From NCBI RefSeq assembly GCF_004300825.1, contig NZ_CP036250.1:124001-188000 (forward strand): DNA of 64,000 nt, written 5' to 3'. Below, in pieces: positions 1-64,000 of this stretch. The notes beneath the pieces were generated by a model that did not search any database, was not told the DNA's origin, and was given only the letters and a program-made list of their open reading frames with translations. How positions within the stretch are numbered: the stretch's first letter is position 1; each line of letters begins with the position of its first letter. This stretch comes from Egicoccus halophilus (GTDB taxonomy: Bacteria > Actinomycetota > Nitriliruptoria > Nitriliruptorales > Nitriliruptoraceae). A program made the translations under genes and the position numbers.

Positions 1-2148
1 CGGCTCGTCGACGTGCCCGAACATCATCGTCGAGGTGGTCGGGATGCCCAGCTCGTGCGCCGTCGTGATGACCTCGATCCACTGGGCGGCGGGCAGCTTG
101 CCCTTGGTCAGCACCCAGCGGACCTCGTCGTCGAGGATCTCCGCGGCGGTGCCGGGGACCGACCCGAGCCCGCGCCGCTTCGCCTCGGCCAGCCACTCGC
201 GCACGGAGATGCCCAGCCGGGTCGCGCCGTTGACGACCTCCATCGGCGAGAACGCGTGCACGTGGATGCCGGGCACCCGCGCCGTGACCGCGTCGAGGAT
301 CGCGAAGTAGTGGTCGCCGGGGAGGTCAGGATGGATCCCGCCCTGCATGCACACCTCGGTGGCGCCCTCGTCCCACGCCTCCTGGACCCGGTCGGCGATC
401 TGGGTGAGCGAGAGGTTGTAGGCGTCGGGGTCGTCGCGGCGCTGCGCGAACGCACAGAACCGACAGCCGGTGTAACAGATGTTGGTGAAGTTGAGGTTGC
501 GGTTGACGACGTAGGTGACGGTGTCGCCGACCGCGTCGCGGCGCAGCTCGTCCGCGGCGGCCGCCAGCGCCTCGAGCTCCGCACCGGTGGTGTCGAACAA
601 CAGCAGCGCCTCGGCGTCGTCGAGGACCGTGCCGGCCTGCGCGCGGGCGAGCGCGGCCGCGACCTCGCGCCGGATGCTGCGCCGCGCCGGTCCTTCGACG
701 CGCGGGGCGTTGGCGGCCAGCACGCCCGCAGCGATCTGGTGCAGGTCGCCGTAGACGGCCCGGTGCAGCGCGTCGTCGGCCGCGGCCGAGCGGGCGTTGC
801 GACCGTCGGCGGCCGACCCACCGGCCTCGTCGCCGGCGATCACGGCCTCCATCGCCGCCGAGGTGGTGGTGACCGTCACCTCCGGGTCCTGCCACGGTTG
901 CGGCTGCGGACGCACGCCCGCGCGGGCGAGCCCGGCCTCGTCGGCCAGCGCGGCGACCGGCGCGCGCATGCGCCCGGCCAGCCACGGGTCGGGGCGGGTC
1001 ACCCACTCGGGGTAGGTGCACAGCCGCTCGGTCAGCGCGAAGCCGTGCTCGGCACTGCGGGCGGCGAGCTCGTCGAGGTGGGGCCAGGGCGCCTCGGGGT
1101 TGACGTGGTCGGGGGTGACCGGCGACACCCCGCCCCAGTCGTCGATGCCGGCCCGCAGCAGGTCGCCGTAGGTGGCCGGCGACAGGTTGGGTGGGGCCTG
1201 CACGTGCACGGTCGGGCCGAGCACGATCCGGGCGGTGGCGACGGCCGACAGCAGCTCGTCGAACGGGGGCTCGGGGAAGGAGCGCATCGCCGTGTCGGGC
1301 TTGGCCCGGAAGTTCTGGACGATGACCTCCTGCAGGTGCCCGTAGCGCCGGTGCTGGTCCTTGAGCGCCAGCAGCGTGTCGGCCCGCTCCGCCTCGGTCT
1401 CGCCGATGCCGACCAGCAGCCCGGAGGTGAACGGCACGCTGAGCCGACCGGCGTCCTCGAGCGTGCGCAACCGGACCTCGGGGTCCTTGTCGGGCGCGCC
1501 GAAGTGGGCGTTGCCCTTGGCCAGCAGCCGCGTCGAGGTGGTCTCCAGCATGATCCCCATGGAGGCCGACACCTGCTTGAGGGTCGCGAGCTCCGCCCAC
1601 GACAGCACGCCGGGATTGAGGTGCGGGAGCAGGCCGGTCTCCTCGATCACGGCGATCGCGACCGCGCGCAGGTACTCGAGGGTGGTCGCGTAGCCGCGCG
1701 CGTCGAGCCAGGAGGCCGCCGCCGGATAGCGCAGTTCGGGCTTGTCACCGAGGGTGAACAGCACCTCCTTGCACCCCGCCTGCTGGCCGCGGCGGGCGAT
1801 GTCGACCACCTGCTCGGGCGCGAGGTAGGCCGGCACGTCCTTCTTCGGCGGCCAGGCGAACGTGCAGTAGCCACAGGTGTCCCGGCACAGGTGGGTCAGC
1901 GGCACGAACACCTTGCGGGAGTAGGTGACGCGCCGGGTGCCCTCGGCGGTGCGCCCCCAGGCACCCTCGGCGAACCACGGGGCGGCGTCGCGGGTGCGGG
2001 CGGCCACCGTGAGCAGGCGGTCGAGGTCGTCGTCGCGGGCCGTGAGCAGGGCCGCGACCTCGTTTCGTGCCAGCGAGCGGCCCTGTTCCGCGCGGTGCAG
2101 CGCCCGCGGCCGCAGCCGCGCGAGCACCTGGGCATCGGGATCCTGCAT
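1..2148 (-). CDS. fbiC: FO synthase FbiC (CofG/CofH fusion), cut by the window edge
   Basis: This is a bifunctional radical-SAM enzyme that makes 7,8-didemethyl-8-hydroxy-5-deazariboflavin, the chromophore of coenzyme F420, from a flavin-pathway pyrimidine and tyrosine. The frame is open for 716 codons from the ATG at 2148 to base 1, so roughly the last 130 residues lie outside the window. Two radical-SAM CX3CX2C clusters are visible: C88-C92-C95 (CRDTCGYC) in the CofG half and C558-C562-C565 (CYTGCRFC) in the CofH half. Their presence in one chain identifies the actinobacterial fusion form. No clear Shine-Dalgarno sequence fixes the start, but the N-terminal spacing before the first cluster is normal for FbiC. 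A long open frame on the opposite strand is a high-GC shadow. Confidence 0.95.
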   Translation of the reverse strand, partial: MQDPDAQVLARLRPRALHRAEQGRSLARNEVAALLTARDDDLDRLLTVAARTRDAAPWFAEGAWGRTAEGTRRVTYSRKVFVPLTHLCRDTCGYCTFAWPPKKDVPAYLAPEQVVDIARRGQQAGCKEVLFTLGDKPELRYPAAASWLDARGYATTLEYLRAVAIAVIEETGLLPHLNPGVLSWAELATLKQVSASMGIMLETTSTRLLAKGNAHFGAPDKDPEVRLRTLEDAGRLSVPFTSGLLVGIGETEAERADTLLALKDQHRRYGHLQEVIVQNFRAKPDTAMRSFPEPPFDELLSAVATARIVLGPTVHVQAPPNLSPATYGDLLRAGIDDWGGVSPVTPDHVNPEAPWPHLDELAARSAEHGFALTERLCTYPEWVTRPDPWLAGRMRAPVAALADEAGLARAGVRPQPQPWQDPEVTVTTTSAAMEAVIAGDEAGGSAADGRNARSAAADDALHRAVYGDLHQIAAGVLAANAPRVEGPARRSIRREVAAALARAQAGTVLDDAEALLLFDTTGAELEALAAAADELRRDAVGDTVTYVVNRNLNFTNICYTGCRFCAFAQRRDDPDAYNLSLTQIADRVQEAWDEGATEVCMQGGIHPDLPGDHYFAILDAVTARVPGIHVHAFSPMEVVNGATRLGISVREWLAEAKRRGLGSVPGTAAEILDDEVRWVLTKGKLPAAQWIEVITTAHELGIPTTSTMMFGHVDEP

Positions 2149-2253
2149 TCGCCGCTCCTTGTGGCCCGTCGCCGGCGTCTGCCGCGGGCACGGGACCCGG
2201 GCGACGCCGCCGGACACCGTAGAACACCGCGACAAACCGACGGTTCACACACG

Positions 2254-2296
2254 AAAAGGGCGACGCCCCGGGTGCATGCACCCGGGGCGTCGCCTT
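2254..2296 (-). terminator. Intrinsic terminator of the cold-shock gene
   Basis: A perfect 36-bp palindrome (2259-2294) with 18-bp arms lies just downstream of the cold-shock gene stop. Read on the minus strand it is followed by CTTTT, giving a classical rho-independent terminator. No loop bases are left unpaired in the full palindrome, so the RNA would fold with a small TGCA-type loop. Confidence 0.8.
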
Positions 2297-2320
2297 CGAA
2301 GCGAGCAGACGCTCAGCGCC

Positions 2321-2524
2321 TCACTGCGGCGTGACGTCCGAAGCCTGCGGGCCCTTCTGCCCCTGCGTGACCTCGAAGCTGACTCGCTGGCCGTCGTCGA
2401 GGGACTTGTAACCCTGCGAGTTGATCGCCGAGAAGTGGACGAAGAGGTCTTCGCCCCCGTCGTCGGGCTGGATGAAACCAAAGCCCTTGTCGGCGTTGAA
2501 CCACTTGACAGTGCCCTGCGGCAT
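2321..2524 (-). CDS. cspA: Cold-shock domain protein (CspA family)
   Basis: A 67-residue single cold-shock domain protein that binds single-stranded RNA and DNA and melts RNA secondary structure. The RNP1 motif (KGFGFIQ) and the RNP2 motif (DLFVHFSAI) are both intact, as is the N-terminal GTVKWFN signature, and the length is normal. A GGAA stretch lies upstream of the ATG. The gene is monocistronic: tdk ends about 100 bp upstream and a strong hairpin terminator follows the stop. The 5' leader of about 100 bp could carry post-transcriptional control as in other csp genes, but no defined element is recognisable. Confidence 0.97.
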
Positions 2525-2632
2525 GCGTTGTTCCGTTCTGAAAGGTCGTGCCGCGACATCGCGTCGCAGCCCTATCCGACCTTGGTGGTAGTAGTCCGCG
2601 GTCGCCCGCGAACCGGTCTGACGAAGACAACG

Positions 2633-3319
2633 CTACCGCGTCGCGGCCGATCCGGCGACCGGAAACATCGTCCGTTCGCGGGCACGGTCGGGTTGACGGT
2701 CCGCCAGGACCCGCGTGATGCCCTGCCGATGGTGCCGTCGGCACAGCACCTCGTAGGCCACGGTGGGCACCTCGCCGGTCTCCAGCGAGGCCTGTGGGAG
2801 GTCGCCGACGACCACCTGCTGGCCCTGCCGCTGGATGGCGCCGTCGACCGTGCGGGCGTTGGACGTGCCCCGCTCCCCGCACCAGCAGCGCGCTTCGACC
2901 TGCAGCTCCTGGCGCCGGTCGGCGAGCTCGAGCAGGCGCTTGGAGCCGGCGAACAGGTGGGTGGTGAAGTCGGTCAACAGGCCGAACGCCTGCACCTCGA
3001 CGTCGAGCTCGTCGACCAGCCACGCCAGCTGCTCGACCTGCTGGGCGGTGTAGAACTGGGTCTCGTCGCAGATGACGACGTCGACCGGCGTGCCCGCGGC
3101 GGTCACCGCCTGCACGTGGGTCGCGATGTCGAACGAGTCGGTGACCACCACGGCGTCCTGGGAGAGCCCGATGCGCGAGGTGATCCGGCCGCCACCACGG
3201 TCGTGCTTGGTGAACAGCAGGCAGTGCTTGCCGGCGGTCACCGCGTTGTGGTGGATCTGCAGCGCGAGGGTCGACTTGCCGCAGTTCATCGTGCCGTAGA
3301 AGTAGGTCAGCTCGGCCAC
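2633..3319 (-). CDS. tdk: Thymidine kinase, type II
   Basis: Phosphorylates thymidine with ATP in the pyrimidine salvage pathway. The P-loop GTMNCGKST sits at the N-terminus, the catalytic glutamate motif CDETQFY follows, and the lasso region carries a zinc site (CWCG and later CRRH). These mark the tetrameric type II family. I chose the GTG at 3319 because the protein then begins VAELTYFYG, as in homologues, and a GAGG sequence lies about ten bases upstream. An in-frame ATG at 3391 would add an arginine-rich 24-residue extension with no family support. The gene is divergent from the acyl-CoA reductase operon. Confidence 0.93.
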   Translation of the reverse strand: MAELTYFYGTMNCGKSTLALQIHHNAVTAGKHCLLFTKHDRGGGRITSRIGLSQDAVVVTDSFDIATHVQAVTAAGTPVDVVICDETQFYTAQQVEQLAWLVDELDVEVQAFGLLTDFTTHLFAGSKRLLELADRRQELQVEARCWCGERGTSNARTVDGAIQRQGQQVVVGDLPQASLETGEVPTVAYEVLCRRHHRQGITRVLADRQPDRARERTMFPVAGSAATR

Positions 3320-3474
3320 GTCGGGGTGCCTCGTGCCGCGGGTGGTCGGAGGGCGGGCGACGTTGTAGCGCAGACGACGGGGCCCGGTCATCCACCTCGA
3401 CCCGCCGCTTCCCAGCGACGCCCGACGTGGCTAGCGTCACCGCGCACCGCACGGGGACGGGGAGAGCCGCAGCA

Positions 3475-5850
3475 GTGGGAATCGCGCAGCAGTTGGCCGG
3501 CACGCGGGTGGGCGTCACCGGCGGCACGGGCTTCGTCGGACAGGCGCTGCTCGCACGGATGCTCGAGGACCTGCCCGACACGCCGCTGGTGCTGTTCGTG
3601 CGCGGACGGGGTCGCCGTTCCGCCCGCCAACGTGTCGAGCGGTTGTTCGCCAGCGGCTCGGCGTTCGCCACCGCCCGTGAGCGTGGGCTCGTCGAGGCCG
3701 CCCTCGCGCGCACCGAGGTGGTCGACGTCGACCTCGACGCCCCCGCCGACCAGTCCCTGGTGCTGCCCGCGGTGGACGTGCTGCTGCACGTCGCTGGCAC
3801 GGTCTCGTTCGACACCCGCATCGACGAGGCGTTCCGCACCCACACCACCGGGGTCGACCGCCTGTACGCCGCCGCGGCCGCGGCCGGCTGTGACCACGTC
3901 GTGCACGTCTCCACCGCCTACGTCGCCGCACGCCGTCCCGGGCCGGTGCCCGAGGACCCGGTGCGCGACGACGTCGACTGGCGGGTCGAGGCCGCTGCCG
4001 CCGAGGCGCTGGCCGAACGGGTCGAGCTCGCCTCGCGACAGCCCGCCCGCCTGGCGAGGTGGCGCGAGCGCGCCCGCCGCGAGGTCGGCGCCCACGGTGA
4101 CGAGGCCCTCGGCCACGAGACCGAACGTCTGCGCACCGACTGGGTCGAGCGCCAGCTCGTCGACGCCGGCCGCGAACGGGCGCGCAGCCTCGGGTTCGCC
4201 GACGTCTACACGCTCACCAAGGCGTTGGGCGAGCGGGTCGCCGAGGAACGCTTCGGCGCCGCACGGCTGTCGATCGTGCGCCCCAGCATCGTCGAGTCGT
4301 CGCTGCGCCACCCACATCCGGGCTGGATCGAGGGCTTCAAGGTCGCCGACCCGCTGATGATCGGTCTCGGACGCGGCGACATCCCGGAGTTCCCCGGCTT
4401 CCCCGACAGCGTGGTCGACGTCGTGCCGGTGGACTTCGTCGCCAACGCGGTGCTGGTCGCGGCCGCCTCGCCCCCGCCGACGGGCCGGCCGGCCCGCGTG
4501 GTCGTGGGCACCGGCGCGCGCAACCCGCTGCACCTGACCCGCATGTACGCGCTGGTGCGCGGCTACTTCGACCAGCACCCGCTGCCCGGGGTCGACGGCT
4601 CGCCGACGCTGCCGACCTGGCGCTTCCCCGGGGTGGACCAGGTCGAGCGGCAGCTCAAGGCGGCGACCACGCTCAGCCGCACCGCCGCCGGGCTGCTGCG
4701 GCGCGTGCCGGTGACCGGGACGCGCCTGCGGCGCTGGGGACGCGAGCTCGACCGCCACGAGCAGCGCTACGAGAACCTGACCCGCTTCCTCGAGCTGTAC
4801 GGCATCTACGCGCAGACCGAGGCCACCTTCCTCGACGACACCGCGCAGGCGTTGCGCGACGGCCTCGAGGGCGCCGACCGCGAGCACTTCGGGTTCGACC
4901 CGACCGACATCGACTGGCGGGTCTACCTCACCGAGATCCACGTCCCGAGCGTCGCCGCGTGGTTCCGGGGCCGCCAACCGTCGGGCCCCAAACCCCACAA
5001 GCCGCCGCCGGCGCTCGGCCCCGCGACCAGCGCCAGCCGCTCGCCGCGGACGGCCGCCGACGGCGCGAAGGCCGACGGCGCGCAGGCCGAGGCCGACACC
5101 GAGGTCGAGGCGCCGACGGTGCTGGCGGTGTTCGACCTCGACGGCACGGTCGCGAGTACCAACGTGCTCACCGCCTACCTGCGGGCCCGCTGGCACGACG
5201 ACCGGGTCGCCGGGCTGCGCGAGGCCGCCGACGTGCTGCGCGGGCTGCCGCGCTACCTCGCCCTGGACGCCGCCGGGCGCGACCGGTTCCTGCGCGCGTT
5301 CTACCAGCGCTTCGCCGGCGCGGACGTGGCCGCGCTCGACCAGCTCGTCGCCGACGAACTCGGCCGGCGCATCCTCGCCGACCTCTCGCCGGCGGCCGTG
5401 CGACGCATCCGCGCCCACCGCGACCAGGGCCACCGCACGGTGCTGCTCACCGGCGCGCTGCGCAGCTTCTGCACCCCGCTCGAGCAGCTGTTCGACGACA
5501 TCGCCGCCGCCGAGCTCGAGGTGGACGCGACCGGCCGCGCCACCGGGCACCTCGCCAGCCCGCCGCTGGTCGGTCCCGCCCGCGCCGCCTGGCTGCGCGA
5601 GCACGCCCGGCGGGTCGGCGCCGACCTCGGCGCCAGCTACGCCTACGCCGACAGCCGTTCGGACGCACCGATGCTGCGGGTGGTCGGCCACCCGGTCGCC
5701 GTCGACCCCGACGGGCCGCTGTACCGCCTCGCGCGCCGTGAACGGTGGGCGATCGCCGACTGGCGCGACGCCGAACGGGCCCCGGCGCACCTGCGCGCGT
5801 CCGCACCCGGCCCGGTCCGCGACGAGCAGTCCCCCGCGGAGGTCGGCTGA
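3475..5850 (+). CDS. Fatty acyl-CoA reductase fused to HAD-IB phosphatase
   Basis: A two-domain protein of about 791 residues that opens the lar-lipid operon. The N-terminal half is an NAD_binding_4 (fatty acyl-CoA reductase) domain. It has the dinucleotide motif TGGTGFVG near residues 15-22, the catalytic pair Y245 and K249 (YTLTK), and the RPSIVESS and GWIEG segments typical of plant and bacterial acyl-CoA reductases. After a charged Ala/Lys linker, residues 550-760 form a HAD-IB hydrolase (SerB-like) with FDLDGT at 553-558, the LLTGA motif II and a late DSRSD acid motif. Reduction of a long acyl-CoA or acyl thioester is the likely chemistry; the HAD substrate is unknown. The GTG at 3475 is preferred because GGGGAG lies 10 bases upstream; a GTG at 3427 is possible. 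The ADH gene overlaps its stop codon. Confidence 0.88.
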   Translation: MGIAQQLAGTRVGVTGGTGFVGQALLARMLEDLPDTPLVLFVRGRGRRSARQRVERLFASGSAFATARERGLVEAALARTEVVDVDLDAPADQSLVLPAVDVLLHVAGTVSFDTRIDEAFRTHTTGVDRLYAAAAAAGCDHVVHVSTAYVAARRPGPVPEDPVRDDVDWRVEAAAAEALAERVELASRQPARLARWRERARREVGAHGDEALGHETERLRTDWVERQLVDAGRERARSLGFADVYTLTKALGERVAEERFGAARLSIVRPSIVESSLRHPHPGWIEGFKVADPLMIGLGRGDIPEFPGFPDSVVDVVPVDFVANAVLVAAASPPPTGRPARVVVGTGARNPLHLTRMYALVRGYFDQHPLPGVDGSPTLPTWRFPGVDQVERQLKAATTLSRTAAGLLRRVPVTGTRLRRWGRELDRHEQRYENLTRFLELYGIYAQTEATFLDDTAQALRDGLEGADREHFGFDPTDIDWRVYLTEIHVPSVAAWFRGRQPSGPKPHKPPPALGPATSASRSPRTAADGAKADGAQAEADTEVEAPTVLAVFDLDGTVASTNVLTAYLRARWHDDRVAGLREAADVLRGLPRYLALDAAGRDRFLRAFYQRFAGADVAALDQLVADELGRRILADLSPAAVRRIRAHRDQGHRTVLLTGALRSFCTPLEQLFDDIAAAELEVDATGRATGHLASPPLVGPARAAWLREHARRVGADLGASYAYADSRSDAPMLRVVGHPVAVDPDGPLYRLARRERWAIADWRDAERAPAHLRASAPGPVRDEQSPAEVG

Positions 5851-7058
5851 TGGACGTCCTCGCCCTGCAGGTCCACAAGTCGCTGTCCCGCCACCTCGCC
5901 TCGCGGGTGCTCGCCCCGCGGCTGCCCGGCGTGGTGTCGGGTGGGCTCGCGCCGCTGCGGCTGGTGTCGACCGGCGCGCCGCGCGTCGCCGCCGACGGCT
6001 GGGGCCGGGTGCGGCCACGGCTGTCGGGCATCTGCGGCTCGGACCTGTCGATGCTCTCGGGCGGCACCTCGCCGTACTTCTCGGCGCTGGTGACCTTCCC
6101 GATCACGCCCGGCCACGAACTGGTCGGTGACCTGCTCGACGACGTCGAGGACCTGCCGCGCGGCACCCGCGTCGTGATCGACCCGGTGCTCAGCTGCGCG
6201 CCGCGCGGGCTCGCACCGTGCGAGGCGTGCACCGCCGGCCACACCGGCCGCTGCACCCACGTCACGGTCGGCCACCTCGCCCCCGGGCTGCAGACCGGCT
6301 ACTGCGCCGACGTCGGCGGTGGCTGGTCGCAGCAGCTCGTCGCCCACCGCTCGCAGCTGTACCCGGTACCCGACACGCTCGACGACGCCCGCGCCGTGCT
6401 GGTCGAACCGCTCGCCTGCGCCATCCACGCCGCCCTGCGGGCCGAGGTCCGCAGCGACGAGCAGGTGCTGGTCGCCGGCAGCGGCACGGTCGGCCTGCTC
6501 ACGATCCTGGCGCTGCGCGCGCTCACCGACGCCGGGCGCATCGTCGCCACGGCCAAGCATCCCCGCCAGCAGGCGCTGGCCCGCGCCATGGGCGCCTCGA
6601 GCGTCACCCCCGTCGGTCAGGCGACCGGCGCGGTGCGTCGCGACACCCGGGCGCTGCGACTGCGGCCCGACCTCGGCGCCGACTTCCTGCTCGGCGGGGT
6701 GGACGTCGCGCTCGACTGCGCCGGCTCGCGCAGCTCGCTCGACCTGGCCCTGCGCGCCACCCGCGCCGGCGGTCGGGTCGTGCTGACCGGGATGCCACCG
6801 CAGGGCGTCGACCTGTCCCCGGCGTGGTTCCGCGAGCTGTCCGTGCTGGGCGCCTACGCCACCGGCCGCGAGCCGACCCACGGCGGCCGCTCCAGCTTCG
6901 AGCTCGCCCTCGAGCTGGCCGCGACCGCTCCGCTCGACGAGCTGGCGCTGGCGACCTACCCGCTCCAGCACTGGCGCCAGGCCGTCGACCACGCGATGGA
7001 CGCCGGCCGCCTCGGCACCGCCAAGGTCGCCTTCGACCTGACCGCCGCCCGCAACTGA
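5850..7058 (+). CDS. Zinc-dependent alcohol dehydrogenase (MDR family)
   Basis: A medium-chain dehydrogenase/reductase of 402 residues, likely acting on an alcohol or aldehyde made by the preceding reductase. The catalytic-zinc motifs are CGSD near the N-terminus and GHE (ITPGHELVG). A cysteine-rich structural-zinc lobe follows (SCAPRG, CEAC, GRC), and the Rossmann motif is AGSGTVG. Its ATG overlaps the TGA of the acyl-CoA reductase gene, so the two are translationally coupled. A 65-bp gap with its own ribosome binding site separates it from the LarA-like gene. Substrate is not readable from sequence; the operon suggests long-chain or lipid-linked alcohols, which is inference. Confidence 0.88.
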   Translation: MDVLALQVHKSLSRHLASRVLAPRLPGVVSGGLAPLRLVSTGAPRVAADGWGRVRPRLSGICGSDLSMLSGGTSPYFSALVTFPITPGHELVGDLLDDVEDLPRGTRVVIDPVLSCAPRGLAPCEACTAGHTGRCTHVTVGHLAPGLQTGYCADVGGGWSQQLVAHRSQLYPVPDTLDDARAVLVEPLACAIHAALRAEVRSDEQVLVAGSGTVGLLTILALRALTDAGRIVATAKHPRQQALARAMGASSVTPVGQATGAVRRDTRALRLRPDLGADFLLGGVDVALDCAGSRSSLDLALRATRAGGRVVLTGMPPQGVDLSPAWFRELSVLGAYATGREPTHGGRSSFELALELAATAPLDELALATYPLQHWRQAVDHAMDAGRLGTAKVAFDLTAARN

Positions 7059-7123
7059 CCGCGGCCGACCGGCACCCACGAGACCGACGCCCGCAACCGA
7101 CCGACGCAGCACGAGGAGTCCGC

Positions 7124-8701
7124 ATGCCCCGCCCCGGAGTGGTCGTCGAGGTGGACGAGCGCACGCCACCGCTGCTGGTGCACGCGGGTGAGCAGCTGCG
7201 CTTCGAACGCTTCCCACTGGGCACCCGGGCGGTCTACCCGCCCGACGTGCTGCCCGGGCTGCCCGACCCGGACGCCGCCATCGCGCACGCACTGGAACAC
7301 CCGCTCGGCCGGCCGCCGTTGCGCGAGCTGCTGTTCGCCGGCATGAAGCTCACCATCGCGTTCGACGACCTGTCGCTGCCGCTGCCCTCGATGCGCCCGC
7401 CCGACATCCGCCAGCGCGTCATCGAACAGGTGCTCACCCTGGCCGCCGAGGCCGGCGTCGACGACGTCGAACTGATCGCCGCCAACGCCCTGCACCGGCG
7501 CATGACCGCCGACGAGCTGCGCCACGTCGTCGGCGACCGGGTGTTCCGCTCGTTCTGGCCCGAGCGGCTGCGCAACCACGACGCCGAGGACACCGCCGGG
7601 ATGAAGCTCGTCGGCGTCACCGACCACGGCGAGCACGTCGAGATCAACCGCCGGGCCGCCGAGTCCGACCTGCTCGTCTACGTCAACATCAACCTCGTCA
7701 CGATGGGCGGCGGGCACAAGTCGGTACCGGTCGGCCTGGCCGGCTACCGCAGCCTGCGGCCGCACCACAACGTCCAGACCATGCTGCACTCGAAGAGCTA
7801 CATGGACCCGCGCCACTCGGCGCTGCACGGCTCGACCGTGCGGATGGGACGGCTGCTCGCCGAGCACCTGACGATCTTCACCATCGAGACGACGGTCAAC
7901 AACGCCGCGTTCCCCGACCAGACCGCGTTCTTCACCAAGCGCGAGTGGGAGTGGTCGGTCAAGGACCAGGCCACCGCGTTCGCGGTGAAGAACACCCTCG
8001 ACCGGCTGCCGCCCAAGGCGCGGCGCAAGGTCCTGCACAACTCGCTGGCGCCCTTCCAGCTCACCAGCGTCCAGGCCGGCGAGACCGAGGCGGTGCACCC
8101 GCGCACCCTCGAGCACGTCCACCGCCAGCAGCTGGTCGAGGTCGACGGGCAGAGCGACGTGCTGGTGACGGGCATCCCCTACGTCGGGCCCTACAACGTC
8201 AACTCGATCATGAACCCGATCCTGGCCATGTGCATGGGACTCGGGTACTTCTTCAACATGTACCGGGGCCGGCCGCTGGTCCGCCACGGCGGCGTGATGA
8301 TCCTGTTCCACCCGCTGCGCCGCGAGTTCGACCCGGTCCACCACCCGTCCTACATCGACTTCTTCGACCAGGTCCTGGCCGACACCACGAACCCGGCGCT
8401 GATCGAGGACAAGTACGAGCAGGCCTACGCGACCGACCCGTGGTACGTGCACCTGTACCGCAACGGCAACGCCTACCACGGCGTGCACCCGTTCTACATG
8501 TGGTACTGGGGCGCCCACGGCATGGACCACGTCGGTGACGTCATCTGGGTCGGCGCCGACCCGGGGGTGGCCCGCCGCATGGGCTTCCGGGCCGCCGGCA
8601 CGCTGACCGACGCGCTGGAGATGGCCAGCGACACCGTCGGACGCGACCCGTCGATCACCTACCTGCACGCACCGCCGCTCACGCTCGCGGAGGTGCGCTG
8701 A
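7124..8701 (+). CDS. LarA-like nickel-pincer racemase family protein (DUF2088)
   Basis: A 525-residue member of the lactate racemase superfamily, whose enzymes use the nickel-pincer nucleotide. H124 in NALHRRMT matches the catalytic His108 of Lactobacillus plantarum LarA. K199 in GGGHK matches Lys184, which carries the cofactor covalently. H215 in PHH lies exactly 16 residues after the lysine, like the nickel ligand His200. The second catalytic histidine (His174) appears to be replaced in the NIN segment at 188-190. The protein is longer than LarA (about 425), with a Tyr/Trp/His-rich C-terminal region. ATG at 7124 follows an AGGAG. It overlaps the acyltransferase gene by four bases, and larE, larB and larC follow, so it very probably receives NPN. 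Substrate unknown; not necessarily lactate. Confidence 0.85.
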   Translation: MPRPGVVVEVDERTPPLLVHAGEQLRFERFPLGTRAVYPPDVLPGLPDPDAAIAHALEHPLGRPPLRELLFAGMKLTIAFDDLSLPLPSMRPPDIRQRVIEQVLTLAAEAGVDDVELIAANALHRRMTADELRHVVGDRVFRSFWPERLRNHDAEDTAGMKLVGVTDHGEHVEINRRAAESDLLVYVNINLVTMGGGHKSVPVGLAGYRSLRPHHNVQTMLHSKSYMDPRHSALHGSTVRMGRLLAEHLTIFTIETTVNNAAFPDQTAFFTKREWEWSVKDQATAFAVKNTLDRLPPKARRKVLHNSLAPFQLTSVQAGETEAVHPRTLEHVHRQQLVEVDGQSDVLVTGIPYVGPYNVNSIMNPILAMCMGLGYFFNMYRGRPLVRHGGVMILFHPLRREFDPVHHPSYIDFFDQVLADTTNPALIEDKYEQAYATDPWYVHLYRNGNAYHGVHPFYMWYWGAHGMDHVGDVIWVGADPGVARRMGFRAAGTLTDALEMASDTVGRDPSITYLHAPPLTLAEVR

Positions 8702-9633
8702 TGGGGCTCGGTGGCGCGCTGCGCGACACGGCCCGCGACTGGCGCTGGGGGCGCCGGCCGCTGCCGCCCGGCACGGTCGTCGACACCGTCCAGGCGCCGC
8801 AGCCGCGCGAGTTCCCGACCGCCTGGTCGCGGACCCGGCCGGCGAAGGTGGCCCGCACCGGGCTGCAGGCCGGGGTGCTCGCACCGCTGCTCGCCAGCCA
8901 GTTGCGCATCACCGTCGAGGACCGCGAACGGGTGCTGGAGGCCGCCGCGTCCCCGGTCGTGCTCGCCCCCAACCACTCGAGCCACCTCGACGCGCCGCTG
9001 GTGCTGACCGCGCTGCCGCAGGCGGTGCGCCGCGACACCGTGACCGTCGCCGCGTCCGACTACTTCTTCGACGCCTGGTGGCGGGCGGCGGCGACCGCCC
9101 TGGTGTTCAACGCCGTCCCGATCGACCGCCGGCGCAGCCGCCGCAGCGAACTGCCCAGCGACCTGCTCGCGGCCGGCCACCACGTGCTGCTGTTCCCCGA
9201 GGGGACCCGCTCCAAGGACGGCTGGACCGGACGCTTCCGTCACGGCGCCGCGCACCTCGCCAAGACCTGTGACGTGCCGATCGTGCCGGTCGCGATCGAG
9301 GGCTCGTGGCGGGCGATGCCCCGCGGCGCGGCCTGGCCGAGCTCCGGCCGGCCGGTCGTGCGGGTGCGGTTCGGCGCGCCGCTGCGGGCCCGCGACGACG
9401 AGCCGGCCGCCGCCCTGACCCGCCGCCTGGAGGCCAGCATCGCCACGCTGCTCGACGAGCACCGCACCGACTGGTGGACCGCCATGCGCCACCGCCACGA
9501 AGGCACCACGCCGCCCTCGAGCGGTCCGCCAGCCGCGGACTGGCGCCGCCGCTGGGAGCTGCTGGAACCCGACCAGCGCACCACCCGCCGACGGGTCTGG
9601 CCCACGCCGGCCCGCTCGGGGGCGCGCCGATGA
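8701..9633 (+). CDS. PlsC-type acyltransferase
   Basis: A 310-residue glycerolipid acyltransferase of the 1-acylglycerol-3-phosphate acyltransferase family. It shows the catalytic HX4D box NHSSHLD at residues 91-97 and the substrate-binding box FPEGTRS starting at residue 165, plus the VPIVPVAIEG block IV. Such enzymes move acyl groups from acyl-CoA or acyl-ACP to a glycerol-type acceptor at the membrane. The N-terminal 40 residues are polar and the C-terminal 60 are arginine- and proline-rich beyond the usual domain. The ATG overlaps the stop of the LarA-like gene and the stop overlaps the larE start. An acyltransferase locked between larA-like and larE genes is the clearest hint that the NPN enzyme acts in lipid metabolism. 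Confidence 0.9.
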   Translation: MGLGGALRDTARDWRWGRRPLPPGTVVDTVQAPQPREFPTAWSRTRPAKVARTGLQAGVLAPLLASQLRITVEDRERVLEAAASPVVLAPNHSSHLDAPLVLTALPQAVRRDTVTVAASDYFFDAWWRAAATALVFNAVPIDRRRSRRSELPSDLLAAGHHVLLFPEGTRSKDGWTGRFRHGAAHLAKTCDVPIVPVAIEGSWRAMPRGAAWPSSGRPVVRVRFGAPLRARDDEPAAALTRRLEASIATLLDEHRTDWWTAMRHRHEGTTPPSSGPPAADWRRRWELLEPDQRTTRRRVWPTPARSGARR

Positions 9634-10535
9634 GCGACCCCGGGGACCGCACGGATGGCCGCACGGGCGTCCGCACGTCGAAGCCGCCGGCGCCGGCGTC
9701 GCTGGAGGCGCGGGCGTCGCTGGCGCGGCTCGAGGCGGTCGTCGCCGAGCTCGACAGCGTCGCGGTCGGACTGTCCGGCGGGGTCGACTCGAGCCTGCTC
9801 GCCGCCGTGTGCTCCCGGGTGCTCGGCGGCGCCGCCGTGGCGGTCGTGGCCCGTTCGCCGTCGCTGCCGGCCCGCGAGCTCGACGGCGCGCTGGCCGTGG
9901 CGGGTCGCATCGGCATCGACGTCGAGGTGGTCGACACGGCCGAGGTCGCCGACGCCCGCTACGCCGCCAACCCGCGCAACCGGTGCCGGTTCTGCAAGGA
10001 CCACCAGTTCGCCGCCCTGCGCGAGGTCGCCGACCGGCGGGGGCTGCACTCGCTGGCGCACGGCGAGGTGCTCGACGACCTCGACGACCACCGCCCGGGC
10101 CGGGCCGCCGCCGCCGAGTGGGGCATGCGGGCGCCGCTGCGCGAAGCCGGACTGGACAAGACGGCCGTGCGGGCGCTCGCGCACGAACTCGACCTGCCGG
10201 TGTGGGACAAGCCGGCGTTCGCCTGCCTGGCGTCGCGGATCCCGACCGGCGAGACGGTCACGCCGGCGAAGCTCGCCCGCATCGAGGCGGCCGAGCAGGC
10301 CCTGTACGAGCTCGGCTTCCGCGCGTTTCGGGTCCGCCACCACGACGAGCTCGCCCGGGTCGAGCTGCCGGCCGCCGACCTGGCCCGTGCCGTCGCCCAG
10401 CGCGAGGCGATCGTCGCCGGCGTGCAGGAGGCCGGCTACGACCACGTCACGCTCGACCTCGGCGGCCTGCGCGAGGAGGCGTCCCCGCCGGTCGAGTCGG
10501 GCCGCCTGCTGCCGGTGGTCGGGAGCCCGGCGTGA
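9630..10535 (+). CDS. larE: LarE, sulfur transferase for nickel-pincer cofactor
   Basis: ATP-dependent sulfur insertase of 301 residues that converts the pyridinium dicarboxylate nucleotide to its dithiocarboxylate form. The PP-loop SGGVDSS begins at residue 49. C199 in KPAFACLASR matches the sacrificial or cluster cysteine of the family. C119 and C122 (NRCRFCK) supply two more cysteines, the pattern reported for LarE proteins that bind a [4Fe-4S] cluster rather than sacrificing a protein sulfur; that reading is inference. The ATG overlaps the acyltransferase stop by four bases and the stop overlaps the larB GTG, so synthesis is coupled along the operon. The first 30 residues are a poorly conserved polar extension. 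Confidence 0.93.
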   Translation: MSDPGDRTDGRTGVRTSKPPAPASLEARASLARLEAVVAELDSVAVGLSGGVDSSLLAAVCSRVLGGAAVAVVARSPSLPARELDGALAVAGRIGIDVEVVDTAEVADARYAANPRNRCRFCKDHQFAALREVADRRGLHSLAHGEVLDDLDDHRPGRAAAAEWGMRAPLREAGLDKTAVRALAHELDLPVWDKPAFACLASRIPTGETVTPAKLARIEAAEQALYELGFRAFRVRHHDELARVELPAADLARAVAQREAIVAGVQEAGYDHVTLDLGGLREEASPPVESGRLLPVVGSPA

Positions 10536-11317
10536 CGCGCGCGGCGAACGGTCCCGGGGGCGGGGCCACGTCCGTCGCGGGTGGCGCTGCGGCGGGTGGC
10601 GCGGCCGCGGGTGGCGCGGCGGCGGGCGTGCGGGTCGACGGGCCACAGGTGCGCGCCGACGTCGGCCGCGGGGCCCGCACCGGCGAACCCGAGGTGGTCT
10701 ACGCCGCCGGCAAGACCCCGGCGCAGACGGTGACGGCGGTCACGGCGCTGCTCGACGGCGGGGTCCGTCCGGTGCTGGTCAGCCGCGCCGACCCGGCGCA
10801 CACGACCGCGGTGGTGGCCGCCCACCCGGACGCGGTCGTCCATGACGACGCCGGCATGCTGGTGCTCGCGCCGCTGCCGCCGCGCGACGACGCGGCCGAC
10901 GGCCGGATCGTGGTCGTCACCGCCGGGACCAGCGACCTCGGTGTCGCCGGGGAGTGCGTCGTGACCCTCGAGGCGCTCGGGGAGCGGCCGACGCTGCTCG
11001 CCGACGTCGGCGTGGCCGGGCTGCACCGGGTGCTGGAGGTGCGCGACGTGCTGGCGGCCGCCGAGGTCGTCGTGGTCGTCGCCGGCATGGAGGCGGCGCT
11101 CGGCCCGGTCGTCGCCGGGCTGGTGTCCGCGCCGGTCGTCGCGGTGCCGACCAGCGTCGGCTACGGCGCCGCGCAGGACGGCATGACCGCGCTGCACGGG
11201 CTGCTGAGCGCCTGCACGCCCGGGATCGCGGTCGTCAACGTCGACAACGGCCTGGGCGCGGCGCTGCTGGCGCGCCGGATCGTGCGCGCCACCGACCGCC
11301 GGACGGCCGGCGGATGA
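10532..11317 (+). CDS. larB: LarB, NaAD carboxylase/hydrolase for nickel-pincer cofactor
   Basis: A PurE-like enzyme that carboxylates the pyridinium ring of nicotinic acid adenine dinucleotide and hydrolyses the phosphoanhydride, the first step of NPN synthesis. The diagnostic blocks are present: AGTSDLGVAGE, LADVGVAGLHR, AGMEAALGPVVAGL, VPTSVGYGA and a late VVNVDNG. The length of 261 residues is normal for LarB. The N-terminus is odd: codons 10-27 encode a short Gly/Ala tandem (repeats of AAGG) from a simple-sequence DNA tract, which probably forms a disordered tail. GTG at 10532 overlaps the larE stop (GTGA). Confidence 0.93.
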   Translation: MTRAANGPGGGATSVAGGAAAGGAAAGGAAAGVRVDGPQVRADVGRGARTGEPEVVYAAGKTPAQTVTAVTALLDGGVRPVLVSRADPAHTTAVVAAHPDAVVHDDAGMLVLAPLPPRDDAADGRIVVVTAGTSDLGVAGECVVTLEALGERPTLLADVGVAGLHRVLEVRDVLAAAEVVVVVAGMEAALGPVVAGLVSAPVVAVPTSVGYGAAQDGMTALHGLLSACTPGIAVVNVDNGLGAALLARRIVRATDRRTAGG

Positions 11318-12084
11318 GCGGCGCGGTGAACGGCACCCGCACCGCCCACCTGTTGTGCGACGACGGCATCACCGCCGAGCTGTGGCTCGGCGCGTTGGTC
11401 GCCGCGGGGGCGGACGTCGCCGGCCTGCAGGCGGTGGTCGACAAGGCCGGCATCGGCGCGCGGGTGGTGGTCGAGCGCATCACCGCCCGCGAGGTCGCGG
11501 CGGTCGAGGTGTTCGTCGACGACGCCGGCCACGACCCCGACGACCGGCTGCCGACCGCGTCGGCCATGCACGAGGCGATCGAGGCGGCCGGGCTCGCCGA
11601 GCGTCCCGCCGCCCGGGCGCACGACCTCGCCGACGTGCTGATCCGCGCCGAGGCGGCCGTCCACGACCTGCCGGCCGGCGAGGTGCACCTGCACGAGCTC
11701 GGCCGGCCCCGCACGGTGGCGCGGATCCTGGCCGGCGTCGTCGCGCTCGAGCAGCTCGGCATCGGGACGGTCACGGCCGGGGCGGTGGCACTCGGCGGCG
11801 GGACGATCGACATCGCTCACGGCCGCTTCCCCGTGCCGCCACCGGTGGTGCTGCAACTGCTGCGCGGGTTCGTGGTACGCGGCGACGAGCGCGAGGTCGA
11901 GCTGACCACCCCGTCGGGAGCGGCGGTGCTGACCGCGCTGGCCTCCCCGTCGCCGACGATCCCGCCGATGCGGCTGGAGACGTCCGGCCGCGGCGCGCTG
12001 TGCAGCACGACCGCCGGCGGACGCACGGCAGCCGGCCACCAGGGTGACCGGCTGCTGACGGTGCTGATCGGGACGAGCGTCTGA
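11314..12084 (+). CDS. larC: LarC1-like nickel insertion protein, short form
   Basis: Homologue of the N-terminal part of LarC, the CTP-dependent cyclometallase that inserts nickel into the pincer cofactor. Recognisable blocks are EVHLHELG, a following GGGTIDIAHGRFPVPPP and the LTTPSGAAVLTAL segment. Two features are unusual. The N-terminal DC-SG-GDM signature is degraded to CDDGITAEL, and the acidic residues after HELG are replaced (GRPRTVARI). The protein stops at 256 residues, about where LarC1 ends, so the LarC2 domain that holds the CTP site in characterised enzymes is missing. No LarC2-like frame is seen before the next gene. The ATG overlaps the larB stop. It may be a diverged chaperone or work with a LarC2 encoded elsewhere. 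Confidence 0.82.
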   Translation: MSGAVNGTRTAHLLCDDGITAELWLGALVAAGADVAGLQAVVDKAGIGARVVVERITAREVAAVEVFVDDAGHDPDDRLPTASAMHEAIEAAGLAERPAARAHDLADVLIRAEAAVHDLPAGEVHLHELGRPRTVARILAGVVALEQLGIGTVTAGAVALGGGTIDIAHGRFPVPPPVVLQLLRGFVVRGDEREVELTTPSGAAVLTALASPSPTIPPMRLETSGRGALCSTTAGGRTAAGHQGDRLLTVLIGTSV

Positions 12085-12106
12085 GCTGCCCGTCCCGCGA
12101 GGTCGG

Positions 12107-12547
12107 TCAGGACTCGAAGGTGACGTCCAGGGTGATCTCGGCGCTGCCGCCCTCGAGCAGGCGGCTGATCGGGCAGCCGGCCTTGGCCTCCTCGGCCTTG
12201 GCGCGGAAGCCGTCCTCGTCGAGGCCGGGGACCTTGCCGACGGTGCGCAGTTCGATCTTGGTGACGGTCGGGGCGCCGTCGACGGTGTCGAGGGTGACGG
12301 TCGCGTCGGTCTTGATCGAGTCGGGGGCGTTGCCGTCCTGGGCGAGCATGTTGGACAGCGCCATCGAGTAGCAGGCGGCGTGGGAGGCCGCGATCAGCTC
12401 CTCGGGGTTGGTGCCGCCCTCGCCGGACTCGAACCGCGAGACGAAGGTGTAGGCGCCGGAGTACTCGCCGCTGCCGAGCGACACCTCACCGCCGCCGCTC
12501 TTGAGGTCGCCGTTCCAGTGGGCGTTGGAGGTCCGGGTCGTCGCCAT
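12107..12547 (-). CDS. OsmC/Ohr family peroxidase
   Basis: A 146-residue thiol peroxidase that detoxifies organic hydroperoxides. The two reactive cysteines of the family are visible in HAACYSMAL and AGCPISRLL, and the N-terminal WNGDLKSG and central GGTNPEELIAAS segments fit OsmC. Start ATG at 12547 has AGGAG about ten bases upstream. The gene converges on the lar operon, with a 22-bp gap between stops. The nearby nucleotidyltransferase gene is divergent. Confidence 0.93.
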   Translation of the reverse strand: MATTRTSNAHWNGDLKSGGGEVSLGSGEYSGAYTFVSRFESGEGGTNPEELIAASHAACYSMALSNMLAQDGNAPDSIKTDATVTLDTVDGAPTVTKIELRTVGKVPGLDEDGFRAKAEEAKAGCPISRLLEGGSAEITLDVTFES

Positions 12548-12752
12548 GTGTCCTGCTCCTGGTCGTCGCTCGGCACCCCTGTCGAGGTGCCCAGCTCTCG
12601 AAGCTAGAGCGGCGGCGGCCCGCCCGCGCCCCCCGTCGGCGCGGCCGTTCGGACCCGTCGGCCACCCGTCCGCCGTCGGCTCGACACTGACGGCAGACTT
12701 GCCGCATCGGACCGCCAACAGGGACACGATCCGGGCCCGGGAGTCGACGCCC

Positions 12753-13514
12753 ATGCACGATCCGCGCGAAGGCGTCACGCCGCAGGGAACGATTCGCACG
12801 GGTGCGCGGCGGCAGGCCGTCTCGCCCGTCCACGAGCCGGTGCTGCGCGCGGCGGTCGACGCGGTCGCCGGACGGTGTGCGCTGTACCTGTACGGCTCGG
12901 TGGCGACGGGCACCGCGTCGGTCCCGACCTCCGACGTCGACCTGCTGTCGATCGGGCTGACGGCTGCGGAGGCCCGGCGGATCGCCGGCTCGTTGTCCGC
13001 GCGTTTCCGCGACGTCTGCCGCGAGCTCAGCATCGGCCCGGCCGGCTGGGACCAGCTCGACGAGGACGGCGACGAGGCCTACGGGCTGCGGGTGTTCCTG
13101 CGCCACTACGCCGTCCACCTGCACGGCCCCGACCCGGCGGCGTCCCTGCCGGCGTTCCCGGCCGACGTCCGAGCGGCCCGCGGCTTCAACGGCGACCTCG
13201 CCCGGCACGTCGGGCGGTGGATGACGGCGCTCGAACAGGGTGAGGACCCTGCCCGGCTCGGGACCCGTGTGGCGCGCAAGACGCTGCTGGCCGTGGCGGG
13301 TCTGGTCTCCGTGCGCGACGGGACGTGGACGACGGACCGTCGGTCGGCCGCCGGTCGCTGGGGCCAGCTCGAACCGCAGACGTCGGTCGAGTCGCTGGTC
13401 GCGTGGCTCGATCTCCCGCCGACCGATCCCGCGGCGGTGCAGGCCGCCCTGGCCGGGCCGGTCGCCGCCGTCACCGAGGCCTTCGCCGCCGAGATCGGAC
13501 GGTGGGACGTCTGA
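12753..13514 (+). CDS. Nucleotidyltransferase-domain protein
   Basis: A 253-residue protein with a minimal nucleotidyltransferase fold. The GSVATGTASVPTSDVDLL stretch carries the GSX10D and DxD-type metal-binding acids of the family. C-terminal to it is a mostly helical region of about 150 residues, as in aminoglycoside- or toxin-type nucleotidyltransferases. The target is not deducible. ATG at 12753 follows GGGAG at a good distance; upstream in-frame sequence is arginine-rich and overlaps the OsmC gene on the other strand, so it was excluded. No partner HEPN gene is adjacent, so a toxin-antitoxin role is not supported. Confidence 0.8.
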   Translation: MHDPREGVTPQGTIRTGARRQAVSPVHEPVLRAAVDAVAGRCALYLYGSVATGTASVPTSDVDLLSIGLTAAEARRIAGSLSARFRDVCRELSIGPAGWDQLDEDGDEAYGLRVFLRHYAVHLHGPDPAASLPAFPADVRAARGFNGDLARHVGRWMTALEQGEDPARLGTRVARKTLLAVAGLVSVRDGTWTTDRRSAAGRWGQLEPQTSVESLVAWLDLPPTDPAAVQAALAGPVAAVTEAFAAEIGRWDV

Positions 13515-13596
13515 CCGGCGTACCGTCGCGTCCCTTGCGGCCAGCCGACCGACACGCAGCGGGAGGCCGGGCGCCTCGCGGCGCATGCGAGCGCGC

Positions 13597-14454
13597 TCAG
13601 CCGGTGGTGAGCGTCCGGTCGAGGAAGGCGAGGACGTCGGCGGTGACCTCGCCGCGGTTGATCTCGTTGAGCAGCTCGTGTCGTCCGCCGGGGTACACCT
13701 GTGTCTCGACGTGCGTCAGCCCGGCGGTGCGGTAGCGCTCGGCCAGGACCTCGATGGCGGCACCACCCTGCGCGAGCGGGTCGTCGGAGCCGGAAACGAT
13801 CAGCATCGGCAGGTCGTCCCGGACGGCGGCGACCCGGTCGGGATCGGCGGCGGCGGCGAGGGTGCCGATACCCGGGAGCGGTGGCGCCTCCCAACCGCAG
13901 GCCGGGTCGGCCACGTACGCATCGACCTCGGCCTCGTCGCGGCTGAGCCACTCGTAGCCGGTGCGGTGCTCGAAGGGCGCGTTGAACGTGCTGAGGTCGG
14001 CCGGCTCGTCGCTGTCGAGCACGGGGACCAGCCAGCCCACCTCGGTGCTGCCCGACAGCACCACCGCGTCGACGTCGCCGGCGTGGTCGAGCAGGAAGTG
14101 CTGGGTGGCGAACGAGCCCATGCTGTGCCCGAACAGTCCGAGCGGCAGGTCCGGTTCGTCCCGGCGGATCCGCGCGTTCAGCCGGGCGACGTCGTCGACC
14201 CAGCCGGGCCAGCCGTCGGCGCCCCAGTCGCCGTACCCGTTCCCCGCGCTGCGACCGGAGCCGCGGGCGTCGGGGGCGTACACGAGGTAGCCGGCGCCGG
14301 TCAGCGCCTCGGCGAAGCGGCGGTAGCGGCCGGCGTGCTCGGCCAGCCCGTGCTGGAGCTGCACCACCGCCTTCGGCTGGTCGTCCGGCGCCCACCGGTA
14401 GACGTGCAGTTCCTGCCCGTCACCGGTGGCGATCGTCGTCGTCGACTCCCGCAC
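13597..14454 (-). CDS. Alpha/beta hydrolase, monoacylglycerol-lipase-like
   Basis: A 285-residue serine hydrolase with the nucleophile elbow GHSMG, the oxyanion HGLAEH segment and late acid and histidine positions (SGSDDP, GGRHELLNE). The order and spacing match monoacylglycerol lipase and lysophospholipase relatives (Hydrolase_4 family). It has no signal peptide. GTG at 14454 is chosen because GAGGAGG lies seven bases upstream; longer in-frame extensions cross a perfect inverted repeat and have no ribosome binding site. Substrate is probably a small acylglycerol or ester. Confidence 0.88.
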   Translation of the reverse strand: MRESTTTIATGDGQELHVYRWAPDDQPKAVVQLQHGLAEHAGRYRRFAEALTGAGYLVYAPDARGSGRSAGNGYGDWGADGWPGWVDDVARLNARIRRDEPDLPLGLFGHSMGSFATQHFLLDHAGDVDAVVLSGSTEVGWLVPVLDSDEPADLSTFNAPFEHRTGYEWLSRDEAEVDAYVADPACGWEAPPLPGIGTLAAAADPDRVAAVRDDLPMLIVSGSDDPLAQGGAAIEVLAERYRTAGLTHVETQVYPGGRHELLNEINRGEVTADVLAFLDRTLTTG

Positions 14455-14487
14455 GTTTCGCCTCCTCGGCACGCCAGCTCCGTCTGC

Positions 14488-14510
14488 ACCGGACGGTAGC
14501 GCCGTCCGGT
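14488..14510. promoter_or_regulatory. Perfect 9-bp inverted repeat upstream of the hydrolase gene
   Basis: ACCGGACGG and CCGTCCGGT flank a five-base spacer, 34 bp upstream of the hydrolase GTG. Its position and symmetry suit a repressor operator (for example TetR-type), which is inference. It could also fold as a hairpin in the leader RNA. Confidence 0.45.
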
Positions 14511-14720
14511 CAACCCACCTCGCGATCTGGCGTGCCACGGACGTCCGACCGCTCATCGTCGAACGACAGGAGGCGGGCGGGCGGCGACGGCTGGCCTGGA
14601 CCCACGGGAGCAGGGCTGCCCCTGGGCCCACACCGCGATGAGCAGCACCGGCGTCGGTGGCCAGCTCCCGTACGTGCTCCGGCCGAGGCGAGGCGGCGCT
14701 GGTCCGTCCGATCAGGGACC

Positions 14721-14746
14721 GGTTCCTTCGCACCGGCGTAGGGTCT
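14721..14746 (+). promoter_or_regulatory. Possible stress-sigma promoter of the glsB-like gene
   Basis: GGTTCC and GGGTCT are separated by 14 bases, 29 bp upstream of the GTG. This resembles the GNTT...GGGT pattern of actinobacterial SigB/SigF-type promoters, which would fit a stress membrane protein. Only two short motifs support it. Confidence 0.35.
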
Positions 14747-14774
14747 CTCTGACCGCACCGAGACAGGAGTGTCC

Positions 14775-15047
14775 GTGGGAATCATCGCCTTCCTCATCCT
14801 TGGTCTGCTCGCCGGAGCCATCGCGAAGGCCATCCTGCCGGGTGACGACCCGGGTGGGATCCTCGTGACGATGGTCATCGGTGCCGTGGGGGCGTTGCTC
14901 GGCGGGTTCCTCGCCGGGCTGCTGTTCGACGTCAATCCGGTGGACGAGTTCTTCAGCATCTCCACCTGGCTGGCGGCCATCATCGGCTCGATCATCCTGT
15001 TGTTGATCTACCGGGCCGTGACCGGCAACCGGGGCGCTCGCCGGTAG
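14775..15047 (+). CDS. GlsB/YeaQ/YmgE family membrane protein
   Basis: A 90-residue integral membrane protein of the transglycosylase-associated (GlsB) family, linked to general stress response in other bacteria. Three hydrophobic helices are evident, with the family pattern GLLAGAIAK early and a glycine-rich IGAVGALLGGFLAG second helix. AGGAG ends five bases before the GTG at 14775, which decides this start over the GTG at 14769 that overlaps the ribosome binding site. The short basic tail (GNRGARR) would face the cytoplasm. Biochemical function is unknown for the family. Confidence 0.88.
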   Translation: MGIIAFLILGLLAGAIAKAILPGDDPGGILVTMVIGAVGALLGGFLAGLLFDVNPVDEFFSISTWLAAIIGSIILLLIYRAVTGNRGARR

Positions 15048-15410
15048 CGCGTCGACCGGCACGGGCACCCGGCCGGCGCGAGGTCTGCGTCGGCTCGAAG
15101 CGCAGCGGCGTCCCGGCGGCGTCCGGCGGCGTCCCGGCGGCGTCCGGCGGCGTCACCACGGGAGGTCGCCGCACTCCGGGCGGCAGCGATGAGTCTCCCG
15201 CGCGCTGGTCGTCAACAGGACATCGGCTGCCCGACCCCCGGGATCGCTCGTGGGAGGCCCGACCCTCCACGACGCCGCCACCATCGACCGTGCCTCGAGG
15301 CACCGACGTCCACACCCGCCGGATGGCTCGTCGTGGACGCCGGCAGACGGCACCGCTCGAACGATGGCAGCAGCCGACAGGAGGCGGAACCGATCACGAG
15401 GAGGGTGACG
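15048..15410. other. Intergenic region with 21-bp GC-rich repeat
   Basis: No credible gene lies here. Around 15108-15154 a 21-bp unit made of alternating gcgtcccggcg and gcgtccggcg blocks is repeated twice plus a partial copy. A GAGGAGG ribosome binding site for the YciI gene lies at the right edge. Confidence 0.6.
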
Positions 15411-15830
15411 ATGCGCGTCATGGTGCTGATGAAGGCGACCGAGCAGTCCGAGACCGGCGAGATGCCGAGCCAGGAGCTGCTCGAGCAGATGACGACCTAC
15501 AACGAGGAGCTGGTCGCCTCGGGCATGCTGCTCGCCGGCGACGGGCTGCACCCGAGCTCGAAGGGGGTGCGCGTCGAGTTCGACGGGGACGAGCGTCGGG
15601 TGGTCGACGGCCCCTTCGCCGCGACCGAGGAGGTGGTCTCCGGCTACTGGCTGTGGCAGGTGGCGTCCATGGACGAGGCGGTCGCATGGGTGCGTCGCAT
15701 CCCCAACCCCGACGGCGAGCACACCGTCGTCGAGCTCCGCCCGGTGTTCGAGGCGGACGACTTCGGTGACGCGTTCACGCCGGAGCTGCGCGAACGCGAA
15801 CAGCAACTCGAACGACAGGTGCGCGGCTGA
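15411..15830 (+). CDS. YciI/DGPF-domain protein
   Basis: A 139-residue YCII-related protein. The VVDGPFAATEE segment is the DGPF signature, and the start (MRVMVLMKA) and the later GYWLWQV strand fit the ferredoxin-like dimeric alpha/beta barrel of the family. Members often sit next to ECF sigma factors, but none is adjacent here. Start ATG at 15411 follows GAGGAGG directly. Function in this family is poorly defined; some members are small dehydrochlorinases or regulators. Confidence 0.88.
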   Translation: MRVMVLMKATEQSETGEMPSQELLEQMTTYNEELVASGMLLAGDGLHPSSKGVRVEFDGDERRVVDGPFAATEEVVSGYWLWQVASMDEAVAWVRRIPNPDGEHTVVELRPVFEADDFGDAFTPELREREQQLERQVRG

Positions 15831-15840
15831 ACTCGCCGGC

Positions 15841-16006
15841 CGGAAGCGCGGCAGCGCGCGACGTCAGGGCAGCCCAGATCGCGGGTTCGTAGCGCTCGAG
15901 CACCGCGCGCCGGGATGATCTCCCGGCGGGACAGCCCCTCGCTCTCGGCCCCCAGGGCCGTGAGCGCGCGCTCGAGTTCGTCCTCGGTACGCAGGGTCAG
16001 CGCCAT
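15841..16006 (-). pseudogene. Frameshifted ribbon-helix-helix antitoxin-like remnant
   Basis: Starting at the ATG at 16006, the minus strand encodes MALTLRTEDELERALTALG and then EGLSRREII, the typical strand-helix-helix opening of CopG/Arc-type antitoxins. Directly after that the frame breaks. Dropping one C from the CCC near 15911-15913 restores RRAVLERYE, the expected second-helix continuation, followed by a diverged tail with no stop at the expected place. This reads as a one-base insertion in a former antitoxin gene. No toxin gene is present beside it. The inverted repeat just upstream could be its old operator. Confidence 0.55.
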
Positions 16007-16033
16007 GGAGGCCGGCAGGCTCTGGCCGGAGCC

Positions 16034-16079
16034 ATCCGTGCGCCCTGGTCCGCACCGCCCGACGTGCGGACGCACGGAT
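16034..16079. promoter_or_regulatory. Compound inverted repeat, possible old antitoxin operator
   Basis: Outer arms ATCCGTGCG and CGCACGGAT (9 bp) enclose inner arms TCCGCAC and GTGCGGA (7 bp). It begins 28 bp upstream of the remnant antitoxin start. RHH antitoxins commonly bind such symmetric sites in their own promoter, so operator function is a reasonable inference. Confidence 0.4.
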
Positions 16080-16140
16080 CGCGCGCAGCGCCGCCGCGAC
16101 CGTCGATCCGTGCGTGCTCATCTGCACACGGCCGGCTTCC

Positions 16141-16154
16141 GACGCACGTGCGTC
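16141..16154. repeat. 14-bp palindrome GACGCACGTGCGTC
   Basis: A perfect palindrome. The same 12-bp core recurs twice near 35.2 kb in front of the DsbA-like gene, so it looks like a dispersed recognition site rather than chance. Function unknown. Confidence 0.5.
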
Positions 16155-16367
16155 ACACCGAACGTGCGACCCTGGAGCAAGCCGCGGCAGCCCTGCTCCG
16201 TCGCGCGGCCGAGCGCGCCCGGTGCGTCGGGGGACGCCGCCCAGCCTCGCTGCGTACCCTCCCGGCCGACGGCGGCGGGTTCGCGCGCCAGGGAACGGGC
16301 TCCGAGGTCGCACGGGCACCGATGGGTCCCGGCCCGGTCGCCTCTCCCCGATGCATCGGAACCACCT

Positions 16368-17657
16368 GTGCCTGCTCGCCCGGCGGTGCCCGCTCCCGCC
16401 CCGCACCTCCGTCACGCCCGCGCCGCCGTCTCCGGGCTGTTCTTCCTCAACGCGGTGCTGTACGCGAACCTCGTGCCGCGGCTGCCGGAGGTGAAGGACC
16501 GCCTCGACCTCGGCAATGCCGCGTTGGGCAGCGCGGTGGCCGCCATGCCGCTCGGGGCCCTGGTGGCCGGGCTGTTCGCGCCGGTGCTCATCCAGCGGTT
16601 CGGTTCGGCGAAGGTGGCCGTGACGGGGCTGGTCGCGCTCGCGGTGGCCGTCGCCGGGGTGCCGTGGGCAGGCGCGTGGATCACGCTCGCGGCGGTGCTG
16701 TTCGGTGCCGGCGCGATCGACGCGGTCGTCGACGTCGCCCAGAACGCCCACGGGTTCCGGGTCCAGCGCGGCTACGGACGCTCGATCGTCAACGCCTTCC
16801 ACGGTCTGTGGAGCGTCGGGGCGGTCACCGGCGGCCTGGTGGGCTCGGCGGCGGTCGCGCTGGACGTCCCGCTCGAGGTCCACCTCGTCGCGTCCGCGGC
16901 CGTGTTCGGTGTCGCCGCCGTGGTGGCACACCGGTTCCTGCTTCGTGGTCCCGAGGACGCCGAGCGGCACCGGTCGGGCGGGCACGTGCCGAGCACCGGA
17001 CGCGTCGTCGGGCGCCTCGCCGGGGTCACGCGCCGTACCGTGCTGCTGCTGGCGGCCTTCGGCGCACTGGCCGCGTTCGGGGTGTTCGTCGAGGACGCCG
17101 GGTTCACCTGGGGCGCGCTGTACCTGCGGGGCCAGGTCGGAGCGACCGCTGCCGTCGGTGGGCTCGCGTTCGTGTCGCTGCAGTTGGCGATGACCGTCGG
17201 TCGGCTGACCGGCGACCGGGTGGTGGACCGGTTCGGTCAGCGACGTGTCGCGCGCGTCGGGGGCGCCGTCATCGCCGTGGGCATGCTGCTGGCCGTGGCC
17301 GTTCCGACGGTCGGAACGACCCTGGTCGGGTTCGCGCTCGCCGGCCTCGGCGTCGCGACACTGATCCCGGCGGTCGTCCACGCGGCCGACGAGCTGCCCG
17401 GGCTGCCCCCCGGGGTCGGTCTGGCCGTCGTCAGCTGGCTGCTCCGGGTCGGGTTCCTCGTCTCGCCGTTGACCATCGGTCTGCTCGCCGACGCCACCAG
17501 CCTGCGTGCGGCCCTGTCGACCGTCGTGGCCACCGGGCTCGGCGTGGTCGTGCTCGGCCGCGTCCTGGCCGGCGGCACGACCCCGCGCTCGGCCCGGGAA
17601 GCGGAGGGCGAGGACGGGCCACCCTCTGCCGAACCGTCGCCCACCGGCACGTGTTGA
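16368..17657 (+). CDS. MFS transporter, fucose-permease-like
   Basis: A 12-helix major facilitator superfamily protein of about 429 residues, closest in style to the YbjJ/fucose permease group. Helix 1 (GLFFLNAVLYANLVPRLPEV) is followed by a conserved KDRLDLGNAALG loop. The RVQRGYGRSIVNAFHGLWSVG stretch after helix 4 and the later GDRVVDRFGQRRVAR loop are the family's repeated cytoplasmic motifs. The substrate cannot be told. The start is uncertain: GTG at 16368 and GTG at 16386 both precede helix 1 and neither has a strong ribosome binding site; longer frames run through repeat-rich DNA. It stands alone. Confidence 0.85.
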   Translation: MPARPAVPAPAPHLRHARAAVSGLFFLNAVLYANLVPRLPEVKDRLDLGNAALGSAVAAMPLGALVAGLFAPVLIQRFGSAKVAVTGLVALAVAVAGVPWAGAWITLAAVLFGAGAIDAVVDVAQNAHGFRVQRGYGRSIVNAFHGLWSVGAVTGGLVGSAAVALDVPLEVHLVASAAVFGVAAVVAHRFLLRGPEDAERHRSGGHVPSTGRVVGRLAGVTRRTVLLLAAFGALAAFGVFVEDAGFTWGALYLRGQVGATAAVGGLAFVSLQLAMTVGRLTGDRVVDRFGQRRVARVGGAVIAVGMLLAVAVPTVGTTLVGFALAGLGVATLIPAVVHAADELPGLPPGVGLAVVSWLLRVGFLVSPLTIGLLADATSLRAALSTVVATGLGVVVLGRVLAGGTTPRSAREAEGEDGPPSAEPSPTGTC

Positions 17658-18069
17658 CCGTCGGCGAAGACGCCGACTGATGGGACCTCACCCATCGTGG
17701 GCCAAGGGCCCCGCGGTGTCACTCCACCGGTGTGCGTGTCGCCACGTGCTGCGTTTCCCGTCGAGCACCAGCCTCCGGGAGGCCCGGCGCGGTTCCGTCG
17801 GCGTTTCGGCAGCCGGCCGGGAACGCGCCGGTCAGACGGTGCGATTCGTCGTGGCGCGGGTCCTCTCACTCGCACCGCGCGGGTGGCGCTGGCCGCGCTC
17901 CTCACCGGGGTCACGGCGCTGGTAGCAACGCGCCGCTGACCACGCCCCCCCCCCCGCTCGGGAGCGGTGTACTCGCTTCAGCGGATGCGCCGGCATGGAT
18001 GCGGCGGCACGGAAGCGCCCCCGCGGAAGCGCTTCCGCGGGGGCGCGACGTCGGCCGCTCAGACGTTGC
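17658..18069. other. Intergenic region with C10 tract and hairpin
   Basis: About 410 bp between the MFS gene and aceE, which converge. It contains a run of ten C from 17945 and the hairpin at 18015-18046. An 80-codon frame (17697-17939) ends in a short hydrophobic stretch but has no ribosome binding site or recognisable homology, so I do not call it a gene. Confidence 0.55.
18015..18046 (-). terminator. Terminator-like hairpin after aceE
   Basis: A perfect inverted repeat with 16-bp arms starts 24 bp past the aceE stop. There is no U-tract on either strand beyond TTCC, so termination may be inefficient or need a factor. Confidence 0.55.
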
Positions 18070-20844
<2,775 letters not shown>

Positions 20845-21111
20845 GACGTACGCTCCCGCGAAGAGGGGTCGGGACGGGGCGTCGAGGGATTCGGACCGCG
20901 GACCGCGGTCGGACCGGCCGGTGTAGCTCGGGAGGGCCGGTTCCTGACTCGACCCGACGCTGATGTGGACAACGGTAATGGCTCGCGGCCTGTTCTGCGC
21001 CGCCGGTGCCGCTTGCCGCGGCGGCGACAAGCGGCGAACCCCGCCGGGGACACCACCGGCCGACCATCGAGCGGCCCGTGGCCGCCGCATCGAACTGGGT
21101 AGAGTCCCGTC

Positions 21112-21483
21112 GTGCGCGCCCGTTCGACATCCTTGCTGCTGGTGGCCCCGCTCCTGTTGAGCGGGGCCTGCTCCGGTCTGCAGGAGCGTGTTGAGGACGT
21201 CCGCAGCGGCTCGCAGGAGTTGACCGACCGGGCCCGCTTCTGCCTCAGCGTCGTGCGTGCCGCCAACGCGCTCGAGGGCGGCGACCACACCACGGCGGCC
21301 GACGCCGCCCAGGAGGCGTTGGCACAGGCACCCGAGGAGCTGCGCGGCGACGCGCGCACCGTCGCCGAGGCGGCCGAGACCGTCCGTCAGGGCGACCGCA
21401 GCGTGCTGCAGGACCCGACCGTGGTCGCCGCCGCCGAGCGCCTCCAGGACGACACCCGCGCTCTGTGCGACCCGACCGGTTGA
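21112..21483 (+). CDS. Small lipoprotein of unknown function
   Basis: A 123-residue secreted protein. A basic start (MRARSTS) leads to a hydrophobic core and the lipobox LSGAC, so C20 would be lipidated and the protein anchored to the outer face of the membrane. The mature part is acidic and alanine-rich, predicted helical, with two cysteines (FCLSV and ALCDPTG) that could pair. I do not recognise a family. GTG start at 21112. It is followed after 4 bp by the DUF1990 gene, so the two are probably cotranscribed, divergent from aceE. Confidence 0.78.
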
Positions 21484-21487
21484 GCGC

Positions 21488-22066
21488 GTGCACCTGACCA
21501 CCTCGCCACGTCGTCGCCGGGCGCTGCTGCGACGGCTCGCGCAGGCGGAGCTCAGCTACGCCGAGGTCGGTGCCAGCCGGGGCAAGCTCCCCGCCGGCTA
21601 CCGCCACGTCACCCGTGACGCCCTGGTCGGCCGTGGCGAGGACGCCTTCGCCCGCGTGTCGCAGGGCCTGCTGTCCTGGGAGATGCACCGGCGCGCCGGA
21701 CTGACCGTCGACGCCAGCACCCCGCACGTGACCCCCGACGCCACCGTGCTGCTCACCGTCGGGGTCACCGGCCGCGGCCTGACGGTGCCCTGCCGGGTCG
21801 TCGACGTCACCGACGAGCCGCGTCGACGCGGTTTCGCCTACGGCACGCTTCCCGGGCACGTCGAGACCGGCGAGGAGTGCTTCGAGGTCCGCCACGACGT
21901 GGACGGTGACGTCCGCTTCCGCGTGACCGCCTTCTCGCGACCGGCCGGCGCGGCCATGCGCATCGTCGGTCCGCTCGGCGAACTGGCCCTGGACCGGATG
22001 CTCGACCGCTACGTGTGGGCCTGCGAGCGGTTGGCCCTGGGCGTCGTGGAGCCGCGCCGGGGTTAG
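21488..22066 (+). CDS. DUF1990 family protein
   Basis: A 192-residue DUF1990 protein. Visible family features are an early [11 protein letters not shown], the central [11 protein letters not shown] and a late [11 protein letters not shown] that precedes a helical C-terminus. DUF1990 proteins are small cytosolic beta-barrel proteins common in actinobacteria and of unknown function. GTG at 21488 starts four bases after the lipoprotein stop, indicating an operon; the longer frame upstream only shadows that lipoprotein gene. Confidence 0.85.
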
Positions 22067-22185
22067 GCTCGACAGATGCCCACCGGGCGCAGCGGGCACC
22101 GGCCACGTTCGCGCACGGCGGCAGGGGCGACGACAGCGCGGCTCCACCGGAAGCGGTGGCGGCCGGTGGAGGAAGGGCGGCAGCG

Positions 22186-22653
22186 ATGGTGAACGCGAAC
22201 CTGAAGCCGGTCGCACCGGACCGACGTGCCCGGGACCTCGCCAAGGAACTGACGGCACTCGAACGCGAGCCGGCCGGCGCCGAGCGGGCCGAGCGCCTCG
22301 CCGTGCTCGTGCGCAGCGCCCACACCGAGCGACAGCTCAACCTCGCCATGCACGCCGCCGCGCAGTGCCTCGACGACGACCCCGACGCGCCGGCGCTGCT
22401 GATCGACGCCTACGCCGGCGACACCGACCCGGAGGAGTGCCTGCGCACGCTCAGCGACCTGCGTGACCTGGCGCGCTACGTCGACCGGCCCGACCTGGTC
22501 GCCTTCGCCGACCGGCGGATGCACGAGGAGGCGCTGGCCTGGGTCCGCGACGGCGAGGAGCACGACCGCCGGCACCGGCTGCGCACCGTGCAGAACGCCG
22601 CGGGCCGGGCCGTCGCCGACGCCATCCGTGACGAGTTGCGGTCGACCCCGTGA
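22186..22653 (+). CDS. Conserved hypothetical protein, helical
   Basis: A 155-residue soluble protein I do not recognise. It is rich in Ala, Arg, Asp and Glu and predicted all-helical, with a central TERQLNLAMHAAAQCLDD helix and a run of charged helices to the end. There is no signal peptide and no catalytic motif. The ATG at 22186 follows GGAGGAAGGG. The stop overlaps the GTG of the dehydratase gene (GTGA), so the two are translationally coupled, which suggests a related role or simple cotranscription. Confidence 0.75.
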   Translation: MVNANLKPVAPDRRARDLAKELTALEREPAGAERAERLAVLVRSAHTERQLNLAMHAAAQCLDDDPDAPALLIDAYAGDTDPEECLRTLSDLRDLARYVDRPDLVAFADRRMHEEALAWVRDGEEHDRRHRLRTVQNAAGRAVADAIRDELRSTP

Positions 22654-23684
22654 CCGCCGTTCCCCCCGGCACGCCCGCGATGCCGGCCCGCTCCGCGGGC
22701 CCCGACCGCTCCGACGTGGCCGCCGAGCTTCCCGTCGTCCTCGCCGACGTCGAGCGCGCGGCCGGACGGCTCGCCGGCGTGGCCCACCGCACCCCCGTGC
22801 TGCGCTCGAGCGTCCTGGACGCGGCCTGTGGCGCCGAGGTGTTCCTCAAGGCCGAGCACCTGCAACGCGTCGGCGCCTTCAAGTTCCGTGGCGCCTACAA
22901 CGCCGTCGCCGCGCTCGATCCCGAGGTGCGCGGACACGGCGTGGTCGCGTTCTCGTCGGGCAACCACGCCCAGGCCGTGGCACTGGCCGCCCGGCTGCTG
23001 GACGTCCCGGCGACGATCGTGATGCCGCTCGACGCCCCGACCGTGAAGGTCGACGCCACCCGCGGCTACGGCGCCGAGGTGGTCACCTACGACCGCTACA
23101 CCCAGGACCGGCGCGCCATCGGCGAGGCCATCGCCGCCGAACGCGGCGCGACGGTGATCCCGCCCTACGACCACGTCGACGTGATCGCCGGGCAGGGCAC
23201 CGCCGCCCTCGAGCTGCTCGCGGAGGTCGACCACCTCGACGCGGTGGTGACGCCCGTCGGCGGTGGCGGACTGCTCGCCGGCACCGCCGTCGCCGTGCAC
23301 GGCCGCAGCCCCGGAACCCGGGTCGTCGGCGTCGAGCCGGCCGGGCGGTTCGCCGCCCGCGAGGCACTCGTCCGCGGCGAGGTCGTGACCGTCGAGGTGC
23401 CGCGCACGCTGCTCGACGGGCAGCAGACCCCGGAGATCGGCGCGCACCCGCTGGCGCTGATCCAGGCGCTGGTGGACCGTGTCGAGGGCGTCGAGGACGC
23501 CGACGCGCTGGCCGCGATGCAGCTGTTGGCCACCCGGCTCAAGCAGGTCGTCGAACCCTCGGGTGCCAGCGCCCTGGGCGCCCTGCTCGCCGGCCGGCTG
23601 CCCGACCTGCGCGGCGCACGGGTCGGCATCGTGCTCTCCGGCGGCAACGTCACCCCCGAGGTCCTCACCCGCGCCCTCGCCTGA
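22650..23684 (+). CDS. Threonine/serine dehydratase-like PLP enzyme
   Basis: A 344-residue fold-type II PLP enzyme. K78 in GAFKFRGA binds the cofactor, SSGNHAQ holds the substrate carboxylate, and VGGGGLL is the phosphate-binding loop. The C-terminal LSGGNV is also typical. There is no ACT regulatory domain, so it belongs with catabolic threonine dehydratases, serine racemases and related enzymes rather than biosynthetic IlvA. The product would be a 2-oxo acid and ammonia from serine or threonine. The first 27 residues are a Pro/Ala-rich extension. GTG overlaps the preceding stop. Confidence 0.9.
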   Translation: MTAVPPGTPAMPARSAGPDRSDVAAELPVVLADVERAAGRLAGVAHRTPVLRSSVLDAACGAEVFLKAEHLQRVGAFKFRGAYNAVAALDPEVRGHGVVAFSSGNHAQAVALAARLLDVPATIVMPLDAPTVKVDATRGYGAEVVTYDRYTQDRRAIGEAIAAERGATVIPPYDHVDVIAGQGTAALELLAEVDHLDAVVTPVGGGGLLAGTAVAVHGRSPGTRVVGVEPAGRFAAREALVRGEVVTVEVPRTLLDGQQTPEIGAHPLALIQALVDRVEGVEDADALAAMQLLATRLKQVVEPSGASALGALLAGRLPDLRGARVGIVLSGGNVTPEVLTRALA

Positions 23685-23768
23685 CTCGGCCCCGCTCGGT
23701 CACGCCCACGCCCGGCTCCGTCCCGGGCCATGGTCACCGACCCACGTCACGGTCACCGACGCGACCGA

Positions 23769-23961
23769 CCGTGGCGTCGTGGAAGACCTGCGCACCCACC
23801 TCACTTCACGGATGCGCACCCGACCCGCGCACCCGCCCAACCGTGGAGTCGTGGAAGACCTGAGCACCCGCCTCGCTCCACGGATGCGCACCCGACCCGC
23901 GCACCCGCCCAACCGTGGAGTCGTGGAAGACCTGAGCACCCGCCTCGCTCCACGGATGGCG
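23769..23961. repeat. 72-bp tandem repeat with internal inverted arms
   Basis: Two full copies (23769-23840 and 23841-23912) and a partial third (from 23913). Copies two and three are nearly identical; the first differs at several bases. In copies two and three, CCGTGGAG and CTCCACGG form perfect 8-bp inverted arms around 27 bases (23841-23883 and 23913-23955). The first copy has decayed arms. No spacers differ between copies, so it is not a CRISPR array. Confidence 0.8.
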
Positions 23962-24012
23962 CGCGGCGTTCGATGACGGGCGTCCGGCGCCGCGACGTGG
24001 CCCGGTGCACGC

Positions 24013-24048
24013 GACGTGGCCCCGACCGGGTTCGGTCGGGGCCACGTC
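24013..24048. terminator. Hairpin between convergent genes, likely bidirectional
   Basis: A perfect 16-bp stem with a four-base loop (GGTT) sits between the dehydratase and SLH-LVIVD genes, about 60 bp past the end of the latter. U-tracts are weak on both strands. Confidence 0.65.
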
Positions 24049-24107
24049 GTGGTGTTGCGGTGACCGGCGTCGGCGCATCAGGCGCGTCCGCCGGTCAGGA
24101 CCTCAGC

Positions 24108-26411
24108 TCACAGGTCCCCGGCCGGCACGTCCTCGGGGGCCAGCTCGCTCGCGGGGAGCGCGCAGGACCAACCGAAGATCGGGTCGGCGACCAGGTCCTC
24201 CTCGAAGCCCGCCACCTGCTGCGCGGTCATCGGCGGCGCCAGGACCTCGGTGCGGGTCTCGGCAGCCGTGGCCGCCTCCCCGTCCAGGGTCAGGATGTGG
24301 ATGCCGTGACGCGAGTCGTTGGCGTAGATGACCTCGCCGATCCAGTGGGTGGACCAGCCGCTGCCACCGTTGGGGCGGTAGTAGGCGATCTGCATCGGGT
24401 CGGTCGGGTCGGTCACGTCCAGGAAGCGGAAGCCCTGGCCGTACCAACCGCCGGCGACGATGCCGTCCTGCATGTTGAAGTAGTGCGCGGAGCAGCTGGC
24501 GGTGGGGTTGCTGGTCCCCTCCTTGTCCGCGACGCTCCAACGGCCGACCTCCTCGAGCTCGTATGCACCGAGCTCCTCCACCTGTGCGGCGGTCCGCCAG
24601 GCCTGACCCTGGTCGGCGCCCTCGATGGAGGCGATGTAGAACTTGCCCGAGTCGGCGCACGGGGAGGTGAAGTTCTCGTCGGTCACGTAGACGAGCTCAC
24701 CGGGGGCGTAGTCGCCACCCATGCTCGCACCGTCACCGGCACCGGGACGACGCGGACGCTCCGAGTCGAGCCACGCCTTCTCACCCTCGACACCGTCGAC
24801 CGGTCGTTCCATGTTGTGGATCGCACCGGCGAGCCGGCGACCGTCGTCCACGGGCAGACCGGTGTACTCGCCGACCTCGCCGCCCGCGAAGGGCACCGGG
24901 TTGTGCGCGTAGGCGGTACGGGTGCGGCCGAGGACCGGGTCGTGGTGCACGCCCTCGGTCCAGTAGCCGCGGACGCCACCGCGTCCGGAGACCCAGGCCA
25001 CGCCCTGCTGGTCGACCTGGACGTCGTGGGCGTAGTCGGTGATCCCGCGGAAGCGGCCGGTGTCGACCGGGTCCTTGTAGGTGAACACGCTGTCGATGCC
25101 GACGACCTCGCCGTCGTCGTTGCGCTCCACGCTGGAGACGTCGCTGACGAAGATCGGCCGTGCGATCCAGTCCGCCGGGTCGGTGGCGGCCCGGGACGGT
25201 CCGCCGCTCCACAGCTGCTGGCAGCCGTTGACGCAGGTGGTGGTGTGACCGGCCCCGACCTGCTGGAAGTGCAGCACCTCGGGGTTGGTCGGGTCGGCGA
25301 TGTCGATGATGTAGAAGCCCGACGGACCGGAGTCCTGCGGGTTGGCGAAGGCGCGCGGGTCACGCGAGAGGAACGCGAGCATCCGCTGCTTGTCGATGTT
25401 CATCGACTCGGAGGTGTGGTAGTTGCGCTCCGGGTTGTCACCCGGCAGCGCGAGCTCCTCGCGGGGCAGCTCGCCGAGCATCTTCGGCGCGTACGGGTCA
25501 CGCACGTCGTAGATGCGCAGACCGAACGTGCCGCTGGTGACGAGCGCCTCGCCCTCGGCGTAGCGGACCGGGTTGACCCCGGAGGTGCCGCCGGCGAGGT
25601 TGAGCGTGGCTTCGGGGTCGTCCTCGGTCGGCGCCGGCGTCCCGTGATCGGGGTGCACGATGCGGCCGTGGTAGGTGACACCGGAGACGTCGCCCTCGGG
25701 CATGTCGGTGTTCAGCGCGTCGCGCCCGAGCTCGTCCCACGGGTTCGGGCCGTCGGGCTCGAGCGAGTCGAGGTACCGCAGTCCCCGGTGCACCAGGGTC
25801 GCGGTCTGGTCGCGCCGGATGTTGTTCAACGGGTTGAAGGTGCGGTCGGTCCGACCGGCGATGACCTCGACGTCGTGCAGCGCGTTGATCTGCGGGGCGT
25901 ACGGCGTCTGGTGCAGGTCGGAGAAGGTCGCCTGGCCGCCCGCCGGCGGCTGCAGCCACCGGTGCAGCATGAGCGCGACGTGGTCACGACGGATCGGATC
26001 GTTGGGCCGGAAGGTGCGGTTGTCGCCCTCGCCGTAGCCGAAGATGATGCCGGCCTCGGTCGCCGCCGCGATGGCGTCGGCGTGGCTGCCACCGGTCACG
26101 TCGGTGAAGGGGCGCTCGCTCGACGGCGTGAGGCCCGCGGCGCGCGTCACGATGGTGGCGAACTGGGCCCGGGTCAGGGTGCCGCCCGGGTCGAAGACGG
26201 TGTCGCGCTTGCCGACGACGATGCCCTGCTCGGCAAGAGCGGCGATCGCCTCGGCGTGGTGCGACGTCGGGTGGACATCGTCGAAGGTCGGCGGTGCGGC
26301 GGCCGCTCCGACGGTGGTCGTGACCAGCGCAGCGGCAGACAACAGCGCCACCGCTCGGGTCCGACGTGCGAGGCGGCCTCGGCGAGGCCGCACGTGCTCG
26401 TGTTGTGTCAC
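24108..26411 (-). CDS. Secreted SLH-domain protein with LVIVD repeats
   Basis: A 767-residue surface protein. A twin-basic signal region (RPRRGRLARRTR then a hydrophobic core ending in AAAA) directs export. Three S-layer homology domains follow, each opening with F-D/T-D or FSD and ending in a basic RAQ/RRD motif (roughly residues 45-220), and would bind secondary cell-wall polymers. The rest carries LVIVD-type repeats, seen as GLRIYDVRDPYAPK, GFYIIDIADPTNPE and GFRFLDVTDPTDPM, which predict a beta-propeller. Paired cysteines occur in CVNGC. GTG at 26411 follows GGGGAG and AGGA. Role is unknown; propellers of this class may bind ligands or sugars. Confidence 0.88.
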   Translation of the reverse strand: MTQHEHVRPRRGRLARRTRAVALLSAAALVTTTVGAAAAPPTFDDVHPTSHHAEAIAALAEQGIVVGKRDTVFDPGGTLTRAQFATIVTRAAGLTPSSERPFTDVTGGSHADAIAAATEAGIIFGYGEGDNRTFRPNDPIRRDHVALMLHRWLQPPAGGQATFSDLHQTPYAPQINALHDVEVIAGRTDRTFNPLNNIRRDQTATLVHRGLRYLDSLEPDGPNPWDELGRDALNTDMPEGDVSGVTYHGRIVHPDHGTPAPTEDDPEATLNLAGGTSGVNPVRYAEGEALVTSGTFGLRIYDVRDPYAPKMLGELPREELALPGDNPERNYHTSESMNIDKQRMLAFLSRDPRAFANPQDSGPSGFYIIDIADPTNPEVLHFQQVGAGHTTTCVNGCQQLWSGGPSRAATDPADWIARPIFVSDVSSVERNDDGEVVGIDSVFTYKDPVDTGRFRGITDYAHDVQVDQQGVAWVSGRGGVRGYWTEGVHHDPVLGRTRTAYAHNPVPFAGGEVGEYTGLPVDDGRRLAGAIHNMERPVDGVEGEKAWLDSERPRRPGAGDGASMGGDYAPGELVYVTDENFTSPCADSGKFYIASIEGADQGQAWRTAAQVEELGAYELEEVGRWSVADKEGTSNPTASCSAHYFNMQDGIVAGGWYGQGFRFLDVTDPTDPMQIAYYRPNGGSGWSTHWIGEVIYANDSRHGIHILTLDGEAATAAETRTEVLAPPMTAQQVAGFEEDLVADPIFGWSCALPASELAPEDVPAGDL

Positions 26412-26575
26412 CTGTTCCTGCTCCCCTGCAAAAACCGTCGGTCCTCCCTGGACGACGGAACAGGTGACGCTAGGCACCTTTGGCCATGGTGTTGCGACCC
26501 GGCCGTCGCACCGTGCGGCCTGCGACCGCGTCGCCGCCGCGCGTGGGTGGCGCCGGCCACCGGCAGGACGGGCGC

Positions 26576-26779
26576 TCAGGCGGGCTGGGGACCGAACTGG
26601 CGCAGCAGGGCGTGCACCTCGTCGGCCTTGTAGCGACGGTGTCCACCGAGGGTCCGCTGGGGCGAGAGCTTGCCGGCCGCGGCCCACCGCGTGACCGTCT
26701 TCGGGTCGACCCCGAACAGCCGCGCGACCTCCCCCGGGGTCAGCCAAGCCTCCGGGTGTTGCGCGCCGAGCCCTTCCAC
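26576..26779 (-). CDS. bldC: BldC-family MerR-type DNA-binding protein
   Basis: A 67-residue single-domain regulator, essentially one winged helix-turn-helix of the MerR class. LTPGEVARLFGVDPKTVTRW and the following GKLSPQRTLGGHRRY closely match BldC, a regulator of development in Streptomyces that binds direct repeats cooperatively. Its size matches as well. GTG start at 26779. It lies between two other minus-strand genes with gaps of about 100-165 bp, so it is probably transcribed alone. Confidence 0.92.
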   Translation of the reverse strand: MEGLGAQHPEAWLTPGEVARLFGVDPKTVTRWAAAGKLSPQRTLGGHRRYKADEVHALLRQFGPQPA

Positions 26780-26878
26780 CTTGCTCGTCCTTCCCCACCG
26801 TCGTGCCGAGGTCGTCTCCCGACACCACGCTAGTCCACGGCCGTCCGGCCGTCGCGGCGGACGCGCGCTCGCCGGCCG

Positions 26879-27730
26879 TCAGCTCGCGTGCTGCTTCGCC
26901 CGCCGGTGGGTCCAGCGTGAGCGTGCCGCCCCGTAGCGGGCCGCGGCGCCGAACAGGTCGCCGGACGCCAACGACTCGACCGCCTGCCACAGCTCCGCAC
27001 CGGTGTGGTCGCCCGCCAGCTCGTCGCGGGTGAGCAGCCGCGACACGCCGCCGTAGTCGAGCTCCAGCAGCGACGAGGGGTCGAAGGCGTCCACCCAGGC
27101 CGCGAGGCCGGCCAGCGCGGCCAGCACGTCCTCGCCGTCCTCGACCGTGGCCTCCACCACCTCGATGGCCCGCTCCAGGCGTTCGGCGGCCTTGTCGATG
27201 GTGGTGAGGTAGGCGAGCCGGGGGCCGGCGCCCTCCGGCGGGTCGGTGAACCGCCGCTCCTCGGGGTCGAACGCGAGGAACCAGTGCAGCGGCACGGCCC
27301 ACGGCTCGTCGAGGATGTGGGGGACCCGTCCGGTCGAGGACACCTCCGCGAGGCGGTCGAGCGCCCGCAGGTCGGGCACGAAGGCGCCGACCAGCCGTTC
27401 GGGGATGGTCCGGCGGAACGCCTCCATCGCCATCGCGGCCCGCAGGTCGAGCTGCAACGGGCACAGCAGGATCCGGGTCCCCGCCCGCCGCACCAGCGCG
27501 GCGTCACCGTCGAGGGAACTCCCGTCGAGCCCGTCGCCGTCCACGGCGCGGCGTGCCAGCGGCGAGCGGCCGGTCAGCAGCCGGGCGGCGGTCGCGCCCG
27601 CCTCGGCCTCGGCGACCTGCCGGCGGTTGAGGCCCCGCCCGGCGGCGACGTAGCTCGACCAGCGTTCGCGCTCGCGGGGAGGGAACGCCTCGAGCGGGGT
27701 GAACACGCGCAGCTGTGCGACCGGGACCAT
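26879..27730 (-). CDS. Conserved hypothetical protein
   Basis: A 283-residue cytosolic protein with no motif I can name. It begins MVPVAQLRVFTPLEAFP, has a segment with TRILLCPLQLDLRAAM and a conserved-looking RVPHILDEPWAVPLHWF stretch, and ends in a basic tail. Sequence composition suggests a mixed alpha/beta domain followed by helices. ATG at 27730 is chosen because the further upstream frame is arginine-rich. It is divergent from the amino-acid dehydrogenase gene and lies upstream of bldC; linkage to bldC could be ancestral. Confidence 0.75.
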   Translation of the reverse strand: MVPVAQLRVFTPLEAFPPRERERWSSYVAAGRGLNRRQVAEAEAGATAARLLTGRSPLARRAVDGDGLDGSSLDGDAALVRRAGTRILLCPLQLDLRAAMAMEAFRRTIPERLVGAFVPDLRALDRLAEVSSTGRVPHILDEPWAVPLHWFLAFDPEERRFTDPPEGAGPRLAYLTTIDKAAERLERAIEVVEATVEDGEDVLAALAGLAAWVDAFDPSSLLELDYGGVSRLLTRDELAGDHTGAELWQAVESLASGDLFGAAARYGAARSRWTHRRAKQHAS

Positions 27731-27905
27731 GCGGCGACGGTAGCGAACGCCGCAGGTCCCGAGCGCCACCCCGGCGTTACGCTGCTCGGACGGCGACGCC
27801 CGCGACCCGGGCGTGCCGACCACTGGGAGCGTGCCGTCGACGGTGCGGGTGGGACGGACCGTCCCGCGACCGCCCGGGCACGGACGAGACGAACAGGAGC
27901 ACGCG

Positions 27906-28976
27906 GTGGAGGGACCCTTCGCCCGCTTTCAGGGCCACGAGCAGGTGGTCTTCGGCAACGACGAGGAGACCGGCCTCAGGTGCATCGTCGCGATGCACTC
28001 CACGAAGCTCGGCCCCGCCCTCGGCGGGACCCGGTTCTACCCCTACGACAGCGAGGACGAGGCACTGACCGACGTCCTGCGCCTGTCGCGGGCGATGTCC
28101 TACAAGGCCGCCTGCGCCGGTCTGGACCTCGGCGGCGGCAAGGCCGTGATCATCGGAGACCCGGCCGAGCTGCGCACCGAAGCGCTGCTGCGCGCCTACG
28201 GGCGGGTCATCGAGTCCCTCGGCGGCCGCTACGTGACCGCCTGCGACGTGGGCACCACGCCGGCCGACATGGCCGTCGTGCGCCGGGAGACGCGTTGGGC
28301 CACCGGCGCCGAGGAGGTCCACGGCGGCTCGGGCGACTCCGGGGTGCTGACCGCCTACGGCGTCTACCTCGGGATGAAGGCGGCGGCACAGGCCGCGTTC
28401 GGCACCGACGCCCTCGGCGGCCGGCACGTCGCCGTGCAGGGGTTGGGCAAGGTCGGCGCGCGTCTGGTCGGCCACCTCGTGGACGAGGGCGCCAAGGTCA
28501 CCGCCGCCGACGTCTCCACGGCCGCGTGCGAGAAGGTCGCCTCCCTGCCCGGGGTCGAGATCGTCGACGTCGAGGACGTCCTGCTCGTCGACGCCGACAT
28601 CGTCTCCCCCAACGCGCTGGGAGCCGTCCTCGACGCGGGGACGATCCCGCAGTTGCAGGCCCGCGTCGTGTGCGGTGGGGCCAACAACCAGCTGGCCACC
28701 GAGGAGGACGGCGACCACCTCGCCGATCGCGGCGTGCTCTATGCCCCGGACTTCGTGGTCAACGCCGGCGGCCTGATCAACGTCTCCGACGAGCTCGAGC
28801 CGGGCGGCTACTCCGCCGCACGCGCGCACCAGCGTGCCGATGCGATCCCGGCGACGCTGCACGAGATCATCGCGGAGTCGCGGACGCAGGGTGTGTCGAC
28901 CGAACGCGCCGCCATCACCGTCGCCGAACGTCGTATGGCCTCGGTCGGTGGCCTGCGCCGCATCTGGCTGCCCTGA
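27906..28976 (+). CDS. Leucine/valine/phenylalanine dehydrogenase
   Basis: A 356-residue NAD-dependent oxidative deaminase of branched-chain or aromatic amino acids. The glycine-rich GPALGGTR and the catalytic lysine segment MSYKAACAGLDLGGGKAVI are diagnostic, and the Rossmann motif is GLGKVG. The Glu/Leu/Phe/Val dehydrogenase C-terminal domain follows, with VVNAGG. The exact amino-acid specificity cannot be read. GTG at 27906 follows CAGGAG; the frame further upstream lacks a ribosome binding site and has poor composition. A strong hairpin terminator follows. It likely feeds branched-chain amino-acid catabolism. Confidence 0.92.
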   Translation: MEGPFARFQGHEQVVFGNDEETGLRCIVAMHSTKLGPALGGTRFYPYDSEDEALTDVLRLSRAMSYKAACAGLDLGGGKAVIIGDPAELRTEALLRAYGRVIESLGGRYVTACDVGTTPADMAVVRRETRWATGAEEVHGGSGDSGVLTAYGVYLGMKAAAQAAFGTDALGGRHVAVQGLGKVGARLVGHLVDEGAKVTAADVSTAACEKVASLPGVEIVDVEDVLLVDADIVSPNALGAVLDAGTIPQLQARVVCGGANNQLATEEDGDHLADRGVLYAPDFVVNAGGLINVSDELEPGGYSAARAHQRADAIPATLHEIIAESRTQGVSTERAAITVAERRMASVGGLRRIWLP

Positions 28977-28993
28977 CCGCGTCCCACGACGTC

Positions 28994-29034
28994 CGACGGG
29001 TCCGGGTCCGCGCCGTGCGCGGACCCGGCCGTCG
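28994..29034. terminator. Strong bidirectional hairpin
   Basis: An 11-bp perfect stem (29002-29012 with 29018-29028, loop CCGTG) is extended by CGACGG/CCGTCG with a two-base bulge. It sits midway between the stops of the convergent dehydrogenase and protease genes. Confidence 0.7.
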
Positions 29035-29059
29035 TCGGAGCGGGCGACGTCGGCGGGTC

Positions 29060-31918
29060 TCAGCCGGCCCGGGTCAGCATCGAGGCGGCCTGCGCCCGGG
29101 TGACCGGGTCGCCCGGGCGGTAGCGGCCGTCGGCCCCTCCCGAGACGATGCCGTGGCGCTCGAGTGCGGCGATGGCGCCGGCATGGACGCTGCCGGCCGT
29201 GTCGGTGAACCGTGAGGTCGGGTCGCTGGTGTCCAGGTCGAGGCTGGCGGCCAGTACCGCGGCGATCTGCCCCCGGGTCACGGGGATGCCCGGGCGGAAG
29301 CTGCCGTCGGTGTGGCCCCGCATCCACCCCGCCCGGGTGACCGCGGCGATCGGACCGGCGTGCACGCTGCCCGCCGTGTCCGTGAACCCGCCGTCGCCCT
29401 CACCGCTCAGGCCGTGGCTGCGCGCGACGATCGCCGCGACCTGTCCGCGGGTGACGGTCCGGGCCGGCGCGAACACGCCGGGCGAGACCCCGTGCACCGT
29501 CCCGCGGGCCTGCGCACAGGCGACCGCGGCGGCGTGCACGTTGGCGCGCACGACGTCGGTGAACGGGTACGGGTCGGGCACGACGTCCGCGCCCAGCGAG
29601 GCCGCCACCTCACGGCCGTCCGCCCGCGAACCGGCCAGGTGCAGCGTGCGGGCGCAGGCACCCACGCCCGTGCCGCGCAGCGAGACCGTGAGCGCGAGCC
29701 GGCCGTCGCCGCCCACCGTCCCCCGTCCGAGCAGCTGCGGTCCGCCCGACAGCCACAGCGCCACCGTCGAGCCGGGCGCGAACCCGGGGCCCGCGACGGT
29801 CAGCGCGCCGGCGCCGTCGAGCCGCAGCGGGCTGCTGCCGGCGGGCGGCAGCGTGGACGTCAACGTCAGGTCGAGGCCGGCGCCGGTGGCCCGCACCCCG
29901 CCGGCCACGGCGGTCACCCCGAGCGCGGCGGGCTGGCCGTCGATCGATGCGCGCGCGGTCCCGGGGGCGACGCTCGAGATGGCGGGCACCGCGGCCGGCG
30001 GACCGTCCGGGTCGGTCGGCCCCGGCTCCGTCGGGTCGGTCGGGTCGATCGGCCCCGGCTCCGTCGGGTCCGTCGGGTCGGTCGGGTCGCCCGGCCCCGG
30101 CTCGGTCGTTGCCGGCGGCTCGGTGGTCGTGATCGTCACGGCCGCGCTGGACGTGAAGCCGGCCGTGTTGCGCACCTCGTACACGAAGCGGTCCTCGCCG
30201 GCGGTCGAGCCGGCCGTGTAGCGCACCCGCCCCCCGCCGACCGAGACCGTCCCGTGCGCGGGGGCCGTGGCGATCGTCACCGTCGAAGGGTCGATGGGGT
30301 GGGTCGGGTGCGGGGTGTCGTTGGCCAGCACGTCGAGGGTGACCGTCGTGCCGCCGACCACCGTGGCGGTGTCGGCGTTGGCCTGGAACGTCGGCGGCGT
30401 GATCACCTCGACGGTGACCGGCGCGGACGCACAGCGGCGGGAGGTCACCGCGCAGACCTCGTAGTCGAGGTGGTAGCGACCCAACGCCTGCCACGAGCGC
30501 GGCGTGTAGGCGAGGATCCCGTCGTCGAGGCGGCGCTGCCCGTGGGAGGTCCCGCGCAGGTCGACGCTCCTGCGGTCCAACGTGTCCCCGGCGCCCGCCC
30601 GGTCGTTGTCCAGCAGGCGGATCGAGGTGGTGTTCCCGAGCCAGGCGTAGGCATGGTCGGCGGTGGCCACCGGCGCGTCGCTCGGCGTCGGCGCGGCACC
30701 GGCCACCCGGGTGAGCAGGGCGGCGGCGTCGAGGCGGCCCGAACCGGCCCGCAGGGGCACCTCGACCGGGACGGCGGTGGCCACGGCCGCGTCGGTGAAC
30801 GCCGCGCCGGACAGCCCGGGGTCCAGGGCGCGGGCCAGCCCGGCGACACCGGCGACCTGCGGGGTCGCCATCGAGGTGCCCTGGAGGGTGGCGTAGCCCG
30901 CCGCGATCTTCGCGGTCGGGTAGGTGCTGTAGTGGCTGCCGGGAGCGGCGAGATCGATGGTCGGGCCGAAGTTGCTGTAGACGGCGCGCCTCGTCGGGTC
31001 GTCGGCCGACGTCGCGGCGACCGACAGCACCCCCGGGGAGTTGGCGGGGTGGTAGTGGCTCGCGTCGATGCTCTCGTTGCCGGCGGCCGCGACCACGATG
31101 CGCCCCCGGCTGACGGCGTAGGCGACGCCCGCCTCCAGCGTGCTGGTCGTGTGGGGGCCACCGAGCGAGAGGTTGATGACGTGTGCCCCGCGGTCCACGG
31201 CCCACTTGATCCCGGCCGCGATGTCGACGTCGGTGCCGTAGCCGGCGTCGTCGAGGACCCGGACCGGCAGGATCCGGCACCGCCAGCAGGCGCCGGCGAT
31301 CCCCGTGGCGTTGTTGGCGGCGGCGGCCGCGATCCCGGCGACGTGGGTGCCGTGGCCGTTGACGTCGACGTTGCCGCCCGGGCGGCGGGCGACGGCGTCG
31401 TAGCCGGGCAGCAGCTTTTCGGCCAGGTCGGGGTGCCCTCCGTCCACACCGGTGTCGAGCACGGCGATGACGACGTCGGCCGCCCCGGTGGTGTGCGCCC
31501 ACGCCTCGAACAGTCGCGAGTCGTCCAGCACCCGTCGCTGCTGTGCGGTCACGGCCGGGTCGTTCGGGCGCACCCGACCGGCGGTGCGGTAGATGCGGAC
31601 GGGTTCGCCCTCGACCTCGTCGGCGTCCTCGGCCGGCACGTCGACGGTGGCGCGCCCGAAACCCTCGGCCAGCACCGGGTCGAGGTGGACGACCGATCCG
31701 GCCGGCAGCGACGGCAGCTCGTCGAGCTCCACCACGAGGCGCTCGACGTCGTCGGACACCTCGCCGAGCGGTCCGGTCGAGGTGGTGACCCTGTCGGGCA
31801 CCGTCGACGCGGCGGCGCTCGTGGTCCTCGGTCGGGCCGGCGTCGACGGCGCGGCGGCGGCGGGGACGGCCGGAGCCAGACAGGCGGCGACCAGCAGGGC
31901 GGCGAACGATCGGCGCAT
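29060..31918 (-). CDS. Subtilisin-family (S8) protease with C-terminal SLH domains
   Basis: A 952-residue exported serine protease. A signal peptide (about residues 1-23) and a propeptide-like region precede the catalytic domain. The triad is D155 (VLDTGVDGGHPDL), H192 (GHGTHVAG) and S349 (GTSMATP). Two bacterial Ig/cadherin-like segments follow, with cysteines in YEVCAVTSRRCAS and a VLANDTPH strand. A Pro/Thr/Asp/Glu-rich linker then leads to another beta domain and three SLH domains at the C-terminus that should anchor it to the wall. GC-rich codon use is like its neighbours. ATG at 31918; the ribosome binding site is weak. It may process surface proteins, such as the other SLH protein 2.6 kb away, which is inference. 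Confidence 0.92.
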   Translation of the reverse strand: MRRSFAALLVAACLAPAVPAAAAPSTPARPRTTSAAASTVPDRVTTSTGPLGEVSDDVERLVVELDELPSLPAGSVVHLDPVLAEGFGRATVDVPAEDADEVEGEPVRIYRTAGRVRPNDPAVTAQQRRVLDDSRLFEAWAHTTGAADVVIAVLDTGVDGGHPDLAEKLLPGYDAVARRPGGNVDVNGHGTHVAGIAAAAANNATGIAGACWRCRILPVRVLDDAGYGTDVDIAAGIKWAVDRGAHVINLSLGGPHTTSTLEAGVAYAVSRGRIVVAAAGNESIDASHYHPANSPGVLSVAATSADDPTRRAVYSNFGPTIDLAAPGSHYSTYPTAKIAAGYATLQGTSMATPQVAGVAGLARALDPGLSGAAFTDAAVATAVPVEVPLRAGSGRLDAAALLTRVAGAAPTPSDAPVATADHAYAWLGNTTSIRLLDNDRAGAGDTLDRRSVDLRGTSHGQRRLDDGILAYTPRSWQALGRYHLDYEVCAVTSRRCASAPVTVEVITPPTFQANADTATVVGGTTVTLDVLANDTPHPTHPIDPSTVTIATAPAHGTVSVGGGRVRYTAGSTAGEDRFVYEVRNTAGFTSSAAVTITTTEPPATTEPGPGDPTDPTDPTEPGPIDPTDPTEPGPTDPDGPPAAVPAISSVAPGTARASIDGQPAALGVTAVAGGVRATGAGLDLTLTSTLPPAGSSPLRLDGAGALTVAGPGFAPGSTVALWLSGGPQLLGRGTVGGDGRLALTVSLRGTGVGACARTLHLAGSRADGREVAASLGADVVPDPYPFTDVVRANVHAAAVACAQARGTVHGVSPGVFAPARTVTRGQVAAIVARSHGLSGEGDGGFTDTAGSVHAGPIAAVTRAGWMRGHTDGSFRPGIPVTRGQIAAVLAASLDLDTSDPTSRFTDTAGSVHAGAIAALERHGIVSGGADGRYRPGDPVTRAQAASMLTRAG

Positions 31919-32167
31919 GGACGACCCCGGACGGGCGGGCGCACGAGGCGACCGGCACGGTGACTGGCGGCGACCGGACACGGCGGGTCCCCGACCAGGT
32001 CGTCGGCCGCAGCTCGGTGCGGCTGAAGCGTCGCCGGGTGAGACGTGCGCTGGGCGGGCGAAGCCCATGCCACGGCGCGCGGCACGGGTGGGTGCCGGGC
32101 CTCGGGCGCGGCGCGCGCCCGTGCCCCGGGCAGGAGCCGTGGACCGGTCGGACGGGACGCCGGGCGG

Positions 32168-33211
32168 TCAGATGCCGGTGAGCCTGATGGTGTCCTCGTC
32201 CGGGGTCGCGTCCTGGATGCCGCCGAAGATCCACGCATCGAGGCCGCGGTCGGCGAGCAGCGTCACCGCGGCGTCGGCCACGTCGGGCGGCACGACCGCG
32301 ACCATGCCGACGCCGCAGTTGAACGCGCGCCACATCTCGTCGGTGCGCACCGGTCCGTGCTCGGCGAGCCAGGGGAAGATCTCCGGCCGGGTCCACGTCG
32401 AGGTGTCGACCGTCGCCGACAGTCCGGGAGGCAGGATGCGCGGCAGGTTGCCGGGCAGCCCGCCGCCGGTGACGTGGCAGAAGGCGTGGACCTCGACCGC
32501 GTCCTTGAGCGCCAGGCAGTCCGCGGCGTAGATCCGCGTCGGCTCGAGCAGCTCCTCGCCCAGCGGACGTGACAGGCCGTGCGGCTCGGCCAGGTCGAGT
32601 TGCCCCACGATCCGACGCACGAGGCTGTAGCCGTTGCTGTGCAGGCCGGACGACGCCATCGCGAGCAGCAGGTCACCGGGGCGGACCCGGTCCGGACCGA
32701 GGATCTCGTCCCGTTCGACGACGCCGACGCCGAACCCGGCGAGGTCGAACTCGTCCTCGCCGAGCAGACCCGGGTGCTCGGCCGTCTCCCCGCCGACCAG
32801 CGCACAACCGGCCCGGGTGCAGCCCTCGGCGATGCCGCGCACGAGAGCGGCGACCCGCTCGGGCACCAGCCGGCCCACCGAGACGTAGTCGTTGAAGAAC
32901 AACGGTTCCGCGCCGGGGACGACCAGGTCGTCGACGACCATCGCGACCAGGTCGATGCCGACCGTGTCGAGCCGGTCCATCCGCCGGGCGAAGTCGACCT
33001 TGGTGCCGACCCCGTCCGTGCCCGACACGAGCACCGGCTGGCGGTAGCGCGTCGGGTCGAAGGCGAACAGGCCGCCGAACCCGCCGATGCTGCCGAGCAC
33101 CTCGGGGCGGTAGGTGCGTCGCACCGCGTCCCCGATGAGCTCGACGCTGCGGTCGGCGGCGTCGAGGTCCACGCCGGCGTCGGCGTAGGAGACGGGCTCG
33201 GGGTGGGTCAT
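32168..33211 (-). CDS. purM: Phosphoribosylformylglycinamidine cyclo-ligase
   Basis: AIR synthetase of purine biosynthesis, 347 residues, which closes the imidazole ring using ATP. Key blocks are VSGTDGVGTKVDFA, DDLVVPGAEPLFFNDY, SSGLHSNGYSLVR and HVTGGGLPGNLPR. Length and domain order are normal. ATG at 33211 follows GAAGG. No other pur gene is adjacent in this window, although purF usually precedes purM in actinobacteria; the gene next door is a divergent hydrolase. The 250-bp gap on its 3' side holds only GC-rich hairpins. Confidence 0.95.
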   Translation of the reverse strand: MTHPEPVSYADAGVDLDAADRSVELIGDAVRRTYRPEVLGSIGGFGGLFAFDPTRYRQPVLVSGTDGVGTKVDFARRMDRLDTVGIDLVAMVVDDLVVPGAEPLFFNDYVSVGRLVPERVAALVRGIAEGCTRAGCALVGGETAEHPGLLGEDEFDLAGFGVGVVERDEILGPDRVRPGDLLLAMASSGLHSNGYSLVRRIVGQLDLAEPHGLSRPLGEELLEPTRIYAADCLALKDAVEVHAFCHVTGGGLPGNLPRILPPGLSATVDTSTWTRPEIFPWLAEHGPVRTDEMWRAFNCGVGMVAVVPPDVADAAVTLLADRGLDAWIFGGIQDATPDEDTIRLTGI

Positions 33212-33426
33212 CGTGCGGCCTTCGCGGCGGGCGTGCGTCGTGGCCGGCAATCCTCGCACGCCCCGGTGCCGGCAGCGAGCCGGCGTGTCTCGCAAGCCCA
33301 CCTCGGGCGCGACGTGCCCGCCGGGGCCGGGTCGGCGATGGTGACCGTCCGGCTGGAGGACCGCCTCGGCCGACGGGTCGGACGCGGCACGGTGCCGGCC
33401 GGACGTGGACCGAGACCCGGGGGAGC

Positions 33427-34374
33427 ATGACCGACGTGGACGCACTCGTGACCCATCGCCACCTCGACGTCGGTGAGCTGCGCATGCACGTCGTGGAGGC
33501 GGGCGAGGGGCCGCTCGTGCTGCTGCTGCACGGGTTCCCGGACTTCTGGTACTCGTGGCGCCGACAGATCCCGGCGCTGGTGGACGCCGGCCACCGGGTG
33601 GTGGCCCCGGACCTGCGCGGCTACGCGGACACGTCCGCGCCCGACGGGGTCGACGCCTACCGGATGCGCCACCTCGTCGGCGACGTCGTCGGCCTGCTCG
33701 ACGCGCTCGGCGAGGAGCGGGCGAGCCTGGTGGGTCACGACTGGGGCGGGATGGTCGCCTGGGCGGCCGCCATGGCCCACCCGGACCGCTTCCCGCGGCT
33801 CGCCGTGTGCAACATCCCGCATCCGGAGACGTTCCGCGCCGCGCTCACCTCCAGCCGGCAGGCACTGCACAGCTGGTACGCGTTGTTGTTCCAGCTCCCG
33901 GTCCTGCCGGAGCGCGCCCTGGCCGTCCGCGACGGCTGGCTGTTGCGGCAGGCGCTGCGTTCGGGGGCGACGGACCCGGCCTCGTTCTCCGACGACGACC
34001 TCGACCGCTACGTCGAGGCGCTGACGGTGCGCGGCGAGCTGTCGGGACCGATCAACTACTACCGGGCCGCAGCCCGCGCCGGCCTACGCCGGTCCCGGCG
34101 GTCTGCGGCCGGCAGCGGCAGCGGCAGCGGCAGCGGCAGCGGCAGCGGCAGCGGCAGGGTCGAGCAACCGGTGCTCGTGCAGTGGGGCGAGCGCGACCAC
34201 GCCCTGCTCGCGTCGCTGGCCGACCCGCCGCCCGACCTCGTGCCGAACGCCGAGGTGGTCCGCTACCCGTCGGCGGGCCACTGGGTGCACCTCGACGCGT
34301 GGCAGCAGGTCAACGACGCGCTGATCGGCTTCCTCGCTCCGGACGGGACCACGCCGTCCGACGAGCGCCCCTGA
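33427..34374 (+). CDS. Alpha/beta hydrolase, epoxide-hydrolase-like, with (GS)n insert
   Basis: A 315-residue hydrolase with the oxyanion motif HGFPDFW, the nucleophile elbow GHDWGG (aspartate nucleophile), an acid in WGERDHA and the catalytic histidine in AGHWVHLD. The aspartate nucleophile and the preceding tyrosine-bearing cap suit epoxide hydrolases or haloalkane dehalogenases. Between cap and core lies a Gly-Ser run of about 15 residues from a hexanucleotide repeat, apparently a tolerated flexible linker; copy number may vary. ATG at 33427 follows GGGGGAG. It is divergent from purM and convergent with the DsbA-like gene. Confidence 0.88.
   Translation: MTDVDALVTHRHLDVGELRMHVVEAGEGPLVLLLHGFPDFWYSWRRQIPALVDAGHRVVAPDLRGYADTSAPDGVDAYRMRHLVGDVVGLLDALGEERASLVGHDWGGMVAWAAAMAHPDRFPRLAVCNIPHPETFRAALTSSRQALHSWYALLFQLPVLPERALAVRDGWLLRQALRSGATDPASFSDDDLDRYVEALTVRGELSGPINYYRAAARAGLRRSRRSAAGSGSGSGSGSGSGSGRVEQPVLVQWGERDHALLASLADPPPDLVPNAEVVRYPSAGHWVHLDAWQQVNDALIGFLAPDGTTPSDERP
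34111..34158 (+). repeat. Hexanucleotide microsatellite (GGCAGC)7
   Basis: Seven perfect copies of GGCAGC plus a partial one, encoding alternating Gly and Ser inside the hydrolase gene. Length changes by slippage would stay in frame. Confidence 0.9.
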
Positions 34375-34430
34375 GCCCGGCACCGGTCCGCGTCCGCACC
34401 AGGCCGACTCCGGTCGGTCCGGCGGAGGGT

Positions 34431-35105
34431 TCAGGCGCGGCCGAGCAACGGGAGCTCGGGAACGCGGCGCAACTCCCGCTTGAGCTCGGCGAAGGACTCG
34501 TAGCGCGCGAGCGTGACCACGGCGTCGTAGAGCTCGACCGCCTGCTCGCCCTCGGGCACGCGCGAGATCACCGGGCCGAAGAACGCCGGGCCGTCGGGCG
34601 GCGAGAACGACAGCACCGGCGTACCCACGTCCTCGCCCGCCCGCGCGAGCGCCTCCTCGGTGTTCTGCCGCAGCACCGTGTCGAACCGGTCGGCGTCGGC
34701 CGGGGACACCTCCGCGAGCGACTCGGCCAGCCGAACCTCGCGCAGGGCGGCCTCGACGTCCACACCACGGTCGGCGACCGCGTGGCAGACGGCGTCGAAG
34801 CCGTCCTCGTCGGGCGGGTCGGCCTCGAAGATCCGCGACGAGATCGCCGTGTACAGCGGCCCGACGAAGCGGGCGCCGGCGTCCTGCTCGGCCGCCACGA
34901 TCACCCGCAGCAGGTCGAGGCCGGTGTGGTGCAGCCGTCCGAGCGGGCTGTCCGGGTCCTCGGAGTCCTCGTTGAGGAACCACAGCGAGATCGGACGCCA
35001 ACGCACCTCGATCGGTCGGTGACGGCGCACCTCCTCGATCCAGCGGGAGGTCTGCCAGCAGAACGGGCAGACCGGATCGAAGAAGAACTCGACGTCAGCG
35101 GCCAC
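34431..35105 (-). CDS. DsbA-family thioredoxin-fold protein, Rv2466c-like
   Basis: A 224-residue thioredoxin-fold protein with an inserted helical domain. The CPFC active site (C13-C16) sits in FFFDPVCPFCWQTSRW, and the cis-proline region reads GTPVLSF. This pattern matches mycobacterial Rv2466c, a mycothiol-dependent oxidoreductase/nitroreductase, and the DsbA/2-hydroxychromene isomerase superfamily. No signal peptide is present, so it acts in the cytoplasm, presumably with mycothiol. GTG at 35105 has GGAG seven bases upstream. Two copies of a 12-bp palindrome lie 83-134 bp upstream. Confidence 0.88.
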   Translation of the reverse strand: MAADVEFFFDPVCPFCWQTSRWIEEVRRHRPIEVRWRPISLWFLNEDSEDPDSPLGRLHHTGLDLLRVIVAAEQDAGARFVGPLYTAISSRIFEADPPDEDGFDAVCHAVADRGVDVEAALREVRLAESLAEVSPADADRFDTVLRQNTEEALARAGEDVGTPVLSFSPPDGPAFFGPVISRVPEGEQAVELYDAVVTLARYESFAELKRELRRVPELPLLGRA

Positions 35106-35187
35106 GGGCGACTCCGGAGGTTCGACGGGTCACCAGTGTGTGCAGCGCTGCGGTGCCCGTGACGCGCCGCCCCCGCCGTCCGACCGC

Positions 35188-35238
35188 GACGCACGTGCGT
35201 CCTGGTCCGACGAACCCGGGAACCGAACGCACGTGCGT
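35188..35238. promoter_or_regulatory. Paired palindromes ACGCACGTGCGT upstream of the DsbA-like gene
   Basis: The 12-bp palindrome occurs at 35189-35200 (within GACGCACGTGCGTC) and at 35227-35238, 38 bp apart centre to centre. The same core recurs at 16141. Two sites in one upstream region suggest a dimeric regulator binding site, which is inference. Confidence 0.45.
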
Positions 35239-35278
35239 CGGTCCCGCGTCGTACCGGGCGGGCCGGCGACCACCCCGG

Positions 35279-35698
35279 TCAGCGGCGTTCGCGGGGCAGG
35301 CGCCAACGGCGGCGAAAAGCCCGTTCGGCGTCGGCGAAGCTGTCGAGCGGGTCGATCACCGACTGGCATGCCTCGAGCAGCTCCTCGAGCTCCCGGGTCG
35401 AGGCGGCGACCTGGTCGATCTCGTCGGCGCCCTCGGTGGCCTCGTCGAGGGCGCGGGCGCAGTCCTGCCACTCGTGGTCGATCTCGTCGAGATGCCAGCG
35501 CGGCATCCACGCGCGGGCGTCGGTGACCGCCTGGCGGACCGCGTCGGTGCCGACCGCGATCGGGGCGGGCTCGACGCGACCGGTCGGCAGCGTGCCGAGC
35601 AGCACCCGGCGACCACCCTCGATCACCTCGGCGCAGTCGACGAACGCCCACCAGGCGTCGAGGTGGGACTCGGGGAGGTCGGGTTTGCGCTTGAACAT
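35279..35698 (-). CDS. Small conserved hypothetical protein
   Basis: A 139-residue acidic cytosolic protein beginning MFKRKPDLPESHLDAW. It has a likely N-terminal alpha/beta part (VDCAEVIEGGRRVLLG) and a long acidic helix (ATEGADEIDQVAASTREL). There are no cysteines forming a motif apart from single ones, no signal peptide and no family I recognise. The start is supported mainly by the ATG at 35698 and GC bias, as no clear ribosome binding site is seen. It is divergent from metH. Confidence 0.65.
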   Translation of the reverse strand: MFKRKPDLPESHLDAWWAFVDCAEVIEGGRRVLLGTLPTGRVEPAPIAVGTDAVRQAVTDARAWMPRWHLDEIDHEWQDCARALDEATEGADEIDQVAASTRELEELLEACQSVIDPLDSFADAERAFRRRWRLPRERR

Positions 35699-35862
35699 GG
35701 GCGCGGACGCTACCCGCCCATGGGCACCTGCTCCCCACCGGCACCGGCACCGGCACCGGCGCCGCGGTCGAGCGGGCACTTGCGCTCTCCGGCGGTGCAG
35801 GTCTGCACCGTTTGGCACCGGTCGGGCCGGGTGGTTCGACGGCGGGGCGTAATCTCGTGCGC

Positions 35863-38800
35863 ATGACTGCCCTGCCGCTACCGCCCCTGCCCGCGCATCC
35901 CTTCCTCGACGCCCTGCGCGAGCGGGTCGTCGTGTTCGACGGCGCGATGGGCACCTCGTTGCAGAACGCCGACCTGCACGCCGACGACTTCGGTGGCGAG
36001 GAGCTCGACGGCTGCAACGAGGTCCTGGTGCGTACGCGCCCCGACGTCGTCGCCGACGTCCACCGTGCGTTCCTCGAGGTGGGCGTCGACGCCGTGCAGA
36101 CCAACACGTTCGGTGGCGCACCGTGGGTGCTCGACGAGTACGACCTCGGCGACGACACCGAGGAGCTCAACCGGCTCGCCGCACTGGTGGCCCGCGAGGT
36201 GGCCGACGAGTACGCCACCCTCGAGCGGCCCCGCTGGGTGGTCGGCTCGATCGGCCCGGGCACCCGTGCGCCGACCCTGTCGCTGGGCAAGGACCCCGCG
36301 ACCACCAAGGACTTCATCGACGTCCCCACCATGGAGGACGGCTACCGGCGCCAGGTCCGCGGCCTGCTCGAGGGCGGCGCCGACGTGCTGCTGATCGAGA
36401 CGGCCTTCGACCTGCTGGCGATCAAGGCCGCCGTCGCGGCCTGTGACGACGTGTTCGCCGAGCGCGGTGCGCGTGTCCCCCTGATGGTGCAGTTCACCGT
36501 CGAGAAGGACATCAACACGATGCTGCTCGGGACCGAGCCGCTGGCGGCCGTCGCCGCGCTCGACCCGCTGTCGATCGACGTGCTGGGCATGAACTGCGCC
36601 ACCGGCCCCGAGGACATGCGCGAGCACGTGCGCACGCTGTCGCGCCACTCGCGCCTGCCGATCAGCGTCATCCCCAACGCCGGCATCCCCTACCTCGAGG
36701 ACGGCGAGACGATCTACCCGCTGGACCCCGCCGGGCTGGCCGCGGCGCAGCGCGAGTTCGTCACCGAGTTCGGCGTCAACGTCGTCGGCGGCTGTTGCGG
36801 CACCACGCCCGCGCATCTCGCCGCGGTCGTCGAGGCCACCCGTGACCTCGCGCCGCGGCCTCGTCGTCTCGACCGCCCGGCCTACGCCCGACCGGGCGCC
36901 GCCGGCCGCCTCACCGCCCCGGACGACCACACCACCCCGCCCGACGCCATCGTCGCCGGTGGCGCGGAGGCGAAGCCGAGCACGCACGGCGCCATCGTCG
37001 CCGGTGGCGCGGAGGCGAAGCCGAGCACGCACGGCGCCATCGTCGCCGGTGGCGCGGAGGCGAAGCCGAGCACGCACGGCGCCATCGTCGCCGGTGGCGC
37101 GGAGGCGAAGCCGAGCACGCACGGCGCCATCGTCGCCGGTGGCGCGGAGGCGAAGCCGAGCACGCACGGCGCCATAACCGTGGAGTGGCGACCGGCGCTG
37201 GCGTCGCTGTACGCGCCGGCGACCCTCGAGCAGGACAACGCGTTCCTGGCCATCGGCGAGCGCGCGAACGCCAACGGCTCCAAGGCGTTCCGCCAGCTGC
37301 TGTTGGCCCAGGACTGGGACGCCGCGGTGCAGCTCGCCAAGTCCCAGACGCGCGAGGGCGCGCACGTGCTCGACGTCTGCGTCGACTACGTCGGCCGCGA
37401 CGGCGTCCCGGACGTGGTCGCGATCGTCGACCGCTACGCGACCCAGTCGACCCTGCCGCTGGTCATCGACTCGACCGAGATCGAGGTGATCGAGGCCGCG
37501 CTGGTGCGGCTCGGTGGCCGGGCCGTCATCAACTCGGTGAACCTCGAGGACGGCCGCAACAAGGCCGACCGGCTGTTGCCGCTGGCCAAGCGCTACGGCG
37601 CGGCGGTCGTGGTGCTCGCGATCGACGAGGAGGGCCAGGCCCGCACCGCCGACTGGAAGGTCGAGGTGTGTGAACGCGTCGCCCGCATCGCCATCGACGA
37701 GTACGGCCTCGAAGCCCACGATCTGGTCTTCGACTGCCTGACGTTCCCGCTCGGGTCCGGGCAGGAGGATCTGCGCGGTGACGCGCTGGCGACCATCGAG
37801 GCCATCGAACGCGTCAAGCAGGCCGTGCCGGGCTGTTTCACCACGTTGGGCGTGTCCAACATCTCCTTCGGGTTGTCCCCGGCCGCCCGGCAGGTGTTGA
37901 ACTCGGTGTTCCTCAAGGCGGCCATGGACCGCGGTCTCGACTCCGCGATCGTGCACCCGGGCAAGATCCTGCCGCTGCACCGCATCCCCGACGAGCAGGT
38001 CACGGTCGCGCTCGACCTGATCCACGACCGCCGTGGCCGCGCCGGCCTGGACGGCACCGCCCCCGACGACTACGACCCGCTGCACCGCTTCATGGCGATG
38101 TTCGAGGGCGCCACCGAGACGAGGACCTCCGCGGAGGACCTGGCCGCGCTTCCGGTCGAGGAGCGCCTGCAGCGACGCATCGTCGACGGCGACCGCGACG
38201 GCATGGAGGCCGACCTCGACGAGGCGCTGGCCGCGGGGCACGCCCCACTGGCGATCATCAACGAGCACCTGTTGGCCGGGATGAAGGTCGTCGGCGAGCT
38301 GTTCGGGTCCGGACAGATGCAGCTGCCGTTCGTGCTGCAGTCGGCCGAGGCGATGAAGGCGGCGGTCGGCCACCTCGAACCGCACATCGAGGCGGCCGGC
38401 GGTGGGTCGTCGTCGAAGGGCTCGATCGTGCTGGCGACCGTGCGCGGTGACGTGCACGACATCGGCAAGAACCTCGTCGACATCATCCTGCGCAACAACG
38501 GCTACGAGGTCCACAACCTCGGCATCAAGCAGCCGATCGACGCGATCCTCGCCGCCGCGGAGGAACGCGGGGTCGACGCGGTCGGCATGTCCGGCTTGCT
38601 GGTGAAGTCGACCGTGGTCATGCGCGACAACCTCGAGGAGATGAACGTCCGTCGCGTCGCGCACCTGCCGGTGCTGCTCGGCGGAGCGGCGTTGACCCGT
38701 GGCTACGTCGAGGACGACCTGCGGGCGCTGTACGAGGGCGACGTCTTCTACTGCAAGGACGCCTTCGAGGGGCTGCGGGTGCTCGACGCGGTGCTGAGCG

Positions 38801-39744
38801 CCCGCAGGCAGGGCCTCGAGGCACCCGAGGAGCTCACCGCCCGCCGTGAGCGCCGCACCCCGACGCGCACCCGCAAGGTCGAGCAGCCGCCGGTCGTCGA
38901 CGCCCACGGCCGTCCGCGTTCCGCGGTGGCCACCGACGTCGCGGTCCCGACCCCGCCGTTCTGGGGGCAGCGGGTCGTGCGCGGCATCGGCGTCGACGAG
39001 GTGTGGCCGCTGCTCAACGAGATCGCGCTGTTCCGCAACCAGTGGGGGTTCACGCCGGGCGAGCTGTCCCCCGACGCGTACCAGGCGATGCTCGACGCCA
39101 GGGCCCGGCCGGTCGTGCGTGAGTGGCTCGACCGCGCCAAGGCGGAGAAGGTCGTCACGCCCGAGGTCGTCTACGGCTACTACCCGGCCAACGGCGACGG
39201 CGACGACCTGGTCGTGTGGGACCCGGCCGCGCCGCTGGAGAAGGAACTGGTCCGCTTCACCTTCCCACGCCAGGACCGGGGGCGGTTCCTCGACATCGCC
39301 GACTTCTTCCGGCCGCTGGACTCGGGCGAGGTGGACGTGCTCGGCGTCCAGGTCGTGACGATGGGCCGGCGGATCAGCGAGGTGGCGCAGGAGCTGTTCG
39401 CCGCCGACCGCTACCAGGACTACCTGTTCGCCCACGGCTTCGGGGTCGAGATGGCCGAGGCGCTCGCGGAGCTGTGGCACCGGCGGGTGCGCGAGGAGCT
39501 CGGCATCGCCGGCGAGGACGGGGCGACCAAGGAGGACTGGTTCCGTCAGGGCTACCGCGGCTCGCGCTACTCGTTCGGCTACGCCGCCTGCCCGGACCTC
39601 GAGGACCAGGCCAAGCTGTTCCAGCTGATCGACCCGGGCCTGATCGAGGTCGAGCTCACCGAGGAGTTCATGCTCCACCCCGAGCAGTCCACCTCCGCGA
39701 TCATCGTGCACCACCCGCAGGCGAAGTACTTCAACGCCCGCTGA
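35863..39744 (+). CDS. metH: Cobalamin-dependent methionine synthase
   Basis: A full-length 1293-residue MetH. The homocysteine domain (about 1-335) has zinc ligands C245 (GMNCATG) and C311/C312 (GGCCG). The pterin domain starts at IGERANANGS, just after residue 440. The B12 cap and binding domains carry DVHDIG with H865 as cobalt ligand, and the C-terminal reactivation domain follows (VRGIGVDEVWPL to YGYAACPDLEDQ). Residues 362-436, between the homocysteine and pterin domains, are five identical 15-residue repeats (AIVAGGAEAKPSTHG) from a 45-bp minisatellite. ATG at 35863. No cobalamin riboswitch is recognised upstream. The very long minus-strand open frame is a shadow. Confidence 0.96.
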   Translation: MTALPLPPLPAHPFLDALRERVVVFDGAMGTSLQNADLHADDFGGEELDGCNEVLVRTRPDVVADVHRAFLEVGVDAVQTNTFGGAPWVLDEYDLGDDTEELNRLAALVAREVADEYATLERPRWVVGSIGPGTRAPTLSLGKDPATTKDFIDVPTMEDGYRRQVRGLLEGGADVLLIETAFDLLAIKAAVAACDDVFAERGARVPLMVQFTVEKDINTMLLGTEPLAAVAALDPLSIDVLGMNCATGPEDMREHVRTLSRHSRLPISVIPNAGIPYLEDGETIYPLDPAGLAAAQREFVTEFGVNVVGGCCGTTPAHLAAVVEATRDLAPRPRRLDRPAYARPGAAGRLTAPDDHTTPPDAIVAGGAEAKPSTHGAIVAGGAEAKPSTHGAIVAGGAEAKPSTHGAIVAGGAEAKPSTHGAIVAGGAEAKPSTHGAITVEWRPALASLYAPATLEQDNAFLAIGERANANGSKAFRQLLLAQDWDAAVQLAKSQTREGAHVLDVCVDYVGRDGVPDVVAIVDRYATQSTLPLVIDSTEIEVIEAALVRLGGRAVINSVNLEDGRNKADRLLPLAKRYGAAVVVLAIDEEGQARTADWKVEVCERVARIAIDEYGLEAHDLVFDCLTFPLGSGQEDLRGDALATIEAIERVKQAVPGCFTTLGVSNISFGLSPAARQVLNSVFLKAAMDRGLDSAIVHPGKILPLHRIPDEQVTVALDLIHDRRGRAGLDGTAPDDYDPLHRFMAMFEGATETRTSAEDLAALPVEERLQRRIVDGDRDGMEADLDEALAAGHAPLAIINEHLLAGMKVVGELFGSGQMQLPFVLQSAEAMKAAVGHLEPHIEAAGGGSSSKGSIVLATVRGDVHDIGKNLVDIILRNNGYEVHNLGIKQPIDAILAAAEERGVDAVGMSGLLVKSTVVMRDNLEEMNVRRVAHLPVLLGGAALTRGYVEDDLRALYEGDVFYCKDAFEGLRVLDAVLSARRQGLEAPEELTARRERRTPTRTRKVEQPPVVDAHGRPRSAVATDVAVPTPPFWGQRVVRGIGVDEVWPLLNEIALFRNQWGFTPGELSPDAYQAMLDARARPVVREWLDRAKAEKVVTPEVVYGYYPANGDGDDLVVWDPAAPLEKELVRFTFPRQDRGRFLDIADFFRPLDSGEVDVLGVQVVTMGRRISEVAQELFAADRYQDYLFAHGFGVEMAEALAELWHRRVREELGIAGEDGATKEDWFRQGYRGSRYSFGYAACPDLEDQAKLFQLIDPGLIEVELTEEFMLHPEQSTSAIIVHHPQAKYFNAR
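36946..37170 (+). repeat. 45-bp minisatellite, five identical copies, inside metH
   Basis: Copies start at 36946, 36991, 37036, 37081 and 37126 and are identical base for base. The unit keeps the metH frame. Perfect identity over 225 bp points to recent expansion or homogenisation. Confidence 0.95.
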
Positions 39745-39866
39745 CAACGCCCACCACCCGAGCCGCAGGGTGGGCGACGTCGATCGGATCGTGCACCACC
39801 CGCAGGCGAAGTACTTCAACGCCCGCTGACAACACCCACCACCCGAGCCGCAGGGTGGGCGACGTC
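39703..39866 (+). repeat. Tandem duplication of the metH 3' end and its hairpin
   Basis: Bases 39703-39787 are repeated at 39788-39866 with about one mismatch and a short terminal truncation (85-bp period). The unit covers the last 13 metH codons, the stop and a hairpin with GCCCACC/GGTGGGC arms. The second copy repeats the metH tail (IVHHPQAKYFNAR and stop) downstream of the true stop. The hairpin is probably the metH terminator, now present twice. Confidence 0.88.
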
Positions 39867-39989
39867 CCGGTCCGATGGCCGCCCTCGGGCGAACGGGGGC
39901 ACGCTACGGTCGCAGGCACATCGTCGACCGCGAGCGTGGGCGCCGTCCCGCATCGGTACGGCATCGACACCCCACCGTCAGGAGGCCCG

Positions 39990-40202
39990 ATGGACCCCCG
40001 CATGCTCATGTCCGCCATCCCGTGGATCCGGCGCGCCTGGCGGATGCTGCCGCCGTCGCTGCGGCTGCCGGTCATGCTCCTCGCCGCCGCCGGTGGGATC
40101 TACTACGCGATCACGGGTCGCGAGGAGCTCAAGCACGCCATCCAGGAGGCGCGCGAAGGCCTCGGCGGCGCCCCGATCGACCAGCGCGACCAGCCGGCCT
40201 GA
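39990..40202 (+). CDS. Small membrane protein of unknown function
   Basis: A 70-residue protein with one predicted transmembrane segment (LPVMLLAAAGGIYYAI), preceded by a basic amphipathic stretch (IPWIRRAWRMLPP) and followed by a charged helix. ATG at 39990 has a perfect GGAGG six bases upstream, which makes it a likely real gene despite its size. Family unknown. A 12-bp-stem hairpin follows its stop. Confidence 0.65.
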   Translation: MDPRMLMSAIPWIRRAWRMLPPSLRLPVMLLAAAGGIYYAITGREELKHAIQEAREGLGGAPIDQRDQPA

Positions 40203-40245
40203 CGACCGCCGACACCCGGGACGGCCGGCGCGACGAGACGTACGA

Positions 40246-40272
40246 GAAGGGCCACCGCACCGGTGGCCCTTC
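40246..40272 (+). terminator. Hairpin downstream of the small membrane protein gene
   Basis: A 12-bp perfect stem (GAAGGGCCACCG and its complement) with loop CAC, 44 bp past the stop. The minus-strand CsbD-like gene converges on it, so it may serve both. Confidence 0.65.
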
Positions 40273-40365
40273 GTCGTGTCGGGGTACGCGGAGGAGTCTC
40301 CCGCGGCGCACCCGACGGTCGGCTGGCTCGCCCCGTCACGGAGCGGGCCCCGTCGAGCACGAACG

Positions 40366-40578
40366 TCAGTCGCGCTTGACCTGCTCGGACTTGGCGTCGG
40401 CCGCGTCGGCGCGCTTGTCGGCGGCCTCCTGCTCGAGGCGCTCGGCTTCGTCCTGCTTCTGGGCGCTCTGCTGCTGCGCCTCGCCCTCGCGTTCCTTCTC
40501 CTCGTCACCGGTCGCGCGGCCGGCGGCTTCCTTGCCAACGCCCTTGATCTTGTCGCCGAGGGAATCGCTATCGCTCAT
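40366..40578 (-). CDS. CsbD-like stress protein
   Basis: A 70-residue very hydrophilic protein beginning MSDSDSLGDKIKG. The DKIKGVGKEAAGRATGDEE core matches CsbD/YjbJ-type small stress proteins, which are often under general-stress control. The rest is a Gln/Glu/Lys/Ala-rich, probably disordered or coiled helix. ATG at 40578 has AAGGAG nine bases upstream. Function in the family is unknown. Confidence 0.82.
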   Translation of the reverse strand: MSDSDSLGDKIKGVGKEAAGRATGDEEKEREGEAQQQSAQKQDEAERLEQEAADKRADAADAKSEQVKRD

Positions 40579-40924
40579 CGGACTGGCTCCTTGGTCGGCA
40601 GCGGCTGCTGCGGGGGCGTCACCGGACACGGCCCGACCCGAATCGCTCGTCGGTCTTCCTCGAGGCGGTTCGGGTCGCCCCCCGCCGGGCCGTGAGGTGG
40701 AACGTCCCCCACACAACCGGCTCCGCCCACGGTTCGCACGGCTGCTGCACGGCCGTTGGTGCGCCACGGACGGCGGTCCTGACCCGACGGGCGGGGGCGA
40801 GTCCGGCGCGTCGGACCCGACCGTCCGGCCGGTCACGACCGGTGCGCCGTGGCAGCCTGCACCCGCTCAGCCACCCGGCACGGCACCGCGACACCTGCCC
40901 TGACGAGACGACACCGGAGCCGTC
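40579..40924. other. Divergent intergenic region, CsbD/flavin reductase
   Basis: About 345 bp without a gene. It contains the inverted arms CGACCCGAA (40634-40642) and TTCGGGTCG (40669-40677), 26 bp apart, which could be a regulatory site or a leader hairpin. Nothing else stands out. Confidence 0.5.
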
Positions 40925-41605
40925 ATGTCCCCCGCGTCCAGCAGTCATCCCGCGCCGCCCGACCAGCTCGAACGGGACCTGGAGCTCGTGCCGGGCGACT
41001 GGGACCCGCGACAGGTGTACGCCCTGATGACCGGACTGGTCGTGCCGCGCCCGATCGCCTGGGTGTCGACCTTCGCTCCGAACGGTGTGCGGAACGTGGC
41101 GCCGCACAGCTACTTCAACGTGGTCGCCCACGAACCGCCGCACGTGGTGTTCAGCTCGTCCGGCGAGAAGGACACCCTGCGCAACGTCCGCGCCAACGGC
41201 GCGTTCGTCGTCAACCTCGTCACCACCGACGTCGTCGAGGCCATGAACCTCACCGCGGCCGACTTCCCCCCCGACGAGGACGAGTTCACCTGGGCGCAGC
41301 TGACCGCGGGGCCGGCCGTCGCGGTCGACGCGCCCCGGGTCGTCGAGGCGCGGGCGCACCTCGAGTGCCGCCTGGTCGAGGAGGTCCGGGCCGGCAACGG
41401 CCACCTGGTGATCGGCGAGGTGGTGCACGTCCACGTCGACGCGTCGGTGTGGCGCGACGGGCAGGTCGACGCGGAACTGCTCCACCCGGTCGCCCGCCTG
41501 GCCGGCAGCCGCTACGCCACCCTGGGCGAGGTGTTCGAGCTGCCGCGTCCGAGCTGGTCGCAGGTGCGCGACACCGCGCGCGACGAGGCGGTCCCCCGGC
41601 GCTGA
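40925..41605 (+). CDS. Flavin reductase-like FMN-binding protein
   Basis: A 226-residue split-barrel flavin reductase-like protein. MTGLVVPRPIAWVST, NVAPHSYFNVVAHEPP and VFSSSGEKDTLRN are the FMN-binding strands and loops of the DIM6/NTAB-type family. The FVVNLVTTDVVEAMN segment is also typical. It may supply reduced flavin or act directly on a small substrate. ATG at 40925 follows CGGAG. It is convergent with the next gene, with a 22-bp gap. Confidence 0.9.
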   Translation: MSPASSSHPAPPDQLERDLELVPGDWDPRQVYALMTGLVVPRPIAWVSTFAPNGVRNVAPHSYFNVVAHEPPHVVFSSSGEKDTLRNVRANGAFVVNLVTTDVVEAMNLTAADFPPDEDEFTWAQLTAGPAVAVDAPRVVEARAHLECRLVEEVRAGNGHLVIGEVVHVHVDASVWRDGQVDAELLHPVARLAGSRYATLGEVFELPRPSWSQVRDTARDEAVPRR

Positions 41606-41627
41606 GCGACGGAGCGGCCGTACGGAC

Positions 41628-42236
41628 TCACGTCGACGTCGGGTCGTCGGCATCGGCGCCCTCGGACCACTCCGACCAACGGGCGCCCTCCTCGAACTCG
41701 CCGTCGGGCACTTCGCACTCGACCTGTTCGAGCAGGGCGGTGTCCTCGCTGAACTCGAGCACGCCGACGCAGCCCTCCTGCACGTCGGCGACGTGCACGA
41801 CGGCCAGCCGCCACCACTGCGCACCGTCGTGCTCCCACAGCACCCCGACGTCGCCCTCGGTGGTGCTGCCGCGGGTCAACAGCGCGCTCGGCCGCCGCGT
41901 CCACAGGTCCTCGACGGCGTCGGGCAGGTTGTCGCGGTCCCAGCCCAACAGGCCGGGGGCCTCCCCGTCGCGGGCGACCACCTCGAGCACCCCGTCGAGG
42001 TCGCGGGCGTTGAAGGCCTCCGCGAGCTGTTCGAGGGCCTCCAGGGCGCTGTCGTCGGGCACGCCCGGCCGCAGTTCGTCCTCGAACAGCTCCCCGTCCG
42101 GGTCGTCGACGTGGAACCCGAACTCGTCCTCCGCCACGGTGCCGCGCTCGTCGTCGGGAGGCGCGCCCGCCGCCTCGGCGTCGAGTCGGTCGAGCCGGGC
42201 CTCGGCTCCGGCCGCGTGGCGGTCGAGGTCGGACAC
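41628..42236 (-). CDS. Conserved hypothetical acidic protein, possibly NTF2-like
   Basis: A 202-residue very acidic soluble protein. The segment LEALEQLAEAFNARDLDGVLEVV resembles the start of SnoaL/NTF2-like domains, with a later WWRLAVVHV strand, so an NTF2-type fold in the C-terminal 130 residues is plausible but not certain. The N-terminal 70 residues are Asp/Glu/Ala-rich and probably disordered. GTG at 42236 follows GGGAGGAG at good spacing. It lies divergent from the GNAT/acyl-CoA synthetase fusion. Confidence 0.75.
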   Translation of the reverse strand: MSDLDRHAAGAEARLDRLDAEAAGAPPDDERGTVAEDEFGFHVDDPDGELFEDELRPGVPDDSALEALEQLAEAFNARDLDGVLEVVARDGEAPGLLGWDRDNLPDAVEDLWTRRPSALLTRGSTTEGDVGVLWEHDGAQWWRLAVVHVADVQEGCVGVLEFSEDTALLEQVECEVPDGEFEEGARWSEWSEGADADDPTST

Positions 42237-42594
42237 GGTCGCGTCTCCTCCCACTCGCGTGGTCCCGCCTCGCTCCGTCGGTGTCGGTGTCGCGGTGACG
42301 GGTGCTCGAACTCCCGCCGCCATGCTGCCGGTCGGGCGGCGATCCCACAAGCGGCCACTCGACGCCCGGCGCCGCAGCCACCCGGCGCCAGCGACGAGGC
42401 ACGCGCCGCGGGCACCGACCGACGTCCGTGCCCGACCGATCCCGTGGACGACTCGACGGGTGCCGCCTGGCCCGCTTGGCTAGGGGCCCAACGGCCTCCC
42501 CCAGCGTGACCGACGCCTCCGGCGGCCCCTCCGTCCGGCCGCGTACAACGCTCGCCGACCCGACCGACGCCAGCCCTGCCAACGAGGCTCCCCG
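42237..42594. other. Divergent intergenic region without a gene
   Basis: About 360 bp. I see only the ribosome binding sites of the flanking genes at its edges (GGGAGGAG on the minus side and ACGAGG on the plus side). No conserved element is recognised. Confidence 0.5.
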
Positions 42595-45273
42595 ATGGAT
42601 CACGAGCACGACCACGTCCTCCCCGACGGCACCACCGTCCGGATCCGCCCCATCACCCCGGACGACAAGCCGCTGCTGCTCGCGATGTGGGCCCGCACGT
42701 CGACCGAGTCCCGGCGCGCGCGCTTCCTCGGGCCGTTCAACCTCGACGAGTCCAACGTCGCCCGGTTCACCGACCTCGACCCGACGATGCAGTTCGCGCT
42801 CGTCGCCCTGCGGGGCCGCGGCGAGGGCCAGCAGATGATCGCCGTCGCCCGCTACGAGCGCGACCCGGACCGCATGACCTCCGCCGAGTTCGCCGCGCTG
42901 GTCGAGGACGCACACCAGGGGCGCGGCGTGGGGACGGCGCTGGTGCGTGGACTGGCGCAGGCCGCCGCGGACGCCGGCATCACCCACCTGTCGGGCGACA
43001 TCCTGTCCGACAACACCCGCATGCTCAACCTCGTGCGTGAGCTCGGCCTGGAGTACCGCTCCGACCGGGACTTCGGCGGCGTCGTGCGCAGCGACCTCGA
43101 GGTCTCGATCACCGAGCGCTTCCTCGACGTCGTCGCCACCCAGGAACGGGCGGCGGCCGAGGCGGCCCTGAAGCGGTTCTTCCGCCCCGAGAAGGTCGCC
43201 GTCGTCGGCGCGTCGCGCAACCGGCTGTCGATCGGCGGGCTCGTCTTCGACAACATCCTCGAGGGCGGCTTCACGGGCGTGGTCTACCCGGTCAACCCCA
43301 ACGCCCCCTACGTGCAGGGCGTGGCGGCCTACCCGTCGCTGTCGGACTGCCCCGACGTCCCCGACCTGGTCTACGTGTGCGTGCCCTCGCGGTTCGTCAA
43401 CGACGTGGTCGACGAGGCCGGCGAACTGGGCGTCAAGGCGGTGTGCGTGATCTCGGCCGGCTTCTCCGAGGTCGGCGAGGAGGGCGAGGCGCTCCAGGAC
43501 GACCTGATGGAGCGCGCCCGCGGCCACGGGCTGCGCATCGTGGGCCCCAACTGCATGGGGCTGCTCAACGGCAACGCCGACGTGCGCATGAACGGCACGT
43601 TCAGCCAGACCTTCCCGCAGCCCGGCCGGGTGTCGATGTCGTCGCAGTCGGGCGCGCTGGGCCTGGCCGTGCTCGAGCACGTCAACAACCTCGGCCTCGG
43701 CATCTCGACGTTCGTCTCCGTGGGCAACAAGGCCGACATCTCCGGCAACGACCTGCTCATGTACTGGGAGCAGGACACCGACACCGACGTGATCCTGATG
43801 TACCTGGAGTCGTTCGGCAACCCGCGCACGTTCTCGCGGGTGGCCCGCCGCGTGTCGCGGCAGAAGCCGATCGTGGCGGTGAAGTCGGGCCGCACCTCGG
43901 CCGGCGTACGGGCGGCATCGAGCCACACCGCGGCGATCTCGTCGGGTGACACCGCGGTCGAGGCGCTGTTCCGCCAGACGGGCGTGATCCGCACGGACAC
44001 GCTCGAGGAGATGTTCGACGTCGCGACGCTGCTGTCCAGCCAGGGGCTGCCCAGCGGCAACAAGGTCGCGATCCTCACCAACGCCGGCGGACCCGGCATC
44101 CTGGCGGCCGACGCCCTGGAGGCGAACGGGCTCGAGGTGCCGCCGCTGTCCGACCGCACCATCGAGCAGCTGCGCGAGTTCCTGCCCGCGGAGGCCGGGG
44201 TGGGCAACCCGGTCGACATGATCGCCTCCGCCTCCCCGGCGTCCTACGCCCGGGCGATGGAGGTGCTGGGCAACGCCGACGAGATCGACATGGTCTTCGT
44301 CATCTTCATTCCGACCGGCACGACCGCCACCGAGGACGTCGCGAGCTCGCTGATCGAGGCGAAGGCGAAGCTGCCGGAGTCGGTCCCGGTCGTCAGCGTG
44401 TTCATGTCGGCGACCGGCATCCCGACCGACCTCGCCGAGGCGCAGATCCCCTCGTTCGCCTTCCCCGAGGCGGCCGCCCGCGCGATGGGCCGGGTCGCGA
44501 CCTACTCGTCGTGGCGCCGCCGGCCGCTGGGCGACGTGGTCGAGCCCGACGGGCTGGACCGTGACGGGGCGCGCCGGATCGTCGACCGCGCGCTCGCCGA
44601 CGCCGGCGAGGACGGCACCCTGTGGATGAGCTCCGAGACGGCCGAGGAGCTGCTGCGGACCTACGGCGTACCGCTGGCCCGCTCCCGCGTGGTCGCCGGC
44701 GCCGAGGCGGGTGCCCGCACCCAGGAGGAGTTCGGCACACCGGTCGCGGTCAAGGTCGCCGCGCCGATCCACAAGACCGACGTCGGCGGCATCGAGCTCG
44801 GCCTGGACTCGCCGGAGGCGGTCTCGGAGGCGATCGAGCGCATCCGCACGGCGCTGATCGAGGCCGACCTGGCCGAGCACGCCGACGCCTTCCTGATCCA
44901 GGAGATGGTCGGCGACGGGCTCGAGATGGTCGTCGGGGTCACCCACGACCCGTCGTTCGGCCCGATCGTGATGGCCGGCATGGGCGGGACGCTGGTCGAG
45001 CTGTTGCGCGACGTCAGCATCCGCATCACCCCGCTGACCGACCAGGACGTCGAGGACATGCTGGCCGACCTGCGCATGGCGCCGCTGCTGACCGGCTACC
45101 GCGGCGCGCCGCCGGCTGACGTCACCGCGCTCAAGGACCTGCTGTTCCGCATCAACGCCATGGTGGAGGACCTGCCGGAGGTGGCCGAGCTCGACCTCAA
45201 CCCGATCTTCGTCCGTCCCGACGGGCAGGGCGTGGTCGGGGTCGACGTCCGGCTCAAGCTCGCCCGCAGCTGA
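42595..45273 (+). CDS. GNAT acetyltransferase fused to ADP-forming acyl-CoA synthetase
   Basis: An 892-residue fusion in the Pat-like group. Residues 1-165 are a GNAT domain with the acetyl-CoA loop QGRGVGTALV. A CoA-binding Rossmann domain (VAVVGASRNRLS), a succinyl-CoA ligase-like domain and an ATP-grasp domain (VAVKVAAPIHKTDVGG) follow. In characterised Pat enzymes the synthetase part senses CoA species while GNAT acetylates lysines, often on acyl-CoA synthetases. Here the phospho-histidine motif is intact (SSHTAA), so ligase activity cannot be excluded. GNAT is N-terminal, as is common in actinobacteria, whereas Salmonella Pat has it at the C-terminus. ATG at 42595 follows ACGAGG. A hairpin ends the unit. 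Confidence 0.92.
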   Translation: MDHEHDHVLPDGTTVRIRPITPDDKPLLLAMWARTSTESRRARFLGPFNLDESNVARFTDLDPTMQFALVALRGRGEGQQMIAVARYERDPDRMTSAEFAALVEDAHQGRGVGTALVRGLAQAAADAGITHLSGDILSDNTRMLNLVRELGLEYRSDRDFGGVVRSDLEVSITERFLDVVATQERAAAEAALKRFFRPEKVAVVGASRNRLSIGGLVFDNILEGGFTGVVYPVNPNAPYVQGVAAYPSLSDCPDVPDLVYVCVPSRFVNDVVDEAGELGVKAVCVISAGFSEVGEEGEALQDDLMERARGHGLRIVGPNCMGLLNGNADVRMNGTFSQTFPQPGRVSMSSQSGALGLAVLEHVNNLGLGISTFVSVGNKADISGNDLLMYWEQDTDTDVILMYLESFGNPRTFSRVARRVSRQKPIVAVKSGRTSAGVRAASSHTAAISSGDTAVEALFRQTGVIRTDTLEEMFDVATLLSSQGLPSGNKVAILTNAGGPGILAADALEANGLEVPPLSDRTIEQLREFLPAEAGVGNPVDMIASASPASYARAMEVLGNADEIDMVFVIFIPTGTTATEDVASSLIEAKAKLPESVPVVSVFMSATGIPTDLAEAQIPSFAFPEAAARAMGRVATYSSWRRRPLGDVVEPDGLDRDGARRIVDRALADAGEDGTLWMSSETAEELLRTYGVPLARSRVVAGAEAGARTQEEFGTPVAVKVAAPIHKTDVGGIELGLDSPEAVSEAIERIRTALIEADLAEHADAFLIQEMVGDGLEMVVGVTHDPSFGPIVMAGMGGTLVELLRDVSIRITPLTDQDVEDMLADLRMAPLLTGYRGAPPADVTALKDLLFRINAMVEDLPEVAELDLNPIFVRPDGQGVVGVDVRLKLARS

Positions 45274-45282
45274 CGTCGTCGC

Positions 45283-45316
45283 CACGGCGTGCCGGCCACC
45301 GCGCCGGCACGCCGTG
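45283..45316 (+). terminator. Hairpin after the GNAT/synthetase fusion
   Basis: A 13-bp perfect stem with an eight-base loop begins 10 bp past the stop. It lacks a U-tract. Confidence 0.6.
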
Positions 45317-45446
45317 ACGCCGCGTCCCACCACCACGCGGGCGTACGCCTGCGGTTGCCACCCTTTGCCCGGCCGCCCGGCCGTGCGGCCGGCGCGACGC
45401 CCTAGGCTCGCCCGCTCGGCGCTGCCCGGTGAGCTGGAGGTCGTGC

Positions 45447-46313
45447 GTGCCACGGATCGACGAGCTGCTCGCCGCGGGCACGACCTTCTCGTTCGAGTTC
45501 TTCCCGCCGCAGACCGACGCGGGCGAACGCAAACTGCGTGACACGCTCAACGAGCTCGAACCGCTCGGCCCGTCGTTCGTGTCGGTCACCTACGGCGCGG
45601 GAGGCTCGACCCGCGAGCGCACCCACCAGATCGTGGTCGACATGCTCGAGCGGACCACGATGACGCCGATGGCGCACCTGACCGCGGTCTGCCACACCCG
45701 TGACGAGCTGGCGGCCATCCTGGCGCGCTACCGCGACGCCGGCGTGCAGAACCTCCTCGCCCTGCGCGGCGACGCGCCGCGGGACGTCGCGCCCTTCTGG
45801 GAGCTCGAGCGGGCGGTCGACCTCGTCGAACTGGCCCGTGAGGTCGGCGGTGGACAGTTCGCCGTCGGGGTCGCGGCCCACCCCGAGGGGCATCCGGCCT
45901 CGCACGACCTGACCGACGACCGTCGGCACCTGGCGACCAAGCTCGCCGCAGCCGACTTCGGCGTGACGCAGTTCTTCTTCACCGTCGAGGACTACCTCGA
46001 CATGGTCGAGCAGCTCGCCGGCCTCGGCTGCGACACCCCGGTGGTCCCCGGCGTCATGCCGGTCACCAACCTGCGGCAGATCGAACGCTTCGCCGAGCTG
46101 TCGGGCGCGGTGTTCCCCGCCGACCTGGCCCGACGCCTGCACGCCGTCGAGGACCGTCCCGACGAGGTCGCCCGCATCGGGACCGAGGTCGCGACCGAGC
46201 TGTGCCAGCGGCTGTTGGACGCCGGCGCGCCCGGTCTGCACTTCTACACGCTCAACAGCTCCACGGCCACGCGCGAGATCTACGCCAACCTCGGCCTGCC
46301 CGTCGCGGGCTGA
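45447..46313 (+). CDS. metF: Methylenetetrahydrofolate reductase
   Basis: A 288-residue FAD enzyme that reduces methylene-THF to methyl-THF, the methyl donor for MetH. The N-terminal FSFEFFPPQTDAGE carries the catalytic glutamate, and VTYGAGGSTRERT, NLLALRGDAPRD and the DFGVTQFFF strand are family hallmarks. I place the start at GTG 45447 because GGAGG lies six bases before it; GTG 45429 would overlap that site. It is convergent with the SDR gene, with nine bases between stops. Its distance from metH (about 6 kb) argues for independent transcription. Confidence 0.96.
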   Translation: MPRIDELLAAGTTFSFEFFPPQTDAGERKLRDTLNELEPLGPSFVSVTYGAGGSTRERTHQIVVDMLERTTMTPMAHLTAVCHTRDELAAILARYRDAGVQNLLALRGDAPRDVAPFWELERAVDLVELAREVGGGQFAVGVAAHPEGHPASHDLTDDRRHLATKLAAADFGVTQFFFTVEDYLDMVEQLAGLGCDTPVVPGVMPVTNLRQIERFAELSGAVFPADLARRLHAVEDRPDEVARIGTEVATELCQRLLDAGAPGLHFYTLNSSTATREIYANLGLPVAG

Positions 46314-46322
46314 GGACCGGAC

Positions 46323-47279
46323 TCACTCCTGCGTGCGGAACCAGGCGATCGTGCGCTGGAGCCCCTCGCGCAGATCGACCTTCGGCTCCCAACCGAGCTC
46401 GCGCTGGGCGACGGTGATGTCGGGTCGGCGCACCTGCGGGTCGTCGACCGGGCGCGGGGTGTCGATCAGCTCGACGTCACTGGCACCGGCGATCTCGAGC
46501 ACCAGCTCGGCCAGTTCGCGGATCGAGACCTCGTACGGGTTGCCGATGTTGACCGGTTCGGTGTAGTCGGTCACCAGCAGTTGCAGGATGCCCTCGACCA
46601 GGTCGTCGACGTAGCAGAGCGAACGGGTCTGGTCACCGCCACCGTGCAGCGTGATCGGCTCGCCCCGGAAGGCCTGGCCGATGAAGGTGGGCACGGCCCG
46701 CCCGTCCTCCAGCCGCATGCGTTCGCCGTAGGTGTTGAAGATTCGCACGACCCGGACGTCGACCCCGTGCGTGCGGTGGTAGGCGTAGGTCATCGCCTCC
46801 GCGAACCGCTTGGCCTCGTCGTAGACGCCACGCGGACCGACCGGGTTGACGTGCCCCCAGTAGGTCTCCGGCTGCGGGTGCACCTGCGGGTCGCCGTAGA
46901 CCTCCGAGGTGGAGGCGAGCAGGATCCGCGCGCCCTTCTCCTTGGCCAGGCCCAGCGCGTTGTGGGTGCCGAGCGAGCCGACCTTGAGCGTCTGGATGGG
47001 CAACTGCAGGTAGTCGACCGGCGAGGCCGGCGACGCGAAGTGCAGGATCGCGTCGACCTGGCCGGAGACGTGCAGGAAGTTGGTCACGTCGTAGCGCAGG
47101 AACGTGAACCGGTCGTCGCCGATGAGGTGGTGGAGGTTGTCGACGCGCCCGGTGACGAGGTTGTCGACCGCCGTCACCCGTGCGCCGCGTTCGAGCAGCG
47201 CCGTGCACAGGTGGGAGCCGAGGAAGCCGGCACCTCCGGTGACCACGACGTGGCGGCCCTCGACGCTTGTGAACTCCAC
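46323..47279 (-). CDS. UDP-glucuronate decarboxylase-like SDR
   Basis: A 318-residue extended short-chain dehydrogenase that most resembles UDP-xylose synthase (UXS). It has the NAD motif [10 protein letters not shown], the catalytic STSEVYG and YDEAKR (Tyr-Lys pair), and the [17 protein letters not shown] segment typical of UDP-glucuronate decarboxylases. Such enzymes make UDP-xylose or the 4-keto-pentose for cell-surface polysaccharides. Other NDP-sugar epimerases are possible. GTG at 47279 has GAGGGG upstream. It is divergent from the sulfate island. Confidence 0.88.
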
Positions 47280-47401
47280 GGGGTTCCCCTCACCGGCTGA
47301 GGCGTACACGCTAATCGGTCCGACGCGCCCGTCCGACCGGCAACCGTCTGGCGAACAGTAGGCTCGCACGCCGGCCCGTCCGTCGACGACCAGGAAGCCG
47401 C

Positions 47402-48856
47402 GTGTCCGACGTCCGTCCCGGGGACACCCCGCCGCCCACGGGCGGTGACCACCACGCGGCGGACGCGCCCGGTCCCACCGCCGGCTGGGCCGACGAGGAG
47501 CGGGCCGAGGCACTGCGCGCCGCGTCGACCGACTGGCCGTCGTCGGACCTCACCGACCGCGACCTCGACGACCTCGAACTGGTGCTCGACGGGCTGCTCG
47601 AACCGCACCCGCTGTCCGTCCCCCGCGAGGCGTCGACGGCGCTCGACCGGGGCACGCCGCTCGCCCTGCGTGACCCGGAAGGCACGATGGTGGCCGTCCT
47701 GCGCGTGGCACGGGTCCTCGACCCGGTCCCCGCCTCCGACGCAACGGGAGGCGACCGGGCGGGGGACGACGGCGCGGGAGGCGACGCGGACGCCGTACGC
47801 GTCGCGGGCGAGCTGGTCGGCGTGACCCGGCCCGTGCGGTGGAGCTTCAGTCGGTTGCGGGCGACGCCGAGCGAGCTGCGGACCCGGCTCGCGGTGCACG
47901 ACCAGGTCGTGGCGGTCCTGACCGACCGCGCCCTGCACCGCGCCGACGTCGACGACCTGCGCGCCGAGGTGGCCGCCGACCGCGCCCACCTGCTGCTGGT
48001 CCAGCTCGAACGTCGGGAGGCGGGTGCGGACACGACCGCGGCGGTGACCCGCGCGCTCGAGGCGATGCTGCACGAGCTGCGGGTGCCCTCGACCCTGACC
48101 TTGCTGCCGGCGCCGGCGCGGTTGTTCGACGACCGGCACGACGAACGCCTCGACGCCATCGCGGGCGTGCTCGGCGCGTCCCGACGGTTGCGGCTGGGCC
48201 GGACCGGCGTGGACGTCGACGCCGCGATCCGTGCCGGCGACCCCGTCTCGGCCGACGCCACCTTCGCGACCGTGGCGGCCGAGCTGCGGGCCGCCCACCC
48301 CCCACGCCACGACCGCGGTCTGGTGGTGCTGTTCACGGGCCTGTCGGGTTCGGGCAAGTCGACCGTCGCCAACGCGCTGCGCGGCCGGCTGCTCGAGCGC
48401 GGCGACCGGCGGGTCACCCTGCTCGACGGGGACCTGGTGCGCAGGCACCTGTCGCGTGGCCTGGGGTTCTCGCCGCAGGACCGCGCCACCAACGTGCGGC
48501 GCATCGGGTACGTCGCGGCCGAGATCGCCCGTCACGGTGGGCTGGTGCTGTGCGCACCGATCGCGCCGGAGGCGGGCGTCCGCGACGAGGTCCGGACGAT
48601 GGTCGAGGACGCCGGCGCCGGGTTCGTGCTCGTCCACGTCGCGACGCCGCTGGAGGTCTGCGAGCAGCGCGACCGCAAGGGCCTGTACGCCAAGGCACGC
48701 GCCGGGCAGGTGCGCGACTTCACCGGCATCGACGCGCCCTACGACGTGCCCGTCGACCCCGAACTGCGCGTCGACACGGTCGACACGACCCCCGACGCCT
48801 GCGCCACCCGGGTCCTCGACGACCTCGTCGCCCGCGGCTGGCTCACCGCCCGCTGA
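47402..48856 (+). CDS. cysC: APS kinase with degenerate ATP-sulfurylase N-terminal domain
   Basis: A 484-residue protein opening the sulfate island. The C-terminal 190 residues form a canonical APS kinase: P-loop [27 protein letters not shown] and [15 protein letters not shown]. The N-terminal 290 residues follow the order of ATP sulfurylase: [19 protein letters not shown] at the PUA-like start and the [14 protein letters not shown] segment. The catalytic QTRNPxHRAH motif is replaced by [10 protein letters not shown], losing the Gln and Asn, and the end resembles the sulfurylase C-terminal region. So sulfurylase activity is doubtful, while kinase activity should be normal. It makes PAPS. GTG start at 47402. 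A second APS kinase lies in cysNC. Confidence 0.88.
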
Positions 48857-49073
48857 GCTCGTCAGCGGGCAGGAGATGGCCGGCAGGGCCATCGCGCGGC
48901 AGCGGAGGTGCCTGCACGGACAGCGTCTGCCGCCGCAGGGAACCGGCCGCATCCGCGGGTCCCGCGCACCGAGCCGGGGCCACGTTCGCACGGTTCACCC
49001 GGCGTCACCTCGCGGGGAGGGCGGCGCGCGCCGACCCTTGCCGCCTTCCCGTCCCCGCCTGCCCGGAGCCCGA

Positions 49074-50810
49074 GTGGCCGACGTCGAACGCATCAAGGCC
49101 GAGAGCGACTGGCTCGCCGGTGACCTCGCCGCCGAGCTCGCCGACCGCAGCAGCGACGGCGTGTCCAAGGACGCGACCCAGCTGATCAAGTTCCACGGCA
49201 TGTACCAGCAGGACGACCGAGACGTGCGCCGCGAACGGCTGCAGGCCGGCCTCGGCAAGGCCATCACGATGATGGTGCGCGCCTCGATCCCCGGTGGCGT
49301 CACCACCGCCGAGCAGTACCTCGCCTGCGACCGGCTGGCCGACGAGGTCGCCGACGGCACCCTGCGGATCACGACCCGCCAGGGCCTGCAGTGGCACAAG
49401 GTGGGCAAGTTCGACGTCAAGCAGCTGATCCGGACCCTCAACGCGTCCGAGCTGACCACCATCGCCGCGTGCGGGGACGTCTCGCGCAACGTGATGGCCT
49501 GCACCGCGCCGCTGCCCGACCGCGACGACCTCACGCCGTGGGCCCGCGACCTCGCCCGCGCCGTACGCCCGCGCACGCGGTCCTACTGGGACCTGTGGCT
49601 CGACGGGGAACGGTCCGTGTCCGCCGTCGAGGAGGCGAGCGACGACCCGGACGACCTCGACCCGCTGTACGGCCCGACCTACCTGCCCCGCAAGTTCAAG
49701 ATCGGGTTCGCCCACACCGGTGACAACTGCGTCGACGCGTACACCAACGACGTCGGCATCGTGCCGGTCCGCGACGACGCGGGCGGGATCGTCGCCTTCA
49801 CGCTGCTCGTCGGCGGCGGGCTGGGCATGACCCACAACAAGCCGGCCACCTTCCCGCGCCTGGCCGACCCGCTCGGCGACGTCGCCCCCGAGCGGCTGAC
49901 CGACGCGGTCAAGGCGATCATCACCGTCCAGCGCGACCACGGTGATCGCACCGACCGCAAGCACGCCCGCATGAAGTACCTCGTCGAGGAGTGGGGGGTC
50001 GAGCGGTTCCGCGCCACGGTCGAGGAGCGCCTGCCGTTCCGCTTCGACCCGCCGAGCGCCCCGGTGTGGGACCGGACCTCCGACCACCTCGGCTGGCACG
50101 AGCAGGCCGACGGCGCGCTGTTCCTCGGCGTGCACGTGCCCTCGGGCCGGATCCAGGACACCGACGGCGTCCGCCTGCGCACCGCGATCCGCGAGGTCGT
50201 GACCACCCACGGGCTCGGCGTGCGGTTCACCGCCGCACAAAATTTGCTGCTGTGCGACGTCCCCGTCGACGCCCGCGGTGCCGTCGAGGCCACGCTGCGC
50301 GCTCACGGGGTGACGCTGACCGGTGACCTGCCCACCGTCACGCGCAAGGCGCTGGCCTGCCCGGCGCTGCCGACGTGCGGGCTCGCCCTGGCCGAGGCCG
50401 AGCGGGCGATGCCGGACTTCCTCGCCGACCTCGACGCCCGGATGGACGCCCTCGGGATCGACGGCGACGCGCCACAGATCCGGGTGACCGGCTGCCCCAA
50501 CGGCTGCGCCCGGCCCTACTCGACCGAGATCGGGGTGGTCGGACGCGGCAAGGACCACTACACGGTCCACCTCGGCGGCGACGACGTCGGCACCCGCCTC
50601 AACGAGGTGTTCGCCGACCGGGTGGGCCTGGCGCAGGTCGGGGAGCTCCTCGAGCCGGTGCTGACCGCCTGGTACGCCGAGCGCGACGGCGGCGAGACCT
50701 TCGGTGACTGGACCGACCGGGTCGGGGTCACCGCCCTGCGCGCCCGGTTCGACGCCGCCCGCTTCGAGCACCAGCGCCAGCCCGCCGCCGCCAGGAAGGC
50801 CCGCTCGTGA
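49074..50810 (+). CDS. cysI: Sulfite reductase hemoprotein
   Basis: Six-electron reduction of sulfite to sulfide, 578 residues. The four cysteines that bind the [4Fe-4S]-siroheme unit are in ACPALPTCGLALAEAERAMP and GCPNGCARPY. TTRQGLQWHKV, TYLPRKFKIGF and LLVGGGLGMTHN follow the CysI pattern closely, so it groups with the bacterial hemoprotein subunit. No cysJ flavoprotein gene is nearby, so the electron donor (ferredoxin or a distant reductase) is open. GTG at 49074 follows CGGAG. The 217-bp region before it has no clear regulatory motif. Siroheme synthesis genes follow in the same cluster. Confidence 0.95.
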   Translation: MADVERIKAESDWLAGDLAAELADRSSDGVSKDATQLIKFHGMYQQDDRDVRRERLQAGLGKAITMMVRASIPGGVTTAEQYLACDRLADEVADGTLRITTRQGLQWHKVGKFDVKQLIRTLNASELTTIAACGDVSRNVMACTAPLPDRDDLTPWARDLARAVRPRTRSYWDLWLDGERSVSAVEEASDDPDDLDPLYGPTYLPRKFKIGFAHTGDNCVDAYTNDVGIVPVRDDAGGIVAFTLLVGGGLGMTHNKPATFPRLADPLGDVAPERLTDAVKAIITVQRDHGDRTDRKHARMKYLVEEWGVERFRATVEERLPFRFDPPSAPVWDRTSDHLGWHEQADGALFLGVHVPSGRIQDTDGVRLRTAIREVVTTHGLGVRFTAAQNLLLCDVPVDARGAVEATLRAHGVTLTGDLPTVTRKALACPALPTCGLALAEAERAMPDFLADLDARMDALGIDGDAPQIRVTGCPNGCARPYSTEIGVVGRGKDHYTVHLGGDDVGTRLNEVFADRVGLAQVGELLEPVLTAWYAERDGGETFGDWTDRVGVTALRARFDAARFEHQRQPAAARKARS

Positions 50811-51661
50811 ACGCGTTGCGTGACGACGACCGCGCGGCCGTCGGCGCGTCGGTCGCTGCCGCGTTGGACGGCGCCCGTCCGCGCCCCGACGACCGCTTCC
50901 GCGCGCTCGGGCCCGACGACGACTCGGCGTTCATCCGCCTGATGGCCGCCGAGGCCGCCGCAACGCTCGAGGACAAGCCGGCCGACCGCATCCTCGAGTG
51001 GGCCGCCGGCGTCGTGCCACGGTTTGTTGTCACCTCGTCGTTCGGCGCCGAGTCCGCCGTGCTGCTGCACCTGCTGTCCCGGGTCGCGCCCGAGGTCCCG
51101 GTGCTGTTCCTCGACACCGGCCTGCACTTCGACGAGACCCTCCGGTTCCGTGCCGACCTCGCCCGCCGGCTGGGGCTGTCGGTGGTCGACCTGCGCCCCG
51201 AACGCTCCGTCGCCCAGCAGGCGCTGCGCCACGGTGACGCGCTGTGGTCCCGCGACCCCGACGCCTGCTGCGCGATGCGCAAGACCACCCCACTGCGCAC
51301 CGCCCTGCACTCGTTCGACGGGTGGGCGACCGGCGTACGGCGCTCGCAGACCCCCGAGCGCGCCGCCACCCCCGTCGTCGAGGCCCGTGAGCACGACGGT
51401 CGCTGGCTGGTGAAGGTCGCGCCACTGGTCACCTGGGACGACGACCGGGTCGACGCCTACCTGCGCGAGCACGACCTGCCACACCATCCGCTGGCCGACC
51501 AGGGCTACCCGTCGATCGGCTGCGCCCCGTGCACCGCGCGGGTCGCCCCCGGCCAGGACCCGCGGGCCGGGCGCTGGGCCGGGTTCGACGGCAAGACCGA
51601 GTGCGGCATCCACCTCGCCGACGACGGCACCGTGGTCCGCACCACGACCACGCCCGGCTGA
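50807..51661 (+). CDS. cysH: APS reductase (CysH family)
   Basis: A 284-residue thioredoxin-dependent reductase. Cysteine pairs CCAMRK and GCAPC give the CC...CxxC signature of iron-sulfur enzymes that reduce APS rather than PAPS. The catalytic cysteine is in KTECGIHL and the PP-loop-like region reads TSSFGAESAVLLH. Hence the direct route is sulfate to APS to sulfite, and PAPS from the kinases would serve other uses. The first 45 residues are a variable extension. GTG overlaps the cysI stop (GTGA). Confidence 0.94.
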   Translation: MNALRDDDRAAVGASVAAALDGARPRPDDRFRALGPDDDSAFIRLMAAEAAATLEDKPADRILEWAAGVVPRFVVTSSFGAESAVLLHLLSRVAPEVPVLFLDTGLHFDETLRFRADLARRLGLSVVDLRPERSVAQQALRHGDALWSRDPDACCAMRKTTPLRTALHSFDGWATGVRRSQTPERAATPVVEAREHDGRWLVKVAPLVTWDDDRVDAYLREHDLPHHPLADQGYPSIGCAPCTARVAPGQDPRAGRWAGFDGKTECGIHLADDGTVVRTTTTPG

Positions 51662-51673
51662 TCGGCCTCCCGC

Positions 51674-52318
51674 ATGTTCGAACTGACGATCTCGCTGGAC
51701 GTCACCGGCCGCCGCTGCGTGATCCTCGGCGGCGGCTTCGAGGCCGACGCCCGCGTCGCCTCGCTGCTGGCCGCCGACGCCGAGGTGGTGGTGATCACCC
51801 CGTCGCCCTCCTCGACCATCGAGGCGGCCGCCGACGGTGGGCGGATCCGCCTGCACCGTCGCGGTTGGCGACCCGGTGACCTCGCCGGCGCCTTCGTGGC
51901 CTACAACACCCGCGAGGACGACACGCCGGTGGAGCAGGTCTGGCAGGAGTCGCGCGACCAGCACGTGCTGCTGTCCACGCTCGACGACAAGCCGCGCTGC
52001 GACTTCGCCACCCCGGCGATCGTCCGCCGCGGCGACCTCGCGATCACGATCGCCACGGCCGGGCGCGCCCCCGCGCTGGCCAAGCGGCTGCGTCAGCGGC
52101 TCGAGGCCGAACTCGGTGAGGAGTACGCGACGCTGGTCGACGTGCTCGAGCACGCCCGCGAGCAGGTGCTGCCGCGAGCGGTCCCGTTCGAGGCGTGGGC
52201 GGCGAAGTGGTCCGAGGCGTTGGAGGACCTCGACGGCCTCGCGGCGCTGGTGCGCGACGGTCACCCCGACGAGGCGCGCGAGCGCGTCGTCGCGGCGGTC
52301 GGGAAGGGCGGCCGGTGA
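51674..52318 (+). CDS. Precorrin-2 dehydrogenase/ferrochelatase-like (Met8/CysG N-terminal type)
   Basis: A 214-residue siroheme synthase domain protein. It has the NAD-binding opening VILGGGFEADARVA, a following ATAGRAPALAKRLRQRLE segment typical of Met8/CysG-B, and a helical dimerisation end. It would oxidise precorrin-2 to sirohydrochlorin and may insert iron. The family's usual VAxRK after GGG is altered here to EADARV, which I note without further weight. ATG at 51674, 12 bp after cysH; the stop overlaps the methyltransferase start. Placement beside cysI fits siroheme supply. Confidence 0.88.
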   Translation: MFELTISLDVTGRRCVILGGGFEADARVASLLAADAEVVVITPSPSSTIEAAADGGRIRLHRRGWRPGDLAGAFVAYNTREDDTPVEQVWQESRDQHVLLSTLDDKPRCDFATPAIVRRGDLAITIATAGRAPALAKRLRQRLEAELGEEYATLVDVLEHAREQVLPRAVPFEAWAAKWSEALEDLDGLAALVRDGHPDEARERVVAAVGKGGR

Positions 52319-53208
52319 GCGGGTTCCTCGACGTGCCCGCCTCGGCCCCCTTCGCGCTGCCGTCGGCCACCCCCGGCACGGTGCACCTGGTGGGTGCCGG
52401 CCCGGGCGACCCGGGGCTGCTGACCCTGCGCGCCGTCCGGCTGCTGCAGACCTGCGACCTGGTCGCCTACGACCGGTTGGCGCCGCCCGAGGCGTTGACG
52501 CTGGTCCCGCCCACCGCGGAACGCATCGCGGTGGGCAAGGCCGACCCGGGCCAGCTCGGTGCCGACGTCGGCGTGCCGGGCGGGGCCGGACGGCGAGCCC
52601 GGTCCGGTGCGTCCTGCCGGGACGCTTGGTCGCAGGACGAGATCTCGACCCTGCTGGTGCTCGCCGCGCAGGACGGCCGGGCGGTCGTGCGACTCAAGGG
52701 CGGCGACCCGTTCGTGTTCGGCCGTGGCGGCGAGGAGGCGATCCGCTGCCACGAGGCCGGCGTCCCCGTCGAGGTCGTGGCGGGCGTCACCAGCGCCGTC
52801 GCCGCGCCGGGCGCGGCGGGCATCCCGGTCACCCACCGCGGTGTCGCGCCGGCGGTCGCCTTCGTCACCGGACACGAGGACCCGGCCAAGCCGTCGAGCC
52901 AACTCGACTGGGCCGGGCTCGCGGCGTTCCCGGGCACCCTCGTGTTCCTCATGGGCGTGCGGTCGCTGCCGGCGATCTGCGCCCAGTTGCAGGCCAACGG
53001 CCGCCCCGCGGACACCCCGGTCGGTGTGGTCCGTTGGGGCACCACCGACCGGCAGCAGGAGCTGGTCAGCGACCTGGCCGGCGCGGCCGAGGCGACCGCA
53101 CGTGCCGGCATCGGCTCCCCCGCCACGATCGTCGTCGGTGACGTCGTCGCCCTGCGTGAGCAGCTCGGCCTGCGTCGTCGCGCGCCGTTCGTGGCCGTCC
53201 ATGCCTGA
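52315..53208 (+). CDS. cobA: Uroporphyrinogen-III C-methyltransferase
   Basis: A 297-residue SAM-dependent enzyme that methylates uroporphyrinogen III twice to precorrin-2. VHLVGAGPGDPGLLTLRA, RLKGGDPFVFGRGGEE and GIPVTHRG are SUMT hallmarks. Between VGKADPGQ and SQDEIS there is a Gly/Arg-rich insertion of about 20 residues compared with the usual VGKRAGxHxxxQxEI loop, probably surface-exposed. GTG overlaps the preceding stop (GTGA). A 120-bp gap separates it from cysD. Confidence 0.93.
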   Translation: MSGFLDVPASAPFALPSATPGTVHLVGAGPGDPGLLTLRAVRLLQTCDLVAYDRLAPPEALTLVPPTAERIAVGKADPGQLGADVGVPGGAGRRARSGASCRDAWSQDEISTLLVLAAQDGRAVVRLKGGDPFVFGRGGEEAIRCHEAGVPVEVVAGVTSAVAAPGAAGIPVTHRGVAPAVAFVTGHEDPAKPSSQLDWAGLAAFPGTLVFLMGVRSLPAICAQLQANGRPADTPVGVVRWGTTDRQQELVSDLAGAAEATARAGIGSPATIVVGDVVALREQLGLRRRAPFVAVHA

Positions 53209-53328
53209 ACGACCGCCGCCGGCGACCCGGCGGCCACCGAGCGTCCGGCCCGCCCCCGGGCCACCTCGCGCCGTCCCCCGAGCAGAATCCCCCCGAGCCG
53301 ACCCACCGAGTCCCCACGTGAGCCGACC

Positions 53329-54258
53329 ATGAGCGCACCCTCCTCCCTCGCCGAACCGGCGCGCCTGACCCACCTCCGGCAGCTCGAGTCGGAAGCGATC
53401 CACGTCCTGCGCGAGGTCGTCGCCCAGTGCGAGCGTCCGGTGATGCTGTACTCGATCGGCAAGGACTCGTCGGTCATGCTGCACCTGGCCCGCAAGGCGT
53501 TCCACCCGGGCCGGCTCCCGTTCCCGCTGCTGCACGTCGACACGACGTGGAAGTTCCGGGAGATGATCGCGTTCCGCGACCGGACCGCGGCCGAGCTCGG
53601 CGTCGAGCTGATCGTGCACACCAACGCCGAGGGCGTCGCCGAGGGCATCAACCCGTTCGACCACGGCTCGCGCAACTACACCGACATCATGAAGACCCAG
53701 GCGCTCAAGCAGGCACTCACGGCCGGCCGGTTCGACGGCATCTTCGGCGGCGCCAGGCGCGACGAGGAACGCTCGCGCGCGAAGGAGCGGGTGTTCTCCT
53801 TCCGCGACAAGCACCACCGATGGGACCCGAAGAACCAGCGTCCCGAGCTGTGGAGCCTCTACAACGGCCGGGTCAACCCCGGCGAGTCGATCCGGGTGTT
53901 CCCGCTGTCGAACTGGACCGAGCTCGACGTGTGGCAGTACATCCACCTCGAGGGCATCCCGATCGTGCCGCTGTACTACTCCGCCCCCCGTCCCACGGTC
54001 GAGCGCGACGGCACGATCATCATGGTCGACGACGAGCGGTTCCGCTTCGCGCCGGGCGAGCAGCCCGTCGAGCGTTGGATCCGGTTCCGCACGCTCGGGT
54101 GCTATCCGCTGTCGGGCGCGGTGGCGTCACGCGCGACGACGCTGCCCGACATCATCCAGGAGATGCTGCTCGCGACCCGCTCGGAGCGCGAGGGCCGGGT
54201 CATCGACTACGACCAGGCCGGCTCCATGGAGGAGAAGAAGCGCGAAGGCTACTTCTGA
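53329..54258 (+). CDS. cysD: Sulfate adenylyltransferase subunit 2
   Basis: The catalytic small subunit of the GTP-driven ATP sulfurylase, 309 residues, making APS from sulfate and [17 protein letters not shown] is the PP-loop, [12 protein letters not shown] and the [16 protein letters not shown] segment match CysD, and the end [13 protein letters not shown]-like tail is the usual CysD terminus. ATG at 53329. The intact CysD explains why the sulfurylase domain of the upstream fusion could decay. cysNC follows after 47 bp. Confidence 0.97.
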
Positions 54259-54305
54259 CCCTTCGCGCTTCGACGAACGTGCTCCTCTCGAAAGGCGCAG
54301 GACCC

Positions 54306-56228
54306 ATGGCACACCAGAGCGAGCTGATCGCGACCGACATCGAGGCCTACCTCGCCGAGCACGAGCGCAAGGACCTGCTGCGCCTGCTCACCTGCGGCAG
54401 CGTCGACGACGGCAAGTCGACCCTGATCGGCCGGCTGCTGCACGACGCGAACATGATCTACGCCGACCACCTCGCCGCCCTGGAGGCGGACTCGGTCACC
54501 GCGGGCACCACCGGCGACCAGGTCGACCTGGCACTGCTCATGGACGGGCTCAAGGCCGAGCGTGAGCAGGGCATCACGATCGACGTCGCCTACCGCTACT
54601 TCTCCACCGCGCGACGCAAGTTCATCATCGCCGACACGCCCGGCCACGTGCAGTACACCCGCAACATGGTGACCGGGGCGTCCACGGCGCAACTGGCCAT
54701 CATCCTGGTCGACGCCCGCCACGGTGTGCTCGACCAGACCCGCCGCCACAGCTACATCGCCTCCCTGCTGGGCATCAGCCACGTCGTGGTCGCGGTCAAC
54801 AAGATGGACCTCGTCGACTACGACCGCGACGTCTTCACCCGCATCGCCGACGACTACCGGGCGTTCGCGGCCGGGCTCGACCTGCCCGAGCCCTACGTGC
54901 TGCCGATGTCGGCGCTCGTGGGCGACAACGTCGTGCAGCCCTCGACGGCGATGGACTGGTTCGACGGCCCGCCGCTGATGGAGCACCTCGAGACGGTCGA
55001 CGTCACCGCCGACGAGGACCTCGACCGGGTGCGTTTCCCCGTCCAGCTCGTGTCCCGCCCGGACCTCGACTTCCGCGGCTTCGCCGGCACGGTCGCGGCG
55101 GGCGTGCTGCGTCCCGGGCAGGAGGTCGTCGCCCTGCCCTCGGGGATGCACAGCCGCGTGGAACGCCTCGTGACCTTCGACGGCGACCTCGAGGCCGCGC
55201 GACCAGGCCAGGCGGTGACGGTCACGCTGACCGACGAGATCGACCTGTCGCGTGGTGACCTGCTGGTCGACGCCGCACACCCGCCGGCGCGGGCGCACGA
55301 GGTCGACGCCATGCTGGTGTGGATGGCCGACGACGAGGCCGTGCCCGGCCGCCAGTACCTGCTGCTGTCGACCAACGGGGTCTCCAACGCCTCGCTGGCC
55401 ACCATCACCCACCGGGTCGACGTCAACACCCTGGCGCACGAACCGGCCGAGGGACTCGGACTCAACGACGTCGCACGGGTCGTGCTCGCCGCCGACCGCG
55501 AGCTGCTGTTCGACCCCTACGCGCACAACCGGACCACCGGCTCGTTCGTGCTGGTCGACCGGCTGACCAACCTCACCGTCGGTGCCGGCATGATCACGGG
55601 GGCGGCCTCGGGCTGGGACCGCACGCCGCCGCCCGGGCTGGCCCAGCACCGCTCCAGCATCACCTCCGACGAACGCGCCGCACGGCTCGGTCAGCGCCCG
55701 GTCACGGTGTTGTTCACCGGCATGACCGGGACGGGCAAGTCCACCCTGGCCGCCGCGGTCGAGCGGCGGCTGTTCGACCGCGGACGCAGTGCCCTGCGGC
55801 TCGACGGCGAGAACCTGCGGCTGGGCATCAGCCGCGACCTGGGCTTCTCCAACGAGGACCGCTCGGAGAACCTGCGTCGCGCGGCGGAGATCGCCTCGCT
55901 CGCCTCGCGTCACGGGCTGATCACGCTGGTCGCCGTGCAGGCGCCGCAGGCACCCGTGCGCGACCGGGTCCGCGACCTGCTCGGCGCCGAGCGCTACCTC
56001 GAGGTGTTCCTCGACGCGCCCGAGGCCACGCGTCGTGCCCGCGATCCCAACGGCCTGTACGCCGCCGCCGACCGGGGCGAGCTCGCCTCGCTGCCGGGGG
56101 TCTCGAGCGACTACGACCGCCCAGGTGCCCCCGACCTGGCGCTCGACACCGGGGAGCTGACGCTCGAGGCGTGCGTCGAGGCCGTCCTGGACCTGCTCGA
56201 CGAGCGCGGCTTCGTCGACGCCCGGTGA
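54306..56228 (+). CDS. cysN: CysNC: sulfate adenylyltransferase GTPase fused to APS kinase
   Basis: A 640-residue bifunctional protein. The first 435 residues are the EF-Tu-like GTPase with GSVDDGKST (G1), DTPGHVQY (G3) and NKMDLVDY (G4), which drives CysD. The last 190 residues are an APS kinase with P-loop [27 protein letters not shown] and a diverged later region ([15 protein letters not shown] in place of the usual SPxRxxR). The fusion is common in actinobacteria. ATG at 54306. The permease GTG overlaps its stop. Confidence 0.96.
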
Positions 56229-58000
56229 TCGGCCTCGACGGGCTGCTCGCGGCGGCCGTGCTGGTCGTGCTCGTGGTGGTGCTCGTCCGCGAGCTCGTCG
56301 CGCCGGCGGCAGCGATGGTCGGCGCGGTGGTCACCTGCGTGCTGTTCGGGATCCTGCCGGCCGAGCAGGCGTTCCTGGGCCTGGCGAACCCGGCCACGAT
56401 CTCGATCGCCGGCCTGTTCGTCGTCGCCCGGGCCGTCCGCGACCACGCCGGCATCGACGGCGTCATCGGCCGCTTCCTCGGCGACGGGTCCGGCGGCCCG
56501 CGGGCCGCGCTGGTGCGGTTCGTCCCCCCCGTGGTCGCACTGTCCGGCTTCCTCAACAACACCCCGCTGGTGGCCGCCGGCGCCCCGGTGATCCGGGGCT
56601 GGGCGGAGCGCAACGGTGTCGCGGCGACGAAGCTGCTGATGCCGCTGTCGTTCGCCGCCATCCTCGGCGGCACCCTGACCCTGATCGGCACCGGCCCGAA
56701 CCTCGTGATCTCCGGCATGCTGGTCGCCGCCGGCGAGTCGGGGCTGTCCTTCTTCGAGCTCACCCCGGCCGGTCTGCCACTGGCCCTGGTGGGTGGTACG
56801 GCGCTGGTGCTGCTCGCGCCGCGGCTGCTGCCCGACCGGCGCACCCCCCACGAACAGGTCGCCGCCTCCGACCGCGACTACACCCTGTGCCTGCAGGTCC
56901 TGCCCGCCGGCGCCGTGGACGGCCGCACGGTGGCGCAGGCAGGACTGCGTGAGCTGTCGGGCACGTTCCTGGCGGCGGTGCGGCGCTATCCCGACGGGCA
57001 GCGACCTGCCGCGCCGGACATGGTGCTCCACGGCGGCGACGAGCTCGTCTTCGTCGGCAACGTGGACGCCGTGCGCGACCTGCTGGCGCGGCCCGGCCTG
57101 ATCGAGGCGGAACGGGCGCAGACCGCGGTGCTCGACGGCGACGGACACGGGCTGGCCGAGTGCATCGTCGGGTCCACCTCGTCGCTGATCGGCACGACGC
57201 TCAAGGAGGTGTCGTTCCGCGGTCGCTACGGCGCGGCCGTCGTCGCGCTGCACCGCGCCAGCGAGCGGGTGGACGGCAAGCTCGGCGAGGTGGAGTTGCG
57301 CGCCGGTGACGCGCTGCTGCTGCTGAGCGACGCCGGCTTCGCCGAGCGCTGGAGCGGCCACCGGGACTTCGCGGTGGTCATCCCGCACGACGTCGCGACC
57401 ACGGCGAGCGGATCACGCGCCTACCGCTGGCTCACGCTGGGCACCTTCGTCGGCATGGTGACCCTGGCCGCCACCGGGCTGCTCCCGATCCTGACCGCGA
57501 TCCTGCTGGCCTGCGCGGTGCTGGTGGCGAGCCGGGCGATCCGCTTCGACCGGGCCCTCGACGCGCTCGACCTCGACGTCCTGTTGATCGTCGCCGCCGC
57601 CATCGGGCTGGGCAACGCCATCGCGGCGGCGGGGCTGTCGGGCGTGCTGGCCCGGGGGATCGAGACCGCGGCCGCCGCGACCACCCCGCTGCTGGCGCTC
57701 GCCCTGGTCGCCCTCGGCACGATGCTGCTCACCGAACTGCTCACCAACGTCGCCGCCGCGGCACTGATGCTGCCCATCGCGGTGGACGTCGCCCAGCGCG
57801 TCCAGGCCGAACCGACCGGCTTCGCCGTTGCCGTGGCACTGGCCGCCTCCTCGTCGTACCTCACCCCGATCGGCTACCAGACCAACACCATCGTCTACGG
57901 GCTCGGCGGGTACCGCTTCGGGGACTACTGGCGGCTCGGACTACCGCTCGCCGGGCTGAGCCTCGCCACCATCCTCGTGGTCGTTCCCCGGGTCTGGTGA
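56225..58000 (+). CDS. SLC13/DASS-type permease with TrkA-C domains, likely sulfate importer
   Basis: A 591-residue membrane protein. Hydrophobic helices occupy residues 1-190 and 395-590. They contain the paired helical-hairpin motifs [10 protein letters not shown] and [16 protein letters not shown], and the conserved [10 protein letters not shown] and [10 protein letters not shown] of SLC13-like carriers. The middle hydrophilic section has two RCK_C (TrkA-C) domains, likely regulatory. Such SAC1/SLT-type proteins transport sulfate in algae and bacteria. Its GTG overlaps the cysNC stop, so sulfate uptake is a strong inference. A terminator hairpin follows about 120 bp downstream. Confidence 0.9.
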
Positions 58001-58398
58001 GTCGTTGTCCATGCCGGACTAGCCCAACAATCTGGTCGTCGGCGAAGCTTTCCTCGCGCGAACTTTTCTGCTCCAATAGCCCCCGCGGTTGCAGTGCGAA
58101 TGATCTCGCTGCCTCCGCGACAGAGCCCCCGGCGGTCCCCCCGTCTGTCGGGGGCTCTTCCCATCCCCCGAAGCACGCGAGTGCCCGTCGAGGGGCTCAG
58201 CCGGTGCGCCGGAGCTGAGCGCGGGGCGCGCGAAGGACCTACCGGGCCCCGCCCACCACGGCTAGCTCTACCTCTCGGCACTGAAGCGTTCTCACAGAAG
58301 TTTTATGGTCACGGAGCGTGGGCGTTCGATACGCTGCGTAAATTCCGGGTTGGGAGCGTCCTCGCGCTTACCGGGGGCTGGGACACAGGAGCTAGGCG
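58001..58398. other. Intergenic region, less GC-rich, upstream of the repeat protein
   Basis: About 400 bp. It holds a hairpin (58123-58157) and, in its right half, an unusually AT-containing stretch for this genome around 58290-58350 that should include the promoter of the GISWVG protein gene. I see no gene. Confidence 0.55.
58123..58157 (+). terminator. Terminator after the cys island
   Basis: GAGCCCCCG and CGGGGGCTC form a 9-bp stem around a 17-base loop, followed by TTCCC. It lies about 120 bp past the permease stop. Confidence 0.6.
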
Positions 58399-58878
58399 AT
58401 GGAACGCAAGACCGGTCGTCGTATCGGGCGCATGCGCTCGTTCGTGGTGCTGACCGCCCTGGTGGGCAGCATGTTCGCGGGCATCGGCGCCGCCACCGCC
58501 GACGAGGCGGCCCCCCAGCGCGGGATCAGCTGGGTCGGCAGCGTCACCGAGACCGTGGCCGCGGACGCCGGGGAGCTGACCACGCAGGGCATCAGCTGGG
58601 TCGGACTCCGCGGCATCAGCTGGGTCGGCGCACAGGGCATCAGCTGGGTCGGCGGCATCAGCTGGGTCGGCGCGCAGTCGCAGGGCATCAGCTGGGTCGG
58701 CGCGCAGGGGATCACCTGGGTGCGCGGCATCAGCTGGGTCGGCGCGCAGTCGCAGGGCATCAGCTGGGTCGGCGCGCAGGGGATCACCTGGGTGCGCGGC
58801 ATCAGCTGGGTCGGCGCGCAGTCGCAGGGCATCAGCTGGGTCGGCGCACAGGCCCGCGGCATCAGCTGGGTCGGCTGA
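58399..58878 (+). CDS. Secreted protein built of GISWVG hexapeptide repeats
   Basis: A 159-residue precursor. A basic start (MERKTGRRIGRMR) and hydrophobic core end in AATA-DEA, giving a signal peptide cleaved near residue 34. From G42 to the last residue there are 13 hexapeptides: 11 GISWVG and two GITWVR. They are joined by short linkers (AQ, AQSQ, AQAR, LR or none), and the chain ends exactly with GISWVG. Distances between tryptophans are 22, 8, 8, 6, 10, 8, 6, 10, 8, 6, 10 and 10, all even, so every Trp would face the same side of extended strands. No cysteines and no domain are recognised. ATG at 58399 follows AGGAG by seven bases. A histidine kinase gene follows. The protein may self-assemble on the cell surface (inference). 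Confidence 0.82.
   Translation: MERKTGRRIGRMRSFVVLTALVGSMFAGIGAATADEAAPQRGISWVGSVTETVAADAGELTTQGISWVGLRGISWVGAQGISWVGGISWVGAQSQGISWVGAQGITWVRGISWVGAQSQGISWVGAQGITWVRGISWVGAQSQGISWVGAQARGISWVG
58522..58875 (+). repeat. Internal repeats with 72-bp higher-order unit
   Basis: The DNA encoding the hexapeptides repeats at two levels. Single units are 18-30 bp. A 72-bp block (three hexapeptides with linkers AQSQ, AQ and none) starts at 58654 and recurs at 58726, with a partial third from 58798. All units keep frame. Confidence 0.88.
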
Positions 58879-58904
58879 ACCCACCCGGTAGCACCACAGA
58901 ACTC

Positions 58905-58943
58905 CCGGCCGGCCGGCTCCGCACTCGTGGGGCGGCCGGCCGG
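58905..58943 (+). terminator. Hairpin between repeat-protein and kinase genes
   Basis: An 11-bp perfect stem of CCGG blocks with a 17-base loop, 27 bp after the stop of the repeat protein. It lacks a U-tract and may only attenuate transcription into the kinase gene. Confidence 0.5.
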
Positions 58944-58999
58944 TCGCGTCGGCGCCGTCCGCGCCGACCGCTCCGCATCGCGACACAGCGCAGGGTGGT

Positions 59000-60802
59000 G
59001 TGAGAAACCGCAGGATCGAACTCTACGTCGCCAGCTGGGCGCTGTTCGCGGTCGGCATCCTCGGTGCGGTCATCCTCGCCACCGGGGTCGAGCCGCCCTC
59101 GCTGCTGCACCTCGTGATCCTCGTGGTGGCCATCGCCGCCGGTGAACGCATCGAACTGCGCTTCACCTTCGACCGCGCGACGATCGCGCTCACGCTGGTC
59201 GAGGCCGCGATCGCGGCCGGGCTGCTGCTGACCTCACCCACCGAGGCCGTCGTCGCCACCGGACTCGGCATGCTCGGTGGGCAGACCCTCCGGCGACTCG
59301 ACCTGGTCAAGACCAGTTTCAACACGGCACAGGCCATGGTCGGTACGGCCGCGGCCGCCACGATCCTGCATCTGGCCCCGCCGATCGGTCCGCTGGTCAA
59401 CGACCTTCCGGTGTTCGCGGTCATCGCCGGGATGATCGCCTACGTCGGGGTCAACGCCGTCGCGATGCTGGGTCTGGTCACCATCACCGACGGTCCCCTG
59501 GGCCGCGAGGGCCTGCTCCGACAACTCCCGCTGCTGGGCACGATCGCTCTGGGCAACACGGCGATCGGGGTGGTGCTGGCGGCCTTGCTGATCGTCCAGC
59601 CCGCCCTGGCCCCGCTGTTCCTGGTCCCGCTCGCCGCGATCTACTTCGCCGCCCACGGCGTCCAGCGCACCTCCGACCTGCTCGAACGCGTCCGCACCGA
59701 CCGTGACCGGCTCACCCGCGTCATCGACGGCACGGCCGACGGCATCGTCCTGCTCGACCGCGACGGCACGATCCAGGTCTGGAACGCGGCGATGGAGGAG
59801 CTGACCGGGTTGACCGCGGACCGGGTCGTGAACCGCCCGGTCGAGCGCGTGCTCACCCCGTCGCTGCGGGAGGGCGACAGCGAGGTCTCGGGCCGGTGGC
59901 TCATCGACGAGGCCCACGAGGGTGCGCAGCACCGGGAGTTCGACGCCCGGATCCGCCATGTCGACGGGCGCGCGCACGAGGTGCGGGAGAACCACTCGCT
60001 GCTCTTCGACGACCGCGGCCGCTGCATCGGTGACGTCGTCGTCGTCCGCGACGTCACCAAGCAGCGCGAGCTCGAACGCCTGCGGGGCGACTTCGTGGCC
60101 CGGGTGTCCCACGAGCTGCGCACGCCGCTGACCCCGATCCGCGGGTTCGCCTCCGTCCTGCTGCGCAAGGGCGACCAACTCGATGTCTCCAGTCGCCAGG
60201 AGGCCCTCGAGCGGATCGTGGAGCGCTCCGACCACCTGGCGGCCGTGGTCGAGGACCTGCTGCTGGTCACCCGCCTCGACCAACAGGAGATCGACGACCT
60301 GGTCCACCCGGTCCCGACCGATCTCGAGCCGGTGCTCGAGGAACTCATCGAGACCTTCGCCGAACGCGAGCCCACCCGCACGATCCTGTTCTCCGCGGAA
60401 CCGGGGACCGGGGCCGCGCTCGCCGATCCGGCACGTGCCCGGCAGATCGTCGCCGCCCTACTCGACAACGCCTGTCGGTACTCGCCCCAGGACGCGCCCG
60501 TCGAGGTCACCCTCGACCAGACCGGTGACGACATCCGTGTCCGCGTCATCGACTCGGGGCCGGGAGTTCCGCGCGAACACCGGCAGAGCATCTTCGAACA
60601 GTTCCATCGTCTCGAGGACCCGCTGACCATGCGCACCGGCGGTGTCGGGCTGGGGCTGTTCATCGGACGTCGACTCGCCCAGGCCATGCACGGCGAACTC
60701 GACCTCGAACTCACCAAGCCGGCCACCGGCAGTCGCTTCGTGCTGCGGCTACCGGCGGCGATTCCGGTGACTCGGGTACGCCGACAGGACTTGACCGGCT
60801 GA
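59000..60802 (+). CDS. Membrane histidine kinase with PAS domain
   Basis: A 600-residue sensor kinase. Six to eight hydrophobic segments fill residues 8-225 with no large extracellular loop, resembling membrane-embedded MASE-type sensors. A PAS domain follows (DGIVLLDRDGTIQVWNAA). The HisKA motif SHELRTPL carries H371. The ATP-binding domain has DNACRYSP (N box), DSGPGVP (G1) and GGVGLGLF (G2), so it should be active. No response-regulator gene is adjacent, making it an orphan in this window. GTG at 59000, 121 bp after the GISWVG protein gene on the same strand. The signal is unknown. Confidence 0.92.
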   Translation: MRNRRIELYVASWALFAVGILGAVILATGVEPPSLLHLVILVVAIAAGERIELRFTFDRATIALTLVEAAIAAGLLLTSPTEAVVATGLGMLGGQTLRRLDLVKTSFNTAQAMVGTAAAATILHLAPPIGPLVNDLPVFAVIAGMIAYVGVNAVAMLGLVTITDGPLGREGLLRQLPLLGTIALGNTAIGVVLAALLIVQPALAPLFLVPLAAIYFAAHGVQRTSDLLERVRTDRDRLTRVIDGTADGIVLLDRDGTIQVWNAAMEELTGLTADRVVNRPVERVLTPSLREGDSEVSGRWLIDEAHEGAQHREFDARIRHVDGRAHEVRENHSLLFDDRGRCIGDVVVVRDVTKQRELERLRGDFVARVSHELRTPLTPIRGFASVLLRKGDQLDVSSRQEALERIVERSDHLAAVVEDLLLVTRLDQQEIDDLVHPVPTDLEPVLEELIETFAEREPTRTILFSAEPGTGAALADPARARQIVAALLDNACRYSPQDAPVEVTLDQTGDDIRVRVIDSGPGVPREHRQSIFEQFHRLEDPLTMRTGGVGLGLFIGRRLAQAMHGELDLELTKPATGSRFVLRLPAAIPVTRVRRQDLTG

Positions 60803-60908
60803 AAAGGCCGGCATGCTAACGTCGCCGTAAGAGTCGTTTGCAGACGGGGATCGGTCGCTCGAAGACCATTGGGGATGCAACGACATCCACCCAGGCAAAG
60901 GACGCCAG

Positions 60909-61322
60909 ATGGTCCGCAAGATGAGCGACGAACACAAGGCCGCACTCGCCAAAGGGCGCACGCAGGGACGCGCCGTCCGGGACTATCTCGCAGCACTCGA
61001 GCAGGACCGCAAGCCGGGCCGCAAGATGGACGGCGAGACGGTGAAGGCCCGCATCGACGAGGTGCAGCAGAAGATCGACGCGGAGCCGGACCCGGCCAAG
61101 CGCGTCGACCTGATCCAGCGGCGACTGGACCTCGAGGAGCGCCTCGTCGACCTGTCCGGTGAGGTCGACCTCGAGGCGCTCGAGCAGGGCTTCATCGAGG
61201 CCGCGGCCGAGTACTCCGAGCGCAAGGGCATCACCTACACCGCCTGGCGCGAGGCAGGTGTTCCGGCGGCCGTGCTCAAGCAGGCCGGGGTCCGACGCAC
61301 GCGTCGGGCCAACGTCGGCTGA
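60909..61322 (+). CDS. Conserved hypothetical protein, coiled-coil-like
   Basis: A 137-residue very charged cytosolic protein. The middle (IDEVQQKIDAEPDPAKRVDLIQ and following) looks like an antiparallel coiled coil. The end, GITYTAWREAGVPAAVLKQAG, looks like a small helical domain that might contact DNA or RNA, as does the basic RRTRRANVG tail. I recognise no named family, although the composition is typical of a conserved actinobacterial protein. ATG at 60909 with AAAGGA upstream; an ATG at 60921 is an alternative. It converges with the lipoprotein gene, with 26 bp between stops. Confidence 0.78.
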   Translation: MVRKMSDEHKAALAKGRTQGRAVRDYLAALEQDRKPGRKMDGETVKARIDEVQQKIDAEPDPAKRVDLIQRRLDLEERLVDLSGEVDLEALEQGFIEAAAEYSERKGITYTAWREAGVPAAVLKQAGVRRTRRANVG

Positions 61323-61348
61323 CCCGACGAGGCGCGGGCCGCGAAGCC

Positions 61349-62548
61349 TCAGCGTCCGCGGCCCGGCGCCTCGCTACGGCCCGGCGCCTCGCTACGGCCC
61401 GGGGCTTGGCCGTGGCCCTGCGCAGCCTCACGGTGCCCCGGAGGTTCGGCACGGCCGGGGGCGTCGGTGCGCCCCTGCCCGCCACCAGCGCGACCGGACG
61501 CATCCGGCCGCCCGGGCCCGTCACCACGGCCGGGCGGGTTCGCGCGGCCCGGCGCGTCGGCGGCACGCCCCGGCGCGTCGGCGACACGGTCTCGGCCCGG
61601 AGGTGCGACCCCCGGCTCGGGCGTTCCCGTCGGCGCCGCCCCGGAGCGCCCGGTCACCGGTTCGGCGTCCTCGGCGTCTTCGGCGTCCGATGACGGCGCC
61701 GGGTCGACGACGATCACGGTCCGGTGACCGGACGATCGCTCGGCCACCGGCGCCGTCGGTGCCGCGGCGAAGACCCCGTCGTGCCAACCGAGCTGGGTCG
61801 CCTCCCCGGACGACGCCGCCGTGTCCGGAGAAGCGCAGGTCAGCGTGACCGTGGTCGGGGACCGTGACGCGCGCAACCGCACCACGTAGTCGGTCGGTGC
61901 GTCCACCGGGCACCGCTGCGGCACCACGAGTTCACCCGCGTCGGTGACGGTGAGCGTCAGCACCGCGGGCCCGGCGTGCCGGACGTGGGGCACGACCACC
62001 TCGCGGTGCCCGTCGCCGGTCACGTCACGAGCCAGCGGGGTCCCCACCTTCACGGCAGGCCCACCGACCAGGCGCGAGGCCAGGGCGTAGTCGGCACCGT
62101 CCCAGGCGGCCAGCGCGACCTCGAGCGTGCCGGCACCGGTCACGGTGACGACCACCAACTCGGCGACCTCGTCGCCGAGGAGGTCGTGGGCGAGGTGATC
62201 GGCCGCCGCGGCCTGCTCGACGTGGTCGTAGAGGAACGCCGCGAGCCGCGCGTCCATCCCGGGACCGTCCGCAGCCGGTGTGTCCTGATCACCCGATCCC
62301 GGCGGCGGCCCGTCGTCCTGCCCGGCAGCGTCCGGCGACGGTCGGGCGTCGGTGTCCCCGGCCGGCGCCTGCCGGGCGGCGGTCCCGCCGGAGGGCGGGT
62401 CCCGGTCCTCGGGCGGCGCGTCGGGCTCCGGCACGGGCGTGGCGGTCAGCTCCGGCGGCTCCTCGGCGTTCGGCGTCGGACCGCAGCCCGCGGCGACCAG
62501 CGCGACCAGCGTCGCCGCCAGCAGGCGGTCCCGGGTCAGTCCGGACAC
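61349..62548 (-). CDS. Lipoprotein with disordered tails
   Basis: A 399-residue exported lipoprotein. The signal peptide ends in the lipobox LVAAGC, so C22 is the likely lipid anchor. A Pro/Glu/Asp-rich region of about 75 residues precedes a globular core (about residues 95-275) with a calcium-loop-like DVTGDGHREVV and two cysteines (RCPVD, TCASP). The last 100 residues are a Pro/Gly/Arg tail with many PGR steps, probably disordered and perhaps wall-embedded. GTG at 62548 has GAGAGG nine bases upstream. The core hints at a beta-propeller-type VCBS/FG-GAP fragment, but I cannot assign a function. Confidence 0.78.
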   Translation of the reverse strand: MSGLTRDRLLAATLVALVAAGCGPTPNAEEPPELTATPVPEPDAPPEDRDPPSGGTAARQAPAGDTDARPSPDAAGQDDGPPPGSGDQDTPAADGPGMDARLAAFLYDHVEQAAAADHLAHDLLGDEVAELVVVTVTGAGTLEVALAAWDGADYALASRLVGGPAVKVGTPLARDVTGDGHREVVVPHVRHAGPAVLTLTVTDAGELVVPQRCPVDAPTDYVVRLRASRSPTTVTLTCASPDTAASSGEATQLGWHDGVFAAAPTAPVAERSSGHRTVIVVDPAPSSDAEDAEDAEPVTGRSGAAPTGTPEPGVAPPGRDRVADAPGRAADAPGRANPPGRGDGPGRPDASGRAGGGQGRTDAPGRAEPPGHREAAQGHGQAPGRSEAPGRSEAPGRGR

Positions 62549-62699
62549 GGTGCACGACCTCTCGAGGCGCCGGGGGCGGGCGCGGCCCGGGCCGACCTCA
62601 GCGAAGCGGGGACGCGCCGCCGGCAGAGGGATCCGGCGCGGCCGGCCGTCGGTGGTCGACGCCGGCGCCGGGTCGCGGCGGTCCGTGTGGCCACGCCGG

Positions 62700-63578
62700 T
62701 CACTCGGCCAGGCGGACGGTCGCCCCGTCGAGGTCGATCCGACCCTCGTCGGCCAGCAGGTGCAACGCGGCCCGGGTCGAGGCCTCCGCGGCCGGCCACA
62801 GGCGGGGGTCGACGTCGGCGTAGATCCGGCGGACCAGGCCGGCCGGGTCCGTCGGCGCCTCCGCCAGCGCCTCGAGGATCTGCTGGCGCCGGAACGCCCG
62901 GTGCTCGGCGTAGTAGCGCAGCACGGCGGTGGGGTCCTCGCTCAGCGCGGGACCGTGCCCGGGGAACAGCCGGTCGGGCCCCAGGTCCAGCACCCGGCGC
63001 AGCGACGTGAGGTAGGCGGCCAGGTCCCCGTCGGGATGGGCGACCACCGACGTGCCCCGACCCAGGACGTGGTCGCCCGTCAGCATCGCGCCCGTCGGCA
63101 CACGGACGGCGAGGTGGTCACGGGTGTGACCGGGGGTCGCCACCAACCGCAACGGCAGGTCGCCGGGATCGAGCACGTCGCCGTCGGCGAGGGTCCGCCC
63201 CTGCGGTCCGGCCACCTGCGTCGCGGCCGCCACCACCGTGCTGCCGAAGGCCTGCGCCCAGGCCTGCGCGGCCTCGGCGTGGTCGAGATGATGGTGGGTG
63301 ACCAGGATCGCGACCACGGACGCGTCCGCCTGCTCGACCACCTGCCGGACCCGCGCGAGGTGCTCCGGATCGTCGGGGCCGGGGTCGACGACCACGACCC
63401 CGCCCGTGCCCGCCCGTCCCACCACGTAGGTGTTCGTGCCGTCCAGGGTCATGGGCGAGGGGTTGGGTGCCAGGACGCGTGTGGTCACCTCGTCGAGGCG
63501 GCTCACGCGCGGCAGTTCCCCGAACGCCGGGAGGTCCCACGCGGAGCGGGGGTCGACCGGCGCGGCGGACGGACTCAT
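62700..63578 (-). CDS. Metallo-beta-lactamase-fold hydrolase, LACTB2-like
   Basis: A 292-residue MBL-fold protein. The metal motif THHHLDH is followed by ATPGHTRDH, LTGDHVLG and LFPGHG, giving a full dinuclear zinc site. The arrangement with NPSPMTLDGTNTYVVG at the start and a C-terminal winged-helix-like region (LVRRIYADVDPRLWPAA) matches LACTB2 and actinobacterial relatives, which are nucleases or hydrolases. ATG at 63578. It may be cotranscribed with the lipoprotein gene 150 bp downstream. Confidence 0.9.
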   Translation of the reverse strand: MSPSAAPVDPRSAWDLPAFGELPRVSRLDEVTTRVLAPNPSPMTLDGTNTYVVGRAGTGGVVVVDPGPDDPEHLARVRQVVEQADASVVAILVTHHHLDHAEAAQAWAQAFGSTVVAAATQVAGPQGRTLADGDVLDPGDLPLRLVATPGHTRDHLAVRVPTGAMLTGDHVLGRGTSVVAHPDGDLAAYLTSLRRVLDLGPDRLFPGHGPALSEDPTAVLRYYAEHRAFRRQQILEALAEAPTDPAGLVRRIYADVDPRLWPAAEASTRAALHLLADEGRIDLDGATVRLAE

Positions 63579-64000
63579 GCCCGCAGCCTAGTGCTCGACC
63601 CGCGACGAGGGTCGGGGCAGCCGGGACACCGCGACCGGGACACCGCGACCGGCACGGCCGAGGCTCGGGAACCACGTCCCCGAACGGTCGGCGACCGGGA
63701 CGCGGGCGGGTCGCTGCAGGAGCGGACCCCGGACGCGGGAACTCGTCCGGGGCCGCCGCCCCGGCGGGGGACGGGGCGGCGGCCGGTAGCGACGTGCCGG
63801 CGGAGGTCGCACGCCGGGCGACCCGAGGTCGGCGGACGTACGCGGCACGTCACCACCGGTCCGACTCGGCGGTGGCACCGCCATGTACGCCGTTCGTGGC
63901 GGAACGTCGCCGGTATGTCCCACGCACGAGTCCGCGGTCTGGTCGCGCGATGGGCGCCGCCCACGCCGCGGCTCGTGCGTGCCACCGCACGCCCAGCCGT
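63579..64000. other. Right-edge region without a clear gene
   Basis: About 420 bp. A 14-bp unit (ccgggacaccgcga) is repeated in tandem around 63621-63650. An open frame from ATG 63915 (MSHARVRGLVARW...) runs off the window end; it has no strong ribosome binding site and is too short to judge. Confidence 0.45.

Follow-up and report, generated by a model that had tools for sequence, protein, structure and literature searches.

In signaling systems of the ComX-ComP type, a polytopic histidine kinase is encoded next to a secreted peptide in which a key Trp residue has variable flanks. For the membrane-associated sensor domain MASE9 (PF20972), we found no peptide partner in the literature covered. 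A further point of reference is the fold of ECF transporter S components, which implies a ligand pocket. Here we describe a pair of genes from a 64,000-nucleotide stretch of the Egicoccus halophilus genome (the window), which by analogy appears to resemble systems of a secreted peptide and a membrane kinase such as ComX-ComP.

The Trp-repeat gene and the kinase downstream

The locus consists of the following features, in window coordinates:

58399..58878, + strand: Trp-repeat protein gene (ATG start, TGA stop, 159 aa), with orthologs in two genomes of the same genus
58399..58500, + strand: signal peptide MERKTGRRIGRMRSFVVLTALVGSMFAGIGAATA, with putative cleavage after ATA, conserved in orthologs L009 and L010
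58522..58875, + strand: array of 13 GI[ST]WV[GR] motifs with Gln/Ala/Ser linkers, underlain by a 72-bp tandem DNA unit
59000..60802, + strand: PAS histidine kinase gene (600 aa, GTG start; Pfam PF00989 PAS, PF00512 HisKA, PF02518 HATPase_c)
59009..59710, + strand: N-terminal membrane sensor domain of the kinase (alignment A3, AlphaFold2 model), without a Pfam match of its own
59153..59194, + strand: beta-hairpin (ELRFTF / TIALTL) inside the sensor domain, residues 49-62 of the AlphaFold2 model

The repeat ORF is a genuine gene. Its reading frame is supported by a GC content of 95% at third codon positions and by the two orthologs from the same genus (L009 and L010), which share its signal peptide and a gene order that includes the kinase and a metallo-beta-lactamase-like gene. 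Differences between the window gene and the orthologs are concentrated at third codon positions, where there are 20, 21 and 23, compared with 3-8 at second positions. On these three grounds a chance or spurious ORF is ruled out. The gene is present in a single copy in the 3.98-Mb genome.

Its translation holds 13 Trp residues, in 11 GISWVG and two GITWVR motifs. A preliminary description of this DNA, made from the letters and their open reading frames, had spoken of 13 Trp-bearing hexapeptides, GISWVG or GITWVR, and this number stands. In the orthologs, GISWT/GFSWT repeats take the place of GISWVG. The signal peptide, recognized by eye from the sequence, has a basic n-region, a hydrophobic core and an A-x-A site. 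The small, signal-bearing Trp-repeat protein of the preliminary description is thereby confirmed as an ORF with a conserved signal, export being a call made by eye. No match to the protein was found in Pfam, NCBIfam, PADLOC or PDB sequences, in agreement with the earlier remark that the motif was not recognized from any named family, and a search of named genomes with the window protein as query likewise gave no match. A role as a phage-defense gene was considered and set aside on the PADLOC result.

The stop codon of the repeat gene lies 121 bp from the kinase start, and the two genes are likely co-transcribed. No response regulator is present among the genes adjoining the kinase. The AlphaFold2 model of the sensor domain (pLDDT 94.3) is helical with one beta-hairpin; as positive charge occurs both in the turn of the hairpin and in the loop that follows, it could face either side of the membrane. 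When this model was compared with the PDB by Foldseek, the top matches were nearly all ECF S components; the best, RibU, had a TM-score of 0.65 by target length and a probability of 1.00, but an E-value of 4.3e-3. The domain had no sequence match in the PDB. From the model, it is predicted to adopt the fold of an ECF S component. Among 45 relatives of the domain, 11 matched MASE9 (best E-value 5.5e-7) and two the ECF transporter S-component family, while the window's own domain matched neither. A whole-genome search with MASE9 scored only one other locus, at 21.8 bits, under the curated cut-off of 24.3 bits. Judged by its matching relatives, the N-terminal domain of the kinase appears to be a distant relative of MASE9.

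Other repeats were observed elsewhere in the window, and two of them involve a methionine synthase-like ORF (35812-39744). At 36938-37175, five tandem copies of 45 bp, all in frame, add (HGAIVAGGAEAKPST)x5 to its product, at what seems to be a junction between domains; at 39703-39866, a direct repeat of 85 bp (1.9 copies, 98%) spans the end and stop codon of the ORF. A tandem repeat with a 72-bp unit (2.7 copies, 95% match) lies at 23768-23958.

Pairing of the sensor domain with Trp arrays

We searched for relatives of the sensor domain by alignment. The domain was present in 38 of 60 genomes of the class and in 121 of 398 sampled genomes of the phylum Actinomycetota (93 of 234 genera). Among named records, alignment A4 proved too loose, and A5 gave one relative, a Nitriliruptoraceae MAG (L226), from the window's own family. 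No plasmid carried a relative of the sensor domain that was tested.

The flanks of the sensor genes were then retrieved and their upstream ORFs scored for Trp arrays. A sensor was counted as linked if an ORF on the same strand, with a chain of at least six regularly spaced Trp residues, ended no more than 400 bp upstream of it. Of the 121 sensor genes, 60 had such an array upstream; at the same loci, this held for 1 of the 439 other genes and for 10 of 2690 positions drawn at random (Fisher p 3e-45, a value that overstates independence, as the sensors are related). Linked sensors occurred across the whole sensor tree. In the sense of a secreted peptide and its sensor, then, the two are a conserved gene pair, with a Trp gene retained beside the sensor gene. 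A relaxed count by eye that admitted single-motif and divergent forms, for which there is no matched control, linked approximately 79 of 122 sensors. About one-third of the sensors have no recognizable Trp partner nearby, which counts against reading the motif as a ligand.

A plain TGG-period pattern in DNA gave at least three matches in 41 of the 54 genomes with a strong sensor; it also picks up non-coding DNA repeats and hence does not serve as our main evidence. Class arrays recovered from the DNA pattern, independently of the sensor, that lay in coding frame were all linked to a sensor or situated at a contig edge. Four class-level pattern loci had no sensor, and none of these was in coding frame.

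The signaling output attached to the sensor is exchanged from kinase to c-di-GMP modules. Thirty-six Trp-linked sensors were kinases and 30 had GGDEF-EAL outputs (ten outputs were checked in Pfam). The arrangement recurs in other genera and families. At L013 and L014, for example, the homologous sensor domain sits on a GAF-GGDEF-EAL protein beside Trp arrays; at L012 it sits on a kinase, and the gene in front encodes an S8 subtilase that ends in repeated GVNWR. Because both kinds of output are Trp-linked, the membrane domain would be the part of the protein that the Trp motif tracks. The window genome itself has a second Trp-linked sensor (L128, G000:C1:567728-578312), in which the gene upstream of an ECF-S-like GAF-GGDEF-EAL protein encodes an S8 subtilase that bears a TRSWR array.

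Across Actinomycetota, the usual carrier of the array is the C-terminal tail of a secreted S8 subtilase. All ten tail-bearing proteins tested against Pfam matched PF00082 (S8). We also sampled S8 peptidases with complete tails from five genomes (n = 21): the four with a Trp tail were all encoded beside a sensor, and none of the 17 untailed peptidases was. Pairs of a W-tailed subtilase and a sensor are tandemly duplicated at L121, L124 and L127, two or three in series, with differing motifs.

A possible explanation for this arrangement is that the Trp tail is a C-terminal sorting tag, which directs export or anchoring, with the membrane domain as its receptor. Such a tag would be expected where the tail is found, at the very C-terminal end of secreted enzymes whose genes lie beside that of a dedicated membrane protein. 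That membrane protein, however, ends in signaling modules rather than in a peptidase or translocase, and the small forms described below consist of little besides the motif, so we regard a sorting tag as improbable.

The window belongs to a supported clade (96) of ten sensors, nested in the sensor tree among sensors with W-tailed subtilases. In nine of the ten, the upstream gene encodes a small Trp protein with a signal peptide (by eye) and no subtilase. The carrier of the motif thus changes here from a subtilase to a small protein. The number of motif copies falls from 12-14 in the genus of the window to several in L011, two in L080 (..GLSWLGLSWL) and, at the lowest, one. In three 42-aa precursors, all that follows the signal peptide is ..GSPLVAGWVWIR, ..SSPIVAGWVWIR or ..SSPFVAGWIWIR, giving predicted mature forms of about 12 residues. 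The parsimonious reading of these sequences is that the protease was lost in this clade and the motif kept; the motif, and not the protease, would therefore be the part paired with the sensor.

In one genus (G042, G047, G048 and G055), small Trp genes are divergent from the sensor gene and have no visible signal peptide. Signal-less divergent ORFs of this kind were seen at L013, L014, L103, L110, L114 and L115 (e.g., MTRKTDG(ATWAG)n). They do not fit an extracellular ligand unless another export route exists.

Trp spacing and the candidate roles of the motif

The preliminary description had placed its emphasis on the even register of the Trp residues. All 12 Trp-Trp distances in the window array are indeed even (22, 8, 8, 6, 10, 8, 6, 10, 8, 6, 10 and 10), but this regularity is not conserved. 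Near-identical 72-bp DNA units (96% match) have recently expanded to form the array, and the 12 distances therefore represent few independent events. One distance in ortholog L010 is 19, the distances in L011 are 5, 6, 5, 6, 5, 6 and 11, and the commonest spacing is 5 in 53 of the 60 sensor-linked arrays, with the consensus G-x-[ST]-W-[ST]. The residues flanking the motif differ widely from locus to locus. An even register as a conserved design is ruled out by the distances in L010 and L011 and by the period of 5 in most relatives; compared across these sequences, even parity seems to be a detail of the lineage. What stays constant is the neighboring sensor gene, which lay beyond the reach of the preliminary description.

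The same observations bear on the proposal, also made in the preliminary description, of a curli-type or other functional amyloid in which strands stack with Trp on one face. A composition of Gly, Ile, Val and Trp would suit such a structure, and AlphaFold2 draws strands for a related array. These strands come from a read-through fusion, in which the stop codon between a period-5 tail and its sensor was removed; the tail was modeled at a pLDDT of approximately 42, a confidence that speaks neither for nor against beta structure, and the same model gave no confident docking of tail and sensor. Several features of the family are at odds with the proposal: register varies among 5, 6, 8, 10 and 19, members with one or two motifs exist, and arrays mostly ride on proteases. 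In addition, the repeat protein has no Pfam match, and no curli-like genes occur among its annotated neighbors. We consider an amyloid very improbable, and strand stacking with Trp on one face is not supported.

We favor, by a modest measure, the reading that the repeat protein is the exported partner, probably the ligand, of the adjoining ECF-S-fold sensor kinase, and that its repeats are the same Trp element as the subtilase tails. For this account we infer physical binding, the direction of signaling, a role for proteolysis and, from the signal peptide read by eye, export. The Trp-repeat protein would be exported by Sec, and its Trp motifs, singly or several together and either intact or freed by proteolysis, would engage the ECF-S-fold membrane domain. 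The attached output module, a PAS-histidine kinase here and GGDEF-EAL in others, would then change state, and the cell would thus monitor the Trp-motif protein that it secretes, or the accumulation or proteolysis of that protein. Weighing against this reading, besides the signal-less forms of one genus and the sensors with no recognizable partner, are the variable residues around the motif, the positively charged hairpin with its ambiguous topology, the lack of confident docking in the read-through fusion, and the lack of a response regulator next to the kinase.

A special case of this ligand reading is a multi-copy pheromone precursor, which would be cut between motifs to give Trp peptides detected by the sensor, with the subtilase as the processing enzyme elsewhere. 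Tandem copies with linkers are suggestive of such a precursor, as are the GW[VI]WIR ends of the predicted 12-residue peptides and the substrate-like array that partner subtilases bear on their own chain. Yet no cleavage residue is conserved between motifs, strict period-5 arrays are almost without linkers, and the window copy has no dedicated processing gene alongside. We therefore think it rather unlikely that cutting between motifs is how the array works.

Similarly doubtful, to about the same degree, is the view that the Trp array is a co-regulated binding or adhesive element of the surface or matrix (cell wall, polysaccharide or membrane interface), and that the sensor controls its production without contact. 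Control of biofilms is a typical role of GGDEF-EAL outputs, and Gly/Ser/Trp arrays, which reach up to 26 copies (L237), would suit multivalent binding. On the other hand, linkage follows the membrane domain of the sensor across differing outputs, and mature peptides with one motif and some 12 residues would make poor adhesins. Nor does ordinary co-regulation explain why only the Trp tail follows the sensor and the S8 domain does not.

More tentatively than for the window pair, we suggest that Trp motifs and ECF-S-fold sensors could together constitute a widespread, undescribed signaling system of Actinomycetota. The motif, whether a 12-mer, a repeat or tethered to a subtilase, might be a ligand that feeds two-component or c-di-GMP signaling, which would give cells a readout of the proteins they secrete or of proteolysis outside the cell. 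In the literature covered, to which subscription journals and preprints did not belong, we found no account of the motif or of what MASE9 does, and none of subtilases with Trp tails next to sensors of this kind. With the pairing, an uncharacterized low-complexity ORF becomes half of a conserved pair across many actinobacterial families. The pairing also suggests what the Trp tails of secreted subtilases may do and which class of ligand the membrane sensor domain may have, and the natural minimal forms, peptides of 12 residues, open the idea to testing with synthetic peptides.

Comparison with described families and systems

Pentapeptide repeats (PF00805, PF13599) share with most Trp arrays a period of 5. 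Two tails gave weak matches to these families, both under the curated cut-offs, and the window protein gave none. Unlike pentapeptide repeats, the Trp motif G-x-[ST]-W-x has no small residue at the packing position, and the window array does not have a period of 5. Membership in the pentapeptide beta-helices is ruled out by the lack of a window match, the sub-threshold scores of the relatives and a spacing that is not strictly five. The S8 subtilases (PF00082) carry the same Trp array in most relatives; the window protein, in contrast, has no protease domain, and Trp tails are absent from the ordinary subtilases of those genomes.

As for the sensor, MASE9 and the window domain are both polytopic N-terminal sensor domains fused to bacterial signaling outputs, although the latter goes unmatched and thus falls under the curated cut-off of 24.3 bits. 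ECF S components (RibU, ThiT, BioY and FolT) resemble it in predicted fold, but domains of the window type are fused to a kinase or to GGDEF-EAL and not to a transporter.

Compared from the genes alone, the likeness to ComX-ComP lies in a gene for a secreted Trp peptide or protein beside a polytopic histidine kinase, with variable flanks around the Trp. In contrast to ComX-ComP, no ComQ-like modifying gene was seen in systems of the window type, and the window protein has a predicted Sec signal peptide. Their Trp motifs come as tandem copies or as protease tails, and the ECF-S-fold sensor also drives c-di-GMP modules.
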